Below the pieces are notes generated by a model, which worked only from the letters and a program-made list of their open reading frames with translations, was not told the DNA's origin and did no database searches. This document shows positions 1 through 64,000 of a DNA stretch of 64,000 bases, one piece after another; position 1 is the first letter of the stretch; each line of letters opens with the position of its first letter. The stretch is taken from NCBI RefSeq assembly GCF_004122095.1, contig NZ_SAWZ01000002.1:434001-498000 (forward strand), given 5' to 3'. The position numbers and the translations under genes were made by a program. Source of the stretch: Pseudoxanthomonas composti (GTDB lineage Bacteria > Pseudomonadota > Gammaproteobacteria > Xanthomonadales > Xanthomonadaceae).

Positions 1-674
1 CCGACAACGTGGCCCCCGACACCACCACCGCCTACTACATGCCCGGGGCCAGCGACGGCAGCCGCGCCGGCTTCTATTACGTCAACCTCTACAAGCCGCA
101 GGTGCGCCCGACCTGGGAAATGATGGCCCTGAGCCTGCATGAGGCCGTGCCGGGCCATCACTTCCAGTTCGCCCGCGGGCTGGAGATGCCGGATGCGCCG
201 ATGTTCCGCCGCACCGCCTACTTCGTGGCCTACGGCGAGGGCTGGGGCCTGTACGCCGAACAATTGGGCTACCCGATGGGCCTGTACGAGGACCCCTACG
301 ACCGCTTCGGCCAGCTGACTTACGAGATGTGGCGCGCCGTGCGTCTGGTGGTGGACACCGGCATGCACGCCAAGGGCTGGAGCCGCGATCGGGCCATTGC
401 CTACTTCAAGGACAATGCCGCCAAGACCGACCAGGACATCGTCAACGAGATCGACCGCTACATCGCCTGGCCGGGACAGGCGCTGGCCTACAAGATCGGC
501 CAGCTGAGGATCTCGGCCCTGCGCGACAAGGCCCGGCAGGCGCTGGGCGAGCGCTTCGACCTGCGCGACTACAACGATGCGGTGCTGGAAACCGGGTCGG
601 TGCCGCTTCAGGCGCTGGAAAAGCACATCGATGCCTGGATCGCCCGCCAGAAGGCCGCCCCGCGCCCCTCATGA
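1..674 (+). CDS. DUF885 family putative metallopeptidase, C-terminal part
   Basis: The reading frame is open from the window edge, so the N-terminus lies upstream and only about 223 residues are visible. The motif [10 protein letters not shown], followed by the segment [13 protein letters not shown], is characteristic of DUF885 proteins, whose HExxPGH sequence resembles a zinc-peptidase site with a downstream glutamate. The family is often exported, but the N-terminus is not visible here. The substrate is unknown. A GTG near the edge (position 9) is internal to the domain and is not a credible start. Confidence 0.85.
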
Positions 675-872
675 GGGCGCATCCGGGCGGCTGAACAGGG
701 CGCGGATGCGGCTGGATCTGCCCGCATTGCGCGCAAGCCCCTGAGCTGACATAATTTGCGGCTTCCTGCGCCTGTCCGTGGCGGGAACCTTGCCCCACCG
801 CATCCGTGTCGGAAGTCGGGGGGCTGTCCGGCCAGCGCGCCTGCGCTGGCCTTCATCCGAAAGGGAAACACT

Positions 873-1301
873 ATGCGTCACTACGAAATCGTGTTCCTGG
901 TCCATCCGGACCAGAGCGAGCAGGTGCCGGCGATGGTCGAGCGCTACAAGGGCATCGTCGAGAGCCACAACGGCACGGTGCACCGTCTGGAAGACTGGGG
1001 CCGCCGCCAGCTGGCCTATCCGATCCAGAACCTGGTCAAGGCCCACTACATCCTGATGAACGTGGAAGTGGACCAGGCCGGCCTGAGCGAGCTGACCGAG
1101 ACCTTCCGCTTCAACGACGCCATCCTGCGTCACCTGATCATGAAGCGCGATGAGGCCGACACCGAGATGTCGATCATCATGAAGAGCAAGGACGAGAAGA
1201 ACGACAAGCCCGAGCGCGGCGAGCGTCGCCGTCGCGACGACGATTCCTCGGACACCGGCGCTGACAACAGCGACGCCTCCGACAACGCCGAAGCCGCCTA
1301 A
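873..1301 (+). CDS. rpsF: 30S ribosomal protein S6
   Basis: A 142-residue protein beginning [17 protein letters not shown], typical of S6, which binds S18 and 16S rRNA in the platform of the small subunit. The ATG at 873 follows AAGGGAAACACT, a good ribosome-binding site; the open frame extends further upstream without family similarity. The C-terminal tail is long, charged and low-complexity (Glu/Arg/Asp/Ser/Asn rich, about residues 105-142), as in other proteobacterial S6 proteins. It is the first gene of an rpsF-rpsR-rplI cluster; rpsR follows after 11 bases. Confidence 0.97.
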
Positions 1302-1312
1302 GGAACCTCCTC

Positions 1313-1543
1313 ATGTCCAAGTTCTTCCGCCGTCGCAAGTTCTGCAAGTTCACCGCTGAAGGTGTCAAGGAGATCGACTACAAGGATCTCAACACCCTGC
1401 GCCAGTACCTGACCGAGACCGGCAAGATCGTGCCGAGCCGCGTGACCGGTACCAAGTCCCGTTACCAGCGCCAGCTGCAGACCGCCGTCAAGCGCGCCCG
1501 CTTCCTGGCCCTGATCCCGTACACGGACAACCACGACGTCTAA
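1313..1543 (+). CDS. rpsR: 30S ribosomal protein S18
   Basis: A 76-residue basic protein, [17 protein letters not shown]..., of the usual S18 length and composition. It forms a heterodimer with S6 on the small subunit, which agrees with the gene lying directly after rpsF in the same transcription unit. AGGAACCTCCTC just upstream of the ATG supplies the ribosome-binding site. The gap to rplI (165 bases) is unusually long for this operon because it contains an inverted repeat of iterated GGAACGA units. Confidence 0.97.
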
Positions 1544-1548
1544 GTAGC

Positions 1549-1640
1549 AGGAACGAGTAGCGGCTTTGCCGCTAGGAACGAGGAACGAGGAGGGGGGATC
1601 TTCACTCGTTTCTCGTTCCTCTCCACTCGTTTCTCGCTCC
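1549..1640. repeat. Inverted repeat of iterated GGAACGA units, rpsR-rplI copy
   Basis: The left arm carries AGGAACGAG, then a small hairpin TAGCGGCTTTGCCGCTA, then AGGAACGAGGAACGAG. The right arm carries ACTCGTTTCTCGTTCCTC and TCCACTCGTTTCTCG. The arms are reverse complements in outline, so the transcript could fold into a long stem between two co-transcribed ribosomal genes. Compared with the cleaner copies at 9939 and 34925, the middle TGGAG of the left arm seems to be replaced by the small hairpin. No coding potential is seen. Confidence 0.7.
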
Positions 1641-1708
1641 ATCCCGTCCATTCGGACAGCAACAGTTGCGTCACGCCATGTGCCGCTAACGAATACGGAA
1701 CCAAGCAA

Positions 1709-2158
1709 ATGAAGCTGATTCTCCTGCAGAAAGTGACCAACCTCGGTGTCCTGGGCGACCAGGTCAACGTCAAGCCGGGCTACGGCCGCAATTTCCTGGT
1801 GCCGCAGGGCAAGGCCGTGCCGGCCACCGCCGCCAACGTCGCCGAGTTCGAAGCCAAGCGCGCCGAGTACGAAGCCAAGGCCAAGTCGATCCATGACGAA
1901 GCCGAAGCCCGCCGCGCCAAGCTGGAAGGCGCCAGCGTGACCGTCACCGCCAACGCTTCCACCGAAGGCAAGCTGTTCGGTTCGGTCGGCCCGCGCGACA
2001 TCGCCGATGCCTTCACCGCCGCCGGCCTGCCGCTTGAGAAGAGCGAAGTGGTCATGCCGGAAGGCGCGCTGCGCAACATCGGCGAGTACGAAGTGGTCGC
2101 CAAGCTGCACGCCGACGTCGAAACCACGATCAAGGTCGTGGTCCAGGCCGAAGGCTGA
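1709..2158 (+). CDS. rplI: 50S ribosomal protein L9
   Basis: A 149-residue protein with the L9 N-terminal signature [30 protein letters not shown], shown here only as a description of residues 1 to about 30, followed by an alpha-helical connector rich in Ala/Glu/Lys and a C-terminal domain. Length equals that of E. coli L9. The protein binds 23S rRNA near the L1 stalk. It closes the rpsF-rpsR-rplI cluster. Inverted-repeat sequence lies on both sides of the gene. Confidence 0.97.
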
Positions 2159-2230
2159 TCTTCCTGCCCAGGCAGCGAAGGGGACGGGCGCCGCAAGGCG
2201 CCCGTTCTGTTTTGGAAGCATGGAGCTAGA

Positions 2231-2341
2231 AACGAGGAACGAGGAACGAGGAACGAGGAACGAGTGAAAGCCGGAGCTCGCGCCTGACTGGCTCCTCGCA
2301 CTCGTTCCTCGTTCCTCTCCACTCGTTCCTGCGCTCGTTCC
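2231..2341. repeat. Inverted repeat of iterated GGAACGA units, rplI-dnaB copy
   Basis: Five tandem AACGAGG units (2231-2266) are followed after about 30 bases by CACTCGTTCCTCGTTCCTC and TCCACTCGTTCC (about 2299-2341), the complementary arm. It belongs to the same family as the copies at 1549, 9939 and 34925. It lies between rplI and dnaB and immediately before a DnaA-box-like site. There is no long T tract, so it does not look like a simple intrinsic terminator. Confidence 0.7.
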
Positions 2342-2381
2342 CGCCGTCTCGCTCCCTGAGATGCCCACCGGTTATCCCGGC

Positions 2382-2390
2382 TTATCCACA
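2382..2390 (+). promoter_or_regulatory. Perfect DnaA box upstream of dnaB
   Basis: TTATCCACA matches the strong DnaA box exactly, and lies 108 bases upstream of the proposed dnaB start. A nearby GTTATCCCG (2371-2379) is a poor second match. DnaA boxes outside oriC often mark DnaA-regulated promoters. Binding here is an inference. Confidence 0.45.
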
Positions 2391-2497
2391 GAGTTGTCTG
2401 CAGCCCTTTCGGTCCGCGGGCCACTACCATGGCCGACCGGCATCGCCCCGGCTCCGCTTCGTCTTCCGAAGTCCCTTCAGGAACTCCACACGCTCCC

Positions 2498-3904
2498 ATG
2501 GCCGCGCGCAGCAGCAGTAACAGCATCCGCAACGACCCCAGCGACGCCCGCATCGAACAGCTGCGCGTGCCGCCGCATTCGACCGAGGCCGAACAGGCGG
2601 TGCTGGGCGGCCTGATGCTGGCGCCGGAAGCCTACGACCGGGTTGCCGACAAGCTGACCGACCGCGATTTCTACCGTCGCGACCACCAGCTGATTTATCG
2701 TGCCATCTGCGAGCTGGCCGAAAAGAGCCGCCCCTACGACGCGGTGACCCTGGGCGAGTGGTTCGATTCGCAGGGTCAGTCCGAACAGGTCGCCAATGGC
2801 GCCTACCTGATCGAGCTGGCCACCTCCACGCCCTCGGCCGCCAACATCAACGCCTACGCCGAGATCGTGCGCGAGAAGGCGGTCATGCGGCAGCTGATCG
2901 ATGTCGGCACCGGCATCGTCAACCGCGGCTTCGTGCCTGAGGGCCGTGGCAGCGCCGAGCTGCTGGCCGAGGCCGAACAGAAGGTCTTCGCGATCGCCGA
3001 GGAAGGCGCGCGCGGCCGCACCGACTTCGTGGCCATGCCCAACGCCCTGAAGGACGCGTTCTCCGCGCTGCAGGACCGCTACAACAACGGCGGCAACATC
3101 ACCGGCCTGCCCACCGGCTATACCGAATTCGACAACATGACCGCCGGCCTGCAGCCGACCGATCTGATCATCCTGGCGGCGCGTCCTGCCATGGGCAAGA
3201 CCACCTTCGCGCTGAACATCGCCGAGTACGCGGCGATCAAGTCGAAGAAGGCCTGCGCGGTGTTCTCGATGGAAATGTCCGCCGCGCAGCTGGCCATGCG
3301 CCTGATCTCCTCCAACGGCCGCATCAATGCCCAGCGCCTGCGCAACGGCCAGCTTGAGGACGAGGACTGGAGCCGCGTCACCAGCGCCATCTCGATGCTG
3401 AAGGAAACCAAGATCTTCATCGACGACACGCCCGGCCTGTCGCCTGACGTGCTGCGCGCCAAATGTCGCCGTCTCAAGCGCGAGCACGACCTGGGCCTGG
3501 TGGTGATCGACTACCTGCAGCTGATGAGCGTGCCCGGCAACAGCGAGAACCGCGCCACGGAAATCTCGGAGATCTCGCGCTCGCTCAAGGGCCTGGCCAA
3601 GGAGCTGAGCGTGCCGGTGATCGCGCTGTCCCAGCTCAACCGCTCGCTGGAAACGCGCACCGACAAGCGCCCGGTGATGGCCGACCTGCGCGAATCGGGC
3701 GCGATCGAGCAGGACGCGGACATGATCGTGTTCATCTATCGCGACGACTACTACAACAAGGAAAACTCCCCGGACAAGGGCCTGGCCGAGATCATCATCG
3801 GCAAGCACCGTGGCGGCCCGACCGGCTCGTGCAAGCTCAAGTTCTTCGGCGAGTACACCCGTTTCGACAATCTGGCCCACGATTCGGTCGGGTCCTTCGA
3901 GTAA
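2498..3904 (+). CDS. dnaB: Replicative DNA helicase DnaB
   Basis: The N-terminal domain starts LRVPPHSTEAEQAVLGGLML, and the RecA-like C-terminal domain carries the Walker A sequence ARPAMGKTTFALN and the Walker B segment LVVIDYLQLM, followed by LSQLNRSLE. These are hallmarks of DnaB, the hexameric helicase that unwinds DNA at the fork. I chose the ATG at 2498 because it gives 468 residues, close to the 471 of the E. coli protein. An in-frame ATG at 2429 would add 23 residues; neither has a strong ribosome-binding site. The gene follows rplI, and a perfect DnaA box lies upstream. Confidence 0.96.
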   Translation: MAARSSSNSIRNDPSDARIEQLRVPPHSTEAEQAVLGGLMLAPEAYDRVADKLTDRDFYRRDHQLIYRAICELAEKSRPYDAVTLGEWFDSQGQSEQVANGAYLIELATSTPSAANINAYAEIVREKAVMRQLIDVGTGIVNRGFVPEGRGSAELLAEAEQKVFAIAEEGARGRTDFVAMPNALKDAFSALQDRYNNGGNITGLPTGYTEFDNMTAGLQPTDLIILAARPAMGKTTFALNIAEYAAIKSKKACAVFSMEMSAAQLAMRLISSNGRINAQRLRNGQLEDEDWSRVTSAISMLKETKIFIDDTPGLSPDVLRAKCRRLKREHDLGLVVIDYLQLMSVPGNSENRATEISEISRSLKGLAKELSVPVIALSQLNRSLETRTDKRPVMADLRESGAIEQDADMIVFIYRDDYYNKENSPDKGLAEIIIGKHRGGPTGSCKLKFFGEYTRFDNLAHDSVGSFE

Positions 3905-4047
3905 CGGCAGGGCGGGGCGCCCCGGCTCCAGCCCCGGAATCCTCGGTTTCGTCGCAGCGGCCGGCGCTCCGTCGCCTGGCCGTTGCAGGGCGCGGCGCCT
4001 CAGGCCCACGCTCGCCCGGCGGCGACTGGCCGCCTGCGGAGTGGGAC

Positions 4048-4260
4048 ATGAAGACCTTGCTTGCGCTCGGGGTGTGGTGCCTGCTGTTCGTGCTGTGCTG
4101 GCCGCTGGCCGTGCTCGCCCTACTGGCCTGGCCATTGCTGTGGGTGCTCAGCCTGCCACTGCGGCTGGTGGGCGTTGCCTGCTCGGCGCTGTTCGCCTTC
4201 GTGCGGGCGCTGCTGATGCTGCCCGCGCGCTTGCTGGGCGCCCGCCCGGCGGTGGCCTGA
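4048..4260 (+). CDS. Small hydrophobic membrane protein
   Basis: A 70-residue protein starting MKTLLALGVWCLLFVLCW, almost entirely hydrophobic, with two predicted membrane segments (about residues 3-37, possibly one long or two short spans, and 40-58) and a short basic C-terminal tail. A ribosome-binding site (GCGGAG) precedes the ATG at a suitable distance. I do not recognise a named family. Its composition (Leu/Ala/Trp/Val) is that of a real membrane peptide, which is why I prefer this frame over overlapping alternatives. Confidence 0.6.
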   Translation: MKTLLALGVWCLLFVLCWPLAVLALLAWPLLWVLSLPLRLVGVACSALFAFVRALLMLPARLLGARPAVA

Positions 4261-4261
4261 G

Positions 4262-4552
4262 ATGTTGCTGCCCAGGGCCAGCCTGGCGGTGATCTACGTG
4301 CCATTGATGGTCGTGACGGTCTCGGGGGTGTTGGCCGGTGCCGCAGCCTCCGGTCACCCGGACGCAGGCAGCGCGGTCGAAGCGCCCGTCGGGTTCACCG
4401 AGACCGCGTCGCAGTGGTGCGCCGGTCAAATCCAGCCATCCGCTTCGTCCCCGCCTGCCGACCAGGCGCAGTGCGCCAGACCCGCGGTGCATGACGGGAC
4501 TGCAGGAGGTACGGACCACCCCCGCCTGGCGCGGGCAGCGGCGGGCCGCTAG
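4262..4552 (+). CDS. Doubtful small ORF with a hydrophobic N-terminus
   Basis: A 96-codon frame starting one base after the stop of the previous small membrane gene. The first 30 residues (LAVIYVPLMVVTVSGVLAG) could be a signal peptide. The remainder is Ala/Pro/Ser rich and resembles no family I know. It could be a translated secretory peptide or chance reading in GC-rich DNA. If it is not a gene, the stretch 4261-4620 upstream of the photolyase holds nothing else that I recognise. Confidence 0.25.
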   Translation: MLLPRASLAVIYVPLMVVTVSGVLAGAAASGHPDAGSAVEAPVGFTETASQWCAGQIQPSASSPPADQAQCARPAVHDGTAGGTDHPRLARAAAGR

Positions 4553-4620
4553 CGAAGTTCACTGCCCATCGCACGGAGCTTGGGCATCATGCGCCGTCCG
4601 ATTCCCCGACCTGATGCCGC

Positions 4621-6039
4621 ATGCCGCTCGCCCTTGTGTGGTTCCGCAACGACTTCCGCCTGGCCGACAACCCGGCACTGCTGGCGGCGGTGGAAGCCGG
4701 CTACGACCCCTTGCCGGTCTACATCCATGCTCCGCACGAAGAAGGCCGCTGGCGCAGGGGAGCGGCCAGCAACGCCTGGCTGCACCGCTCGCTCCAGGCC
4801 CTGGGTGAGGACCTGGCCCAGCGCGGGTCGCGCCTGATCCTGCGGCAGGGCGACAGCGACAAGGTCCTGCAGGCGTTGATCGCGCAGAGCGGGGCGCAAG
4901 CCGTGTACTGGAACCGCAAGTACGAGCCGGCCACGCAGCCACGCGATGCGGCGATCAAGCAGTCGCTCAAGGAACAGGGCCTGCACGTGCAGAGCTGCAA
5001 TGGCGCCCTGTTGAGCGAGCCCTGGGACCTGCGGACCAAGAGCGGCGGGCCCTACAAGGTGTTCACCCCGTTCTATCGCGCGGCAATGGCGCAGCTCAAG
5101 CTCCCTGCGACCGGCGATGCGCCAGCCTCGCTCCCGAGCGTGCCCGATTCGCTGGAGAGCCAGACGCTGGCGCAGCTGGGGCTCGCCCCGGCACTGGGCT
5201 GGGACGCCGGCTTCTGGGAGGCCCGGCAACCCGGAGAGGCCGGTGCCATGGAAGCGCTGGAGGTCTTTCTCGACGGCGCGCTACACGGCTATGTCGAGCA
5301 GCGCGATCGCCCGGACCGGGTCGGCACTTCTCGCCTGTCCCCGCACCTGCATTTCGGCGAGATCGCGCCCTGGCGCGTGGTCCAGGCGCTGGAGGCGCGA
5401 CGCAGCGCCAAGCTGGCCGCGCAGATCGACGCCTACATCCGCCAGCTGGTCTGGCGCGACTTCGCCTACCACCTGCTGCATCACTTTCCGCATACGGTGG
5501 AACACAACCTCAACCCGCGCTTCGAGCACTTCAACTGGGCCAAGGCCTCGCCCTCGAAGCTTCACGCCTGGCAGCGCGGCCTGACCGGGGTGCCGATCGT
5601 CGATGCCGGCATGCGCGAGCTCTGGACCACCGGGGTGATGCACAACCGCGTGCGCATGATCGTGGCCAGTTACCTGACCAAGCACCTGCGCGTGCACTGG
5701 CTGCAGGGCGCCCAATGGTTCTGGGACACGCTGGTCGATGCCGACCTGGCCAACAACACCCTGGGCTGGCAATGGGTGGCCGGCACCGGTGCCGATGCCT
5801 CGCCGTACTTCCGTGTGTTCAACCCGGTGACCCAGGCACAGAAGTTCGACCCCGAGGGTCGCTACATCGCGCAATGGGTCACGGAACTGGCCAAGCTGCC
5901 GTTGCCGGCGCGCTTTGCGCCGTGGGAGAAGCCGGACCTGCTCCAGCGCCTGGCGCCCGACTATCCACGCCAGCCCATCGTCGATCTGGCGCAGGGGCGC
6001 GAAGACGCGTTGGCCGCGTATGCGGCAAGCAAGGGATGA
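4621..6039 (+). CDS. phrB: Deoxyribodipyrimidine photolyase
   Basis: A 472-residue cryptochrome/photolyase family protein that uses light and reduced FAD to split cyclobutane pyrimidine dimers. The N-terminal domain starts LALVWFRNDFRLADNPAL. The FAD-binding domain has VGTSRLSPHLHFGEI, TGVPIVDAGMRELWTTGVMH and ANNTLGWQWVAGTG..DASPYFRVFNP. These are conserved class I CPD-photolyase segments and the length matches E. coli PhrB (472). The ATG at 4621 gives a start directly before the Rossmann-like domain. It appears to be monocistronic. Confidence 0.95.
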   Translation: MPLALVWFRNDFRLADNPALLAAVEAGYDPLPVYIHAPHEEGRWRRGAASNAWLHRSLQALGEDLAQRGSRLILRQGDSDKVLQALIAQSGAQAVYWNRKYEPATQPRDAAIKQSLKEQGLHVQSCNGALLSEPWDLRTKSGGPYKVFTPFYRAAMAQLKLPATGDAPASLPSVPDSLESQTLAQLGLAPALGWDAGFWEARQPGEAGAMEALEVFLDGALHGYVEQRDRPDRVGTSRLSPHLHFGEIAPWRVVQALEARRSAKLAAQIDAYIRQLVWRDFAYHLLHHFPHTVEHNLNPRFEHFNWAKASPSKLHAWQRGLTGVPIVDAGMRELWTTGVMHNRVRMIVASYLTKHLRVHWLQGAQWFWDTLVDADLANNTLGWQWVAGTGADASPYFRVFNPVTQAQKFDPEGRYIAQWVTELAKLPLPARFAPWEKPDLLQRLAPDYPRQPIVDLAQGREDALAAYAASKG

Positions 6040-6164
6040 GCTGCCGCTCGCTGAACCGCGCTGCGTCGCATCAGCCGTGTTCACGCCTGCTTAGCCTGCG
6101 TTGCGGCGCGGCACGTTAACGTTTTTGCCACACACCCAATGGCCACGCACGACGAGGAGACGCC

Positions 6165-6857
6165 ATGAAGAAACTTGCCACCACCGCCACCCTGAGCCTG
6201 CTCACGGTCACCCTCGGCCTGTCCGGGTGCGCCACCTACACCGGCCAGACCAATGCACCGGACGACCCCAACAGGACCCGCAATGGCGCCCTGATCGGCG
6301 CCGGCATTGGCGTGGTGGCCGGTCTGCTCAGCGGCGGCAATGCGACCGAGCGCCGTCAGCGCGCCATGGTCGGTGCCGGCGTGGGCGGCCTGGCCGGTGG
6401 CGCCATCGGTGCCTACCAGGATCGCCAGGAAGCGCAGCTGCGTCGCCAGACCGCCGGCACCGGCATCGACGTCAGCCGTGATGGCGACGTCATCAAGCTC
6501 AACCTGCCGGACGGGGTCACCTTCGATTTCGGCAAGGCAGATCTGAAGCCGCAGTTCTATCCGGCCCTGAACAACGTGGCCGCCACGCTCAAGGAATACA
6601 ACCAGACCGTGGTGGAAGTGACCGGCCACACCGACAGCGTCGGCAGCGATGCGGTCAACCAGCGCCTGTCCGAACAGCGCGCCAACGCCGTGGGCAGCTA
6701 CCTGATTGGCCAGGGCCTGATGCGCGAGCGCTTCGAGATCGTCGGCATGGGCAAGCGCTATCCCATCGCCAGCAACGACACCGAACAGGGACGCGCCGCC
6801 AACCGCCGCGTCGAGATCCGCCTGGCGCCGGTGCAGCAGACCGCCTCGCAATACTGA
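6165..6857 (+). CDS. OmpA-family outer-membrane lipoprotein (YiaD-like)
   Basis: A 230-residue protein with a lipoprotein signal peptide ending in the lipobox LSGC (Cys22). A glycine-zipper region follows (GALIGAGIGVVAGLLSGG and GVGGLAGGAIGAYQ, about residues 45-85), then a C-terminal OmpA-like domain with the peptidoglycan-binding segment VTGHTDSVGSDAVNQRLSEQRA. It is probably anchored in the outer membrane and bound non-covalently to peptidoglycan. A strong ribosome-binding site (GAGGAG) precedes the ATG, and an intrinsic terminator follows the gene. Confidence 0.93.
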   Translation: MKKLATTATLSLLTVTLGLSGCATYTGQTNAPDDPNRTRNGALIGAGIGVVAGLLSGGNATERRQRAMVGAGVGGLAGGAIGAYQDRQEAQLRRQTAGTGIDVSRDGDVIKLNLPDGVTFDFGKADLKPQFYPALNNVAATLKEYNQTVVEVTGHTDSVGSDAVNQRLSEQRANAVGSYLIGQGLMRERFEIVGMGKRYPIASNDTEQGRAANRRVEIRLAPVQQTASQY

Positions 6858-6877
6858 GCCGGCCGTACGGCGGGCAC

Positions 6878-6911
6878 AAAAAAGCCGAAGCGATCGCTTC
6901 GGCTTTTTTGC
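6878..6911 (+). terminator. Rho-independent terminator, probably bidirectional
   Basis: AAAAAAGCCGAAGCGATCGC and its complement form a near-perfect stem with a T tract on the plus strand and an A tract on the left. It can end the OmpA-family gene on the plus strand and the tmRNA transcript on the minus strand. Confidence 0.88.
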
Positions 6912-6917
6912 TTGAGA

Positions 6918-7318
6918 TGGTGGAGGTGGGGGGAATTGAACCCCCGTCCGAAGGCACTCCATCCCCGGCACTACATGCTTATCTCACCGTTGAGTCTCGT
7001 CCTGTGGCAGCACGGTGGGCAAAGCGCACCCCAGGACCAGCCTGTTTTGGTTAAGCGCTGACTGACAGGCAGCCATCAACGCCGGTTCCGTGATAATGAC
7101 CCTACATCCACGAGCACGGGCACAAGTGGTTTCGGGGGTTCGCCTTAGGCGGCTGTAGAACTACAACTCAACACTGCTGTTTAGGCGGCGAGAGCGAAGT
7201 CCGAACCGTAGTTGTCGTCGTTGGCAACTAGAAGTTTGCAGCTGGATTAACGAGGAAAGCTACCCCCTCGGCATGCGCCAGGTAATTTCGCGACCCCCGT
7301 CGAAGCCAGTGCACCCCC
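6918..7318 (-). ncRNA. ssrA: Transfer-messenger RNA
   Basis: Read on the minus strand, the 5' end GGGGGTGCACTGGCTTCGAC and the 3' end GGGGTTCAATTCCCCCCACC followed by TCCACCA form the tRNA-like domain with an encoded CCA. The resume reading frame (complement of 7181-7225) encodes ANDDNYGSDFALAA and a stop, a typical proteolysis tag ending in ALAA. tmRNA with SmpB rescues stalled ribosomes; smpB lies 3 kb away on the same strand. The 5' end is set by analogy and may be off by one base. Confidence 0.96.
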
Positions 7319-7325
7319 GATAGGA

Positions 7326-7342
7326 GTCGGACATTGTCCGAC
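7326..7342. promoter_or_regulatory. Perfect 17-base palindrome in the ssrA promoter region
   Basis: GTCGGACATTGTCCGAC has two perfect 8-base arms around one base. It starts 8 bases upstream of the tmRNA 5' end (minus strand), next to a -10-like TCCTAT. It could be an operator, or an upstream structure for the other strand. No regulator can be named from sequence. Confidence 0.4.
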
Positions 7343-7474
7343 CCGGGCAAGTGTAGGGGCGGGCAGGGCGGGTCACAAGTTTTGCGACTGGCGCTGGTTA
7401 CCATGGCTTCATTGGCCCACCACAGCAGGGGACTGCGTTGGGCCTTGCAGATCCACCCATGGAGAGGCTGGAGC

Positions 7475-9934
7475 ATGGCAGGCAAGAAGAACGCACCCAA
7501 GGCAGGGGCGGCCACGGGCAAGACGCCCACCGCCGGCAAGACGGTCACGCGCAAGAAGGCGCCAGCGGCGGCCGCCAGCAACGACGACCCCGACGCCCTG
7601 GCCCGGACCGGCTACCTGGCCGCCGCGCAGGGGCAGGCCAAGACCGTGGTGTACATCCATGGCATCGGCAACAAGCCTAGCGCCGACGTGCTGCGCTGCC
7701 AGTGGGACAAGGCGTTGTTCGGGCGCTCGATGGGCGAGCGCACGCGCCTGGCCTACTGGGTCAACCGGACGCGCTATCCGACACCGGAGCCAGCCACCTG
7801 CGCCGATCGCGACGAGGGCCCCAGCGTGAACCAGGCCGAGCAGCGCATCCTCAGCGCCCTGGGGGTGATGCCGGAACGGCGTGACCTGGGGGAGCTGGTC
7901 GATGCCTTGGCCGAGTCGGCCCGCGAAAAGGCCATGCTGGAGCAGATGCTGCGCGAGCTGCAGGCGCAGGCGCCGGCGGGTGTGGGCCCCAGCGCGCAAG
8001 GCCTGTTTACCGGCATCAACGAGCTGCTGCTGCGACTGGTGTCGGCGGCGCTCCTGCAGGACGTGCATGACCTGTTCTTCGTGCCGGAGCGGCGCGAGGC
8101 GATGGAGCGCAGCCTGCGCGAGCGCCTGGAATCCGGCGGCGGTCCGTTCGTCGTGGTGGCGCATAGCCAGGGCTCGATGATCGCCTACGAGGTGCTGCGC
8201 AAGCTCGACCCGGCCCGCTGCAAGGTCAGCCTGCTGGTCACCATCGGCTCCCCGCTGGGCCTGCCCAGCGTGCGCAGCATGTTCAACCAGTGGACCAAGC
8301 GGAAGAAGCTGCCGTTCCCGGCCTGCGTGGAGCGCTGGGTCAACGTGGCCGACACCCGCGACCCGGTCGCGCTGGATGCGGATCTGAGCGATGACATCGA
8401 AGGCGCCGCCGGCCGCTTCGTCAATCACAAGGGGCCGGGCATCAACCCGGACGGGCCGCGCAACCCCCATTCGGGCTCGGGTTACCTGTCCTTGCCGGTG
8501 GTGCGCGCGGAGGTGCGGGCGGCGGTGGGGGTGGGGTTCGACCAGCCGGTGTCCAGCCCGGTGCTGATCAAGGACCTGTCCGACCAGATGGAGTCGCAGC
8601 ACGCCGATTTCCGCCACCAGGTGCTGGTGGAGCTGGATACCTTGCCCGCTGGCATGACCAGCGTCGGCGAGGCCAAGGCCGATCTGATCGCCCACATCCG
8701 GACGCTGGCCGCCGCCCAGACCGGCCTGGGCGGGGAGGCGCTGGATGACGCCATCGGCCTGGAAGACGGCCTGCAGCGCTTCGTGGCGGCACGGCTGACG
8801 CGATTTGAGATCGAGTCGCTGCGCGATGTCTACCGCAGCCTGCATTTCAAGCGCATGTGGCGCAATGCGGGCAAGCGGGCGCTGCTGCATCAGTCGCGCA
8901 GCGTGATCCAGGCCGACGCGGCGCAGGTCGCCTACCGGGCCCTGGGCGAACGGATCGGATGGGCGGTGCTGGATACGGGCATCGCTGCCGGGCATCCGCA
9001 TTTCTTTGAGCGCAACGTGCGCGACCAGGTCGCGATGCAGTGGGATTGCACCGTGCGCGGCCGGCCCAGGAAGCTGACCCGCGCCGACGGCGATGCCTTC
9101 GCGCGGCTGGACCGCAACGGCCATGGCACGCACGTGGCGGGCATCATCGCCGGGCGCTGCAATGCGCCGCTGCCGGGCGGCGAGCGCGGCCAACGCCTGC
9201 AATACACCGCGGTCGCGCCCGATGCCACCTTGTACGGCTTCAAGGTGCTGGACGATGCCGGCTACGGCCAGGATGCGTGGATCATCAAGGCGCTGCAGCA
9301 GGTCTCCGAGCTCAACGAGCGCTCGGGCCAGCTGGTGATCCATGGCCTCAACCTCAGCCTGGGCGGCGCGTTCGATCCGGAAAGCTATGGCTGCGGCTTC
9401 ACCCCGCTGTGCAACGAACTACGCCGGCTGTGGCGGCAGGGCGTGGCGGTGGTGCTGGCCGCGGGCAACGAAGGGGTGGCCTGGCTGATGCAGGGCGATG
9501 GCCAGGCCTATCCGGCCAACATGGATCTGACCATCGGCGACCCAGCCAACCTGGAGGAGGCCATCGCCGTGGGCTCGGTGCACAAGTCCAACCCGCACAC
9601 CTACGGCGTGTCGTATTTCTCCTCGCGTGGGCCGACGGTCGATGGCCGCCGCAAGCCGGACGTGGTCGCCCCGGGCGAGAAGATCGTCTCGGCCCACCAT
9701 GGCTACCGCGTGCGCGACCCGGCGACCTGGATGGTGGAAATGAGCGGCACCAGCATGGCCGCCCCGCACGTGTCCGGACTGCTGGCGGCGTTCCTGTCGG
9801 TGCGGCGCGAGTTCGTCGGCTCCCCGGACCGCATGAAGCAGCTGCTGCTGGAGCACTGCACGGACATCGGTCGCGACCGCTACATGCAGGGCTGCGGCAT
9901 TCCGAACCTGGTGAAGATGCTGGCGGCGACTTAG
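7475..9934 (+). CDS. Fusion protein: alpha/beta hydrolase domain plus subtilisin-like (S8) protease
   Basis: An 819-residue protein with a Lys/Ala/Pro-rich N-terminus (residues 1-40) and no signal peptide. Residues about 55-310 look like an alpha/beta hydrolase: VVYIHGIGNKP, the nucleophile elbow AHSQGS (Ser231), then an acidic residue in NVADTRDPVAL and NPHSG as a candidate His. Residues about 490-815 are a subtilase with Asp500 (VLDTG), His550 (NGHGTHVAG) and Ser760 (SGTSMAAPH). Both active sites look complete. I chose the ATG at 7475 because it follows CTGGAG; the frame is open to 7334 but that part overlaps the ssrA promoter. The target is unknown, and the absence of a signal peptide suggests the cytoplasm. 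Confidence 0.85.
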   Translation: MAGKKNAPKAGAATGKTPTAGKTVTRKKAPAAAASNDDPDALARTGYLAAAQGQAKTVVYIHGIGNKPSADVLRCQWDKALFGRSMGERTRLAYWVNRTRYPTPEPATCADRDEGPSVNQAEQRILSALGVMPERRDLGELVDALAESAREKAMLEQMLRELQAQAPAGVGPSAQGLFTGINELLLRLVSAALLQDVHDLFFVPERREAMERSLRERLESGGGPFVVVAHSQGSMIAYEVLRKLDPARCKVSLLVTIGSPLGLPSVRSMFNQWTKRKKLPFPACVERWVNVADTRDPVALDADLSDDIEGAAGRFVNHKGPGINPDGPRNPHSGSGYLSLPVVRAEVRAAVGVGFDQPVSSPVLIKDLSDQMESQHADFRHQVLVELDTLPAGMTSVGEAKADLIAHIRTLAAAQTGLGGEALDDAIGLEDGLQRFVAARLTRFEIESLRDVYRSLHFKRMWRNAGKRALLHQSRSVIQADAAQVAYRALGERIGWAVLDTGIAAGHPHFFERNVRDQVAMQWDCTVRGRPRKLTRADGDAFARLDRNGHGTHVAGIIAGRCNAPLPGGERGQRLQYTAVAPDATLYGFKVLDDAGYGQDAWIIKALQQVSELNERSGQLVIHGLNLSLGGAFDPESYGCGFTPLCNELRRLWRQGVAVVLAAGNEGVAWLMQGDGQAYPANMDLTIGDPANLEEAIAVGSVHKSNPHTYGVSYFSSRGPTVDGRRKPDVVAPGEKIVSAHHGYRVRDPATWMVEMSGTSMAAPHVSGLLAAFLSVRREFVGSPDRMKQLLLEHCTDIGRDRYMQGCGIPNLVKMLAAT

Positions 9935-9938
9935 GGTG

Positions 9939-10342
9939 AGGAGTGAGTGGAGAGGAGTGAGGAGTGAGCAAAGGCCGGAGCGGGGCGGAACTCATGCTCT
10001 GGCAGCGCTGGCTCGATTCGGTTCACATGCTTGCTGGCGCGGGCCGCGGTGCAAGTGATGTGCTGATGTCGGCATCGAGCTCAGCAGAGCAGGTGTCTGA
10101 GCGCCTGCAGAAACCGTCCCAGGATCAGCCTTGAACCTGTGAGAGCGGCTTCAGCCGCGAAGGGCTTGCCCCTCCTGCTTCCGGGTCTCAGGGGCAGGCC
10201 ACTTCGCGGCTGAAGCCGCTCCCACAGCGGGATTTCGAGAGAGTTTTCCCACAATCAGCTTTCACGGGTTACTTTTGCGAGCGGACGTCGAAGCGCGCGC
10301 CCACCGCCTTCACTCACTCCTCACTCCTCTCCACTCACTCCT
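9939..10342. repeat. Long inverted-repeat element of iterated GGAGTGA units
   Basis: The left arm 9939-9968 (AGGAGTGAGTGGAGAGGAGT and GAGGAGTGAG) is the exact 30-base reverse complement of 10313-10342. The arms enclose 344 bases that hold a separate REP-type hairpin and no credible gene. The arm has the same pattern as the copy at 34925, with GT in place of AC at each variable position. The element fills the gap between the fusion gene and the convergent smpB. Confidence 0.75.
10137..10227. repeat. REP-type paired palindrome (GAGCGGCTTCAGCCGCGAA)
   Basis: CTGTGAGAGCGGCTTCAGCC at the left and its near-complement TTCGCGGCTGAAGCCGCTCC at the right face each other, with an inner stem GGGCTTGCCCCT / AGGGGCAGGCC. 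The whole 91 bases can fold into one long hairpin. This motif type is a known kind of repetitive extragenic palindrome in pseudomonads and xanthomonads. It sits inside the larger inverted repeat 9939-10342. Confidence 0.7.
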
Positions 10343-10347
10343 GGCCC

Positions 10348-10842
10348 TCAAGCATCGCGATTATGCTGCCGCATCACCCGCTGCTTGTCGCGCTGCCAGT
10401 CGCGCTCCTTGGCCGCATCGCGCTTGTCGTGGGTCTGCTTGCCTTTGGCCAGGGCCAGTTCCAGCTTGACCTTGTTGCCCTTCCAGTACATCGCGGTGGG
10501 GATGAGGGTGTAGCCGTCGCGCTCGACCTTGCCGATCAGCACGTCGATCTCGCGACGGTGCAACAGCAGCTTGCGGGTGCGGCGATCGTCGGCCACCACG
10601 TGGGTGGAGGCCTGGATCAGCGGCGTGAACTGGGCACCGAACAGGTACAGCTCGCCCTGGCGCACCACCGCATAGCTTTCGCCGATGTTGGCGCGGCCGG
10701 CGCGGATGGACTTCAGCTCCCAGCCCTGCAGCGCCAGCCCGGCCTCCATGCGCTCCTCCAGGTGGTACTCGTGACGCGCGCGTTTGTTCAGCGCGATGGT
10801 CCCGGTGCTGTTTGCTTTATCCTTGGAGGGTTTCTTGGCCAT
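10348..10842 (-). CDS. smpB: SsrA-binding protein SmpB
   Basis: A 164-residue basic protein with the SmpB core: [35 protein letters not shown] and [18 protein letters not shown], and a Lys/Arg-rich C-terminal tail ([18 protein letters not shown]) that enters the ribosomal decoding site. It carries tmRNA to stalled ribosomes. The ATG at 10842 was chosen over an upstream GTG because [11 protein letters not shown] is the usual start of the family. It is divergent from ratA, as in many gammaproteobacteria, and lies near ssrA. Confidence 0.96.
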
Positions 10843-10898
10843 CCGCACATTGTCGCCGATGGCCCGGATGCATGCGAGCCCGACAACCACGAGTCCCG

Positions 10899-11327
10899 AT
10901 GCACACGATCCGCCGCAGCGCCCTGGTCGCCCATCCCGCCAGCTATATGTTCGACCTGGTCAACGACGTGTCCGCCTATCCGCGGCGCTTCGACTGGTGC
11001 GACCAGGCCCAGGTGATCGAATCGGGTGAGGACCGCATGCTGGCGCGCCTGGACCTGGGCCTGGGCGCGCTGCGCACCTGGTTCACCACCGAGAACGCGC
11101 TGGAGCGTCCCTCGCGGATCGACATGCAGCTGCGCGATGGGCCGTTCCGCAAGTTGCATGGCCGCTGGGAATTCCAATCGCTCGATGAGAGCGCCTGCAA
11201 GGTCACCCTGACGCTGGAGTTCGAGCCCAGCAACCGCCTGCTGGCGCCGGCGATGCGCGTGGGCTTCAAGGGCCTGGCCGACCGCATGGTCGATGACTTC
11301 ATCCGCGTGGCCGACCGCGGCCTCTGA
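10899..11327 (+). CDS. ratA: RatA-like START/polyketide-cyclase family protein (COQ10-like)
   Basis: A 142-residue protein beginning [24 protein letters not shown], with the segment [15 protein letters not shown] and a C-terminal helix [18 protein letters not shown]. This is the pattern of RatA/COQ10 family proteins. In E. coli RatA was described as a ribosome-association toxin, whereas eukaryotic COQ10 binds ubiquinone; which role applies here is open. It is divergent from smpB, 56 bases away, and followed after two bases by rnfH, an arrangement conserved widely in gammaproteobacteria. Confidence 0.9.
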
Positions 11328-11329
11328 CG

Positions 11330-11596
11330 ATGCGCGTGGAGGTGCTCATGGCCTGGCCCGGGCGCTTTGAGTCGGTGCGGGTCGAGCTCCCAGGCGACAG
11401 CCGCGTGGCCGACGCGTTGGATGCGGCCGGCATGCGGCAGGTCGAAAGTGTGTGCGCCTATGCGGTGTTCGGCACCGTGGCCAGCCTGGACACCCCCGTG
11501 CAGGATGGCGACCGCGTGGAGCTGCTGCGGCCGCTGCAGGCCGACCCGAAGGACGCGCGTCGTCGCCGCGCCGAGCGCCGGTCCAAGGCAGGCTAG
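11330..11596 (+). CDS. rnfH: RnfH/RatB family ubiquitin-like protein
   Basis: An 88-residue protein, MRVEVLMAWPGRFESVRVEL, with the beta-grasp pattern of the RnfH family (UPF0125): VADALDAAGM, VFGTVASLDTPVQDGDRVELLRPLQADPKDARRRRAE. The ending PLxxDPKxxRRxRA is a strong family signature. The function is not settled. The start is two bases after the ratA stop, so the pair is surely co-transcribed. Confidence 0.92.
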   Translation: MRVEVLMAWPGRFESVRVELPGDSRVADALDAAGMRQVESVCAYAVFGTVASLDTPVQDGDRVELLRPLQADPKDARRRRAERRSKAG

Positions 11597-11759
11597 GGCA
11601 TCACGCTGGTTGGATTGCCTGCAGCACAACGCATCCAGGCACGCCTGCAATGCTAGAAGATTGAAAGCTGGTGTGGACCGTAGCGCGACTGGCTATAAAA
11701 GCACAGCGTCGGAGAGGCTGCGCAGGCGGGCTGTTCGCCGCTGTGCGGCTCGACCGCTG

Positions 11760-12152
11760 TCAGCGGCCGCCTTTCTTCTTCTTGTCCTTGGCCAGGTTCG
11801 GGCCGAACTTGCGCACGTCCCTGGCCAGCTGCGAGTTGTTTTCGGGGAAGTAGTCGCCTTCCCAGCGCGCCACCGCATCGTTCTCGAAGAACACGGTGAA
11901 GTTCTTGATCTCGGTGTGGCCCACGCGATCGGTGCGCTGGGTGGCGGTGTAGTCCCAGCGATCGGCGTGGAACGGGTCGGCGACCGAGGGCGTGCCCAGC
12001 AGCGCCATCACCTGCTGGCGGTTCTGGCCGACGGCCAGCTGGTCCACGTTCTTCTTCTCGATCAGGTTGCCCTGGTAGATCGGCTGCTTGTAGATGATGC
12101 CGCAGCCACTGACGGAAACGGAGAGGGCGGCGAGCAGCAGGAGATTGCGCAT
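11760..12152 (-). CDS. bamE: Outer-membrane assembly lipoprotein BamE (SmpA/OmlA family)
   Basis: A 130-residue lipoprotein with signal peptide MRNLLLLAALSVSVSGC and lipobox VSGC (Cys17). It then shows the SmpA/OmlA features IYKQPIYQGN, LAVGQNRQQVMALLGTPS and a tryptophan-containing WDYTATQRTDR segment. BamE is a subunit of the BAM complex that folds outer-membrane beta-barrels. The C-terminus is a Lys-rich tail. The first ATG of the frame (seven codons earlier) would put charged residues before the signal, so I prefer 12152. It is divergent from fur; in X. campestris the homologue is called omlA and lies beside fur. Confidence 0.93.
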   Translation of the reverse strand: MRNLLLLAALSVSVSGCGIIYKQPIYQGNLIEKKNVDQLAVGQNRQQVMALLGTPSVADPFHADRWDYTATQRTDRVGHTEIKNFTVFFENDAVARWEGDYFPENNSQLARDVRKFGPNLAKDKKKKGGR

Positions 12153-12257
12153 GGATCGGGAAGGGTCGGGCAATAGACCGGGCGATGATACACTCCCGTT
12201 ATCGCCGCCACCCGTTTTCAGGCAGCTGGCGCTAAACCGCCAATAAACGGAGACGCC

Positions 12258-12662
12258 ATGGAATCACACGATCTGCGCAAGGTGGGGCTGAAGGTCACCC
12301 ACCCGCGGATGCGCATCCTTGAACTGCTGGAGCAGGCCAAGGCGCGGCACATGACCGCAGAGGACATCTACCGTCATCTGATCCAGCATGGCGATGAAAT
12401 CGGCTTGGCCACCGTCTACCGCGTGCTGACTCAGTTCGAAGCGGCCGGCATCGTGCTCAAGCACAATTTCGAGGGCGGCCAGGCCGTCTACGAGCTGGAC
12501 CGCGGCGAGCATCACGACCATATGGTCGACATCGACACCGGCAAGGTCATCGAGTTCTCCAGCGAGGAGATCGAGCAGTTGCAGCACAAGATCGCGGCCG
12601 AGCACGGCTACGAGATCGAGGAGCACTCGCTGGTGCTCTACGTGCGCAAAAAGCGCCGCTAA
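12258..12662 (+). CDS. fur: Ferric uptake regulator Fur
   Basis: A 134-residue winged-helix repressor: MESHDLRKVGLKVTHPRMRI, the recognition-helix segment GLATVYRVLTQFEAAGIV and the metal-binding segment GEHHDHMVD. It binds Fe(II) and represses iron-uptake genes. The two CxxC pairs that hold structural zinc in E. coli Fur are absent: the whole protein contains no cysteine. A ribosome-binding site (ACGGAGACGCC) precedes the ATG. The gene is divergent from bamE with 105 bases between the start codons, so both promoters lie there. Confidence 0.96.
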   Translation: MESHDLRKVGLKVTHPRMRILELLEQAKARHMTAEDIYRHLIQHGDEIGLATVYRVLTQFEAAGIVLKHNFEGGQAVYELDRGEHHDHMVDIDTGKVIEFSSEEIEQLQHKIAAEHGYEIEEHSLVLYVRKKRR

Positions 12663-12738
12663 GCCAAGCCTGCAAGCGTTTACGGACGGGTAGGCCTGTG
12701 CCGGCCCGTTGACGTTGCGCAGGTGCTGGACAGCCGGC

Positions 12739-14406
12739 TCAGCTAGCCGACTGCAGCAGCTTGAGGGCGGCGGCCCGGGCCTCGTCGCTGACTTCCACCC
12801 CGCCCAGCATGCGCGCCAGCTCTTCCTGGCGTGCGCCCGCGTCCAGCGACTCGACCGAGGACTGGGTCATGCCCTCCACTGGCGCCTTGCTGACGCGGTA
12901 GTGGGCGTGGCCCTGGGCGGCGACCTGCGGCTGGTGGGTCACGCACAGCACCTGTCGGCGCGCGCCGAGCGCACGCAGCTTCTTGCCGACGATATCGGCC
13001 ACGGCGCCCCCGATGCCCGAGTCGACCTCGTCGAACACCATGGTCGGCACCGCGTCCGAATCCAGCGCCGAGACCTCGATGGCCAGTGAAATGCGCGAAA
13101 GCTCGCCACCCGAGGCCACCTTGCGCAGTGGCCGAGGCGGCTGGCCGGCATTGGCCGAGACCAGGAATTCGGTGCGCTCGCCGCCGTTGGGGTCCGGGCG
13201 TTCTTCCTCCTGCGGCTCCAGGCCGATCTCGAACACGCCGCCGGACATGCCCAGCTCGCCGATCACCGCGGTCACCGCCTTGGACAAGGTCTTGGCGGCC
13301 TTGGCGCGGCTGCGGCCCAGCTTGTCCGAGGCCACCCGCCAGGCCTGGCGCGCCTGCTCGATCTCGGCGTTGAGCGAGAGCAGGCGCTCACCGGCGCCCT
13401 TGAGGCCTTCCAGTTCCGCGGCGATGGCATCGCGACGCCCGGCCAGCTCGTCCGGGACCACCCGATGCTTGCGGGCCAGGTCGTGGATGCGCGCCAGCTT
13501 GCGCTCAAGCTGCTCGAACTGCTCAGGATCGGCTTCCAGGTCGTCGCGGACCTGGGCGAGCAGGGCTTCGGCCTCGTCCAGTTGAATCAGGGCACTGTCC
13601 AGCAGGCCGTCGACCTCGCGCAGCCGCGGCTCGTGCTCGGCCAGGCGGGCCAGGGTGGAGCGGGCCTGCTGCAGCTGGCTGGTCAGCGAAGGGCCGTCCT
13701 CGCCCGCCAGCGTCCCCAGGGCCGCATCGCAGCCCTGGATCAGCGCGGTGGCATGGGCCTGGCGACGATGGTGGGTGTCCAGGGCGGCGATGGCCTCCGG
13801 GGCCAGCGATTCCTGCTCCAGCTCGCCCAGTTGGTGCTGCAGATAGTTGATGCGGTCGGAGACATCGCCCTGGGCGCTCAGCAGGTCGCGCTCGGCCAGC
13901 AGGGCCTGCCAGCGGCCGGCGGCCTGGCGCACGGCCTTGCGCTCGGCCTCGTTGCCGGCGTAGGCGTCCAGCAGGTCCAGCTGGCGGGCCCGCGACATCA
14001 GCGCCTGGTGCTCGTGCTGGCCGTGGATCTCCACCAGGTGCCCGGCCAGCTCGCCCAGCTGTCCCAGGGTGACGCTGCGGCCGTTGATCCAGGCGCGCGA
14101 GCCGCCATCGGCGCGGATCACCCGACGCAGCTGACACTGGCCGGCATCGTCCAGCTCGCGCTCGCGCAGCCAGGCGGCCGCGGCGGCCTGGCCACTCAGG
14201 TCGAACTCGGCCGATAGCTCGGCGCGGTCGCTGCCATGGCGCACCACGCCCGAATCGGCGCGCAGCCCGGACAGGAAACCCAGGGCATCGACCAGCAGCG
14301 ACTTGCCGGCGCCGGTTTCGCCGGAAATGACAGTCATGCCGGGGCCGAACTCCAGTTCGGTGGCACGGGCGACGGCGAAGTCCTTGAGCGAGAGATGGGT
14401 CAGCAT
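12739..14406 (-). CDS. recN: DNA repair protein RecN
   Basis: A 555-residue SMC-like ATPase. The N-terminal segment MLTHLSLKDFAVARATELEF is followed by Walker A GETGAGKSLLVDAL. Long Glu/Arg/Ala-rich coiled coils occupy about residues 155-370, and ASGGELSRISLAIE (signature) and MVFDEVDSGIGG (Walker B) lie near the C-terminus. RecN acts at double-strand breaks with RecA. The ATG at 14406 was chosen over an upstream one at 14472 because it matches the family start. It is convergent with fur and divergent from hrcA, as in many gammaproteobacteria. Confidence 0.96.
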   Translation of the reverse strand: MLTHLSLKDFAVARATELEFGPGMTVISGETGAGKSLLVDALGFLSGLRADSGVVRHGSDRAELSAEFDLSGQAAAAAWLRERELDDAGQCQLRRVIRADGGSRAWINGRSVTLGQLGELAGHLVEIHGQHEHQALMSRARQLDLLDAYAGNEAERKAVRQAAGRWQALLAERDLLSAQGDVSDRINYLQHQLGELEQESLAPEAIAALDTHHRRQAHATALIQGCDAALGTLAGEDGPSLTSQLQQARSTLARLAEHEPRLREVDGLLDSALIQLDEAEALLAQVRDDLEADPEQFEQLERKLARIHDLARKHRVVPDELAGRRDAIAAELEGLKGAGERLLSLNAEIEQARQAWRVASDKLGRSRAKAAKTLSKAVTAVIGELGMSGGVFEIGLEPQEEERPDPNGGERTEFLVSANAGQPPRPLRKVASGGELSRISLAIEVSALDSDAVPTMVFDEVDSGIGGAVADIVGKKLRALGARRQVLCVTHQPQVAAQGHAHYRVSKAPVEGMTQSSVESLDAGARQEELARMLGGVEVSDEARAAALKLLQSAS

Positions 14407-14501
14407 GGTGCGGATTGTAGAGGGATGCGGCGCAAGGACTGAGACCGGAGACGGGCGAACAGCGGCTTGCATTGCCGGCCGGCGGCGACTATCTATCGGC
14501 C

Positions 14502-15545
14502 ATGGCCGCCGACCCGCTCGATCTCCCGCCCCGATCCCGGCAGCTGCTGCGCACGCTGATCGGGCGCTACATCCAGGACGGCGAGCCGGTCGGGTCGCAG
14601 ACCCTGGCCCGGCACGCCGGGCTGGAAGTCAGCGCCGCGACCATCCGCAACATCCTGGCGGACCTGGAGGATGCCGGGCTGGTGACCTCGCCGCACACTT
14701 CGGCCGGTCGCGTGCCCACCCAGCAGGGCTACCGGATGTTCGTGGACAGCCTGCTGCAGCTCAAGCCGCTGGGCGATGCCGAGGTCAAGCGGCTGCGGTC
14801 CGAGCTGCCCGCGGGCGTGGGCACCCAGTCGCTGCTGGGCAATGCCTCCGAGCTGCTCTCGGCCATGACCCATTTCGTCGGGGTGGTCGGCGCGCCCAAG
14901 CGCGAGCAGTTCGCCTTCCGCCACATCGACTTCGTGCCGCTGGACGGGCGCCGGGTGATGGCGATCCTGGTGTTCGCCGATCACGAGGTGCAGAACCGGG
15001 TGTTCGAGCCACGCCGGGTGTTCGACCCGGGCGAGCTGGAGCGGGCGGCGAACTATCTCAACGCGCATTTCGCCGGCCGCCCGGTGGCCGAGATCCGCCA
15101 CGCGCTGCTGCGCGAGCTGCGCAGCGCGCAGACCGAGATGGAGGCGCTGCTGGCCCAGACCATGGAGCTGGCCGAACACGCGCTGGTGCCCTCGGGCGAT
15201 GACATGGTGCTGGCCGGCCAGACCCGGCTGATGGGCGTGCAGGACCTGTCCGACCTGGACCGCCTGCGCGAGCTGTTCGAGACCTTCGCCCGCAAGCGCG
15301 AGATCCTGCAGCTGCTGGAGCGCACCATCGATGCCCCTGGCGTGCGCATCTTCATCGGCGAGGAAACCGGTCTGGCCCCGCGCTCGGGCGTGTCGGTGGT
15401 GACCGCGCCCTACCGCGCCGGCGGCCAGGTGGTGGGTGTGCTGGGGGTGATCGGACCGACCCGCATGGCCTACGACCGGGTGATCCCGATCGTGCAGGCC
15501 GCCGCGGACGTGCTCGGTGCGGCGATCGACCCGGCGCAGGAGTAA
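14502..15545 (+). CDS. hrcA: Heat-inducible transcription repressor HrcA
   Basis: A 347-residue repressor with an N-terminal winged helix (RQLLRTLIGRYIQDGEPVGS and GLEVSAATIRNILADLE) and the signature HTSAGRVPTQQGYRMFVD. It binds the CIRCE operator to repress groESL-type genes and is tuned by GroEL. I saw no CIRCE element in this operon. Of two ATGs (14472 and 14502) the second matches the family start better. It heads the hrcA-grpE-dnaK-dnaJ cluster. Confidence 0.95.
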   Translation: MAADPLDLPPRSRQLLRTLIGRYIQDGEPVGSQTLARHAGLEVSAATIRNILADLEDAGLVTSPHTSAGRVPTQQGYRMFVDSLLQLKPLGDAEVKRLRSELPAGVGTQSLLGNASELLSAMTHFVGVVGAPKREQFAFRHIDFVPLDGRRVMAILVFADHEVQNRVFEPRRVFDPGELERAANYLNAHFAGRPVAEIRHALLRELRSAQTEMEALLAQTMELAEHALVPSGDDMVLAGQTRLMGVQDLSDLDRLRELFETFARKREILQLLERTIDAPGVRIFIGEETGLAPRSGVSVVTAPYRAGGQVVGVLGVIGPTRMAYDRVIPIVQAAADVLGAAIDPAQE

Positions 15546-15560
15546 GCGTGGCCACAGACG

Positions 15561-15587
15561 CTTGAAAGGCCGGCCGATGCCCCCATA
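15561..15587 (+). promoter_or_regulatory. Sigma-32 (heat-shock) promoter of grpE
   Basis: CTTGAAA, 13 bases, then CCCCATA: an almost exact match to the E. coli RpoH consensus (CTTGAAA, 13-14 bases, CCCCATnT). It lies 44 bases upstream of the grpE start and just after hrcA, giving grpE-dnaK its own heat-shock promoter. Confidence 0.8.
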
Positions 15588-15630
15588 GGTGGGCATCAGG
15601 CGGCCGCACCTGGCCGCGACGGACCGATTC

Positions 15631-16167
15631 ATGACCTCGCACGACCATAACGAACAGACCCACCAGGCCCCGGCGTCCGCCGAGGGGCACCAGGACACCG
15701 AAGCCCTGCTGCAGGCGGAGATCGAGACGCTGAAGGCCGAGCTGGAGCAGCTGCGGGCCAGCGCGCTGTTGGAGCGTGCCGACCTGGACAACCAGCGCAA
15801 GCGCGTGGCCCGGGACGTGGAAAACGCCCGCAAGTTCGCCAACGAGAAGCTGCTGGGCCAGCTGCTGCCGGTGTTCGACAGCCTGGATGCGGGCCTGACC
15901 GCCGCCGGCGCCGAGCCCAGCCCCTTGCGCGAAGGCCTGGAGCTGACCCAGAAGCAGCTGCTCAAGGTCGCCGACGACAACGGCCTGAAGCTGCTGGACC
16001 CGGTGGGCCAGCCGTTCAACCCCGAACACCACCAGGCCATCAGCCAGGCCGAGGCCGAGGGCGAGGGCGTGGCCCCGGGCAGCGTGGTGACGGTGTTCCA
16101 GAAGGGCTACCTGCTCAACGACCGCCTGCTGCGGCCGGCGCTGGTCGTGGTCGCCCGGCAGGACTGA
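15631..16167 (+). CDS. grpE: Nucleotide exchange factor GrpE
   Basis: A 178-residue protein with an acidic N-terminus, a long helix (residues about 30-85, [20 protein letters not shown]) and the GrpE core [21 protein letters not shown], then HHQAISQ and the ending [21 protein letters not shown]. It releases ADP from DnaK. The ATG at 15631 agrees with the promoter position; the frame is open to 15589, which would overlap the sigma-32 -10 box. It is followed by dnaK after 139 bases that contain a second heat-shock promoter. Confidence 0.96.
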
Positions 16168-16208
16168 GCCGCCCTGGGCGGCCGCTGGAAATTTGTGTTC
16201 CACGGGCG

Positions 16209-16236
16209 CTTGAAGCCCGGCATCACATCCCTATAT
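16209..16236 (+). promoter_or_regulatory. Sigma-32 (heat-shock) promoter of dnaK
   Basis: CTTGAAG, 13 bases, then CCCTATAT: one or two mismatches from the RpoH consensus, with ideal spacing, about 71 bases upstream of the dnaK start. The transcript would have a leader of roughly 65 bases. Confidence 0.72.
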
Positions 16237-16306
16237 CTGGACCATCGAGCCGGCCGACGGCCGGTTCATCCCGACAGACATTCGCTTTAGAGACGGAGCA
16301 AGCACC

Positions 16307-18229
<1,923 letters not shown>

Positions 18230-18230
18230 G

Positions 18231-18383
18231 GCGGGATTTGGGAGTTTGGATTGGGGAGTCGTTGGGCCTGGCCGCAACGACGCCCGGCTCCGGCTTCCAA
18301 TCCATTCACCGTGCAAAAGCGGAAGGGCTCAGGCTCTCCGCTTTTGCGTTGAACGAATCCCGACTATCGAATCCCCAGTCCCC
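18231..18383. repeat. Degenerate inverted repeat of GGGATT/GGGAGT units with a central hairpin, dnaK-dnaJ gap
   Basis: GGGATTTGGGAGTTTGGATTGGGGAGTC at the left (described as four repeated GGGA/GGGG-T units at 18233-18260) faces CGAATCCCGACTATCGAATCCCCAGTCCCC-type sequence at about 18354-18383. Between them GCAAAAGCGGA (18313-18323) and TCCGCTTTTGC (18337-18347) form a perfect 11-base stem. The layout is like the GGAACGA-unit repeats, with a different unit. It may act on the dnaK/dnaJ mRNA ratio. Confidence 0.5.
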
Positions 18384-18388
18384 GCCCT

Positions 18389-19522
18389 ATGAGCAAGCGC
18401 GATTACTACGAAGTCCTGGGCGTGTCCCGCAATGCCAGCGACGAAGAGCTGAAGAAGGCGTATCGCCGCTGTGCGATGAAGCATCACCCCGACCGCAATC
18501 CGGGCGATGCGGCGGCCGAGGCGGCCTTCAAGGAATGCAAGGAGGCCTACGAGGTCCTGTCCGACGGCGGCAAGCGTCGCATCTACGACCAGCATGGCCA
18601 TGCCGCGTTCGAGCACGGCATGGGCGGCGGCGGCCCGGGCGGCCCCGGCGGCCCGGACATGAGCGACATCTTCGGGGACATCTTCGGCAACATCTTCGGC
18701 GGTGGCGCCGGCGGTGGCCGTGCGGCGCGACGTGGCGCGGACATCGGCTACGTGATGGAGCTGGACCTGGAAGAGGCCGTGGCCGGTGCCGACAAGCGCA
18801 TCGAGATCCCGACCCTGGCCGAATGCTCGCCATGTCGCGGCAGCGGTTCGGAAGACGGCAAGGTCGAGACCTGCTCGACCTGCGGCGGCCGCGGCCAGGT
18901 GCGCATGCAGCGTGGCATCTTCACCATGCAGCAGGCCTGTCCGCACTGCGGCGGTCGCGGTCAGATCATCACCAATCCCTGCAGGACTTGCCGTGGCGCC
19001 GGTCGTGTGGAGGAAGAGAAGGTGCTGTCGGTCAAGATTCCCGCTGGCGTGGACAACGGCGACCGTATCCGCCTGTCCGGCGAAGGCGAGGCCGGCCCGG
19101 CCGGAACCCCGCCGGGCGACCTGTACGTGGAAGTGCGGGTGCGCGAGCACGAGATCTTCCAGCGCGATGGCGACGACCTGCATTGCGAGGTCCCGATCCG
19201 CATCTCGCAGGCCGCGCTGGGCGACACCATCCGCGTGCCGACCCTGAACGGCGAGGCGGAGATCCGCATTCCCTCGGAGACCCAGACCGGCAAGCTGTTC
19301 CGCCTGCGCGGCAAGGGCGTCAAGTCGGTGCGCAGCCGGAGCGAGGGCGATCTGTTCTGCAAGGTGCTGGTGGAAACTCCGGTCAACCTGACCCAGGAGC
19401 AGCGCGAGCTGCTGGAGAAGTTCGAGGCGACCTTCAGTGGCGAGGATGCTCGCAAGCATTCGCCCAAGTCGGCGACCTTCCTCGATGGGGTCAAGGGGTT
19501 CTGGGATCGCATGACCTCCTGA
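18389..19522 (+). CDS. dnaJ: Chaperone DnaJ (Hsp40)
   Basis: A 377-residue type I J protein. The J domain (residues 1-70) includes [20 protein letters not shown] and the HPD motif in [12 protein letters not shown] Gly-rich linker (about 75-115) follows, then four CxxCxGxG zinc repeats ([32 protein letters not shown]) and the C-terminal substrate-binding domain. It stimulates DnaK ATPase and delivers substrates. It ends the hrcA-grpE-dnaK-dnaJ cluster and is followed by an intrinsic terminator. Confidence 0.98.
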
Positions 19523-19546
19523 GCCGCTCGCACAGGGCATTGGATA

Positions 19547-19574
19547 AGGCGACCGGTGATCCGGTCGCCTTTTT
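19547..19574 (+). terminator. Rho-independent terminator after dnaJ
   Basis: AGGCGACCGG, loop TGAT, CCGGTCGCCT is a perfect 10-base stem followed by TTTTT, 25 bases after the dnaJ stop. The rest of the gap to tyrA (to 19820) holds nothing I recognise. Confidence 0.88.
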
Positions 19575-19820
19575 CATGCGCGCCCAGGCGTGCGCTTGGA
19601 GCGGGTGCGTCGGTGCGGCCTTCAAGACCAGGCCAGGACCTTCAGCTGCGGCAGCGCGTTGGAGCTGGATCGGCGGTGTTTCACGCGCGCCGAGTGCGCG
19701 GTGCGCCCGCGTAGGCAGGGCGCAGTTTCGGGCATCGAAGGGCATCGCCCGATGGGCTCGGGTCGCTGGCGGCAAGCACTGATGCCTACAATGCCGCCTG
19801 GATCAACTGACGTGACGTGC

Positions 19821-20936
19821 ATGCACAAGCCTTCGCCCGTGGTGGGCATCGTCGGCAGCCAGGGCGCTTACGGGCGCTGGTTGCATCGTTTCCTCACCGA
19901 GCGGATGGGTCTTGAGGTCATCGGCCGCGATCCGGCCGATCCGACATCGCCGAGCGAGGCCGAGCTGATCGCCGCCAGCGACGTGCTGATCTTCAGCGCG
20001 CCCATTCGCCTGACCGAAGGCCTGATCCGGGGCTACGTGGCCCAGGCCGCCGGTGCCGAGACCGGCAAGCTGTGGATGGACCTGACCTCGATCAAGTCCG
20101 GACCGGTGCGGGCACTGCTGGAGTCCAGCGCGGAAGTGGTCGGCCTGCATCCGATGACCGCGCCGCCCAAGTCGCCCACGCTCAAGGGCCGCGTCGCCGT
20201 GGTCTGCGAAGCCCGGTTGGAGACCTGGCGCGATTGGGTGGCCAGCCTGCTGGCCGCGCTGGAAGCCGAATGCGTGCGCACCACGCCGGAACACCATGAC
20301 CAGATCATGGCGCTGGTGCAGGCCATGGTGCATGCCACGCATCTGGCCCAGGCCGACGTGCTGCGCCAGTACGCCGACCGTGTCGGTGGGCTCCAGGCGC
20401 TGATGCCGTTTCGCTCGGCGTCCTTCGAGATGGATGGGGCGATCCTCTCGCGCATCCTGTCGATGAATCCGGCGATCTACGAGGACATTCAGTTCGGCAA
20501 TCCGCACGTGCCGGCGGTCCTGGATGCGCTGGTGTCCAGCCTGTCGGCCATGCGCGACACGGTCCAGCAGGGCGACGACGCAGCGCGTGCGCGTTTTCGC
20601 GATACGGTGCTGCTGGACAATCGCGCCTCGGTGGGGGAGGCGGCGCTGGCCGACGGCAACTACAAGTTCGAGCGCATCGGTTACCTGCTGGCCGACCTGG
20701 CCGAGACCCTGACCTTGAGCGTGCACCTGCCGCACGACCAACCCGGGTCGCTGCGGGCGCTGCTGCATGTGTTCGAGCAGCAAGGCGTCAGCATTGCCTC
20801 GTTGCATTCGCTGCGCACGCCTGCCGGCGAAGTGCATTTCCGCTTCGGATTCGACAGCCGGACCGATGCGCAGGCGCTGCGCGCGGCGGCCGAGGCGGTC
20901 GATGCTTCCGGCGTGGGTCGGGTGCTGCGCGATTAG
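19821..20936 (+). CDS. tyrA: Prephenate dehydrogenase with C-terminal ACT-like domain
   Basis: A 371-residue protein. The N-terminal nucleotide-binding fold reads VVGIVGSQGAYGRWLHRFL, followed by DVLIFSAPIRLTEGLI and the substrate segment GLHPMTAPPKSP, as in prephenate dehydrogenases. Residues about 285-370 look like an ACT domain (LTLSVHLPHDQPGSLRALLH), so feedback control by tyrosine or another amino acid is likely. It catalyses the oxidative step of tyrosine synthesis. No chorismate mutase domain is present. Start: ATG at 19821; in-frame ATGs slightly upstream are possible. Confidence 0.82.
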   Translation: MHKPSPVVGIVGSQGAYGRWLHRFLTERMGLEVIGRDPADPTSPSEAELIAASDVLIFSAPIRLTEGLIRGYVAQAAGAETGKLWMDLTSIKSGPVRALLESSAEVVGLHPMTAPPKSPTLKGRVAVVCEARLETWRDWVASLLAALEAECVRTTPEHHDQIMALVQAMVHATHLAQADVLRQYADRVGGLQALMPFRSASFEMDGAILSRILSMNPAIYEDIQFGNPHVPAVLDALVSSLSAMRDTVQQGDDAARARFRDTVLLDNRASVGEAALADGNYKFERIGYLLADLAETLTLSVHLPHDQPGSLRALLHVFEQQGVSIASLHSLRTPAGEVHFRFGFDSRTDAQALRAAAEAVDASGVGRVLRD

Positions 20937-20938
20937 TC

Positions 20939-21136
20939 CACACAGGGTGTGGATGATCAGTGGGATACGCCTGTGGACAAGCCGGCGTGAGACTTGGCTG
21001 GCAAGGCTTTCCGCTGGGTGGCGATTTTTTGTCCAGGCACCGGCATCACGGTTGTGAGCTGCGCCAGCGGGAACTCGCGGCTATTCACACGGCCTGTGGA
21101 TGACCGCTGGGATACCCCTGTGGACAACCCGCGCGC
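20939..21136. repeat. Two copies of a DnaA-box-like repeat
   Basis: Two 51-base copies (20939-20989 and 21086-21136) share CACA-GG-TGTGGATGA, TGGGATAC and CCTGTGGACAA. Each holds TGTGGATGA and TGTGGACAA, which are one mismatch from the complement of the DnaA box (TGTGGATAA), in the same orientation and about 25 bases apart. They lie in the 436-base gap between tyrA and the DUF1428 gene. The remainder of this gap (21137-21372) shows nothing I recognise apart from the ribosome-binding site of the next gene. Confidence 0.55.
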
Positions 21137-21372
21137 GGGCAGGCGCCGTCAGGGTTTGGCCGGGATTGGTGAGAATTTCGCCAGGCGCCCGGGCGCTCGC
21201 TGGATCCGGGTGCATGGGAATGTGGACCGCCGGTCGTTCGCCAGGCCCAACTTTTTTGATCGCCGGGCCGGCGCCGGTGTCGATCCGGGCCATGCTCACT
21301 CGTCGCAAAGGATGTGGCAGGGACGATGACCGTCCCCACTGCATTCCTATCTTCCGAGTCGAGGAGTCGCTC

Positions 21373-21732
21373 ATGTCCTACGTGGATGGATTCGTCATTG
21401 CCGTGCCCACCGCCAACAAGCAGAAGTTCATCGACCACGCCCGCGCCGGCGATGCGGTCTTCATGGATTACGGGGCGATCCGGGTCTACGAGTGCTGGGG
21501 CGACGACGTCCCGGAGGGCCAGCAGACCGATTTCCGGCGTGCCGTCCAGGCCACCGAGGATGAGACGGTGGTGTTCTCCTGGATCGAGTGGCCGGACAAG
21601 GCCACCCGCGATGCCGGCATGAAGAAGATGATGGAAGACCCTCGCCTGGATCCTGAGGTCAACCCGATGCCCTTCGACGGCAAGCGCATGATCTTCGGCG
21701 GCTTCGCACCGCTGGTGGTGCTGGAGAAGTAG
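21373..21732 (+). CDS. DUF1428 domain-containing protein
   Basis: A 119-residue protein beginning MSYVDGFVIAVPTANKQKFI, with YGAIRVYECWGDDVPEG, VVFSWIEWPDKATRDAG and MPFDGKRMIFGGF, all typical of DUF1428. The fold is a dimeric alpha/beta barrel of the ferredoxin-like type. The function is unknown. A good ribosome-binding site (GAGGAG) lies 7 bases before the ATG, while the frame upstream of it is not conserved-looking. It is convergent with actP. Confidence 0.9.
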   Translation: MSYVDGFVIAVPTANKQKFIDHARAGDAVFMDYGAIRVYECWGDDVPEGQQTDFRRAVQATEDETVVFSWIEWPDKATRDAGMKKMMEDPRLDPEVNPMPFDGKRMIFGGFAPLVVLEK

Positions 21733-21754
21733 CAGCCTGGGCGCTTTGGAAACG

Positions 21755-21782
21755 CGACAGCCCGGCAAGTGCCGGGCTGTCG
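21755..21782. terminator. Perfect hairpin between convergent genes
   Basis: CGACAGCCCGGC, loop AAGT, GCCGGGCTGTCG: a perfect 12-base stem between the stop codons of the DUF1428 gene and actP. There is no T tract, so termination would be weak or factor-assisted. Confidence 0.5.
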
Positions 21783-21804
21783 GGTCGAACGTGCAGGCCG
21801 ACCC

Positions 21805-23463
21805 TCAGTGCTCGGCGGCGGCGCTGATGCCGATGCCGGTCTGCGAGCGTACGAACTGCGGGCCGAAGCGTTCGCGCTCGGCGGCGCCGCGCGCGGAGGT
21901 GTCGGTGATCGAGAAGAACCAGATGCCGACGAAGGCGGCGATCATCGAGAACAGGGCCGGGTACTCATAGGGGTAAATCGGCTTGTCGTGTCCCAGGATC
22001 TGCACCCAGATGGTCGGGCCCAGGATCATCAGCACCACCGCCGTTCCCAGCCCCAGCCAGCCGCCCAGCATGGCGCCGCGGGTGGTGAGCTTGCTCCAGA
22101 ACATCGACAGGAACAGCACCGGAAAGTTGCAGCTGGCCGCGATGGAGAAGGCCAGGCCCACCATGAAGGCGATGTTCTGCTTCTCGAACACGATGCCAAG
22201 CCCGATGGCGACCACGCCCAGAATCACCGTGGTGATCTTGGAGACGCGGATCTCGTCCTTCTCGTTGGCCTTGCCGTGCTTGATCACGCTGGCGTAGAGG
22301 TCGTGCGAGACCGCCGAAGCGCCGGCCAGAGTCAGGCCGGCCACCACGGCCAGGATGGTAGCGAAGGCCACCGCCGAGATGAAGCCCAGGAAGATGCTGC
22401 CGCCGACCGCATCGGCCAGGTGGATGGCGGCCATGTTGTTGCCGCCCAGCAGCAGGCCGTCGGCATCCTTGAAGGCCGGGTTGGTGCTGACCAGCAGGAT
22501 CGCCCCGAAGCCGATGATGAAGGTCAGAACGTAGAAGTAGCCGATGAAGCCGGTGGCGTAGAAGACCGACTTGCGCGCTTCCTTGGCATCGCCCACGGTG
22601 AAGAAGCGCATCAGGATGTGGGGCAGGCCGGCGGTGCCGAACATCAGCGCCAGGCCCAGCGAGATCGCCGAGACCGGGTCGGAGACCAGCGCGCCGGGGG
22701 CCATGATCGCCCGGCCCTTGGCGTGGGCCTTGGCTGACTCGGTGAACAACGTCTCGAAGGAGAAGCCCGCGTGCTTCATCACCATGAAGGCCATGAAGCT
22801 GGCGCCGCCCAGCAGCAGCACCGCCTTGATGATCTGCACCCAGGTGGTGGCCAGCATGCCGCCAAACAGGACATACAGCACCATCAGGATGCCGACCAGC
22901 ACCACGGCCACGTGGTAGTTTAGGCCGAACAGCAGCTGGATCAGCTTGCCGGCACCGACCATCTGCGCGATCAGGTACAGCGCCACCACCACCAGCGCGC
23001 CGCTGGCCGAGAGCAGGCGGATCTGCCGCTGTCCCAGACGATAGGAGGCCACGTCGGCGAAGGTGTACTTGCCCAGGTTGCGCAGGCGTTCGGCGATCAG
23101 GAACAGGATCACCGGCCAACCGACCAGAAAGCCGATCGAATAGATCAGCCCGTCATAGCCGCTGGTGAACACCAGTGCGGAGATACCCAGGAACGAGGCC
23201 GCCGACATGAAGTCGCCCGCGATGGCCAGGCCGTTCTGGAAGCCGGTGATCTTGCCGCCGGCCGCGTAGTAGTCCGAGGCCGACTTGCTGCGGCGCGCGG
23301 CCCAGTAGGTGATGCCCAAAGTGAACAGCACGAAGGCCACGAACATGACGATGGCCGCCACGTTCAACGGCTGTTGCTTCACCTCGCCGGTGATGGCGTC
23401 GGCGGCGTAGGCGAGGGTGGGGAGCAGGCTGGCCAGCAGGACCAGCAACAGGCGCAGCTTCAT
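21805..23463 (-). CDS. actP: Cation/acetate symporter ActP (sodium:solute symporter family)
   Basis: A 552-residue integral membrane protein with an N-terminal signal-like segment ending LAYAADA. About 13 hydrophobic spans include the family segments [30 protein letters not shown] (residues about 66-95) and [26 protein letters not shown]. coli ActP takes up acetate and glycolate. Its start overlaps the stop of the upstream DUF485 gene by four bases (ATGA), the usual yjcH-actP arrangement, so the two are translationally coupled. It ends [15 protein letters not shown]. Confidence 0.93.
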
Positions 23464-23786
23464 GCCTCCAGCTCCTTCAACAGTTCGGCGGTCATGCGGT
23501 CGAACTCGCCATTAGCCCGCCAGACGTACACACCGGTCAGCACGAAGGCCGCCACGATGATGCCCACGCCCACCGGGATGCCCCAGGTGATGATGGTGCC
23601 GCTGCCGATGGGCGTTCCCAGCCATTGCGGCTCGAAGGCGATGGCCAGGATGAAGGCCAGGTAGATCGCCAGCATCAGCACCGACAGCGCCCAGGCAAAG
23701 CGCGAGCGCTTGCGCACGAGCTGCTGGAAACGGGGGCTTTGCTGGATCTTGCGATAGGTCAGGTCGTCCACTTTCAGTTCCTGCAT
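23460..23786 (-). CDS. yjcH: DUF485 membrane protein (YjcH-like)
   Basis: A 108-residue protein with two membrane spans (about residues 31-51 and 64-88) and charged ends. It is the constant small partner encoded before actP; in E. coli the operon is acs-yjcH-actP. No acs gene is nearby here. Its role in acetate uptake is not established. The ATG at 23786 is preceded in frame by a GTG that I consider unlikely. Confidence 0.88.
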
Positions 23787-23875
23787 CACGACGTGGTGGC
23801 GGCAGCATGACGCACTGCCGCAAGCCTCTCCATGCGACCTTTGGCGCGAATTGGGCCGCGTTCTACAATGGTCGA

Positions 23876-25075
23876 ATGACCACCCACATCACCCTGTCCA
23901 AGCGCGCCCTCGCCCTGACCAGTTCGGCCATTCGCGAGATCCTCAAGGTCACCGAGCGCCCGGAGGTGGTCTCCTTCGCCGGCGGCCTGCCCTCGCCAGC
24001 GACCTTTCCGGTGGAGCGCATGCGCGAGGCCTCCAACAGGGTGCTGACCGATGCCCCGCACGCGGCCCTGCAGTACGGCCCGACCGAAGGCTTCCTGCCG
24101 CTGCGCGAGTGGGTCGCCGCGCACCTGACGCGCAATGGCGCCGAGGTCAGCCCGGGCCGGGTGCTGATCACCACCGGTTCCCAGCAGGGCCTGGACCTGT
24201 TGGGCAAGGCCCTGATCGACGAGGGCAGCAAGGTGCTGGTGGAAACGCCCAGCTATCTCGGCGCGCTGCAGGCGTTCTCGCTGTTCCAGCCCAACTTCGT
24301 GCCGATGGCCTCTGACGGGCAGGGCATCCAGACCGATGCGCTGGATGCGGACACCCTCGATGGCGCGCGCTTCATGTACTGCCTGCCGAATTTCCAGAAT
24401 CCCACCGGGCGCCGGCTGCCGCTGGAACGTCGCAAGGCGCTGGTTGAACGGGCCGCTGGCGCAGGGGTGCCGGTGGTGGAGGACGACCCGTACGGCGAGC
24501 TGTACTACAGCGGCGCGCCGCTGCCGAGCCTGCTGTCGTTCAATCCCGAGGGCGGCGTTTACATGGGCTCGTTCTCCAAGGTGCTGGCGCCGGGCCTGCG
24601 GCTGGGCTACGTGGTGGCGCCGGAGCCCTTGTTCGCCAAGCTGGTGCAGGCCAAGCAGGCCTCGGATCTGCACACGCCGTCCTTCAGCCAGCGCATGGTG
24701 CACGCGGTGATCCAGGACGGTTTCCTGGACCAGCACATCCCGGTGATCCGCGATCTCTACGCGCGCCAGTGCGCGCTGATGATGGCGGCGCTGGAAAAGC
24801 ACTTCCCCGCGGAGGCCAAGTGGGACCGCCCCGAAGGCGGCATGTTCATCTGGGTCACGCTGCCTGAAGGCATCGATACGGGCGAACTGCTGCTCAAGGC
24901 GATCGCGCAGAATGTGGCCTTCGTGCCCGGCGCGCCGTTCTTCGCCGGCAACCCGATGCGCAACACGCTGCGGCTGTCCTTCGTCACCGTGCCCGCCGAG
25001 AAGATCGATGCAGGCATGGAAGTGCTGGGCAACCTGGTCAAGGCCGAGATCGCGGCCCTGCAGGTGGCCGCATGA
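23876..25075 (+). CDS. PLP-dependent class I/II aminotransferase (2-aminoadipate/LysN-like)
   Basis: A 399-residue fold-type I aminotransferase. It shows VVSFAGGLPSPATFPVE, LQYGPTEGFLPLREWVA, YCLPNFQNPTGRRLPLERR, the EDDPYGELYY segment and the PLP lysine in GSFSKVLAPGLRLGY. This subgroup includes 2-aminoadipate and other aromatic or branched-chain transaminases related to the MocR C-terminal domain, so the exact substrate cannot be given. Its stop overlaps the dapB start (ATGA), which suggests a link with lysine or diaminopimelate metabolism, but this is inference. The ATG at 23876 gives the family start. Confidence 0.85.
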   Translation: MTTHITLSKRALALTSSAIREILKVTERPEVVSFAGGLPSPATFPVERMREASNRVLTDAPHAALQYGPTEGFLPLREWVAAHLTRNGAEVSPGRVLITTGSQQGLDLLGKALIDEGSKVLVETPSYLGALQAFSLFQPNFVPMASDGQGIQTDALDADTLDGARFMYCLPNFQNPTGRRLPLERRKALVERAAGAGVPVVEDDPYGELYYSGAPLPSLLSFNPEGGVYMGSFSKVLAPGLRLGYVVAPEPLFAKLVQAKQASDLHTPSFSQRMVHAVIQDGFLDQHIPVIRDLYARQCALMMAALEKHFPAEAKWDRPEGGMFIWVTLPEGIDTGELLLKAIAQNVAFVPGAPFFAGNPMRNTLRLSFVTVPAEKIDAGMEVLGNLVKAEIAALQVAA

Positions 25076-25797
25076 GCGCGGCAGATGGGGCGCCAACCCG
25101 GGTGCTGATCCACGGGGCCTCCGGTCGCATGGGCCAGGCCTTGCTCCGGCTCGCCTCGGAGCACCCCGGCCTGGCGATCGTCGGCGCGGTCACCGGTCGC
25201 ACCCCTGCCCAGCGCGTGGTCGGCAACGTGCCGTACTTCGGGGCCAAGGAGCTGGCCGCGGTGCCGGCCTTCGACGTGGCCATCGACTTCAGCCTGCCCG
25301 AAGGCTTCTCGCCGATGCTGGAGGTATGCCTGGCGCGCGGCAAACCCCTGGTGTCGGGCACCACTGGCCTGCACGAGAGCCAGCGCCAGGCCATGCAGCA
25401 GGCAGCACAGCGCATCCCCGTGCTGTGGGCCTCCAACTTCAGCCTGGGAGTGGCGGTGCTGGAAGACCTGGTGCAGCGCGCCTCGGCGCTGCTGTCGCAA
25501 TGGGAGTGCGACATCGTCGAATCGCACCACATCCACAAGAAAGATGCGCCCTCGGGCACCGCGCTCACGCTGGGGCAGGCGGCCGAGCATGGCGGGGCGC
25601 AGCCGCGCTATGCCAGTCTGCGCGCCGGCGATATCGTCGGTGAACACCTGGTGCAGTTCACCGGCATGGGCGAGCGCGTGGAGCTGGTCCATCGCGCCAC
25701 CAACCGCGACATCTTCGCCCGAGGCGCGCTGCATGCCGCGCGCCGCCTGGCCTCGCGCGCTCCGGGCCTGTACCGGGTCAAGGATCTGCTGGACTGA
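25072..25797 (+). CDS. dapB: 4-hydroxy-tetrahydrodipicolinate reductase
   Basis: A 241-residue enzyme of the diaminopimelate/lysine pathway. The nucleotide-binding motif is VLIHGASGRMGQAL, and the substrate site is IVESHHIHKKDAPSGTAL, which contains the catalytic His and Lys of DapB. It is shorter than E. coli DapB (273) but looks intact. The start overlaps the preceding aminotransferase gene by four bases. 221 bases separate it from carA. Confidence 0.95.
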   Translation: MSAADGAPTRVLIHGASGRMGQALLRLASEHPGLAIVGAVTGRTPAQRVVGNVPYFGAKELAAVPAFDVAIDFSLPEGFSPMLEVCLARGKPLVSGTTGLHESQRQAMQQAAQRIPVLWASNFSLGVAVLEDLVQRASALLSQWECDIVESHHIHKKDAPSGTALTLGQAAEHGGAQPRYASLRAGDIVGEHLVQFTGMGERVELVHRATNRDIFARGALHAARRLASRAPGLYRVKDLLD

Positions 25798-25866
25798 AGC
25801 GCGCCGGAATCGGCGTCACATGCGCCGCGGTACGGCGTCATCTGCCTGAATCGCCACAGGACAAGG

Positions 25867-25896
25867 CTGGCAGCCAGGCGCCTGAATCGCTACAAT
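25867..25896 (+). promoter_or_regulatory. Possible sigma-70 promoter of carAB
   Basis: CTGGCA (25867) and TACAAT (25891-25896) are spaced by 18 bases. The -10 box is strong, the -35 box weak. The leader to carA would be about 115 bases, enough for pyrimidine or arginine control, but no recognisable attenuator was seen. Confidence 0.35.
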
Positions 25897-26018
25897 TCTC
25901 GCCTGCCCGAACCTGATCGTCGGACCGGTCCCGCACCGCGTCCGCGCTTTGCTGCAACCTGGTTTCAGCCAGAACGCAGCGGTCGGAGTCCCTCCGAACT
26001 AGTTAAAGCGAGACTTCC

Positions 26019-27167
26019 GTGACCCAAGCAGCCATCCTCGTTCTCGAAGACGGAACCGTATTCGAAGGCGAATCGATCGGCGCCGCAGGCCTTTCCGTAG
26101 GCGAGGTGGTGTTCAATACCGCGATGACCGGCTACCAGGAGGTCCTCACCGACCCCTCTTACGCCCGCCAGATGGTCACGCTGACCTATCCGCACATCGG
26201 CAACACCGGGTGCACCGAGATCGATGACGAAGCCCGCAAGATCTGGTCCGCCGGGCTGATCGTGCGCGACGTGCCGCGTCGTCCCAGCAACTGGCGCAGC
26301 CAGGAGTCGCTGCCGGAATGGCTGGTCAAGCGCGGTGTGGTGGCCATCGCCGGCATCGACACCCGCAAGCTGACGCGCATCCTGCGCGAGAAAGGCGCGC
26401 AGAACGGTGCGCTGATGGCGGCCGCGCCCGGGGAAAAGCTCGATGTCGAGCAGGCTCTGGAGGCGGCGCGCAAGTTCCCTGGGCTGAAGGGCATGGACCT
26501 GGCCAAGGTGGTGAGCACCGAATCGAGCTACCGCTGGACCGAGGGCCAGCTGGACCTGGACCGCAACGCTTTCGTGGAAGCCGCGCCGAAGTACAAGGTG
26601 GTGGCCTACGACTACGGCGTGAAGCTCAACATCCTGCGCATGCTGGCCGAGCGCGGCTGCGATGTGACTGTGGTGCCGGCGCAGACGCCTGCCGCCGAGG
26701 TGCTGGCGATGCATCCCGATGGCGTGTTCCTGTCCAATGGCCCGGGCGACCCGGAGCCTTGCGACTACGCCATCGCCGCGATCAAGCAGTTCCTGGACAG
26801 GCAGATCCCGACCTTCGGCATCTGCCTGGGCCACCAGCTGCTGGCCCTGGCCAGCGGCGCCCGGACGGTGAAGATGGGCCATGGCCACCACGGCGCCAAC
26901 CACCCGGTGCAGGACCTGGACGGTGGCCGGGTGATGATCACCTCGCAGAACCACGGCTTCGCGGTCGATGAAGCCTCGCTGCCGGCCAACGTGCGCGTGA
27001 CCCACCGTTCGCTGTTCGACGGCACCAACCAGGGCATCGCCCTGACCGATGCGCCGGCGTTCTCCTTCCAGGGCCACCCGGAAGCCTCGCCTGGCCCGCA
27101 CGATGTCTCCCCCCTGTTCGACCGCTTCGTTGCGCTGATGTCGACCCAGAACGCCGAGAAGAACTGA
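26019..27167 (+). CDS. carA: Carbamoyl-phosphate synthase small subunit
   Basis: A 382-residue glutaminase subunit: [17 protein letters not shown] and [18 protein letters not shown] at the N-terminus, then the class I amidotransferase domain with the nucleophile in [12 protein letters not shown] and the His/Glu of [14 protein letters not shown]. It hydrolyses glutamine and channels ammonia to CarB for arginine and pyrimidine synthesis. Length matches E. coli CarA (382). carB starts one base after its stop. Confidence 0.98.
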
Positions 27168-27168
27168 C

Positions 27169-30407
<3,239 letters not shown>

Positions 30408-30411
<4 letters not shown>

Positions 30412-30884
30412 GATCCCCCATCACCAAGACCGGCGCGCAGCGTCTGCGCGACGAGCTCGACCATCTGAAGTCGGTCAAGCGCCCGCAGGTGATCGCCGAC
30501 ATCGCCGAGGCGCGTGCCCACGGCGATTTGAAGGAAAACGCCGAGTACCACGCCGCCCGCGAGCAGCAGGGCTTCATCGAGGGTCGCATCAACCAGCTGG
30601 AAGCCGAGCTGTCCACCGCCGAGGTGATCGACGTGGCTGCGCTGAACGCCGGCTCGCGCGTGGTGTTCGGCGCCACCGTGGTGCTGGCCGACGTCGATAC
30701 CGACGAGGAGAAGAAGTACCAGATCGTCGGCGACCTGGAGGCGGACATCAAGCAGTCGCTGATCGCCATTTCCTCGCCGATCGCGCGCGCCCTGATCGGC
30801 AAGAACGAAGGCGACACGGTGACCATCCAGGCCCCCGCCGGCGAGCACGACTACGAGATCGTCAGCGTCGCCTACCACGGCTGA
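30408..30884 (+). CDS. greA: Transcription elongation factor GreA
   Basis: A 158-residue protein. The N-terminal coiled coil includes [38 protein letters not shown], described here by its parts [13 protein letters not shown] (the tip with the acidic residues that enter the polymerase channel). The C-terminal FKBP-like domain ends [19 protein letters not shown]. It rescues backtracked RNA polymerase. The ATG overlaps the carB stop by four bases, giving a carA-carB-greA unit. Confidence 0.97.
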
Positions 30885-30909
30885 TGCAGTTCCGGACGCG
30901 GCGGTCCGC

Positions 30910-31827
30910 ATGACCCAGGCCACCTTGCTGCTGCCTCCACGCACCCGCCTGTCGGGTGCGTTGTCCGCTGGCGTCGGGCGTGCGCTGGCGCGCGCGGATG
31001 TGCGGTCGGTCGAGCCGGGCGAGCGGGCCCAACTGCATCGGCATTTCCAACTGGTGCCCGATCGCTGGGCGCCGGCAGCGTTGACCCGGCAGCGCGATGC
31101 GAAAGACGCCGCCGGGGCGCTGTGGCTGCGTGCCGATCCGGCCTACATGGCCCCGGACATGAATGGCGCGCGCATGCTGGCCCACGGCGAGGCGCTGGCG
31201 CTGCAGGCGGACGAGTGCCAGGCGCTGCTGCGCGCGCTCAAGCCGCTGTTCGGCGACGCCGGCATGCTGCTCGATGCGCCGGTGCCCTCGCGCTGGTACC
31301 TGCGGCTGACGCCCGGAACCCCGTTGCCGGATTTCACCCCACCGCACCTGGCCGTGGGCGACGACCTGTTCGCGCACCTGCCCGCGGGCGATGCCGGCCG
31401 GCGCTGGCGGGCCCTGTTCAACGAGGCGCAGATCCTGCTGCATGCCCACCCGGCCAACGCCGCCCGCCAGGCGGCAGGCAAGGCAGCGGTCAACGGCCTG
31501 TGGTTCTGGGGCGCCGGCACGCTGCCCGACGCGGTCCGCACCACGCATGCGCAGGTCAAGAGCCGCGAGGATCTGCTGTCGGCGCTGGCCCATGCCGCCG
31601 GGGCGACCGATCCGTCCGCGCAAGGGTCGGTGCTGGTGGACCTGCGGCATCTGACCTCCACCGAGATGCTCTGTGGCGAGGCCTTGCAGCCGCTGCTGGA
31701 CGAGCTGGCCAAGGGCGCGTTGACCGGGCTGGCGCTGGATTTTGCCGATGGCCGTCTGGCGCAGCTGCAGCACGCCCAGCGCTGGCGCTTCTGGCGTCGG
31801 CCGTTGCAGGACCTGCAGGCACTGTGA
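30910..31827 (+). CDS. rpfE: RpfE-type conserved protein of unknown function
   Basis: A 305-residue soluble protein, MTQATLLLPPRTRLSGALSA, rich in Ala/Leu/Asp, with conserved-looking segments LWLRADPAYMAPDMNGARML, VPSRWYLRLTPGTPLPDF and NGLWFWGAGTLPD. I recognise it mainly by place: in Xanthomonas the gene between greA and recJ in the rpf region is rpfE. Some members are labelled as related to cofactor-independent phosphoglycerate mutases, but I see no metal-binding motif that would support an enzyme. Its stop overlaps the GTG start of recJ. The symbol is moderately certain, the function unknown. Confidence 0.7.
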   Translation: MTQATLLLPPRTRLSGALSAGVGRALARADVRSVEPGERAQLHRHFQLVPDRWAPAALTRQRDAKDAAGALWLRADPAYMAPDMNGARMLAHGEALALQADECQALLRALKPLFGDAGMLLDAPVPSRWYLRLTPGTPLPDFTPPHLAVGDDLFAHLPAGDAGRRWRALFNEAQILLHAHPANAARQAAGKAAVNGLWFWGAGTLPDAVRTTHAQVKSREDLLSALAHAAGATDPSAQGSVLVDLRHLTSTEMLCGEALQPLLDELAKGALTGLALDFADGRLAQLQHAQRWRFWRRPLQDLQAL

Positions 31828-33542
31828 GCGGTACGCGCATCGCCCGGCGCGCGCCGGTGGTCTGCGATGGCTGGCCGCCCAGCGTGCAGCCGCTGCTGCA
31901 GCGCCTGTACGCCAGCCGGGGCGCGACCACGCTGGAACTGGCCCGGCCACGCCTGGCCCAGCTGCTGCCGCCGGAAGGCTTGCTCGGCATGGCCCAGGCC
32001 ACCGCACTGCTGGCCGAGGCGATCGCGCAGGACCAGCACATCGTGGTGGTGGGCGATTTCGATTGCGACGGCGCCACCGCCTGCGCCCTGGCCGTGCGCG
32101 GCCTGGTCCTGCTGGGCGCGCGTCATGTCAGCCCGGCCGTGCCCAACCGCATGGTGCATGGCTATGGCCTGTCGCCGGCACTGGTGGAAGAGCTGGACGC
32201 GCTGAAGCCGGACCTGCTGGTCACGGTGGACCATGGCATCGCCTGCCACGCCGGCATCGCCCTGGCCAAGGCCAAGGGCTGGAAGGTGCTGGTCACCGAT
32301 CACCACCTGCCGGGCGAGCGCCTGCCGGTGGCCGATGCCATCGTCAATCCGAACCAGCCCGGCTGTGGCTTTCCCAGCAAGGTGCTGGCCGGCGTCGGCG
32401 TGATGTTCTACGTGCTGATGGCGCTGCGCCGGGCACTGCGCCAGGCCGGCGGCCTGCCATCGCCAGAGCCGGACCTGACCACGCTGCTGGACCTGGTCGC
32501 GGTGGGCACGGTGGCCGACCTGGTGCCGCTGGATGCCAACAACCGGGCGCTGGTGTCCGCCGGCCTGCGACGCCTGCGGGCAGGGCAGGGCTGCGCCGGG
32601 CTCAACGCGCTGATCGAGGTCTGCGGGCGCCAGGCCGCGCGGTTGACCGCCTCGGATATCGGTTTTGCGATCGCCCCGCGCCTCAACGCCGCCGGGCGCC
32701 TGGAGGATATGGCCCTGGGCATCGCCTGCCTGCTCAGCGACGATCCGCAGGCGGCACGCGAAATGGCGCAGGTCCTGCACGGCATCAATGCCGAGCGCCG
32801 CGGCGTCCAGCAGCAGATGACCGACGAGGCCGAGGCCGCGATCGCCAGGCTGGCCGCCAGCGAGGGCCAGGCGCCGGTGGCGGTCTGCCTGTTCGATGCG
32901 GACTGGCATCCGGGCGTGGTGGGGCTGGTCGCCTCCAAGATGAAGGACCGCCTGCACCGCCCTGTCATCGCCTTCGCACCGGCCGAGCCTGGCAGCACGC
33001 AGCTGCGTGGCTCGGCCCGGTCGATTCCCGGCTTCCACATCCGCGATGCGCTGGCCGCGGTGGATGCGCGCCACGAGGGACTGATCCCGCGCTTCGGCGG
33101 CCACGCCATGGCTGCCGGCCTGACCCTGGCGCTGGAGGACCTGCCGGCCTTCCGCGACGCGTTCCTGGCTTACACCCAGCAGAGCCTGGACCAGGCGCTG
33201 CTGCAGCACGAGTTGCTCAGCGACGGTGAGCTGCTGGGGAGCGAATTCGACATCCAGCACGCCATGGCCCTGCGCGATGGCGGGCCGTGGGGGCAGGGAT
33301 ATCCCGAGCCCCTGTTCGATGGCTGCTTCGACGTGCTGGACTGGCGGGTGCTGAGCGAGCGCCATCTCAAGCTGGTGCTGCGCCTGGAGGGCCAACAGGC
33401 CCCGATCAATGCCATCCACTTCGGCGGCTGGCGCGGCGATGCGCCGCCCTCGCGCCTGCGCCTGGCCTTTCGCCTGTGCCCGGACGACTACCGCGGCGGC
33501 ACCGCCATCCAGCTGATCGTCGAGCACCACGAAGCGGCCTGA
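31824..33542 (+). CDS. recJ: Single-stranded-DNA-specific exonuclease RecJ
   Basis: A 572-residue DHH-family 5'-3' exonuclease. Motifs: VVVGDFDCDGATACALAVRG (variant of DYDxDGxTA), LVTVDHGIACHAG, LVTDHHLPGE (DHH) and VAVGTVADLVPL, then the DHHA1 domain GGHAMAAGLTL. It acts in RecF-pathway recombination and mismatch repair. Start: GTG at 31824 in a GTGA overlap with rpfE, giving 572 residues, close to the 577 of E. coli. The open frame reaches upstream into rpfE but that part is out-of-frame shadow. Confidence 0.95.
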   Translation: MSGTRIARRAPVVCDGWPPSVQPLLQRLYASRGATTLELARPRLAQLLPPEGLLGMAQATALLAEAIAQDQHIVVVGDFDCDGATACALAVRGLVLLGARHVSPAVPNRMVHGYGLSPALVEELDALKPDLLVTVDHGIACHAGIALAKAKGWKVLVTDHHLPGERLPVADAIVNPNQPGCGFPSKVLAGVGVMFYVLMALRRALRQAGGLPSPEPDLTTLLDLVAVGTVADLVPLDANNRALVSAGLRRLRAGQGCAGLNALIEVCGRQAARLTASDIGFAIAPRLNAAGRLEDMALGIACLLSDDPQAAREMAQVLHGINAERRGVQQQMTDEAEAAIARLAASEGQAPVAVCLFDADWHPGVVGLVASKMKDRLHRPVIAFAPAEPGSTQLRGSARSIPGFHIRDALAAVDARHEGLIPRFGGHAMAAGLTLALEDLPAFRDAFLAYTQQSLDQALLQHELLSDGELLGSEFDIQHAMALRDGGPWGQGYPEPLFDGCFDVLDWRVLSERHLKLVLRLEGQQAPINAIHFGGWRGDAPPSRLRLAFRLCPDDYRGGTAIQLIVEHHEAA

Positions 33543-33794
33543 GCAAGCGCGCAGGGCAACAGCGTCAGCACCCGTATGGCAGGGCGCCTCCGAGCGCCGC
33601 GATTCGGCAGCTCGCGCCCGAAAGGCCGGCCCAAACGCCGCCTCCGGGCCCTGCCAGGACATCGAACAGCGCGCGCAGCGCCGGATGCGCAGCGTGAAAC
33701 AGCCGGCCGGCCATCGCCGGGGTCTGCCAGGGCAGGGCGCCACGCCCGGGCCGACTTGTTAGAATTGCGGTCTTGCCTGCAGGAAACCCGTTCC

Positions 33795-34920
33795 ATGATC
33801 GAGCTCAACCCCATCCGCCAGCGCATCGCCGACCTCCAGGGGCGGCTGGATTCGCTACGGGGGTATCTTTGACTACGATGCCAAGCGCGAGCGCCTGGAA
33901 GAAGTAAGCCGCGAGCTGGAAAGCCCCTCCATCTGGGACAACCCGGAGTACGCGCAGAAGCTGGGCCGCGAGCGCGCCCTGCTGGACAAGACCGTCAACG
34001 GCATCCGCGACATGAGCGAGGGCCTGACCGGCGCGTCGGAGCTGCTGGAACTGGCGGAGATGGAGGAAGACGAGGAGACCGCCGTCGCCGTGCAGGCCGA
34101 TGTCGAGCGCTTTGCCACCTCCGTGGAGAAGCTGGAGTTCCAGCGCATGTTCTCCGGGCAGATGGACGCCAGCAATGCCTTCGTCGACATCCAGGCCGGC
34201 GCCGGCGGCACCGAGGCCCAGGACTGGGCCGAGATCCTGCTGCGCATGTACCTGCGCTGGTGCGAGTCGCGCGGGTGGAAAACCGAGCTAATGGAAGTCT
34301 CCGGCGGCGAAGTGGCCGGCATCAAGTCCGCCACGCTGCGCGTGGAAGGCGACTTCGCCTACGGCTGGCTGAAGACCGAGACCGGCGTGCACCGCCTGGT
34401 GCGCAAGTCGCCGTTCGACTCGGACAACCGCCGCCACACCAGCTTCACCTCGGTGTTCGTCTCCCCGGAAGTGGACGACAACATCGACATCGACATCAAT
34501 CCGGCCGACCTGAAGACCGACGTGTACCGGTCCTCCGGCGCCGGCGGCCAGCACGTCAACAAGACCGAGTCGGCCGTGCGTATCACCCACGTGCCGACCG
34601 GCATCGTGGTGGCCTGCCAGACCGGACGCAGCCAGCACCAGAACCGCGACAACGCGATGAAGATGCTGGCCGCCAAGCTCTATGAGCTGGAAATCCAGAA
34701 GCGCAACGCCGAACGCGATGCCGTGGAGGCGACCAAGTCCGACATCGGCTGGGGCAGCCAGATCCGCAACTACGTGCTGGACCAGTCCCGCATCAAGGAC
34801 CTGCGCACCGGCATCGAGCGCTCCGACACGCAGAAGGTGCTCGACGGCGACCTGGACGAGTTCGTCGAAGCCAGCCTGAAATCCGGCCTGGAAGCGGGCT
34901 CCAAGCGGGTTGACGCTTGA
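33795..34920 (+). CDS. prfB: Peptide chain release factor RF2, with programmed +1 frameshift
   Basis: Translation starts at the ATG at 33795 ([20 protein letters not shown]), reaches CTT at 33867 followed by an in-frame TGA (33870-33872) and must shift +1 to read GAC from 33871. The joined product is about 374 residues. The class 1 release factor core is complete, with the GGQ motif in [18 protein letters not shown] and the SPF stop-codon recognition motif in [15 protein letters not shown]2 terminates at UGA and UAA, and low RF2 favours the shift. It precedes lysS, as in many proteobacteria. Confidence 0.97.
33859..33873 (+). promoter_or_regulatory. RF2 +1 frameshift site
   Basis: GGGGGTATCTTTGAC: a Shine-Dalgarno-like G tract three bases before CTT-TGA-C. 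This is the same arrangement as in E. coli prfB and makes RF2 synthesis autoregulated. Confidence 0.95.
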
Positions 34921-34924
34921 GGGC

Positions 34925-35066
34925 AGGAACGAGTGGAGAGGAACGAGGAACGAGCAGATCCCCGATCCTGACCGCCACGCCGTTCCTCACCGTTTGAATA
35001 CCTTCGGCCCCACGCCCGCGCAATCCAGCTTCCTCACTCGTTTCTCGTTCCTCTCCACTCGTTCCT
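34925..35066. repeat. Inverted repeat of iterated GGAACGA units, prfB-lysS copy
   Basis: Left arm 34925-34954 (AGGAACGAGTGGAGAGGAAC and GAGGAACGAG) and right arm 35037-35066 are reverse complements at 29 of 30 positions, around an 82-base spacer. The arm equals that of the element at 9939 once AC is exchanged for GT at each variable dinucleotide. The right arm ends 12 bases before the lysS start, so a folded transcript could affect lysS translation. Confidence 0.75.
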
Positions 35067-35078
35067 AAGACGCCCCCC

Positions 35079-36587
35079 ATGACCGACCAGCCCACCACGC
35101 CCCCCGACGAGAACAGCCTGATCGCCGAGCGGCGTGGAAAGCTCACCGCGCTGCGCGGGCAGGGCATCGCCTTTCCCAACGATTTCAAGCGCGACACCTA
35201 CGCGGGCGATCTGCAGGACGAATTCGCCGATGACGAGCGCTACACCGCCGAGGCGCTGGAAGGCCTGGAGCGGCAGGTCAGGCTGGCCGGCCGCCTGATG
35301 GCCAAGCGGGTGATGGGCAAGGCCAGCTTCGCGCAGATCCAGGACGAGTCCGGACGGATCCAGCTCTTCCTGCAGGGCAATGCGCTGGGCGAGGCCTACA
35401 CCGCGTTCAAGGGCTGGGACGTGGGCGATATCGTCGCGGTGGAAGGCGGCCTGACCCGTACCAAGACCGGCGAGCTGTCGGTCAAGGCCTCGGCCATCCG
35501 CCTGCTGACCAAGTCGCTGCGCCCCCTGCCGGACAAGTGGCACGGCCTGAGCGATGTCGAGCAGCGCTACCGCCAGCGCTACGTGGACCTGATCGTGACG
35601 CCGGAGGCGCGCGAGGTCTTCATCAAGCGCTCCAAGATCATCCGCGCGATCCGCTCCTGGCTGGACAACCGGCGCTTCCTGGAAGTGGAGACGCCGATGA
35701 TGCATTACATCCCGGGCGGCGCCACGGCCAGGCCCTTCACCACCCACCACAATGCGCTGGATCTGCAGCTGTACCTGCGCGTGGCGCCGGAGCTGTACCT
35801 CAAGCGCCTGGTCGTGGGCGGCCTGGAGCGCGTGTACGAGATCAACCGCAACTTCCGCAACGAAGGCGTGTCCACCCGGCACAACCCCGAATTCACCATG
35901 CTCGAGCTGTACGAGGCCTACGCCACGTACCACGAGGTGATGGACCTGACCGAGGCGGTGATCCGCGATACCGCCCAGAGCGTGCTGGGCACCACCCAGG
36001 TGGAATGGGACGGCGCGCAGATCGACCTGGCCCCGGCCTTCCGCCGCTGGCGCATGGATGAGGCCGTGCGCCACCACAATCCGGAAATCACCGCCCAGGA
36101 CTGCACCGACCGCGATGCCCTGCTGCGCCACTGCGAGCGCCTGAAGATCAAGGTCAAGCCGTCCTACGGCTGGGGCAAGCTGCTGCTGGAGATCTTCGAG
36201 GCCACCGTCGAGCACACCCTGGTGCAGCCGACCTTCATCACCGACCACCCGGTCGAGGTCTCGCCGCTGGCCCGCGCCAGCGACACCGAGCCGGGCTATA
36301 CCGACCGCTTCGAGCTGTTCATCAACGGCAAGGAGATCGCCAACGGTTTCTCCGAACTCAACGATCCTGAGGACCAGGCGGCCCGCTTCCGCGCCCAGGT
36401 CGATGCCAAGGAGGGGGGCGACGACGAGGCGATGCACTTCGACGCCGACTATATCCGTGCGCTGGAGTACGGCATGGCGCCGACCGGCGGGCTGGGCATC
36501 GGCATCGACCGCCTGGTGATGCTGCTGACGGGCACGGCCTCGATCCGCGACGTGCTGCTGTTTCCCTACATGCGTCCGGCAGGCTGA
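35079..36587 (+). CDS. lysS: Lysine--tRNA ligase (class II)
   Basis: A 502-residue class II synthetase. The OB-fold anticodon domain includes [20 protein letters not shown]. Motif 2 lies in [20 protein letters not shown], and motif 3 in [16 protein letters not shown]. It charges tRNA-Lys. Length matches E. coli LysS (505). It is preceded by prfB and followed by 300 bases before rpfG. Confidence 0.97.
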
Positions 36588-36773
36588 CGCTGCGGGTCAG
36601 CCTGTGGCGCTGGCGGGCACCCTCGGGGGCGGCCTGCGCCTGTTAAAGATTCCTGGGTTGCGGCGGATATGGAAGAGCAGAACGAGGCGGAAGGCCCTGG
36701 CCGGCCGCCTTTCCAGCCTCCGTGTTCAATCAGTGTTCGCCGGGTCGGGCCATTTGCAGTCGCGCCGGCTCTA

Positions 36774-36788
36774 TGGCACGTTGCTTGC
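36774..36788 (+). promoter_or_regulatory. Sigma-54 promoter motif upstream of rpfG
   Basis: TGGCACG, four bases, TTGC: an exact match to the -24/-12 consensus (TGGCACGnnnnTTGC), with the GG and GC pairs 10 bases apart. It lies about 100 bases upstream of the rpfG start, in the right orientation, in the 300-base lysS-rpfG gap. Nothing else is clear in that gap apart from GC-rich stems near 36690-36720 that may end lysS transcription. Confidence 0.6.
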
Positions 36789-36887
36789 GGCGTGATCTGA
36801 GCCACGTTCCAGGTGGACTGCAATGCAACCGGTCCGGCTGACCGCTGCTGTTCCCGGAGCGCACGCGCTCCCTGTCAGGATCTGCAC

Positions 36888-38027
36888 ATGCTCGCCGCAA
36901 GCCGTGTCTACAACCGCCTCTCCAGCAACGACAGCCACGCCACGTGGCCGCCTGGTGACGCACACGGCCTGAATATCGTCATCGTCGATGACCAGACCTC
37001 GGCCCGCACCATGCTGCGCCATGTGATCGAGGACATCGGCTCGGAGCTGAAAGTCTTCGATTTCGGCGCCCCGGAAATGGCGCTGGCCTGGTGCGAGAAC
37101 AATCGCGCCGATCTGCTGCTGCTGGACTACCGCATGCCGGGCATGGACGGCCTGGAGCTGGCGCGGCGCTTCCGGCGCCTGCCGGCCAACCGCGATATCC
37201 CGATCATCCTGGTCACCGTGGTGGGCGACGAGCCGATCCGGCAGGCTGCCCTGGAGGCGGGGGTCATCGATTTCCTGGTCAAGCCGGTGCGCCCGCGCGA
37301 GCTGCGCGCCCGCTGTCGCAACCTGCTGCAGCTGCGCCAGCAGTCCGAAAGCATCAAGCAGCGGGCGCTGTCGCTGGAGCAGCGCCTGCTGTCGAGCATG
37401 CATGAGGTCGAGGAGCGCGAGCGCGAAACGCTTTCGCGCCTGGCGCGCGCCATCGAGTACCGCGATACCGGCACCAGCGCCTTCCTGGAGCGCATGGCGC
37501 GCATCGCCGGGCTGATCGCCGAGCAACTGGGCCTGCCCGAAGACGAGGTGCGCGCCATTGAACTGGCCGCGCCCCTGCACGACATGGGCAAGATCGCCAT
37601 TCCGGACGCGGTGCTGCTCAAGCCCGGCCCGCTGACCGATGAAGAGATGGCAGTCATGCGCCGGCATCCCAAGATCGGCCACGAACTGCTCAGCGGCAGC
37701 CAGAACCGGCTGATCCAGACCGGCGCGCTGATCGCCCTGCGCCACCACGAGCGCTACGACGGCAGCGGCTATCCCGACGGCCTGCGCGGGGAGGAGATTC
37801 CGCTGGAGGCCCGGATCGTGGCCGTGGCCGATGTGATGGACGCCTTGCTCTCGCCACGGCCCTACAAGAAGGCCTGGGAACAGGAGGCCGCTTTGGCGTA
37901 CCTTTACGCCCAGCGCGGGCGGCTGTTCTGCCCGGCGTGCGTGGACGCGCTGATCAGGGGGCGCGAGCGTCTGGACGACATCTGCCGCCGATACTCAACC
38001 GTGCAGGCAAAACCCGGACTGGAGTAG
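36888..38027 (+). CDS. rpfG: Response regulator RpfG: receiver plus HD-GYP cyclic-di-GMP phosphodiesterase
   Basis: A 379-residue protein. The receiver domain (residues about 28-150) has phospho-acceptor Asp80 in LLLLDYRMPGMDG. The HD-GYP domain (about 180-370) has the HD pair His231-Asp232 in APLHDMGKIAIPD, HHERYDGSGYP (GYP at 294-296) and the metal ligands of that family. In Xanthomonas RpfG is phosphorylated through RpfC on DSF sensing and degrades cyclic di-GMP, raising virulence-factor output and dispersing biofilm. The ATG at 36888 follows AGGA. rpfC starts three bases after its stop; no rpfH lies between. Confidence 0.96.
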   Translation: MLAASRVYNRLSSNDSHATWPPGDAHGLNIVIVDDQTSARTMLRHVIEDIGSELKVFDFGAPEMALAWCENNRADLLLLDYRMPGMDGLELARRFRRLPANRDIPIILVTVVGDEPIRQAALEAGVIDFLVKPVRPRELRARCRNLLQLRQQSESIKQRALSLEQRLLSSMHEVEERERETLSRLARAIEYRDTGTSAFLERMARIAGLIAEQLGLPEDEVRAIELAAPLHDMGKIAIPDAVLLKPGPLTDEEMAVMRRHPKIGHELLSGSQNRLIQTGALIALRHHERYDGSGYPDGLRGEEIPLEARIVAVADVMDALLSPRPYKKAWEQEAALAYLYAQRGRLFCPACVDALIRGRERLDDICRRYSTVQAKPGLE

Positions 38028-38030
38028 TCC

Positions 38031-40208
38031 ATGAACGATATCGTTTCCCAGATCAGCGGCCGCCTGGCGCGCCGCCAGGACAGCGAGCACGGGCAGGCGC
38101 TGATCCGCATCGTCATCTTCTCGGCGGTGATCGTCTACATGATGATCGGCGCCTCGCTCGGCACGATCGACCAGAACGTGTACGAGCTGTCCACGGTCAT
38201 GAGCGCCGCCGGCGTCAGCATCGGCGTGGCCCTGTTCCTGTGGATCCTGGCCGCGCCCGGCCGCTCGGACGTGCGCCGGGTGATCGGCATGCTCACCGAT
38301 TACGGCCTGATGTCGGTGGCCATGGCGCTCAAGGGCGAGCCGCTGGCCTGGCTGTACGTCATCATGATGTGGGTGACGGTCGGCAACGGCTTGCGCTTCG
38401 GCAATGCCTACCTGATCGCGGCAGTGTCCATGGCCTCGACCTGCTTCGGCCTGGTGCTGGCCACCAATGCCTACTGGCGCGAGAACATTACTCTGGGCCT
38501 GGGGCTGCTGGTGGGGCTGGTGGCCATTCCCATGTACCTGTCGGGCCTGCTCAAGCAGCTGACCCGGGCCACCAACGAGGCGCGCCGCGCCAACGAGGCC
38601 AAGAGTCGCTTCCTGGCCAACATGAGCCACGAGTTCCGCACGCCGCTCAATGGCCTGGCCGGCATGTCCGAGCTGCTGGCCACCACGCGGCTGGATTCGG
38701 AACAGCGCGAGTGCCTGTCCACGATCCAGGCCTCGACCCGCAGCATGCTCTCGCTGGTGGAGGACGTGCTGGACATCTCCGCGATCGAGGCCGGCAAGAT
38801 CCGCCTGGACGCCGAGCTGTTCGCGCCGCGCGAGGTGGTGGAGAGCATCGGCTTCATCCTGATGCCGCAGGCGCGCGCGCGCGGGCTGGAGTACAAGATC
38901 GAGATCGCCCCGGGAGTCCCGGAGAAGATCAAGGGCGATGCGCGCCACCTGCGCCAGATCCTGCTCAACCTGATGGGCAATGCGGTCAAGTTCACCGAGC
39001 ATGGCTCGGTCAGGCTCAAGGCCTGGGTGAGCGAGGACTTCGACACCCGCAAGATCCGGGTGCGCTTCCAGATCGAAGACACCGGCATCGGCATCGACGA
39101 AGAGCTGCAGGGGCGGCTGTTCCACGCCTTCGAGCAGGCCGACGTCAGTCTGCGCAGGCGCTACGGCGGGACCGGGCTGGGCACCACCATCGCCAAGGGC
39201 CTGGCCGAATCCATGGGCGGCCGCATCGGCTTCAAGAGCGTGCTGGGGCAGGGCAGCACGTTCTGGGTGGAACTGCCCTTCGAGCGCGCCCCCGCCGAGC
39301 GTCCCGAGCCGGTCCCGGCGGTGCTGGAAGGCGAGCAGGACGTCGGCGAAAACGTCATTGCCTTCTCCAATCCCTTCCTGCGCCATCGCGCCCGCGTGCG
39401 CAGCCTGCAGGTGCTGGTGGCCGACGACCACGAAGCCAATCGCATGGTCGTACAGCGTCTGCTGCAGAAGGCCGGCCACAAGGTGGTGTGCGTCAACGGG
39501 GGCGAGGAAGCGCTCGATGCGATGGCCCTGAGCGACTACGACGCCCTGATCATCGACTTGCACATGCCGGGGGTCAGCGGCCTGGACCTGCTCAAGCAGC
39601 TCAAGGTCATGCAGGCCGGCGGGGGTCCGCGGACCCCGGTGGTGGTGCTCAGCGCCGACGTCACCCCCGATGCTATCCATCGCTGCGAACTGGCCGGCGC
39701 GCGCGCCTTCCTGGCCAAGCCGGTGGTGGCCACGCGGCTGTTGGACGTGCTGGCCGACATCGCCGGCAACGGCAAGGGCGGCACGGTGGTCAGCGTGCCG
39801 CGCGAGGAACTGGCCGCCGAGGACCAGGCGCTGGACCCCAGCGTGCTGGATGAGCTGAGCGCGTTGGGCATGGGCGAGAAGTTCGAGCGCGAGTTCGTCT
39901 CCCAGTGCCTGAACGATGCCGATGGCTGCATCGGCGGCATCAGCCATGCCATGCAGGGCGGCGATCTGGAGCGCGTCCGCGAGCACGCCCACGCGCTCAA
40001 GGGCGTGGCAAGCAACCTGGGACTGGTGCAGCTTGCCGCCAGCAGCAGCGAGCTGATGAAACTCAGCGACTGGCAGCTGGGCCAGGAATGGAAGCAGCGC
40101 CTGGCGATGGTCAACGCCCAGCTGATCCACGGCCGCGCCGCGCTGGAACTGCGCCGCCGGCCGCGCCAGGATGGCTCGGGCGAAGACCAGCAGGGACTGT
40201 CCAGCTAA
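38031..40208 (+). CDS. rpfC: Hybrid sensor histidine kinase RpfC (DSF sensor)
   Basis: A 725-residue membrane kinase. About five membrane spans fill residues 22-175. The H box is NMSHEFRTPLNG with His200, followed by N, G1 and G2 boxes (LLNLMGNAVKFTEHG, IEDTGIGIDE, YGGTGLGTTIAKGL). A receiver domain has Asp509 in IIDLHMPGVSG, and a C-terminal HPt domain has His654 in HAHALKGVASNLG. These positions are within three residues of those known for X. campestris RpfC (His198, Asp512, His657). It senses the fatty-acid signal DSF, phosphorylates RpfG, and its receiver can restrain RpfF. Confidence 0.96.
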   Translation: MNDIVSQISGRLARRQDSEHGQALIRIVIFSAVIVYMMIGASLGTIDQNVYELSTVMSAAGVSIGVALFLWILAAPGRSDVRRVIGMLTDYGLMSVAMALKGEPLAWLYVIMMWVTVGNGLRFGNAYLIAAVSMASTCFGLVLATNAYWRENITLGLGLLVGLVAIPMYLSGLLKQLTRATNEARRANEAKSRFLANMSHEFRTPLNGLAGMSELLATTRLDSEQRECLSTIQASTRSMLSLVEDVLDISAIEAGKIRLDAELFAPREVVESIGFILMPQARARGLEYKIEIAPGVPEKIKGDARHLRQILLNLMGNAVKFTEHGSVRLKAWVSEDFDTRKIRVRFQIEDTGIGIDEELQGRLFHAFEQADVSLRRRYGGTGLGTTIAKGLAESMGGRIGFKSVLGQGSTFWVELPFERAPAERPEPVPAVLEGEQDVGENVIAFSNPFLRHRARVRSLQVLVADDHEANRMVVQRLLQKAGHKVVCVNGGEEALDAMALSDYDALIIDLHMPGVSGLDLLKQLKVMQAGGGPRTPVVVLSADVTPDAIHRCELAGARAFLAKPVVATRLLDVLADIAGNGKGGTVVSVPREELAAEDQALDPSVLDELSALGMGEKFEREFVSQCLNDADGCIGGISHAMQGGDLERVREHAHALKGVASNLGLVQLAASSSELMKLSDWQLGQEWKQRLAMVNAQLIHGRAALELRRRPRQDGSGEDQQGLSS

Positions 40209-40215
40209 ACGCCGC

Positions 40216-40239
40216 ACCGGGGCATGGCATTGCCCCGGT
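40216..40239. terminator. Hairpin between convergent rpfC and rpfF
   Basis: ACCGGGGCA, loop TGGCAT, TGCCCCGGT: a perfect 9-base stem in the 50-base gap between the two stop codons. No T tract follows on either strand. Confidence 0.5.
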
Positions 40240-40258
40240 CCGTCATGGCGGCGGGCGG

Positions 40259-41125
40259 TTACGCGGCGTGGACCGAGCGGCGCTCCTGCGCCCTGACGAT
40301 GCGGTCCATCATCTTGAGCGAGCGCTCGCCCAGGGCCAGCGCGGTGTCCACCCACACCTCGGTGATGGCCATCAGCTCCTCGTAGCTCACCGGCTGGGCG
40401 ATGTTGCGGCAGGCGTTGAGCGCAAGATGCGCATGGGCGGCGCGTTGCTGGCGCTGGATCAGCTCACGCACGGCCTCCTGGCCTTGGCCCTTCTTGACCA
40501 GGATGTCGACCACCCCGAGCTTGTACATCTCCTCGCTGCTGTACAGGCGGCCGTCGAGGATCAGTTTTTCCGCCATCTGCGGCGAGACGCGCTTGCACAG
40601 GAAGGAGTAGGCGCCCATGCCCGGAAACAGCCCGAACAGCACCTCCGGCAAACCCATTTCCACGCCTTCCTCGGCCACGATGGTGTGGCAGGCCAGCGCC
40701 ATCTCCAGGCCACCGCCCAGCGCATCGCCCTGCAGCAGGGCGATGGTCCTGACATCGCCGCCCAGGCCGGTGCTGAGGATGTGCACACCCTCGATGCAGC
40801 GCTTGGCGTAACCCAGCAGGGTCTCGCGGTCACGCTCACGGATCAGCTGGGCGAACAGCTCCAGATCGCCGCCCAGATTGAAGGCCGTGGCATCGGAGGC
40901 CAACACGAAATGACGCAGGTTGCCGCGCTGGCGCTCGGCCGAGGAGCGGGTGATGGAGGAGGTGAACTTCCACATCTCCTCCAGCAGATTGCGGCGGAAG
41001 CAGGGGCGGGTGCCCGGGGCCATGTCCGTATGCATGTACATCCAATGGACGTTGTTGTCCGGGGTGGACTCGGTACGGATGGTGGAGAAAGAGCGGGTGC
41101 GCAGCAGCGGCTCGACGGTGCTCAT
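40259..41125 (-). CDS. rpfF: DSF synthase RpfF (enoyl-CoA hydratase/crotonase family)
   Basis: A 288-residue crotonase-fold enzyme. The two catalytic glutamates known for X. campestris RpfF, Glu141 and Glu161, fall at exactly the same positions here, in GDALGGGLEMALACH and EMGLPEVLFGLFPGMGAY. It makes the diffusible signal cis-11-methyl-2-dodecenoic acid or a relative from acyl carrier proteins. The N-terminus MSTVEPLLRTRSFSTIR is typical. It is convergent with rpfC and lies downstream of rpfB on the same strand after 222 bases, with a large palindrome in that gap. Confidence 0.96.
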   Translation of the reverse strand: MSTVEPLLRTRSFSTIRTESTPDNNVHWMYMHTDMAPGTRPCFRRNLLEEMWKFTSSITRSSAERQRGNLRHFVLASDATAFNLGGDLELFAQLIRERDRETLLGYAKRCIEGVHILSTGLGGDVRTIALLQGDALGGGLEMALACHTIVAEEGVEMGLPEVLFGLFPGMGAYSFLCKRVSPQMAEKLILDGRLYSSEEMYKLGVVDILVKKGQGQEAVRELIQRQQRAAHAHLALNACRNIAQPVSYEELMAITEVWVDTALALGERSLKMMDRIVRAQERRSVHAA

Positions 41126-41181
41126 GGCGATGGTTTCCTGGCGGCGTGTGATGCCCTATCGGGCGACTGGACATAGAATTT

Positions 41182-41206
41182 CATGTGACGTGGGTCACGT
41201 CACATG
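41182..41206. promoter_or_regulatory. Perfect 25-base palindrome upstream of rpfF
   Basis: CATGTGACGTG, central GGT, then the exact complement CACGTCACATG. It lies 57 bases upstream of the rpfF start codon, next to AT-rich sequence. It contains TGTGA...TCACA, which resembles a Clp/CRP half-site pair, but with 11 bases between halves instead of 6. A TetR- or GntR-type operator is as likely. The size and perfection argue for a real protein site. Confidence 0.6.
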
Positions 41207-41347
41207 CAAAATCTATACATGAACATCGCGTTCAGAAAGCGCTGACGACAGGTGGCAAGTCTGCTTTCGGTCGCAACTTGGCGACCAATGTACGGAAATG
41301 CGAGCTATGTCAACCAGGCAATTTTCATGCCAGGACCGCCGGGGCCG

Positions 41348-43039
41348 CTAATGCTGTGATGGCTTGCCGAGTTCGGCGTCGCGCAAGTCCTTGCGCAGGA
41401 TCTTGCCGACATTGGTCTTGGGCAGCTCCTTGCGGAACTCGATCTGGCGTGGCTGCTTGTAGCCAGTGAGATTCTCGCGGCAGAACGCCTTGACCTGCTC
41501 GGTGGTCAGGTTCGGGTCCTTGGGCACGACGAAGAGCTTCACCGTCTCCCCGGAACGGTCGTCCGGCACGCCGATGGCCGCCACCTCCAGCACGCCGGGC
41601 ATGCCCGCCACCACGTCCTCGATCTCGTTGGGATACACGTTGAACCCGGAGACCAGGATCATGTCCTTCTTGCGGTCCACGATGTAGAAGAAGCCGCCCT
41701 CGTCCATCTTGGCCATGTCGCCGGTGTGCAGCCAGCCATTGGCGTCGATGGCCTTGGCTGTTTCCTCCGGGCGCTTCCAGTAGCCCTTCATCACCTGCGG
41801 CCCCTTGAGGCACAGCTCGCCGACCTCGCCCACGCCCAGCGGTTGGCCAGCGTCGTCCATCACACAGGCATCGGTGGAAGGCACCGGCAGGCCGATGGAG
41901 CCGTTGTAGTCCTTGAGGTTCATCGGATTGATGCAGGCAGCCGGCGAGGTCTCGGTCAGCCCATAGGCTTCCACCAGCGTCACGCCGGTGACCTGCTTCC
42001 AGCGCTCGGCCACCGCACGCTGCACGGCCATGCCGCCGCCCAGGGTCATCTTGAGCCTGGAGAAATCCAGGGACTCGAAGCCCGGCGTGTTGAGCAGGCC
42101 GTTGAAGAGGGTGTTGACGCCGGTGATGGCGGTGAACCCGGAGGTCTTCAGCTCCTTGACGAAGCCCTTCATGTCGCGCGGGTTGGTGATCAGGTGGTTC
42201 AGTCCGCCGTTTTCCACGAACACCAGGCCGTTGGCCGTCAACGCGAAGATATGGTAGAGCGGCAGGGCGGTGATGATGACTTCCTTGCCCTCGTCCAGGC
42301 CCTGGCTGATCCACTCGCCGGCCTGCAGCATGTTGGCCACCAGATTGCGGTGGGTGAGCATCGCGCCCTTGGCCACGCCGGTGGTGCCGCCCGTGTACTG
42401 CAGGAAAGCGATGTCGTCAGGCTGGATATCCACCGCCGGCAGCGTGTGCCGGGCGCCGATGGACAGCGCATCGCGATAGCGCACGGCCTGCTTGAGGCTG
42501 TAGTCGGGCACCATCTTCTTGATGTACTTCAGGACGAAGTTGACCACCGGCCCCTTGGGGAAGCCGAGCAGGTCGCCCAGCCCGGTGGTGATGACCTGGC
42601 GCACCGGCGTGTCGGCGATCACCTGCTCGACGGTATGGCCAAAGTTGTCCACCACCACCAGCACGCTGGCGCCGGCGTCCACCAGCTGGTGCCTGAGTTC
42701 GCGGGGGGTGTAGAGCGGATTGACGTTGACCACGGTCAGGCCGGCGCGGAGCGTGCCGAAGATCGCCACCGGATACTGCAGGCAGTTGGGCATCATCAGG
42801 GCGACGCGGTCGCCTTTCTTCAGGCCCAGCTCGCCCAGCAGGTAGGCGGCGAACTGGCGGCTGAGCGTATCGATCTCGCCGTAGGTCAGGACCTTGCCGA
42901 AGTTGCGGAAGGCCGGACGGGCGCGATGCTTTTCGATGGCCTTGTCCAGCACGGACATGATGGAGCGATAGCCTTCCAGGTCCACTTCGTGCGGGACGCC
43001 GGCTGGATAGTTCTTGAACCAGGGACGGTCCTGAATCAT
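41348..43039 (-). CDS. rpfB: Long-chain fatty acyl-CoA ligase RpfB
   Basis: A 563-residue AMP-forming ligase of the FadD family. Motifs: [19 protein letters not shown] (AMP binding), [43 protein letters not shown] and the C-terminal lysine region [18 protein letters not shown]. In Xanthomonas RpfB is a fatty acyl-CoA ligase that can also process and turn over DSF. It is encoded upstream of rpfF on the same strand and is divergent from a small lipoprotein gene. Confidence 0.94.
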
Positions 43040-43111
43040 GGTGTTGATTCCCCCCCAAGGGATGACAACGATGTGGCCTTGGCCACGAGTGGCATGAGGA
43101 TACCGGGCCGA

Positions 43112-43573
43112 ATGGAAATCGTGAAACCACGACCAAAGGCGCGTATGGGCTGGGCGGGCCTGTGTTTGCTGACGGCGCTGTCAGCTCTGCTGGCCTGCCA
43201 GCGCACGCCGCCGGAACAGCGCCTGCGCGAGCAGATCTCCCAATTGCAGGCGCAGGTCCAGGCCAGGCAGATCAGCAGGGTCATGGACGCCGTGGCCGAG
43301 GACTTCAGTGGCAACGACGCCATGGACAGGGCCACGCTGCACAACCTGCTGCGCGCGCAGGTCCTGTCCCGGCAGGCGGTCGGGGTCACGCTGGGGCCGG
43401 TCGCCGTGGAGGTGAAGGGCCAGACCGCCACGGCCAGCTTCGAGATGATCCTCACCGGCGGCAACGGTGGCTGGATCCCCGAGACCGGAGCGGCCTACCG
43501 GGTCGAGACCGGCTGGCGCGCCGACGGGCAGGACTGGAAGCTCTACAGCGCCAGCTGGCAGCGCAAGCTCTAG
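43112..43573 (+). CDS. Small putative lipoprotein, possibly NTF2-like
   Basis: About 153 residues. A basic start (KPRPKARM) is followed by a hydrophobic stretch and the lipobox LLAC, with Cys30 if the ATG at 43112 is used. In-frame ATGs at 43094 and 43145 are alternatives. The mature part begins with a helical segment ([20 protein letters not shown]) and has [20 protein letters not shown], a pattern of NTF2/SnoaL-like proteins. The function is unknown. It is divergent from rpfB and convergent with acnA, inside the rpf region. Confidence 0.75.
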
Positions 43574-43592
43574 CGTTTTCCGTCCCGCATAA

Positions 43593-43625
43593 AAAAGAAG
43601 GCCGGACAGGCCGGCCTCCTTCTTT
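43593..43625. terminator. Bidirectional terminator between the lipoprotein gene and acnA
   Basis: AAGAAGGCCGG and CCGGCCTCCTTCTT form a strong stem with an A tract at the left and T-rich sequence at the right, so it can serve both convergent genes. Confidence 0.78.
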
Positions 43626-43640
43626 GCAGGACGCGCCTGC

Positions 43641-46409
<2,769 letters not shown>

Positions 46410-46561
46410 GGGCTTTGGCTCCTTGATCGGTGCGCGCGAGCCGCCGTGGCGGTGGGCTCCGAAAACTTGGCTGGATGACCTGTTGGTCGCGTCAACTATG
46501 GCGCCGCGGACGTGACAGGCAGGTTGTCGCTGCTGCGACGCCCAGCAGTATGAACCCAAAA

Positions 46562-46582
46562 GTATGTATAATTCATGCATAC
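46562..46582 (+). promoter_or_regulatory. Promoter and imperfect palindrome of the vapBC-like operon
   Basis: GTATGTATAATTCATGCATAC is an imperfect palindrome (16 of 21 positions symmetrical) with GTATG / CATAC ends, and contains a perfect -10 box TATAAT (46567-46572). Such an overlap suits autorepression by an antitoxin-toxin complex. The start at 46599 would then have a leader of about 20 bases. Confidence 0.55.
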
Positions 46583-46598
46583 CTCATGGGGCATACCG

Positions 46599-46829
46599 AT
46601 GGAAGCCACCGTTGCCGAACGCGGGCAGATCACCCTCCCCAAGGCCGTGCGCGATGCGCTCGGGCTGACCAAGGGCACCCAGCTCAAGGTCGAACTCGAC
46701 GGCAGCCGCATCATCCTGCGCAAGAGCGTGGACGATGCGATCTCCAAGGCGCGCGGGCGTTTTGCGCTGGATGGCTTCGAGTCGGTCGAGGCGGCGGTCC
46801 GCGGCAGCCGCGAATCCTCGGAAGGCTGA
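46599..46829 (+). CDS. vapB: AbrB/SpoVT-type antitoxin (VapB-like)
   Basis: A 76-residue protein with the AbrB swapped-hairpin signature VAERGQITLPKAVRDALGL at residues 5-23 and a C-terminal tail (residues about 45-76) that would wrap the toxin. It probably represses its own promoter and neutralises the PIN-domain protein encoded 28 bases downstream. An alternative ATG at 46575 lies almost on the -10 box and is unlikely. Confidence 0.88.
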   Translation: MEATVAERGQITLPKAVRDALGLTKGTQLKVELDGSRIILRKSVDDAISKARGRFALDGFESVEAAVRGSRESSEG

Positions 46830-46857
46830 TCGCCATCGCCTTCGATAGAGCCCGCAC

Positions 46858-47256
46858 GTGATCGCCATCGATTCGCCCGTCCTGATCGACCTGCTCGCCA
46901 ATGGCCCGCAGGCAGATGCCGCCGAGGCCTGCCTGCGCCAGTGCCTGGGCAGTGGCCGGGTGGTGGTGTGCGACGTGGCCCTGGCCGAGATCTGCGCCTC
47001 GCTGCGCGGCGGGGCAGAGGCCTTGGGCGTGCTGGAGGAGATGGGCGTGCACTTCAGCCCGGTCGAATCCAAGTCCGCCCTGCGCGCCGGCGAGATGCAG
47101 CGCCGCTATCGCCAACGCGGCGGGGCCGGGCACACGCTGTCCGACTTCCTGATCGGCTCGCACGCCCTGCTGCAGTGCGATGCCTTGATCACCTACAGCC
47201 AGCCGTTCTACCGCGACTACTTCAAGGGCCTGAAGCTCATCCTGCCGCAGGCCTGA
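46858..47256 (+). CDS. vapC: PIN-domain ribonuclease toxin (VapC-like)
   Basis: A 132-residue PIN-domain protein starting with GTG. Acidic residues expected at the metal site are Asp5 (MIAIDSPVLIDLL), Glu in VALAEICASL, and Asp in TLSDFLIGSHAL. VapC toxins cleave tRNA or rRNA; the target here is unknown. It follows the AbrB-type antitoxin, so the pair is a type II toxin-antitoxin module. It is placed between acnA and acnB, which is not a general feature of aconitase loci. Confidence 0.88.
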   Translation: MIAIDSPVLIDLLANGPQADAAEACLRQCLGSGRVVVCDVALAEICASLRGGAEALGVLEEMGVHFSPVESKSALRAGEMQRRYRQRGGAGHTLSDFLIGSHALLQCDALITYSQPFYRDYFKGLKLILPQA

Positions 47257-47295
47257 TCCTTGACACCTAATGTCCGTCTCAACCGGGAGTTGACC

Positions 47296-49884
47296 ATGTT
47301 GGAAGCCTATCGCCACCACGTTGCCGAGCGCGCCGCGCTTGGCATCCCGCCGCTGCCGCTGACCGCGCAGCAGACCGCCGAGGTCATCGAACTGCTCAAG
47401 GCCCCGCCGGCGGGCGAGGCCGAATTCCTGGTCGAGCTGATTACCCATCGGGTGCCGGCCGGCGTGGACGATGCGGCCAAGGTCAAGGCCAGCTATCTGG
47501 CCGCCGTCGCCTTCGGCACCGAGCAGAACACGCTGATCAGCCGCGAGCGCGCCACCGAGCTGCTGGGCACCATGCTGGGCGGCTACAACGTGCACCCGCT
47601 GGTGGAGCTGCTGGATGACGCCACCGTGGGCGCCATCGCCGCCAACGGCCTCAAGCACACCCTGCTGATCTTCGACGCCTTCCACGACGTCAAGGAAAAG
47701 GCCGACGCCGGCAATGCCAACGCCCAGGCCGTGCTGCAGAGCTGGGCCGACGCCGAGTGGTTCACCAGCAAGCCGGAAGTGCCGCAGTCGATGACGCTGA
47801 CGGTGTTCAAGGTGCCGGGCGAGACCAACACCGACGACCTGTCGCCGGCACCGGACGCGACCACGCGCCCGGACATCCCGATGCACGCCCTGGCGATGCT
47901 CAAGAACAAGCGCGAAGGCGCGCCCTTCACCCCGGAGGAGGACGGCAAGCGCGGTCCGATCCAGCAGATCCTGGATCTGAAGGACAAGGGCCATCTGGTC
48001 GCTTACGTGGGCGACGTGGTCGGCACCGGTTCCTCGCGCAAGTCCGCGACCAACTCGGTGCTGTGGTGGACCGGCGAGGACATCCCGTTCATCCCCAACA
48101 AGCGCTTCGGCGGCGTGTGCCTGGGCTCCAAGATCGCCCCCATCTTCTACAACACGATGGAAGACGCCGGCGCGCTGCCGATCGAGCTGGACGTGTCGCA
48201 GATGGAGCTGGGCGATGTGATCGAGCTGCGTCCGTACGAGGGCAAGGCGCTGAAGGACGGCCAGGTCATCGCCGAGTTCCAGGTCAAGTCCGAGGTGCTG
48301 TTCGACGAAGTGCGCGCAGGCGGCCGTATTCCGCTGATCGTGGGCCGTGGCCTGACCGCCAAGGCGCGCGAGGCACTGGGCCTGCCGGCCACGGACCTGT
48401 TCCGCCTGCCGCAGCAGCCGGCCGATTCCGGCAAGGGCTACTCGCTGGCGCAGAAGATGGTCGGCCGCGCGATCGGCCTGCCGGAAGGCCAGGGCGCGCG
48501 TCCGGGCACCTACTGCGAGCCGAAGATGACCTCGGTCGGTTCGCAGGACACCACCGGCCCGATGACCCGCGACGAGCTGAAGGACCTGGCCTGCCTGGGC
48601 TTCTCGGCCGACCTGGTGATGCAGTCGTTCTGCCACACCGCGGCCTACCCCAAGCCGGTGGACGTCAAGACCCACCACACCCTGCCGGAGTTCATCTCCA
48701 CCCGCGGTGGCATCTCCCTGCGTCCGGGCGATGGCGTCATCCACAGCTGGCTCAATCGCATGCTGCTGCCCGACACCGTCGGCACCGGCGGCGACTCGCA
48801 CACCCGCTTCCCGGTGGGCATCTCCTTCCCGGCCGGCTCGGGCCTGGTCGCCTTCGCCGCGGCCACCGGCGTGATGCCGCTGGACATGCCTGAGTCGGTG
48901 CTGGTGCGCTTCAAGGGCAAGATGCAGCCGGGCGTGACCCTGCGCGACCTGGTCAACGCGATCCCGCTGTACGCGATCAAGGCCGGTCTGCTGACCGTGG
49001 CCAAGCAGGGCAAGAAGAACATCTTCTCCGGCCGCATCCTGGAGATCGAAGGGCTGCCGGACCTGAAGGTCGAGCAGGCCTTCGAACTGTCCGACGCCTC
49101 GGCCGAACGTTCTGCTGCCGGTTGCACCGTGCACCTGAATAAGGAGCCGATCATCGAGTACATCAACAGCAACATCACGCTGTTGAGCTGGATGATCGAG
49201 CAGGGCTACCAGGACGCACGTTCGATCCAGCGCCGCATCGACAAGATGAAGGAATGGCTGGCCGATCCGCAGCTGCTCAAGGGCGACGCCGATGCCGAGT
49301 ACGCGGCGGTGATCGAGATCGACCTGGCCGACGTGCACGAGCCGATCCTGGCCTGCCCGAACGACCCGGACGATGTGAAAACCCTGTCCGAAGTGGCCGG
49401 CGCCAAGATCGATGAGGTGTTCATCGGTTCGTGCATGACCAACATCGGTCATTTCCGTGCCGCCTCCAAGCTGCTGGAAGGCAAGCGCGACATTCCGACT
49501 AAGCTGTGGGTCGCCCCGCCGACCAAGATGGATGCCGCCGAGCTGACCAAGGAAGGCCATTACGGCACCTTCGGCACCGCCGGTGCGCGCATGGAGATGC
49601 CGGGCTGCTCGCTGTGCATGGGCAACCAGGCGCAGGTGAAGGAGGGCGCCACGGTGTTCTCCACCTCCACCCGCAACTTCCCCAACCGCCTGGGCCGCAA
49701 CTCCAACGTCTACCTGGGTTCGGCCGAGCTGGCCGCGATCTGCTCGCGCCTGGGCCGCATCCCGACCAAGGAGGAGTACATGGCCGATATCGGCGTGCTG
49801 GACGCCAATGCCGCGGACATCTATCGCTACATGAACTTCGACCAGATCGAGGATTACCAGGTCGGCGAGAAGACCGCGGCCTGA
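47296..49884 (+). CDS. acnB: Bifunctional aconitate hydratase 2 / 2-methylisocitrate dehydratase
   Basis: An 862-residue AcnB (E. coli 865). It starts [22 protein letters not shown], the HEAT-like domain specific to AcnB, then the swivel domain ([20 protein letters not shown]) placed at the N-terminal side, and the catalytic domain with cysteine motifs [10 protein letters not shown] and [13 protein letters not shown]. AcnB is the main TCA-cycle aconitase and also works on 2-methylcitrate-derived acids. The ATG at 47296 was chosen over 47260 by family start. Confidence 0.96.
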
Positions 49885-49937
49885 GTCAGGCCTTAAGGCA
49901 ACACGGAAGCTGGCGAATGCGGTGACGCATTGGTTCA

Positions 49938-49968
49938 CGCAGGCCTGCCGCACAGCGGGCAGGCCTGC
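49938..49968. repeat. Strong hairpin downstream of acnB
   Basis: CGCAGGCCTGCC and GGCAGGCCTGCG are perfect 12-base complements around a short loop. They are nested inside a wider pair GGCAACACG (49897) / CGTGTTGCC (49991). No T tract follows. Confidence 0.55.
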
Positions 49969-50004
49969 GGCGGCTGAGCCGGCATGCCTGCGTGTTGCCG
50001 GCGG

Positions 50005-50220
50005 GGTGGTGGATGGAAGGGCGTCATCCACCCTACGTGCTGGGCCGGTACGCCCGCGGTGTTGGTCTTGCGGCGGTGGTGGATGAGAAGAGCGTCATCC
50101 ACCCTACGGGCTTGCCCGCGGTGTGGTTTGCCGCGGTGGTGGATGGAAGAGCGTCATCCACCCTACCGTCGACCCCAGGTGCACGTCGTAGGGTGGACAA
50201 CGCGAAGCTTGTCCACCGGG
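50005..50220. repeat. Array of four GTAG-type REP palindromes
   Basis: Three copies of GGTGGTGGATG...GCGTCATCCACCCTAC (about 50005-50036, 50075-50107 and 50135-50166), and one in the opposite orientation, GTAGGGTGGACAACGCGAAG...CTTGTCCACC (50188-50216). Read from the GTAG end, each is GTAG-GGTGGAYRACGC-loop-TCCACC, a REP hairpin with a GTAG head as described for Stenotrophomonas. No REP-associated transposase gene is in the window. The whole gap 49885-50545 is otherwise empty except for hairpins. Confidence 0.72.
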
Positions 50221-50297
50221 CAACAGGCCGCGACACGGCACCGAAGGTGCTCTCCCGGATCCACGTTGTGCACGCGATCAACTAGGTTCCAAAGCCT

Positions 50298-50330
50298 CCG
50301 ATGCCAGTCCCCTGGCATCGGTTTTCTTTT
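50298..50330 (+). terminator. Rho-independent terminator, plus strand
   Basis: CCGATGCCAG, loop TCCC, CTGGCATCGG followed by TTTTCTTTT: a perfect 10-base stem with a T tract. It may end readthrough from acnB across the REP array. Confidence 0.85.
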
Positions 50331-50545
50331 GCCTACTCAACCGCGTCCGTTCGGCCTTCCCGGCGGAATCGATCACCCGCGCATCGAAGCCGTAGACACC
50401 AGGCGCGCGTCAGTAGAGAGATCCCCGATTGATCAGGTCACGTGGTGGATGCCGGGCATGGCGCCATCGCGCCGAGCCGGTGACCCGTGCGTTCAAAGGC
50501 TGATTCGAAGCTCGCAACCCGCGCCGCGCACCTGGCGGGAATGGC

Positions 50546-51154
50546 TCAAAGCAGCTTCTCGGCCTCGGCCGCCATGGCGCGGCGCGAGAACATGAAGTCC
50601 CACATCTTGCCGCCGCACTGGCGCCACAGCACCGCCGAGCGCAGCGCCGTCATCAGGATGGCGCGCACTTCGCTGACCACCCCGGGCTGGGCCAGGTAAT
50701 GCGGATTGCCCGAGACCATCACCCGCGGACGCAGATGGCTGACCGTGTCGGCATACAGCGTGCCGACCGCGGCCAGCACGTCGGGATGGATGCTGCCGTC
50801 GGCCTGCGCCTGCGGCGCCAGGTCCTGCAGACCAGCGCGCACGGCCGCGGCCGTCTCGTCTTCTGCCACGAACCGGCGCTCCAGCTGCAGCACCGCCATC
50901 GCCAGCTTGGGCAGCGTGGGGTCGGCGAGCCGCCCCAGGCCATAATCGCGCACCAGTTGCAGCCCCGGTGCCAGTTCGCCCACGCGGCCGTACACCGCCT
51001 GCACCGACGGCGCGTCGATGCGGAAGATGCTGTCCATCAGGGTGCGCACGATGGGGCCGTCGTGTTCGCCGGTTTCGGCCACGCGACGGACCTGGGTCAA
51101 GGCCTGCATCAGGCCGGCCAGCGCCATCACACGGTCTTCGAGGGAATTGCTCAA
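50546..51154 (-). CDS. hflD: High frequency lysogenization protein HflD homolog
   Basis: About 202 residues, mostly helical: [55 protein letters not shown] and [18 protein letters not shown]. This is the HflD (DUF489) pattern. It is a membrane-associated protein whose E. coli homologue affects lambda CII. The most likely start is TTG at 51154, which overlaps the mnmA stop (TTGA) and gives [14 protein letters not shown]; a later ATG at 51127 is possible. Order mnmA-hflD is conserved in gammaproteobacteria. Confidence 0.9.
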
Positions 51155-52266
51155 GCTGCTTGCTCCATGATCTTGCGTTCCAGGGGGGCATCGGTCCGTG
51201 CGATGACCGCGCCGCCCAGGCACTGTTCCCCCAGGTACAGCACCACCGATTGCCCCGGCGTGACGGCACGCTGCGGCGTGGGGAAGTCCACCTCCAGCGT
51301 CCCGTCCGCGGCGACCGTGACCCGGCAGGGTTCGTCGGCCTGGCGATAGCGCGTCTGCGCGGTGCATTCGAACTGTGCGGCTGGCGGGCCGCCTGCGATC
51401 CAATGCGCGCGCTCGGACCATAGCTGCTGCGAGTGCAGATAAGGACTGCGCGTGTCCTGATCCACATACAGGACGTTGCGTGCCACGTCCTTGCCCACCA
51501 CGTACCAGGGCGCCGCGGGCCGGCCCTTGACCCCGCCGATCTGCAGGCCTTCGCGCTGTCCCAAGGTGAAAAAGAACACCCCCGGGTGCCGCCCGATCAC
51601 CGCACCCTGCGGGTCGCGCATCTCGCCTTCGCGCGCGGGCAGGTACTGGCCAAGGAAAGTGCGGAAATCGCGCTCACCGATGAAGCAGATGCCGGTGGAA
51701 TCCTTCTTGTCGTGCGTGGGCAGTGCGGCCTCGCGCGCGATCCGGCGCAGGTCGGGCTTGTGCAGCTCACCCACGGGAAACAGCGTGGCCGCCAACTGTT
51801 CCTGGCCCAGCTGATGGAGGAAATAGCTCTGGTCCTTGCCGCGGTCGCGTCCGCGCAGCAGGCGCCAGGCGCCGTGGTGATGGGCGACCCGTGCGTAATG
51901 ACCGGTGGCGATGCGCTCGGCGCCCAGCTCGCGGGCCGCGTCGAGGAAGTGCTTGAACTTGACCTCGCGATTGCACAGCACATCCGGGTTGGGCGTGCGC
52001 CCGGCGGCGTACTCGGCCAGGAAGTGCTCGAACACACCTTTCCAGTACGCGTCTGAAAAGTCGCGGAAATGGAACGGGATCCCCAGCCTGCCGCAGACGG
52101 CCACCGCGTCGCGGCGGTCATCGTCGGCACGGCACTCGCCGCTGCCATCGTCGGCCCAGTTCTGCATGAACAGGCCGGCGATCTCTTCCCCGCCATCGCG
52201 CAGGCGCAGGGCGGCCACGCTGGAATCCACGCCGCCGGACACGCCGACCACGGTGCGCACGCTCAC
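51151..52266 (-). CDS. mnmA: tRNA 2-thiouridylase MnmA
   Basis: A 371-residue enzyme that puts sulfur on U34 of tRNA-Lys, -Glu and -Gln. The PP-loop is [17 protein letters not shown]. Cysteines are in [17 protein letters not shown] and [19 protein letters not shown], both parts of the catalytic pair. It ends [16 protein letters not shown]. The start is a GTG at 52266 in a GTGA overlap with the upstream nudJ, with another GTG at 52260. Confidence 0.96.
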
Positions 52267-52724
52267 GCCACGGCCTGGACGAGCCAGAGGGGATAGCGCT
52301 GCCCCGCCAGGTAGTCCTGCACGACCTTCCACACCAGCGGGCTGCGGTGGCGATCGGCCTGGGCCTGCAGCTCGGTGGGCGTCATCCAGATCGCCCGTTC
52401 GATCCCATCGTCGAGCCTGCGCTGCGGATGATGGCGCAGGGGCTCTCCAAAGAAGGCAAAGCGCAGGAATTCCTGCCCGCTGGGCGCGGTCCATTGATAG
52501 GCGCCGATGAAGCCGGTCAGCTCCACATCCCAGCCTGTCTCTTCCAGCGTCTCACGCACGGCGGCCTGGGCCAGGGTCTCGTCCGGGTCCAGGTGACCGG
52601 CAGGCTGGTTGAGTTGCAGGCGATCCGAGCCGGCGTACTCCTCCACCACCAGCAGCTTGCCCTCGCGCACCACCACGGTCGCCACGGTGACGTCCGGGTA
52701 CCACGGGGCCTGTCCGGCGGCCAT
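52263..52724 (-). CDS. nudJ: Nudix hydrolase NudJ-like
   Basis: A 153-residue Nudix protein with the box [23 protein letters not shown] (residues about 43-65, GX5EX7REUXEEXGU pattern) and N-terminal [20 protein letters not shown]. The E. coli gene order nudJ-mnmA-hflD is the same, which is the main reason for the symbol; NudJ there acts on thiamine pyrophosphate and nucleotides. The ATG at 52724 precedes [12 protein letters not shown]; the frame upstream is not conserved-looking. Four-base overlaps link the three genes. Confidence 0.88.
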
Positions 52725-52879
52725 CAGTCGCACCTGGTCACGGGATGCGCCACCGGCACGGGGCACGCGCCGGGCCGGGGTGGGGAGGGTGAGCAGGAAT
52801 ACAGGGGCATCGGTCTCGACGGATCTGATGAACGGCGCAAATTGTGCGGCTCCAGCGCCGATGCGTCCAATCCGCTCCT

Positions 52880-52885
52880 TATAAT
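52880..52885 (+). promoter_or_regulatory. -10 box giving a probable leaderless clpS transcript
   Basis: TATAAT ends 6 bases before the clpS ATG (52892), so transcription would start at or next to the start codon. No Shine-Dalgarno sequence is present before the ATG, and the -35 region is weak. Confidence 0.45.
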
Positions 52886-52891
52886 TGCCCC

Positions 52892-53218
52892 ATGACGCGC
52901 CAGAACCAGCACGAACACGAACACGACCATGGGGTCATGGTGGAGACCGGCAAGCCGGAAGTCGCGCCGCCGCCGCGCTACCAGGTCCTGATCCTCAACG
53001 ACGACTACACCCCGATGGACTTCGTGGTGACCGTCCTGCAGCAATTCTTCAATCTGGACCTGGAAAAGGCGACCCAGATCATGCTGCACGTCCACACCCG
53101 CGGCCGCGGCGTATGCGGTGTCTACACGCGCGAGGTGGCTGAATCCAAAGTGGCACAGGTCAACGAATATTCGCGCATGAGCCAGCACCCGCTGCTATGC
53201 ACGATGGAGAAGACCTGA
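52892..53218 (+). CDS. clpS: ClpS adaptor, N-degron recognin
   Basis: A 108-residue adaptor: disordered His/Glu-rich N-terminus ([11 protein letters not shown]), then the core [21 protein letters not shown] and the segments [33 protein letters not shown]. The NDDYTPMDF and HTRG residues form the pocket that binds N-terminal Leu, Phe, Tyr and Trp. It hands such proteins to ClpA. It is followed by clpA after 119 bases. The ATG at 52892 is the family start. Confidence 0.96.
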
Positions 53219-53337
53219 CCGGGGGCGCCGCGCCGAGGCCAATGGCGACGTTTCCTGAACACAGAAACCAGACGGTGTTGTGGAATTTGATCCGACTGGC
53301 CGCATATTGTCCTCAATAGGCAATTGGAGCCCCCACG

Positions 53338-55623
53338 ATGTTCAGCAAAGACCTCGAACAGACCATTGGCCAGTGCTACAAGCGCGCCAGGGAAGCGCGC
53401 CACGAATTCATGACCGTTGAGCACTTGCTGCTGGCCCTGCTCGACAATCCCTCGGCCCAGGCCGTGCTCAAGGCCACCGGCGCCGATGCCGGCCGGCTGC
53501 GCAGCGACCTGGAGCAGGCCATCGAGGCTTCGGTCTCGCGCCTGGCCGAGGACGATGGCCGCGACACCCAGCCGACGCTGGGCTTCCAGCGCGTCCTGCA
53601 GCGCGCCGTGTACCACGTGCAGTCCTCGGGCAAGAAGGAGGTCAGCGGCGCCAACGTGCTGGTGGCCATCTTCGGCGAGAAGGACTCGCACGCCGTGTAC
53701 TTCCTCAACCAGCAGGACGTGACCCGCCTGGACGTGGTCAATTACCTGTCCCACGGCATCGCCAAGCAGGGCGAGGAGGGCCTGGCGGCTCCCGGCCCGG
53801 ACGGAGAGGCCCGCGCCAGCGAAGGCGGGGAGGCCGAGCCCAAGGGCGATGCCCTGGCCGAGTACGCCAGCAACCTCAACGAGGCGGCCCGCAACGGCAA
53901 GATCGACCCGCTGGTCGGCCGCGCCGAGGAAATCGAGCGCACCATCCAGGTCCTGTGCCGCCGCCGCAAGAACAATCCGCTCTACGTCGGCGAGGCTGGC
54001 GTGGGCAAGACCGCCCTGGCCGAGGGCCTGGCCAAGCGCATTGTCGACGGCGACGTGCCAGAGGTGCTGGAAGACGCGGTGATCTACTCGCTGGACCTGG
54101 GCGCGCTGGTGGCGGGCACCAAGTACCGCGGCGATTTCGAGAAGCGCCTGAAGGCGGTGCTGTCGGCGATGAAGAAGGTGCCGCACGCGGTGCTGTTCAT
54201 CGACGAGATCCACACCATCATCGGTGCCGGTTCGGCCTCCGGCGGCACCATGGACGCCTCCAACCTGATCAAGCCAGCGTTGGCCTCGGGCGAGCTGCGC
54301 TGCATCGGTTCGACGACGTTCCAGGAATATCGCGGCATCTTCGAGAAGGATCGCGCGCTGGCGCGGCGCTTCCAGAAAATCGACGTGGTCGAGCCGACCA
54401 TCGCCGAGACCTTCGAGATCCTGCAGGGGCTCAAGCCCAAGTACGAGGCGCACCACGGCGTGACTTATGCCGATGAGGCGCTGCAGGCCGCGGTGGACCT
54501 GTCGGTCAAGCATATCGGCGACCGCTTGCTGCCGGACAAGGCCATCGACGTGATCGACGAGGCTGGCGCCCGCCAGCGCCTGCTGCCGCAGGCCGAGCGC
54601 AAGGAGCTGATTGACACCGAGGAGATCGAGGCCATCGTCGCCAAGATGGCGCGCATCCCGGCCAAGCAGGTCAGCGCGACCGATAAGGATGTGCTGCAGC
54701 ACCTGGAGCGCAACCTCAAGATGGTCATCTTCGGCCAGGATCAGGCGATCGAGTCGCTGGCCTCGGCCATCAAGCTGGCGCGCAGCGGCCTGGGCAACCC
54801 GGACAAGCCGATCGGCAACTTCCTGTTCGCCGGCCCGACCGGCGTGGGCAAGACTGAGGTCACCAAGCAGCTGGCCATGCAGCTGGGCATCGAGCTGGTG
54901 CGCTTTGACATGTCCGAGTACATGGAACCGCACTCGGTCAGCCGCCTGATTGGCGCGCCTCCGGGCTATGTCGGCTTCGACCAGGGCGGGCTGTTGACCG
55001 AGAAGATCGTCAAGACCCCGCACTGCGTGCTGCTGCTGGACGAGATCGAGAAGGCGCACCCGGACATCTTCAACATCCTGCTGCAGGTCATGGACCGCGG
55101 CATGCTGACCGATACCAACGGGCGCGAGGCCAACTTCAAGAACGTGATTGTGGTGATGACCACCAACGCCGGTGCCGCACAGGCCTCGCGCAGGAGCATC
55201 GGCTTCACCAAGCAGGATCATTCCAGCGATGCGATGGAGGTGATCCGTCGCGGCTTCACGCCGGAGTTCCGCAACCGCCTGGATGCGGTGGTGCAGTTCC
55301 AGGCACTGGGCTTCGACCACATCCTGCGCGTGGTGGACAAGTTCCTGATCGAGCTGGAAATGCTGCTGCACGAAAAGCACGTCAGCCTGAGCGCTACGCC
55401 GGAGGCGCGCGACTGGCTGGCGCAGAACGGCTTCGACCCGTTGATGGGCGCCCGCCCGATGGCGCGTGTGATCCAGGACCAGGTCAAGCGTCCGCTGGCC
55501 GACGAACTGCTGTTCGGCAAGCTGGTCAACGGCGGCAAGGTCACCATCGATGTGCGCGATGGCAAGTTGTCGGTGGAGACCCAGTCCGAGCCCGAGCGCC
55601 TGCTACCCGCGACGGTCGAATGA
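53338..55623 (+). CDS. clpA: ATP-dependent Clp protease ATP-binding subunit ClpA
   Basis: A 761-residue AAA+ unfoldase. The double Clp-N repeat starts MFSKDLEQTIGQCYKRARE. Two AAA modules follow, with Walker A motifs GEAGVGKTALAEG and GPTGVGKTEVTKQ and Walker B VLFIDEIHTII and LLLDEIEKAHPDI. It lacks the long ClpB middle domain and ends with the ClpA type C-terminus. It unfolds substrates for ClpP; clpP is not in the window. An intrinsic terminator follows. Confidence 0.97.
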   Translation: MFSKDLEQTIGQCYKRAREARHEFMTVEHLLLALLDNPSAQAVLKATGADAGRLRSDLEQAIEASVSRLAEDDGRDTQPTLGFQRVLQRAVYHVQSSGKKEVSGANVLVAIFGEKDSHAVYFLNQQDVTRLDVVNYLSHGIAKQGEEGLAAPGPDGEARASEGGEAEPKGDALAEYASNLNEAARNGKIDPLVGRAEEIERTIQVLCRRRKNNPLYVGEAGVGKTALAEGLAKRIVDGDVPEVLEDAVIYSLDLGALVAGTKYRGDFEKRLKAVLSAMKKVPHAVLFIDEIHTIIGAGSASGGTMDASNLIKPALASGELRCIGSTTFQEYRGIFEKDRALARRFQKIDVVEPTIAETFEILQGLKPKYEAHHGVTYADEALQAAVDLSVKHIGDRLLPDKAIDVIDEAGARQRLLPQAERKELIDTEEIEAIVAKMARIPAKQVSATDKDVLQHLERNLKMVIFGQDQAIESLASAIKLARSGLGNPDKPIGNFLFAGPTGVGKTEVTKQLAMQLGIELVRFDMSEYMEPHSVSRLIGAPPGYVGFDQGGLLTEKIVKTPHCVLLLDEIEKAHPDIFNILLQVMDRGMLTDTNGREANFKNVIVVMTTNAGAAQASRRSIGFTKQDHSSDAMEVIRRGFTPEFRNRLDAVVQFQALGFDHILRVVDKFLIELEMLLHEKHVSLSATPEARDWLAQNGFDPLMGARPMARVIQDQVKRPLADELLFGKLVNGGKVTIDVRDGKLSVETQSEPERLLPATVE

Positions 55624-55643
55624 CCGTCACTTGTGGCGAAACC

Positions 55644-55671
55644 AAAAAGGCGGCCCTAGGCCGCCTTTTTT
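55644..55671. terminator. Bidirectional terminator between clpA and infA
   Basis: AAAAAGGCGGCC, loop CTA, GGCCGCCTTTTTT: a perfect stem with A and T tracts on both sides, between the convergent genes clpA and infA. Confidence 0.92.
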
Positions 55672-55690
55672 GTTCAACAACTTACCGCAA

Positions 55691-55909
55691 TCACTTCATG
55701 CGGTAGGTGATGCGACCCTTGGTCAGATCGTAGGGCGTCATCTCGACCTTGACCTTGTCGCCGGTCAGGATGCGGATGTAGTTCTTGCGCATCCGGCCGG
55801 AAATGTGCGCAATGATCTCGTGACCGTTCTCGAGCTTCACGCGGAACATGGTGTTGGGCAGCGTTTCGGCAACGGTGCCTTCGAATTCGATGGAATCGTC
55901 TTTCGACAT
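55691..55909 (-). CDS. infA: Translation initiation factor IF-1
   Basis: A 72-residue S1/OB-fold protein, [20 protein letters not shown], ending [21 protein letters not shown], the exact length and pattern of IF-1. It binds the A site of the 30S subunit. It lies downstream of aat with 78 bases between, as in E. coli where infA, aat and clpA are also neighbours. Confidence 0.98.
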
Positions 55910-55987
55910 GGAAACCTGTTGTCTGGGGCAGGCAAGCCTGCAAAGCCGGGTATTTTACCCGGACTTGCGCAGAGAGGCAAAATTCAG

Positions 55988-56740
55988 TTAAGCGGGCCCG
56001 GTGGCCTGGGCCAGCAGCGAGGCCTGACGCTCGCCAAAGGCCTCGGTCCAGAGGCCGGGCTGGCCCGGGCTTTCGACCAGCGGGGCGATGCGTCGCAGGA
56101 AACGCTCGCGCGGCAGCATCCGCGCGCCGAGGAAATCCAGGTGCGGGTTGTGCAGCTGCGCATCGATCAGCGGCCAGCCCCATTCCTGCAAGGTCATTGC
56201 CAGCATGGCAATGGCCACCTTGGAACCGCCACTGGCGCCGCTGAACATGCTCTCGCCGAAAAACATCCGGCCGATGGCCACGCCGTAGATGCCTCCGACC
56301 AGCGCCTGGCCGTCGAAGACTTCCACCGAATGCGCGTGGCCCAGCGCGTGCAGCTGGCAATAGGCCTGCTGCATCTCCCAGGTGATCCAGGTTCCGTCCT
56401 GGCCGGGCCGGGGCGCGGCGGCGCAGGCGGCAATCACCTGGTCGAACGCGGTGTCGGCCCGCACGATCCAGTCCGAATGGCGCAAGGCGCGCCTGAAGCG
56501 CGAGGACAGGCGCACCGCGTCGGTGGCGAACACCATGCGCGGGTCGGGCGACCACCACAGCAGCGGCTGGCCTTTCGAGAACCAGGGAAAGATGCCGCCA
56601 CGATAGGCATTGAGCAAGCGCTGCGGCGACAGGTCCCCGCCCAGGGCCAGCAGGCCGTCCGGTTCGGTCAACGCCTGGGAGGCGGGCGGGAACGGCGATG
56701 CCGGGTCCGCGCCCAGCAGGAAGGGCAGCCGGCGGCTCAC
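55988..56740 (-). CDS. aat: Leucyl/phenylalanyl-tRNA--protein transferase
   Basis: About 250 residues. Family segments: DGLLALGGDLSPQRLLNAYRGGIFPWF, LLWWSPDPRMV, GHAHSVEVFDGQALVGGIYGVAIGRMFFGESMFS and IDAQLHNPHLDFLGA. It adds Leu or Phe from tRNA to proteins with N-terminal Arg or Lys, creating the signal read by ClpS. GTG at 56740 is the likely start and overlaps the upstream FemAB-like stop (GTGA). Confidence 0.95.
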   Translation of the reverse strand: MSRRLPFLLGADPASPFPPASQALTEPDGLLALGGDLSPQRLLNAYRGGIFPWFSKGQPLLWWSPDPRMVFATDAVRLSSRFRRALRHSDWIVRADTAFDQVIAACAAAPRPGQDGTWITWEMQQAYCQLHALGHAHSVEVFDGQALVGGIYGVAIGRMFFGESMFSGASGGSKVAIAMLAMTLQEWGWPLIDAQLHNPHLDFLGARMLPRERFLRRIAPLVESPGQPGLWTEAFGERQASLLAQATGPA

Positions 56741-57864
56741 GGCGCGGGCGCCGTCTTGAACGGGCTGTGTGCCTGCAGGCTGCGGGCGTAGCGCAGGATC
56801 GCCTCGCGTTCCTCCCCGCACCAGCGGCCCAGCGCCTCAGCGAAATCGGGATCTGCGATCCAGTGCCGGCTGCGGACCAACTCCGGCAGGAAGCCCCGAG
56901 CGATCTTGTGTTCGCCCTGGGCGCCAGGCTCGAAACGGTCCAGGCCCTCGCGCAGGCAGTACTCGATCCCCTGGTAGTAGCAGGTCTCGAAATGCAGGCC
57001 GGGCAGGGTGCGGCTAGCCCCCCAATAGCGTCCGTACAGCGTGTCGGGACCGCGCAGATACAGGGCGCCGGCGATGGCCTCGCCCTCCAGTTCGGCAAGG
57101 ACGATGACCAGGTTCCGCGGCATCTCGGCGGCAAGATGTTCAATAAATTCAATTGTCAGCGCAGGGGAGTTACCGTACTCGTTGAAGGTTTGCAGGTAGA
57201 ACCCGTACATCGCCCGCAGGTCTTGCCTCGACGCCTGGTGGCCATCGACCGTGCGGAACCGCACGCCGGTGCTGGCCAGCTTGGCGCGTTCCTGCCGGAT
57301 ATTCTTGCGGTGCTTGTGGTCGAAATCGGCGAGGAAGCCGGAGAAGTCCTGCCAATGGCCGGGATTGCGCCAGTGGTACTGGACATCCAGGCGCTGCAGC
57401 CAGGTGCCTGGAAAGCTGGCCTCGTCCTGCTCGGTATGGAAGTTGATGTGGGCCGAAGACCAGCCTTGTTCGACGACATGGGCACTGATCGCGTCGAGCA
57501 GGCGCTGGCGGGTGCCCGCATCCGGCGCCAGCAGCCGCGGCCCGGTCACCGGGGAGTACGGGACCGCGCCCAGCCACTTGGGGAAGTAGTCCTGCCCATA
57601 GCGCGCATAGGCCTGGGCCCAGGCGTGGTCGAACACGAACTCGCCGTGCGAATTGGTCTTGCGGTAGCCGGGGACCGCGCCGAGCAACTGCCCGTCCTGC
57701 CACAGGGTCAGGTGGTGAGGCTGCCAGCCCCAATCCGGCCTCAGGCAGCCGTGCCGCTCGAGTCCGGCAAGGAAGGCATGGGCGATGAAAGGGTTGCGTC
57801 CATCGTGCAGGGCGTCCCACGCCTGGGCAGGGACATCGTCGAGAGAAGTCAGGGTGCGGAGCAT
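56737..57864 (-). CDS. FemAB-like/GNAT-fold acyltransferase (COG3146 type)
   Basis: A 375-residue protein, MLRTLTSLDDVPAQAWDALH, with PFIAHAFLAGLERHGC, GEFVFDHAWAQAYARYGQDYFPKW, HWRNPGHWQDFSGFLADFDHKHRKNIRQER and ETCYYQGIEYCLREGL, hallmarks of the FemAB-like (formerly DUF482) family. Members are predicted N-acyltransferases; peptidoglycan or protein targets are possible. It overlaps aat by four bases. Because Aat has the same overall GNAT-like fold and uses aminoacyl-tRNA, a tRNA-dependent reaction here is conceivable, but unproven. Confidence 0.85.
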   Translation of the reverse strand: MLRTLTSLDDVPAQAWDALHDGRNPFIAHAFLAGLERHGCLRPDWGWQPHHLTLWQDGQLLGAVPGYRKTNSHGEFVFDHAWAQAYARYGQDYFPKWLGAVPYSPVTGPRLLAPDAGTRQRLLDAISAHVVEQGWSSAHINFHTEQDEASFPGTWLQRLDVQYHWRNPGHWQDFSGFLADFDHKHRKNIRQERAKLASTGVRFRTVDGHQASRQDLRAMYGFYLQTFNEYGNSPALTIEFIEHLAAEMPRNLVIVLAELEGEAIAGALYLRGPDTLYGRYWGASRTLPGLHFETCYYQGIEYCLREGLDRFEPGAQGEHKIARGFLPELVRSRHWIADPDFAEALGRWCGEEREAILRYARSLQAHSPFKTAPAP

Positions 57865-58070
57865 GGCCCTCGATGCTACGGACCCGGACTCGACACGTCG
57901 ATGAAGAAGGTGGTGCGGTGGTCAAGAATTGGCCGGGAGATCGGCACCGGATAGGGTCGCCATTACCGGGCTGCGAGGAAAGCTGGAGGACGCTGTGGGA
58001 GGCGGCTTCATGCTGCGCCTGGTCTGACAGATCGGCCGGTGCGAGCGGGACGCGCTCGGATGCCGCGATC

Positions 58071-58958
58071 CTACGGACGCAGCTCCAGCACATCGATGGT
58101 CGGGGGATTGAACAGCCGCAGGGGCAGTCCGATCTCGCCCGTGCCAGCCGTGGTGAACACACGCACCGGGCCTTGCGGAGTCTGCAGCAGCTGCTCGCCG
58201 CGATCAAAGCCGTACTGGCTTGGAATGACGCGCTTGTACAACCAGGGAATGCGGATCTGGCCACCGTGGGTGTGGCCCGAGAGCACCAGCGAGACACGCC
58301 TGGGCGGAAGTGCGACCGCGCTATCAGGGTTATGCGCCAGCACCAGCAGCGGGCCTTGCGGAGGCAGCGCCGTGAGGAACGAGGGGTCGTCCCGGTGCGC
58401 CCATCGATCCCCCAGGCCTGCAAGACGAAACCCCTTCAGCGCGACCTGCCGCCCCTCGACCACGGTGACGCCGTGAAGCGCCAGTGCGGTGCGGAGTTCG
58501 GCATCGATATCGGGGCCGGGCTTCTGCTGGTCATGGTTGCCCAACACGGCAAAGGCCGGGGCGCGCAACTGGGACAAGGGCGCGAACAGCGGCGCCAGCG
58601 CACTCCCTGCCGGTTCGTAGGTCAGGTCGCCCGCGATCAGCACCGCATCGACCTGCAGCGCGTTGATGCGCTCCACCAGCCGGCGCAGGTCCTGGCGGCC
58701 CTTGTAGACGCCCAGGTGAAGATCGCTGATGAGCGCCACGCGCGCCTGCGCGCCGGTGCCGGTTAGGGTGGTCCGTTGGACGCGGATCCAGTTTGGCTCG
58801 GCGAACCGCGCCCAGGCGAATACCGCACAGCCTGCCAGGAGCAGCGCCGCCAGCCAGCGGCCACGGCGGCGACGCCACTGCCAGAGCACCCAGAGTGCCA
58901 GTGGCCAGACCAGCCAGCTCCCGTAGTAGATGCACTGCTTGAGCAGCAGCTTGTCCAT
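58071..58958 (-). CDS. Membrane-anchored calcineurin-like metallophosphoesterase
   Basis: A 295-residue protein with two N-terminal membrane spans (about residues 10-27 and 35-52) and a phosphoesterase domain with the five motifs ISDLHLG, AGDLTYE, LGNHDQQ, LVLAHNPD and SGHTHGGQIRIP. This is the YkuE/YaeI-type family, some members of which cleave UDP-2,3-diacylglucosamine in lipid A synthesis or phosphodiesters; the substrate here is not known. It lies 24 bases after trxB on the same strand, and 206 bases of quiet sequence (57865-58070) follow, with a weak REP-like fragment near 57990. Confidence 0.88.
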   Translation of the reverse strand: MDKLLLKQCIYYGSWLVWPLALWVLWQWRRRRGRWLAALLLAGCAVFAWARFAEPNWIRVQRTTLTGTGAQARVALISDLHLGVYKGRQDLRRLVERINALQVDAVLIAGDLTYEPAGSALAPLFAPLSQLRAPAFAVLGNHDQQKPGPDIDAELRTALALHGVTVVEGRQVALKGFRLAGLGDRWAHRDDPSFLTALPPQGPLLVLAHNPDSAVALPPRRVSLVLSGHTHGGQIRIPWLYKRVIPSQYGFDRGEQLLQTPQGPVRVFTTAGTGEIGLPLRLFNPPTIDVLELRP

Positions 58959-58982
58959 CTAGGCGTCCTGGGCTGGGCGCGC

Positions 58983-60026
<1,044 letters not shown>

Positions 60027-60082
60027 TCAAGGCGCACGAATGGAATGCGCCGGTCCGCAGGCATCGGCGGGCGTCACCCGGC

Positions 60083-60106
60083 AACGCCGCACCCGCGGCG
60101 TTTTTT
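60083..60106 (+). terminator. Intrinsic terminator in the trxB-ftsK divergent gap
   Basis: AACGCCGC, loop ACCC, GCGGCGTT and TTTTTT: a perfect 8-base stem with a T tract, pointing toward ftsK and 92 bases before its start. No gene lies upstream on the plus strand, so it ends either an attenuated ftsK leader or a small RNA starting after about 59940. Confidence 0.7.
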
Positions 60107-60197
60107 GTGGTCGCCCCAGCATGCGGTGCAGGCTGTAATGCCTCGGCGATTCGTTTAACATCAACGACTAACGGAACATTCCTCAAGGTCGATCGAT

Positions 60198-62573
60198 TTG
60201 GCTGCGAAGCAGTTACCAGAGCGCAACAGCAAGCCCAAGGCCGGTGCGGCGCCCAGCCGCGGCGCCGCCGTGCCCCCCAATCCTCGCCGCCAGAAGCTGT
60301 GGCGCGACCTGGCGCTGATCTGCATCGCGCCGGCCCTGCTGTACCTGCTGGCCTGTCTGTTCACCTATTCGCCGGATGACCCCAGCTGGTCCAAGTCCGG
60401 CTCGATCACCGCGCCCATCCACAACATGGGGGGCAAGGTCGGCGCGTACGTGGCCGACATCCTGCTGTACCTGTCCGGCTACGTGGCCTTCCTGCTGCCG
60501 ATCATCCTGGGCGCGATCGCCTGGATCGCCCTGTTCGGCATGGGCACCAGCGAGGAAGGGGAGCGCCGCGATGATCTGGGCCCGGCGCTGCGCCTGACCG
60601 GCATGGTGGGTTTCCTGGTGTCGGCCACCGGGTTGCTGATGCTGCGCGGGGTGCCGGCGGCGGACTTCTCGGCCGGGCCCGGCGGCATCCTGGGCCGCCT
60701 GATCGGCAACTCGCTGACCGTGCTGTTCGGCGGACTGGGCGGCAACCTGTTCCTGCTGGCGCTGTTCCTGGTGTCGGTGACCCTGGCCACCGGACTGTCG
60801 TGGCTGGCGGTGATGGAGCGCATCGGCGGCTGGATGCTGACGTTGCCCGACCTGCTGCGTCGTGGCAGCAAGCAGGCCGAGGACTGGAACAAGACCCGGG
60901 CCATGCGCGAGGAGCGCGAGGAGATCCGCAAGGCCGACACCGTGGCCCGCGCCAAGCGCGAGCCGGTCAAGATCGAGCCGCCGGCCGCGCCGGTGGTGGA
61001 GAAAAGCGAACGCGCCAAGCGCGAGCAGCAGATCCCGCTGTTCCATGGCACCGGCGGCAATGCCGATGGGCTGCCGCCGCTGGCCCTGCTGGACGACCCC
61101 AAGCCGCAGGTGAAGGGCTACTCCGAGCAGACCCTGGAGACGCTGTCGCGGCAGATCGAGTTCAAGCTCAAGGACTTCCGCATCGACGTGCAGGTCACCG
61201 GCGCCTTCCCGGGCCCGGTGATCACTCGCTTCGAGATGGAGCCGGCACCGGGCGTGAAGGTCAGCCAGATCAGCTCGCTGGACAAGGACATCGCCCGCGG
61301 GCTGTCGGTCAAGTCCGTGCGCGTGGTGGACGTGATCCCGGGCAAGTCGGTGATCGGCCTGGAGATCCCCAATACCAGCCGCGAGATGATCTTTCTGTCC
61401 GAGCTGCTGCGGTCCAAGGAGTACGACCGCTCGGCCAGCCACCTGACGCTGGCCCTGGGCAAGGACATCGGCGGCCGTCCGACGGTGGCCGACCTGGCGC
61501 GCATGCCGCACCTGCTGGTGGCCGGCACCACCGGTTCGGGCAAGTCGGTGGCGGTCAACGCCATGGTGCTCAGCCTGCTGTACAAGGCCTCGGCCAAGGA
61601 CCTGCGGATGCTGATGATCGACCCGAAGATGCTGGAGCTGTCCGTCTACGAGGGCATCCCGCACCTGCTGGCGCCGGTGGTCACCGACATGAAGGAGGCC
61701 GCCAACGGCCTGCGCTGGTGCGTGGCCGAGATGGAGCGCCGCTACAAGCTGATGAGCGCGGTGGGCGTGCGCAACCTGGCCGGCTTCAACAAGAAGGTCA
61801 AGGACGCCATCGAGGCCGGCCAGCCGCTGATGGACCCGCTGTTCAAGCCGAACCCCGACCTGGCTGAGGCGCCGCGCCCGCTGGAGACGCTGCCGTTCAT
61901 CGTCATCTTCATCGACGAATTCGCCGACATGATGATGATCGTCGGCAAGAAGGTCGAAGAGCTCATCGCCCGCCTGGCGCAGAAGGCCCGCGCGGCCGGT
62001 ATCCACCTGATCCTGGCCACCCAGCGCCCGTCGGTGGACGTGATCACCGGCCTGATCAAGGCCAACGTGCCCACGCGCATCGCCTTCCAGGTCAGCTCCA
62101 AGATCGACTCGCGCACCATCCTGGACCAGTCCGGCGCCGAAACCCTGCTGGGTCACGGCGACATGCTGTACCTGCCGCCGGGCACGGCCATGCCCGAGCG
62201 CGTGCATGGCGCCTTCGTTTCCGACGAGGAAGTGCACCGCGTGGTCGAGCACCTCAAGGCGCTGGGTCCGGTGGACTACATCGAGGGGGTGCTGGACGAG
62301 GTGCAGACCCTGGGCGATGGCACGGCCATCGGGGCGACCGGACTGCCCGAGGCGGCCAGTTCAAGCGGAGACGAAAGCGACCCGCTGTACGACGAGGCGG
62401 TGAAGATCGTCACCGAGACCCGCCGCGCCTCGATCTCCGGCGTGCAGCGGCGCCTGAAGATCGGCTACAACCGCGCCGCGCGGCTGGTGGAGGCGATGGA
62501 AGCGGCCGGTGTGGTGTCGCCGCCCGAGCACAACGGCGACCGCAGTGTGCTGGCGCCGCCGCCACCGCGATAG
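60198..62573 (+). CDS. ftsK: DNA translocase FtsK
   Basis: A 791-residue protein with an N-terminal membrane part of about four spans (from [18 protein letters not shown]), a short charged linker (about residues 225-310), and the motor domain with [19 protein letters not shown] (Walker A) and [19 protein letters not shown] (Walker B). The C-terminal gamma winged helix is [21 protein letters not shown]. It pumps chromosome termini to XerCD/dif at the septum. The linker is much shorter than in E. coli (1329 residues), as in many other bacteria. The start is a TTG at 60198 with AAGG about nine bases upstream. Confidence 0.95.
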
Positions 62574-62580
62574 GCCGCCC

Positions 62581-62949
62581 TTGCACGGAGTTCCTGATCA
62601 GCCGGCTGCGGTGTCGCAAGCCGATCGTCGCGTCCAGCTGGAGGACTTGATCAGGTGCTTGCAGACCTTGACCAAGGTGCTGTCGCTGGATGGGCAGTGC
62701 CAGTGGACCGCTCACTTCGAGCGCTGCCTGTCCGAGGCTGAGCAGCTTGGCTGCAAGGGCCTGGACCAGGGACAGCTCAGCGCGCTGTCGGGCAGGGTGA
62801 TGTCGGTGTTCGGTGGGATGGGCAGCTTCAACGACTACGCGCCTTTTCGGAGCGGCCGCCTGATACGTGGCATGGAATCGCTCGATGCGATCTCGGGGCA
62901 GGTGTACGCCTCGGCGCTGTCCCTGCGGGTGACAGGCGCCCGGACCTGA
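62581..62949 (+). CDS. Small protein of unknown function
   Basis: About 122 residues if the TTG at 62581 is used, or about 112 from a GTG at 62611. It is helical and conserved-looking: VQLEDLIRCLQTLTKVLSLD, WTAHFERCLSEAEQL and SVFGGMGSFNDYAPF. I think it belongs to a small uncharacterised family, but cannot name it with confidence. It begins 7 bases after ftsK, which suggests co-transcription. Confidence 0.55.
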   Translation: MHGVPDQPAAVSQADRRVQLEDLIRCLQTLTKVLSLDGQCQWTAHFERCLSEAEQLGCKGLDQGQLSALSGRVMSVFGGMGSFNDYAPFRSGRLIRGMESLDAISGQVYASALSLRVTGART

Positions 62950-63096
62950 TCCGGTGAAGCGTGCCGCGATTGGGGCGCATCGAATCGCTGCATGAGCTTG
63001 GACACACCCGAGTTGCCGGCTCCCGGCCCTTGGCCATTGCGCCCACGCCCATGCTTTGTCACGGTACCGACGTCCCTGATCGAGTTTGTAGGTCTG

Positions 63097-64000
63097 ATGC
63101 GCCTGTTCGACGCCATCGTTTCGCTGACTACGTGCGCTTTGGTCCTGCTTGCTTCTGCCTTTCCGGGCAGCGCGTCGGCGCAGTCCGCATCGGTCGCAGC
63201 ACCTGCGAGGACATCCGCGTCCACAGAACCGAAAGAAGCCGCAACCGCCTTCAGCTTCCTGCGCTATCGCGCCGACTACGAGGTCAAACCGGACTTCACC
63301 AGCAGCGAAGTGGATGAGTACGAGGTGCTGGTCAAGACCCAGGCCGGGGTGGAGAGCTGGAGCCAGGTGCGGCTGAGCTACAGCGAGAAGATGGAAGCGC
63401 TGACGGTGGAGCAGGCCTATACGCTTGGCACCGACGGTGCGCGGCACGACGTGCCGGCCGACAAGATCTATACGCAGGAGAGCTATTCCAGCGCGCAGGC
63501 GGCCATGTACGCCGACCGCAAGGTCCGGGTGATCGTGTTCCCGAACCTGGCGCCGGGCACGCGGCTGGTCTATCGCTACCGTCGCGACCAGCGCCAGCCT
63601 TACTTCCCTGGGTATTTCGGGCTGTGGGAGACCTTCAGCCTGTTCACCCAGTTCGAGGACGCCCGGGTCACGCTGACCGCGCCGCGCGAGCTGCCGCTGC
63701 ATGTCGCATCCCGGCAGGTGCAGGGCGGCCGCCAGGTGCGGTTGAAGGACGGGCGCCGTCAGTGGTCCTGGAGCTACAGCAACCGCCAGCCTTTGCCGAA
63801 CCAGCCCTGGACCGCCGCGGCCTGGGAGTACAGCCCAACCATCCTGGCCAGCACCTATCCCGACTACGCCGCGATGGGCCGTGCCTACCAGCGCAGCGCC
63901 GGACCCGCCGCGCAGGTGACGCCGAAGGTGCGGGCGCAGGCCGAGGCCATCACTGCCGGCATCGGCGACCGACGCGAGCAGGCCCGGGCGATCTATCAAT
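63097..64000 (+). CDS. DUF3857/transglutaminase-like periplasmic protein, 5' part
   Basis: An open frame from ATG 63097 to the window edge (301 codons visible, no stop). A signal peptide (MRLFDAIVSLTTCALVLLAS, cleavage after about Ala28) is followed by a DUF3857 domain: FLRYRADYEVKPDFTSSE, YTLGTDGARHDVPADKIYTQ, RKVRVIVFPNLAPGTRLVY and YFGLWETFSLFTQFEDARVTL. Such proteins usually continue with a transglutaminase core domain, which would lie beyond the window. The function is unknown; export to the periplasm is expected. Confidence 0.88.
   Translation, partial: MRLFDAIVSLTTCALVLLASAFPGSASAQSASVAAPARTSASTEPKEAATAFSFLRYRADYEVKPDFTSSEVDEYEVLVKTQAGVESWSQVRLSYSEKMEALTVEQAYTLGTDGARHDVPADKIYTQESYSSAQAAMYADRKVRVIVFPNLAPGTRLVYRYRRDQRQPYFPGYFGLWETFSLFTQFEDARVTLTAPRELPLHVASRQVQGGRQVRLKDGRRQWSWSYSNRQPLPNQPWTAAAWEYSPTILASTYPDYAAMGRAYQRSAGPAAQVTPKVRAQAEAITAGIGDRREQARAIYQ

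What the first reader, a model, noticed from the sequence alone, without database searches (positions are those of the whole stretch)
9939..10342. Intergenic inverted-repeat family built from iterated heptamers, with coupled AC/GT variation
The arm at 9939-9968 is the exact 30-base complement of 10313-10342. The arm at 34925-34954 pairs at 29 of 30 positions with 35037-35066. The two arms differ only by GT versus AC at every variable dinucleotide (AGGA-RY-GAGTGGAGAGGA-RY-GAGGA-RY-GAG). Thus the variable positions changed together within an arm and in both arms, while the frame stayed. Looser copies lie at 1549-1640 and 2231-2341. Spacers differ (82 to 344 bases), so it is the arms, not the spacer, that define the family. 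This suggests an element copied or gene-converted as a unit, or a selected RNA stem. I do not recognise it as a named family.
Basis: partly seen in the sequence, partly recalled or inferred. Interest (0 to 1): 0.65.

Follow-up and report, generated by a model that had tools for sequence, protein, structure and literature searches.

The report
Heptamer-armed elements linked to S23 protein
The mirror-image repeats in this bacterial genome belong to a widespread element whose two ends are each built of four 7-base units; a few copies carry one small protein gene (the 23S rRNA intervening-sequence protein), which suggests that hundreds of unexplained short repeats are trimmed-down relatives of one selfish element.

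Summary
In this Pseudoxanthomonas genome the arm is a four-unit heptamer array (X, a variable unit, X, X; X = AGGAACG or AGGAGTG), present hundreds of times, often as facing pairs. The two X types are not mixed within arms here (0 of 81), and 48 of 50 pairs match between arms; some sister species do mix them. AC and GT are flavours of one frame, RGGANNS, which also covers the known Xanthomonas GGGAATC repeats.

The main result lies outside the window. The genome's only PF05635 gene (S23, 23S rRNA intervening-sequence protein) sits inside such an armed element. In the family, 57 of 71 PF05635 loci read have a four-heptamer array on both sides (1 of 600 random positions). Genomes with the gene hold far more arms, within genera too. 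Cyanobacterial plasmid S23 genes show the same pattern with other heptamers.

Best reading: ORF-less, REPIN-like relatives of an S23 element, with a stem probably cut by RNase III; mobility and cutting are inferred. Against it: spacers are mostly unrelated, no target duplication was seen, and the resident gene's flavour does not always match the genome's arms. Copying together with the spacer, and a stem kept by compensatory change, are not supported.

The parts
9939..9968 (+). GT-flavour arm, units AGGAGTG AGTGGAG AGGAGTG AGGAGTG AG; starts 4 nt after the stop of the ORF 7334-9934
9969..10312 (.). spacer of 344 bases, holding another, REP-like palindrome at about 10139-10226 (read by eye)
10313..10342 (-). 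GT-flavour partner arm, exact complement; 5 nt from the stop of the convergent gene 10348-10890 (reads like smpB, named by eye)
34925..34954 (+). AC-flavour arm, units AGGAACG AGTGGAG AGGAACG AGGAACG AG, just after the stop of the gene 34012-34920 (reads like prfB, by eye)
35037..35066 (-). AC-flavour partner arm, 29 of 30 complementary; upstream of the gene starting at 35079 (reads like lysS, by eye)
1549..1589 (+). looser AC arm, broken by a short hairpin (tagcggctttgccgcta)
1599..1640 (-). looser AC partner arm with GGAGCGA and GAAACGA variant units
2231..2264 (+). AC tandem heptamers (five units) facing the next arm
2301..2341 (-). AC partner arm (GGAACGA GTGGAGA GGAACGA GGAACGA with an outer GGAACGA)

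Best explanation
The paired arms are the terminal inverted repeats of a small selfish element, each end built of four heptamers of the frame RGGANNS with one dinucleotide flavour per element. Full-length copies carry one gene, PF05635 (S23, 23S rRNA intervening-sequence protein); the four loci in the window are ORF-less relatives. In organisation it resembles the REPIN-RAYT pair: usually one gene copy per genome flanked by its own ends, and many short gene-less doublets elsewhere. How it works: (shown) the arms face each other around a gap and can form a stem in RNA; (shown) the outer ends lie a few nucleotides from stop codons and pairs are nearly absent between divergent genes; (shown) the gene and the arms belong together in evolution; (inferred) the S23 protein acts in trans on ends of its flavour to spread or maintain the element; (inferred from the published 23S rRNA intervening sequences) the stem is cut by RNase III in transcripts, which would make insertions between genes tolerable. 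The AC and GT flavours are two subfamilies, which explains the coupled variation without compensatory selection.
For: Gene-arm linkage: this genome has one PF05635 match, at C19:389046-389351, between the GT arms of element C19:388915-389432. Of 71 PF05635 loci read (all 23 of the genus, 48 of 101 matches in other genera), 57 have a four-heptamer array scoring at least 24/28 on both sides within 330 bp and 4 on one side; random positions 1 of 600 on both sides and 29 on one. The two sides share the flavour in 47 of 57, 9.4 expected by permutation, maximum 18. Presence: at least 20 arm hits in 59 of 84 genomes with PF05635 and 8 of 114 without; permuting within 25 genera gives 0 of 5000 as extreme, and 23 of 25 genera agree. 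64 of the 84 genomes have a single match (my count). Protein clade follows flavour: nearest relative in another genome has the same flavour in 39 of 46, 9.6 expected, maximum 21. Another phylum: of 21 S23 matches on plasmids (20 cyanobacterial) 11 have a four-heptamer array on both sides and 7 on one; control windows 21 of 300. Published: the Coxiella intervening sequence has S23, 28-bp inverted ends and tandem heptamers before the ORF, and is cut by RNase III (PMC4990558). Architecture: 159 of 205 arrays span exactly four units; flavour equal in all three X units in 157 of 171 arms, 32 expected, and in 48 of 50 facing pairs, 20.6 expected. Position: 67 of 102 arms whose outer neighbour is a stop codon lie within 15 nt of it; a REP-like control lies 34 nt or more away in 44 of 44; 1 of 49 classified pairs is between divergent genes, against 125 of 607 gaps.
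Against: 33 of 50 spacers have no relative in the sampled 27% of the genome: recent copies of a mobile unit should share their inside. No target-site duplication was seen by eye. Resident gene and arm flavour do not always agree: G144 has CC arms at its gene but mostly TT arms in 140 kb sampled, G191 CT against TT (it has a second PF05635 gene that I did not read), and this genome has no AC-flavoured PF05635 although AC arms are commonest. 8 of 114 genomes without the gene have at least 20 arm hits; 13 of 84 with it have fewer than 5. 10 of 71 loci read had no array at the threshold on either side. PF05635 is not a known recombinase. The clade-flavour link is also expected from simple physical linkage. 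No conspecific strains were available, so no movement was seen; long tandem arrays (over 90 units in G012) show that slippage also acts.
Confidence: 0.7

Rival explanations
1. They are simple sequence repeats that arise and change in place by replication slippage, kept because purine-rich repeats or their hairpins help RNA or DNA (the G-quadruplex reading of the Xanthomonas repeats). The S23 gene is a bystander.
For: Long pure tandems exist: over 90 units in G012, dozens in G017 with a block change from TT to AT units, thirteen CACTCCT units in G018. The Xanthomonas repeats are intergenic, transcribed and favour four units (PMC4692102).
Against: AC and GT units have no GGG tract, yet 159 of 205 arrays span four units, so canonical quadruplexes cannot be the reason for four. 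Slippage does not predict a distinct second unit, the same flavour in two arms up to 462 bases apart, or arrays on both sides of the S23 gene.
Confidence: 0.15
2. S23 is a DNA- or RNA-binding regulator and the arms are its binding sites, kept by selection near gene ends; nothing is mobile.
For: Tight placement near stop codons; X units conserved while unit 2 drifts; association.
Against: Flavour and copy number differ sharply between sister species (331 in G000, 16 in G004, 4 in G017, 0 in G011); orthologous gaps carry other flavours, other repeats or nothing.
Confidence: 0.1
3. An RNA stem under selection, with the two arms co-varying to keep pairing.
For: On average 91% of left-arm bases pair with the right arm in 46 folded elements; flavours match in 48 of 50 pairs.
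Against: 0 of 15 X-unit variants compensated; unit 2 is not matched between arms beyond permutation, and in 16 AC pairs it is slightly less matched than permuted; 71 of 171 arms had no partner by my criterion.
Confidence: 0.05

Closest known systems
Heptameric GGGAATC repeats of Xanthomonas and GGGGA(C/T)T of Nostoc (Rehm et al. 2015, PMC4692102; abstract and sections 10, 13, 14, 16 read)
   Same: Heptamer units, preference for four, intergenic, 70-75 convergent inverted pairs per Xanthomonas genome, close to the stop on the sense strand, rare between divergent genes; the unit fits the same frame RGGANNS.
   Different: AC/GT units lack a GGG tract; strict flavour coupling and a distinct second unit here; the paper reports no link to mobile elements, whereas here the arrays flank the S23 gene.
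23S rRNA intervening sequences with the S23 ORF (Coxiella, Leptospira; PMC4990558, abstract, section 19 and passages read)
   Same: S23 (PF05635) ORF, inverted complementary ends of about 28 bp, tandem heptamers before the ORF, selfish-element character.
   Different: Intergenic instead of inside rRNA; hundreds of gene-less relatives; heptamer sequence different; RNase III cutting not tested here.
REPIN-RAYT (Bertels and Rainey 2011, PMC3116915, passages read)
   Same: Usually one gene per genome next to its own repeats, several flavours, many inverted doublets without the gene.
   Different: Arms are heptamer arrays, not palindromic REPs; the gene is PF05635, not a Y1 transposase; this genome's only Y1 transposase gene has no heptamer array in its locus.
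Avd proteins of diversity-generating retroelements (PMC10053308, passages read)
   Same: That paper reports PF05635 as resembling Avd in sequence and structure.
   Different: No reverse transcriptase, template or variable repeat was looked for here.

Membership tests
Xanthomonas-type heptameric repeats | tandem heptamers, four units preferred, mostly intergenic | tested here: met
   159 of 205 arrays span four units; 8 of 171 arms have their midpoint inside a called gene
Xanthomonas-type heptameric repeats | convergent inverted pairs, few between divergent genes | tested here: met
   50 facing pairs, 0 outward-facing neighbours; 1 of 49 classified pairs between divergent genes
Xanthomonas-type heptameric repeats | GGG tracts able to form a G-quadruplex | tested here: not met
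   AGGAACG and AGGAGTG contain no GGG (sequence); rarer CC and TT arms of this genome do
S23 intervening-sequence element | S23 (PF05635) ORF between inverted ends | tested here: met
   met for one element of this genome and 57 of 71 loci read; the four window loci have no such ORF
S23 intervening-sequence element | location in a 23S rRNA helix | tested here: not met
   window loci lie between protein-coding genes; Rfam finds only tmRNA in the window
S23 intervening-sequence element | excision by RNase III | not testable with these tools
   a long stem is predicted; cutting was not tested
REPIN-RAYT | RAYT (Y1) gene flanked by the repeats | tested here: not met
   one PF01797 gene in the genome; no heptamer array in its 3.3-kb locus
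REPIN-RAYT | palindromic REP cores in the arms | tested here: not met
   arms are direct heptamer arrays
MITE of a classical transposon | target-site duplication | tested here: inconclusive
   none seen by eye in flanks and a few gaps compared with other species; no conspecific empty sites were available

The most novel reading that the evidence does not exclude
The heptanucleotide repeats of Xanthomonadaceae and of cyanobacteria, and the 23S rRNA intervening sequences, are one superfamily of selfish elements driven in trans by S23, an Avd-like four-helix-bundle protein that is not a known recombinase. Flavour would be a protein-arm recognition code, and because S23 resembles a partner of reverse transcriptases, spread through an RNA intermediate is possible. 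This would be a kind of mobile element with no described mechanism.
Probability: 0.35. Interest if true: 0.95.

Novelty: new variant of a known kind. Interest (0 to 1): 0.82.

Why it matters
Heptanucleotide repeats of xanthomonads and cyanobacteria, and the S23 protein, both lack a known role. Linking them gives each a testable partner: does S23 bind its own arms, and do elements stop spreading without it? It also speaks against the G-quadruplex account of the four-unit preference, since four units are kept here without G tracts. If S23 does mobilise the elements, it would support the old idea that the intervening-sequence ORF is a mobility factor (Ralph and McClelland 1993, as cited in PMC4990558).

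Tried and rejected
RAYT as driver: the only Y1 transposase gene (L031) has no heptamer array in its locus and, by eye, other repeats beside it. Hairpin template switching or conversion between arms: unit 2 and X variants are not shared between partners. An apparent anti-matching of unit 2 was set aside because my regions had been chosen around GTGGAGA arms; in the list not chosen on unit 2 it remains weak (0.02 for AC, 0.14 for GT). Uptake-sequence or telomere-like readings were considered and not tested. Known RNA families: only tmRNA in the window. I at first noted that G032's few arm hits include the two beside its S23 gene; on checking, those arms carry units that the pattern does not allow, so I do not claim it. 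Paper searches for the arm letters or for a heptamer-S23 link listed no paper making that link genome-wide; one search was swamped by primers.

Limits: the 1.16 Mb of this genome is 57 segments mostly chosen around arm hits, not a random sample. Genes there were called by my own codon-usage script. The REP control measures to the palindrome core, not to the outer edge of the REP. Arm counts are pattern hits, so long tandems count many times. The 198 genomes are related; one search corrects only at the level of genus. Random positions came from loci of G000, genus relatives, G082 and G067, not from all the genomes with the gene. Two of the 21 plasmid loci (L326, L341) look like the same element; the gene ends of L330 and L343 (and the far end in L339 and L344) were set by me. 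Searches were compared by eye. Gene names in the window (smpB, prfB, lysS) are my reading of the translations.

Full report
Observation. The two arm pairs are exactly as described (30 of 30 and 29 of 30 complementary), and the arm recurs: 79 exact matches of the R/Y pattern in the genome against 0 for the reversed pattern, 81 with free dinucleotides, none mixed AC/GT, and 331 of the looser X-7-X-X form with at most one mismatch against 16 in the control. Outside the genus, 24 genomes of other families in the order had none of the 22-mer. A scan of named genomes found the exact AC arm in 28 stretches, in Pseudoxanthomonas, Lysobacter, Luteimonas and Stenotrophomonas daejeonensis. Contig lengths of P. 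yeongjuensis and P. wuyuanensis equal those of G025 and G035, so I take the genus to be Pseudoxanthomonas.

Anatomy. In 1.162 Mb of this genome, mostly chosen around arm hits, I found 205 arrays; 159 span exactly four units. The second unit is variable (GTGGAGA, GCGGAGA, GCGCAGA, GTGGGGA and others), the three others are constant. All three X dinucleotides agree in 157 of 171 arms, 32 expected by permutation. Besides AC and GT, the same genome has CC and TT arms. There are 50 facing pairs and no outward-facing neighbours; flavours match in 48 of 50, 20.6 expected, maximum 31 of 5000 permutations. Spacers run from 18 to 462 bases; 33 of 50 have no relative elsewhere in the sample. The second unit is not shared between partner arms beyond permutation (3 of 24 pairs fully identical), and 0 of 15 X variants is shared.

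Place. By my own gene calls, 31 of 49 classified pairs lie between co-directional genes, 17 between convergent and 1 between divergent genes, whereas 125 of 607 gaps of 60 bases or more are divergent. Of 102 arms whose outer neighbour is a stop codon, 67 lie within 15 nt of it and 33 at 3-7 nt; a REP-like control in the same segments has 44 of 44 at 34 nt or more. In relatives the same gaps hold other flavours, other repeats or little: prfB-lysS (heptamer arrays in 8 of 30 genomes by eye), smpB (gaps of 17, 41 and 32 bases in G011, G007 and G009 against about 410 here), and one gap with GT arms here, AC arms in G035, GGGACCS arms in G004 and none seen in G011.

One frame. The units AGGAACG, AGGAGTG, GGGACCS, GGGATTS and GGGAATS fit RGGANNS. 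A pattern for this frame hits 134 of 198 genomes of the family and 47 of 54 genera, some at chance level; 67 genomes have 20 or more hits. G004 and G017, the nearest relatives by the lysS fragment, have 167 and 185 hits of the general pattern; those listed for G017 are mainly TT and AT, and G004's places were not listed. G011, G007 and G009 have none of the general pattern.

The S23 gene. One element here, C19:388915-389432, holds an ORF matching PF05635; its only solved relative by sequence is 2GSC, XCC0516 of Xanthomonas campestris. In the genus 20 of 38 genomes have PF05635 (23 loci); in the family sample 84 of 198 (38 of 54 genera), 64 of them with one match. Of 71 loci read, 57 have four-heptamer arrays on both sides at 24/28 (61 at 23/28, 26 at 26/28); random positions 1 of 600. 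Flavour is shared by both sides in 47 of 57 and follows the protein's nearest relative in 39 of 46. Genomes with the gene have far more arms (59 of 84 against 8 of 114 with 20 or more hits), also within genera (0 of 5000 permutations, 23 of 25 genera). In G035 one such element (CC arms) lies at the end of a gene where G000, G011, G007, G009 and G029 have no element; three other genomes have a 2-kb insert there that I saw only at its ends.

Another phylum. A protein search of plasmids with an S23 domain gave 21 records, 20 cyanobacterial and one Gemmatirosa. All 21 were read: 11 have four-heptamer arrays on both sides, 7 on one, 3 on neither; 29 of 42 sides against 21 of 300 control windows, and 1, 0, 6 and 0 of 42 for periods 5, 6, 8 and 9. 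Heptamers there include AGGTGAC, AGGGTGT, TAGGGAG and ACAGGGA.

Literature. The Xanthomonas and Nostoc heptamer repeats are described with inverted pairs, four units and gene-end placement, explained by G-quadruplexes, with no link to mobile elements found (PMC4692102: abstract, sections 10, 13, 14, 16). The Coxiella intervening sequence has S23, a 28-bp terminal stem, three GACAGAT heptamers plus a degenerate fourth before the ORF (varying between strains), and is cut by RNase III in vitro (PMC4990558: abstract, section 19, passages). RAYT genes are single-copy beside their own REPINs (PMC3116915, passages). PF05635 resembles Avd (PMC10053308, passages).

Interpretation. The arms are the ends of an S23 element, and the window's loci are ORF-less relatives. 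That gene and arms belong together is well supported. That S23 moves them, that flavour is a recognition code, and that RNase III removes the stem from transcripts are inferences. The sharpest difficulty is the lack of shared spacers, followed by mismatches between the resident gene's flavour and the genome's arms (G144; G191 in part; AC in this genome). Either the inside decays or is exchanged fast, or arms are made at each site by a process not yet known.

Noticed in passing
L031 (G000 C18:352323-352646 and flanks): The genome's only Y1 transposase (RAYT-like) gene is flanked by copies of a different repeat (aaccggggtcagagtgcagttt), seen by eye.
   Followed up: no
window 10139-10226: A REP-like inverted palindrome (gagcggcttcagccgc...gcggctgaagccgctc) lies nested in the spacer of the GT element.
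   Followed up: partly
G012 C1:326878 onward; G017 C1:1220424-1220598: Very long pure heptamer tandems (GGGAATC over 90 units; GGGATTC more than 20 units), possible fast-evolving markers.
   Followed up: no
L325, L333, L334 (cyanobacterial plasmids): S23 genes sit between CRISPR-associated genes (cas6-cas4 twice, cas10-cmr3 once), as annotated.
   Followed up: no
window 50052-50166: A 59-base unit repeated about twice, consensus GCCCGCGGTGTTGGTCTTGCC....
   Followed up: no
genes with the right arm 4-7 nt before the start codon (C1:670851, C3:111995, C20:80713 and others): 12 of 67 arms facing a start codon end 4-7 nt from it (my count), leaving a pyrimidine-rich stretch where a Shine-Dalgarno site would be expected.
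   Followed up: no
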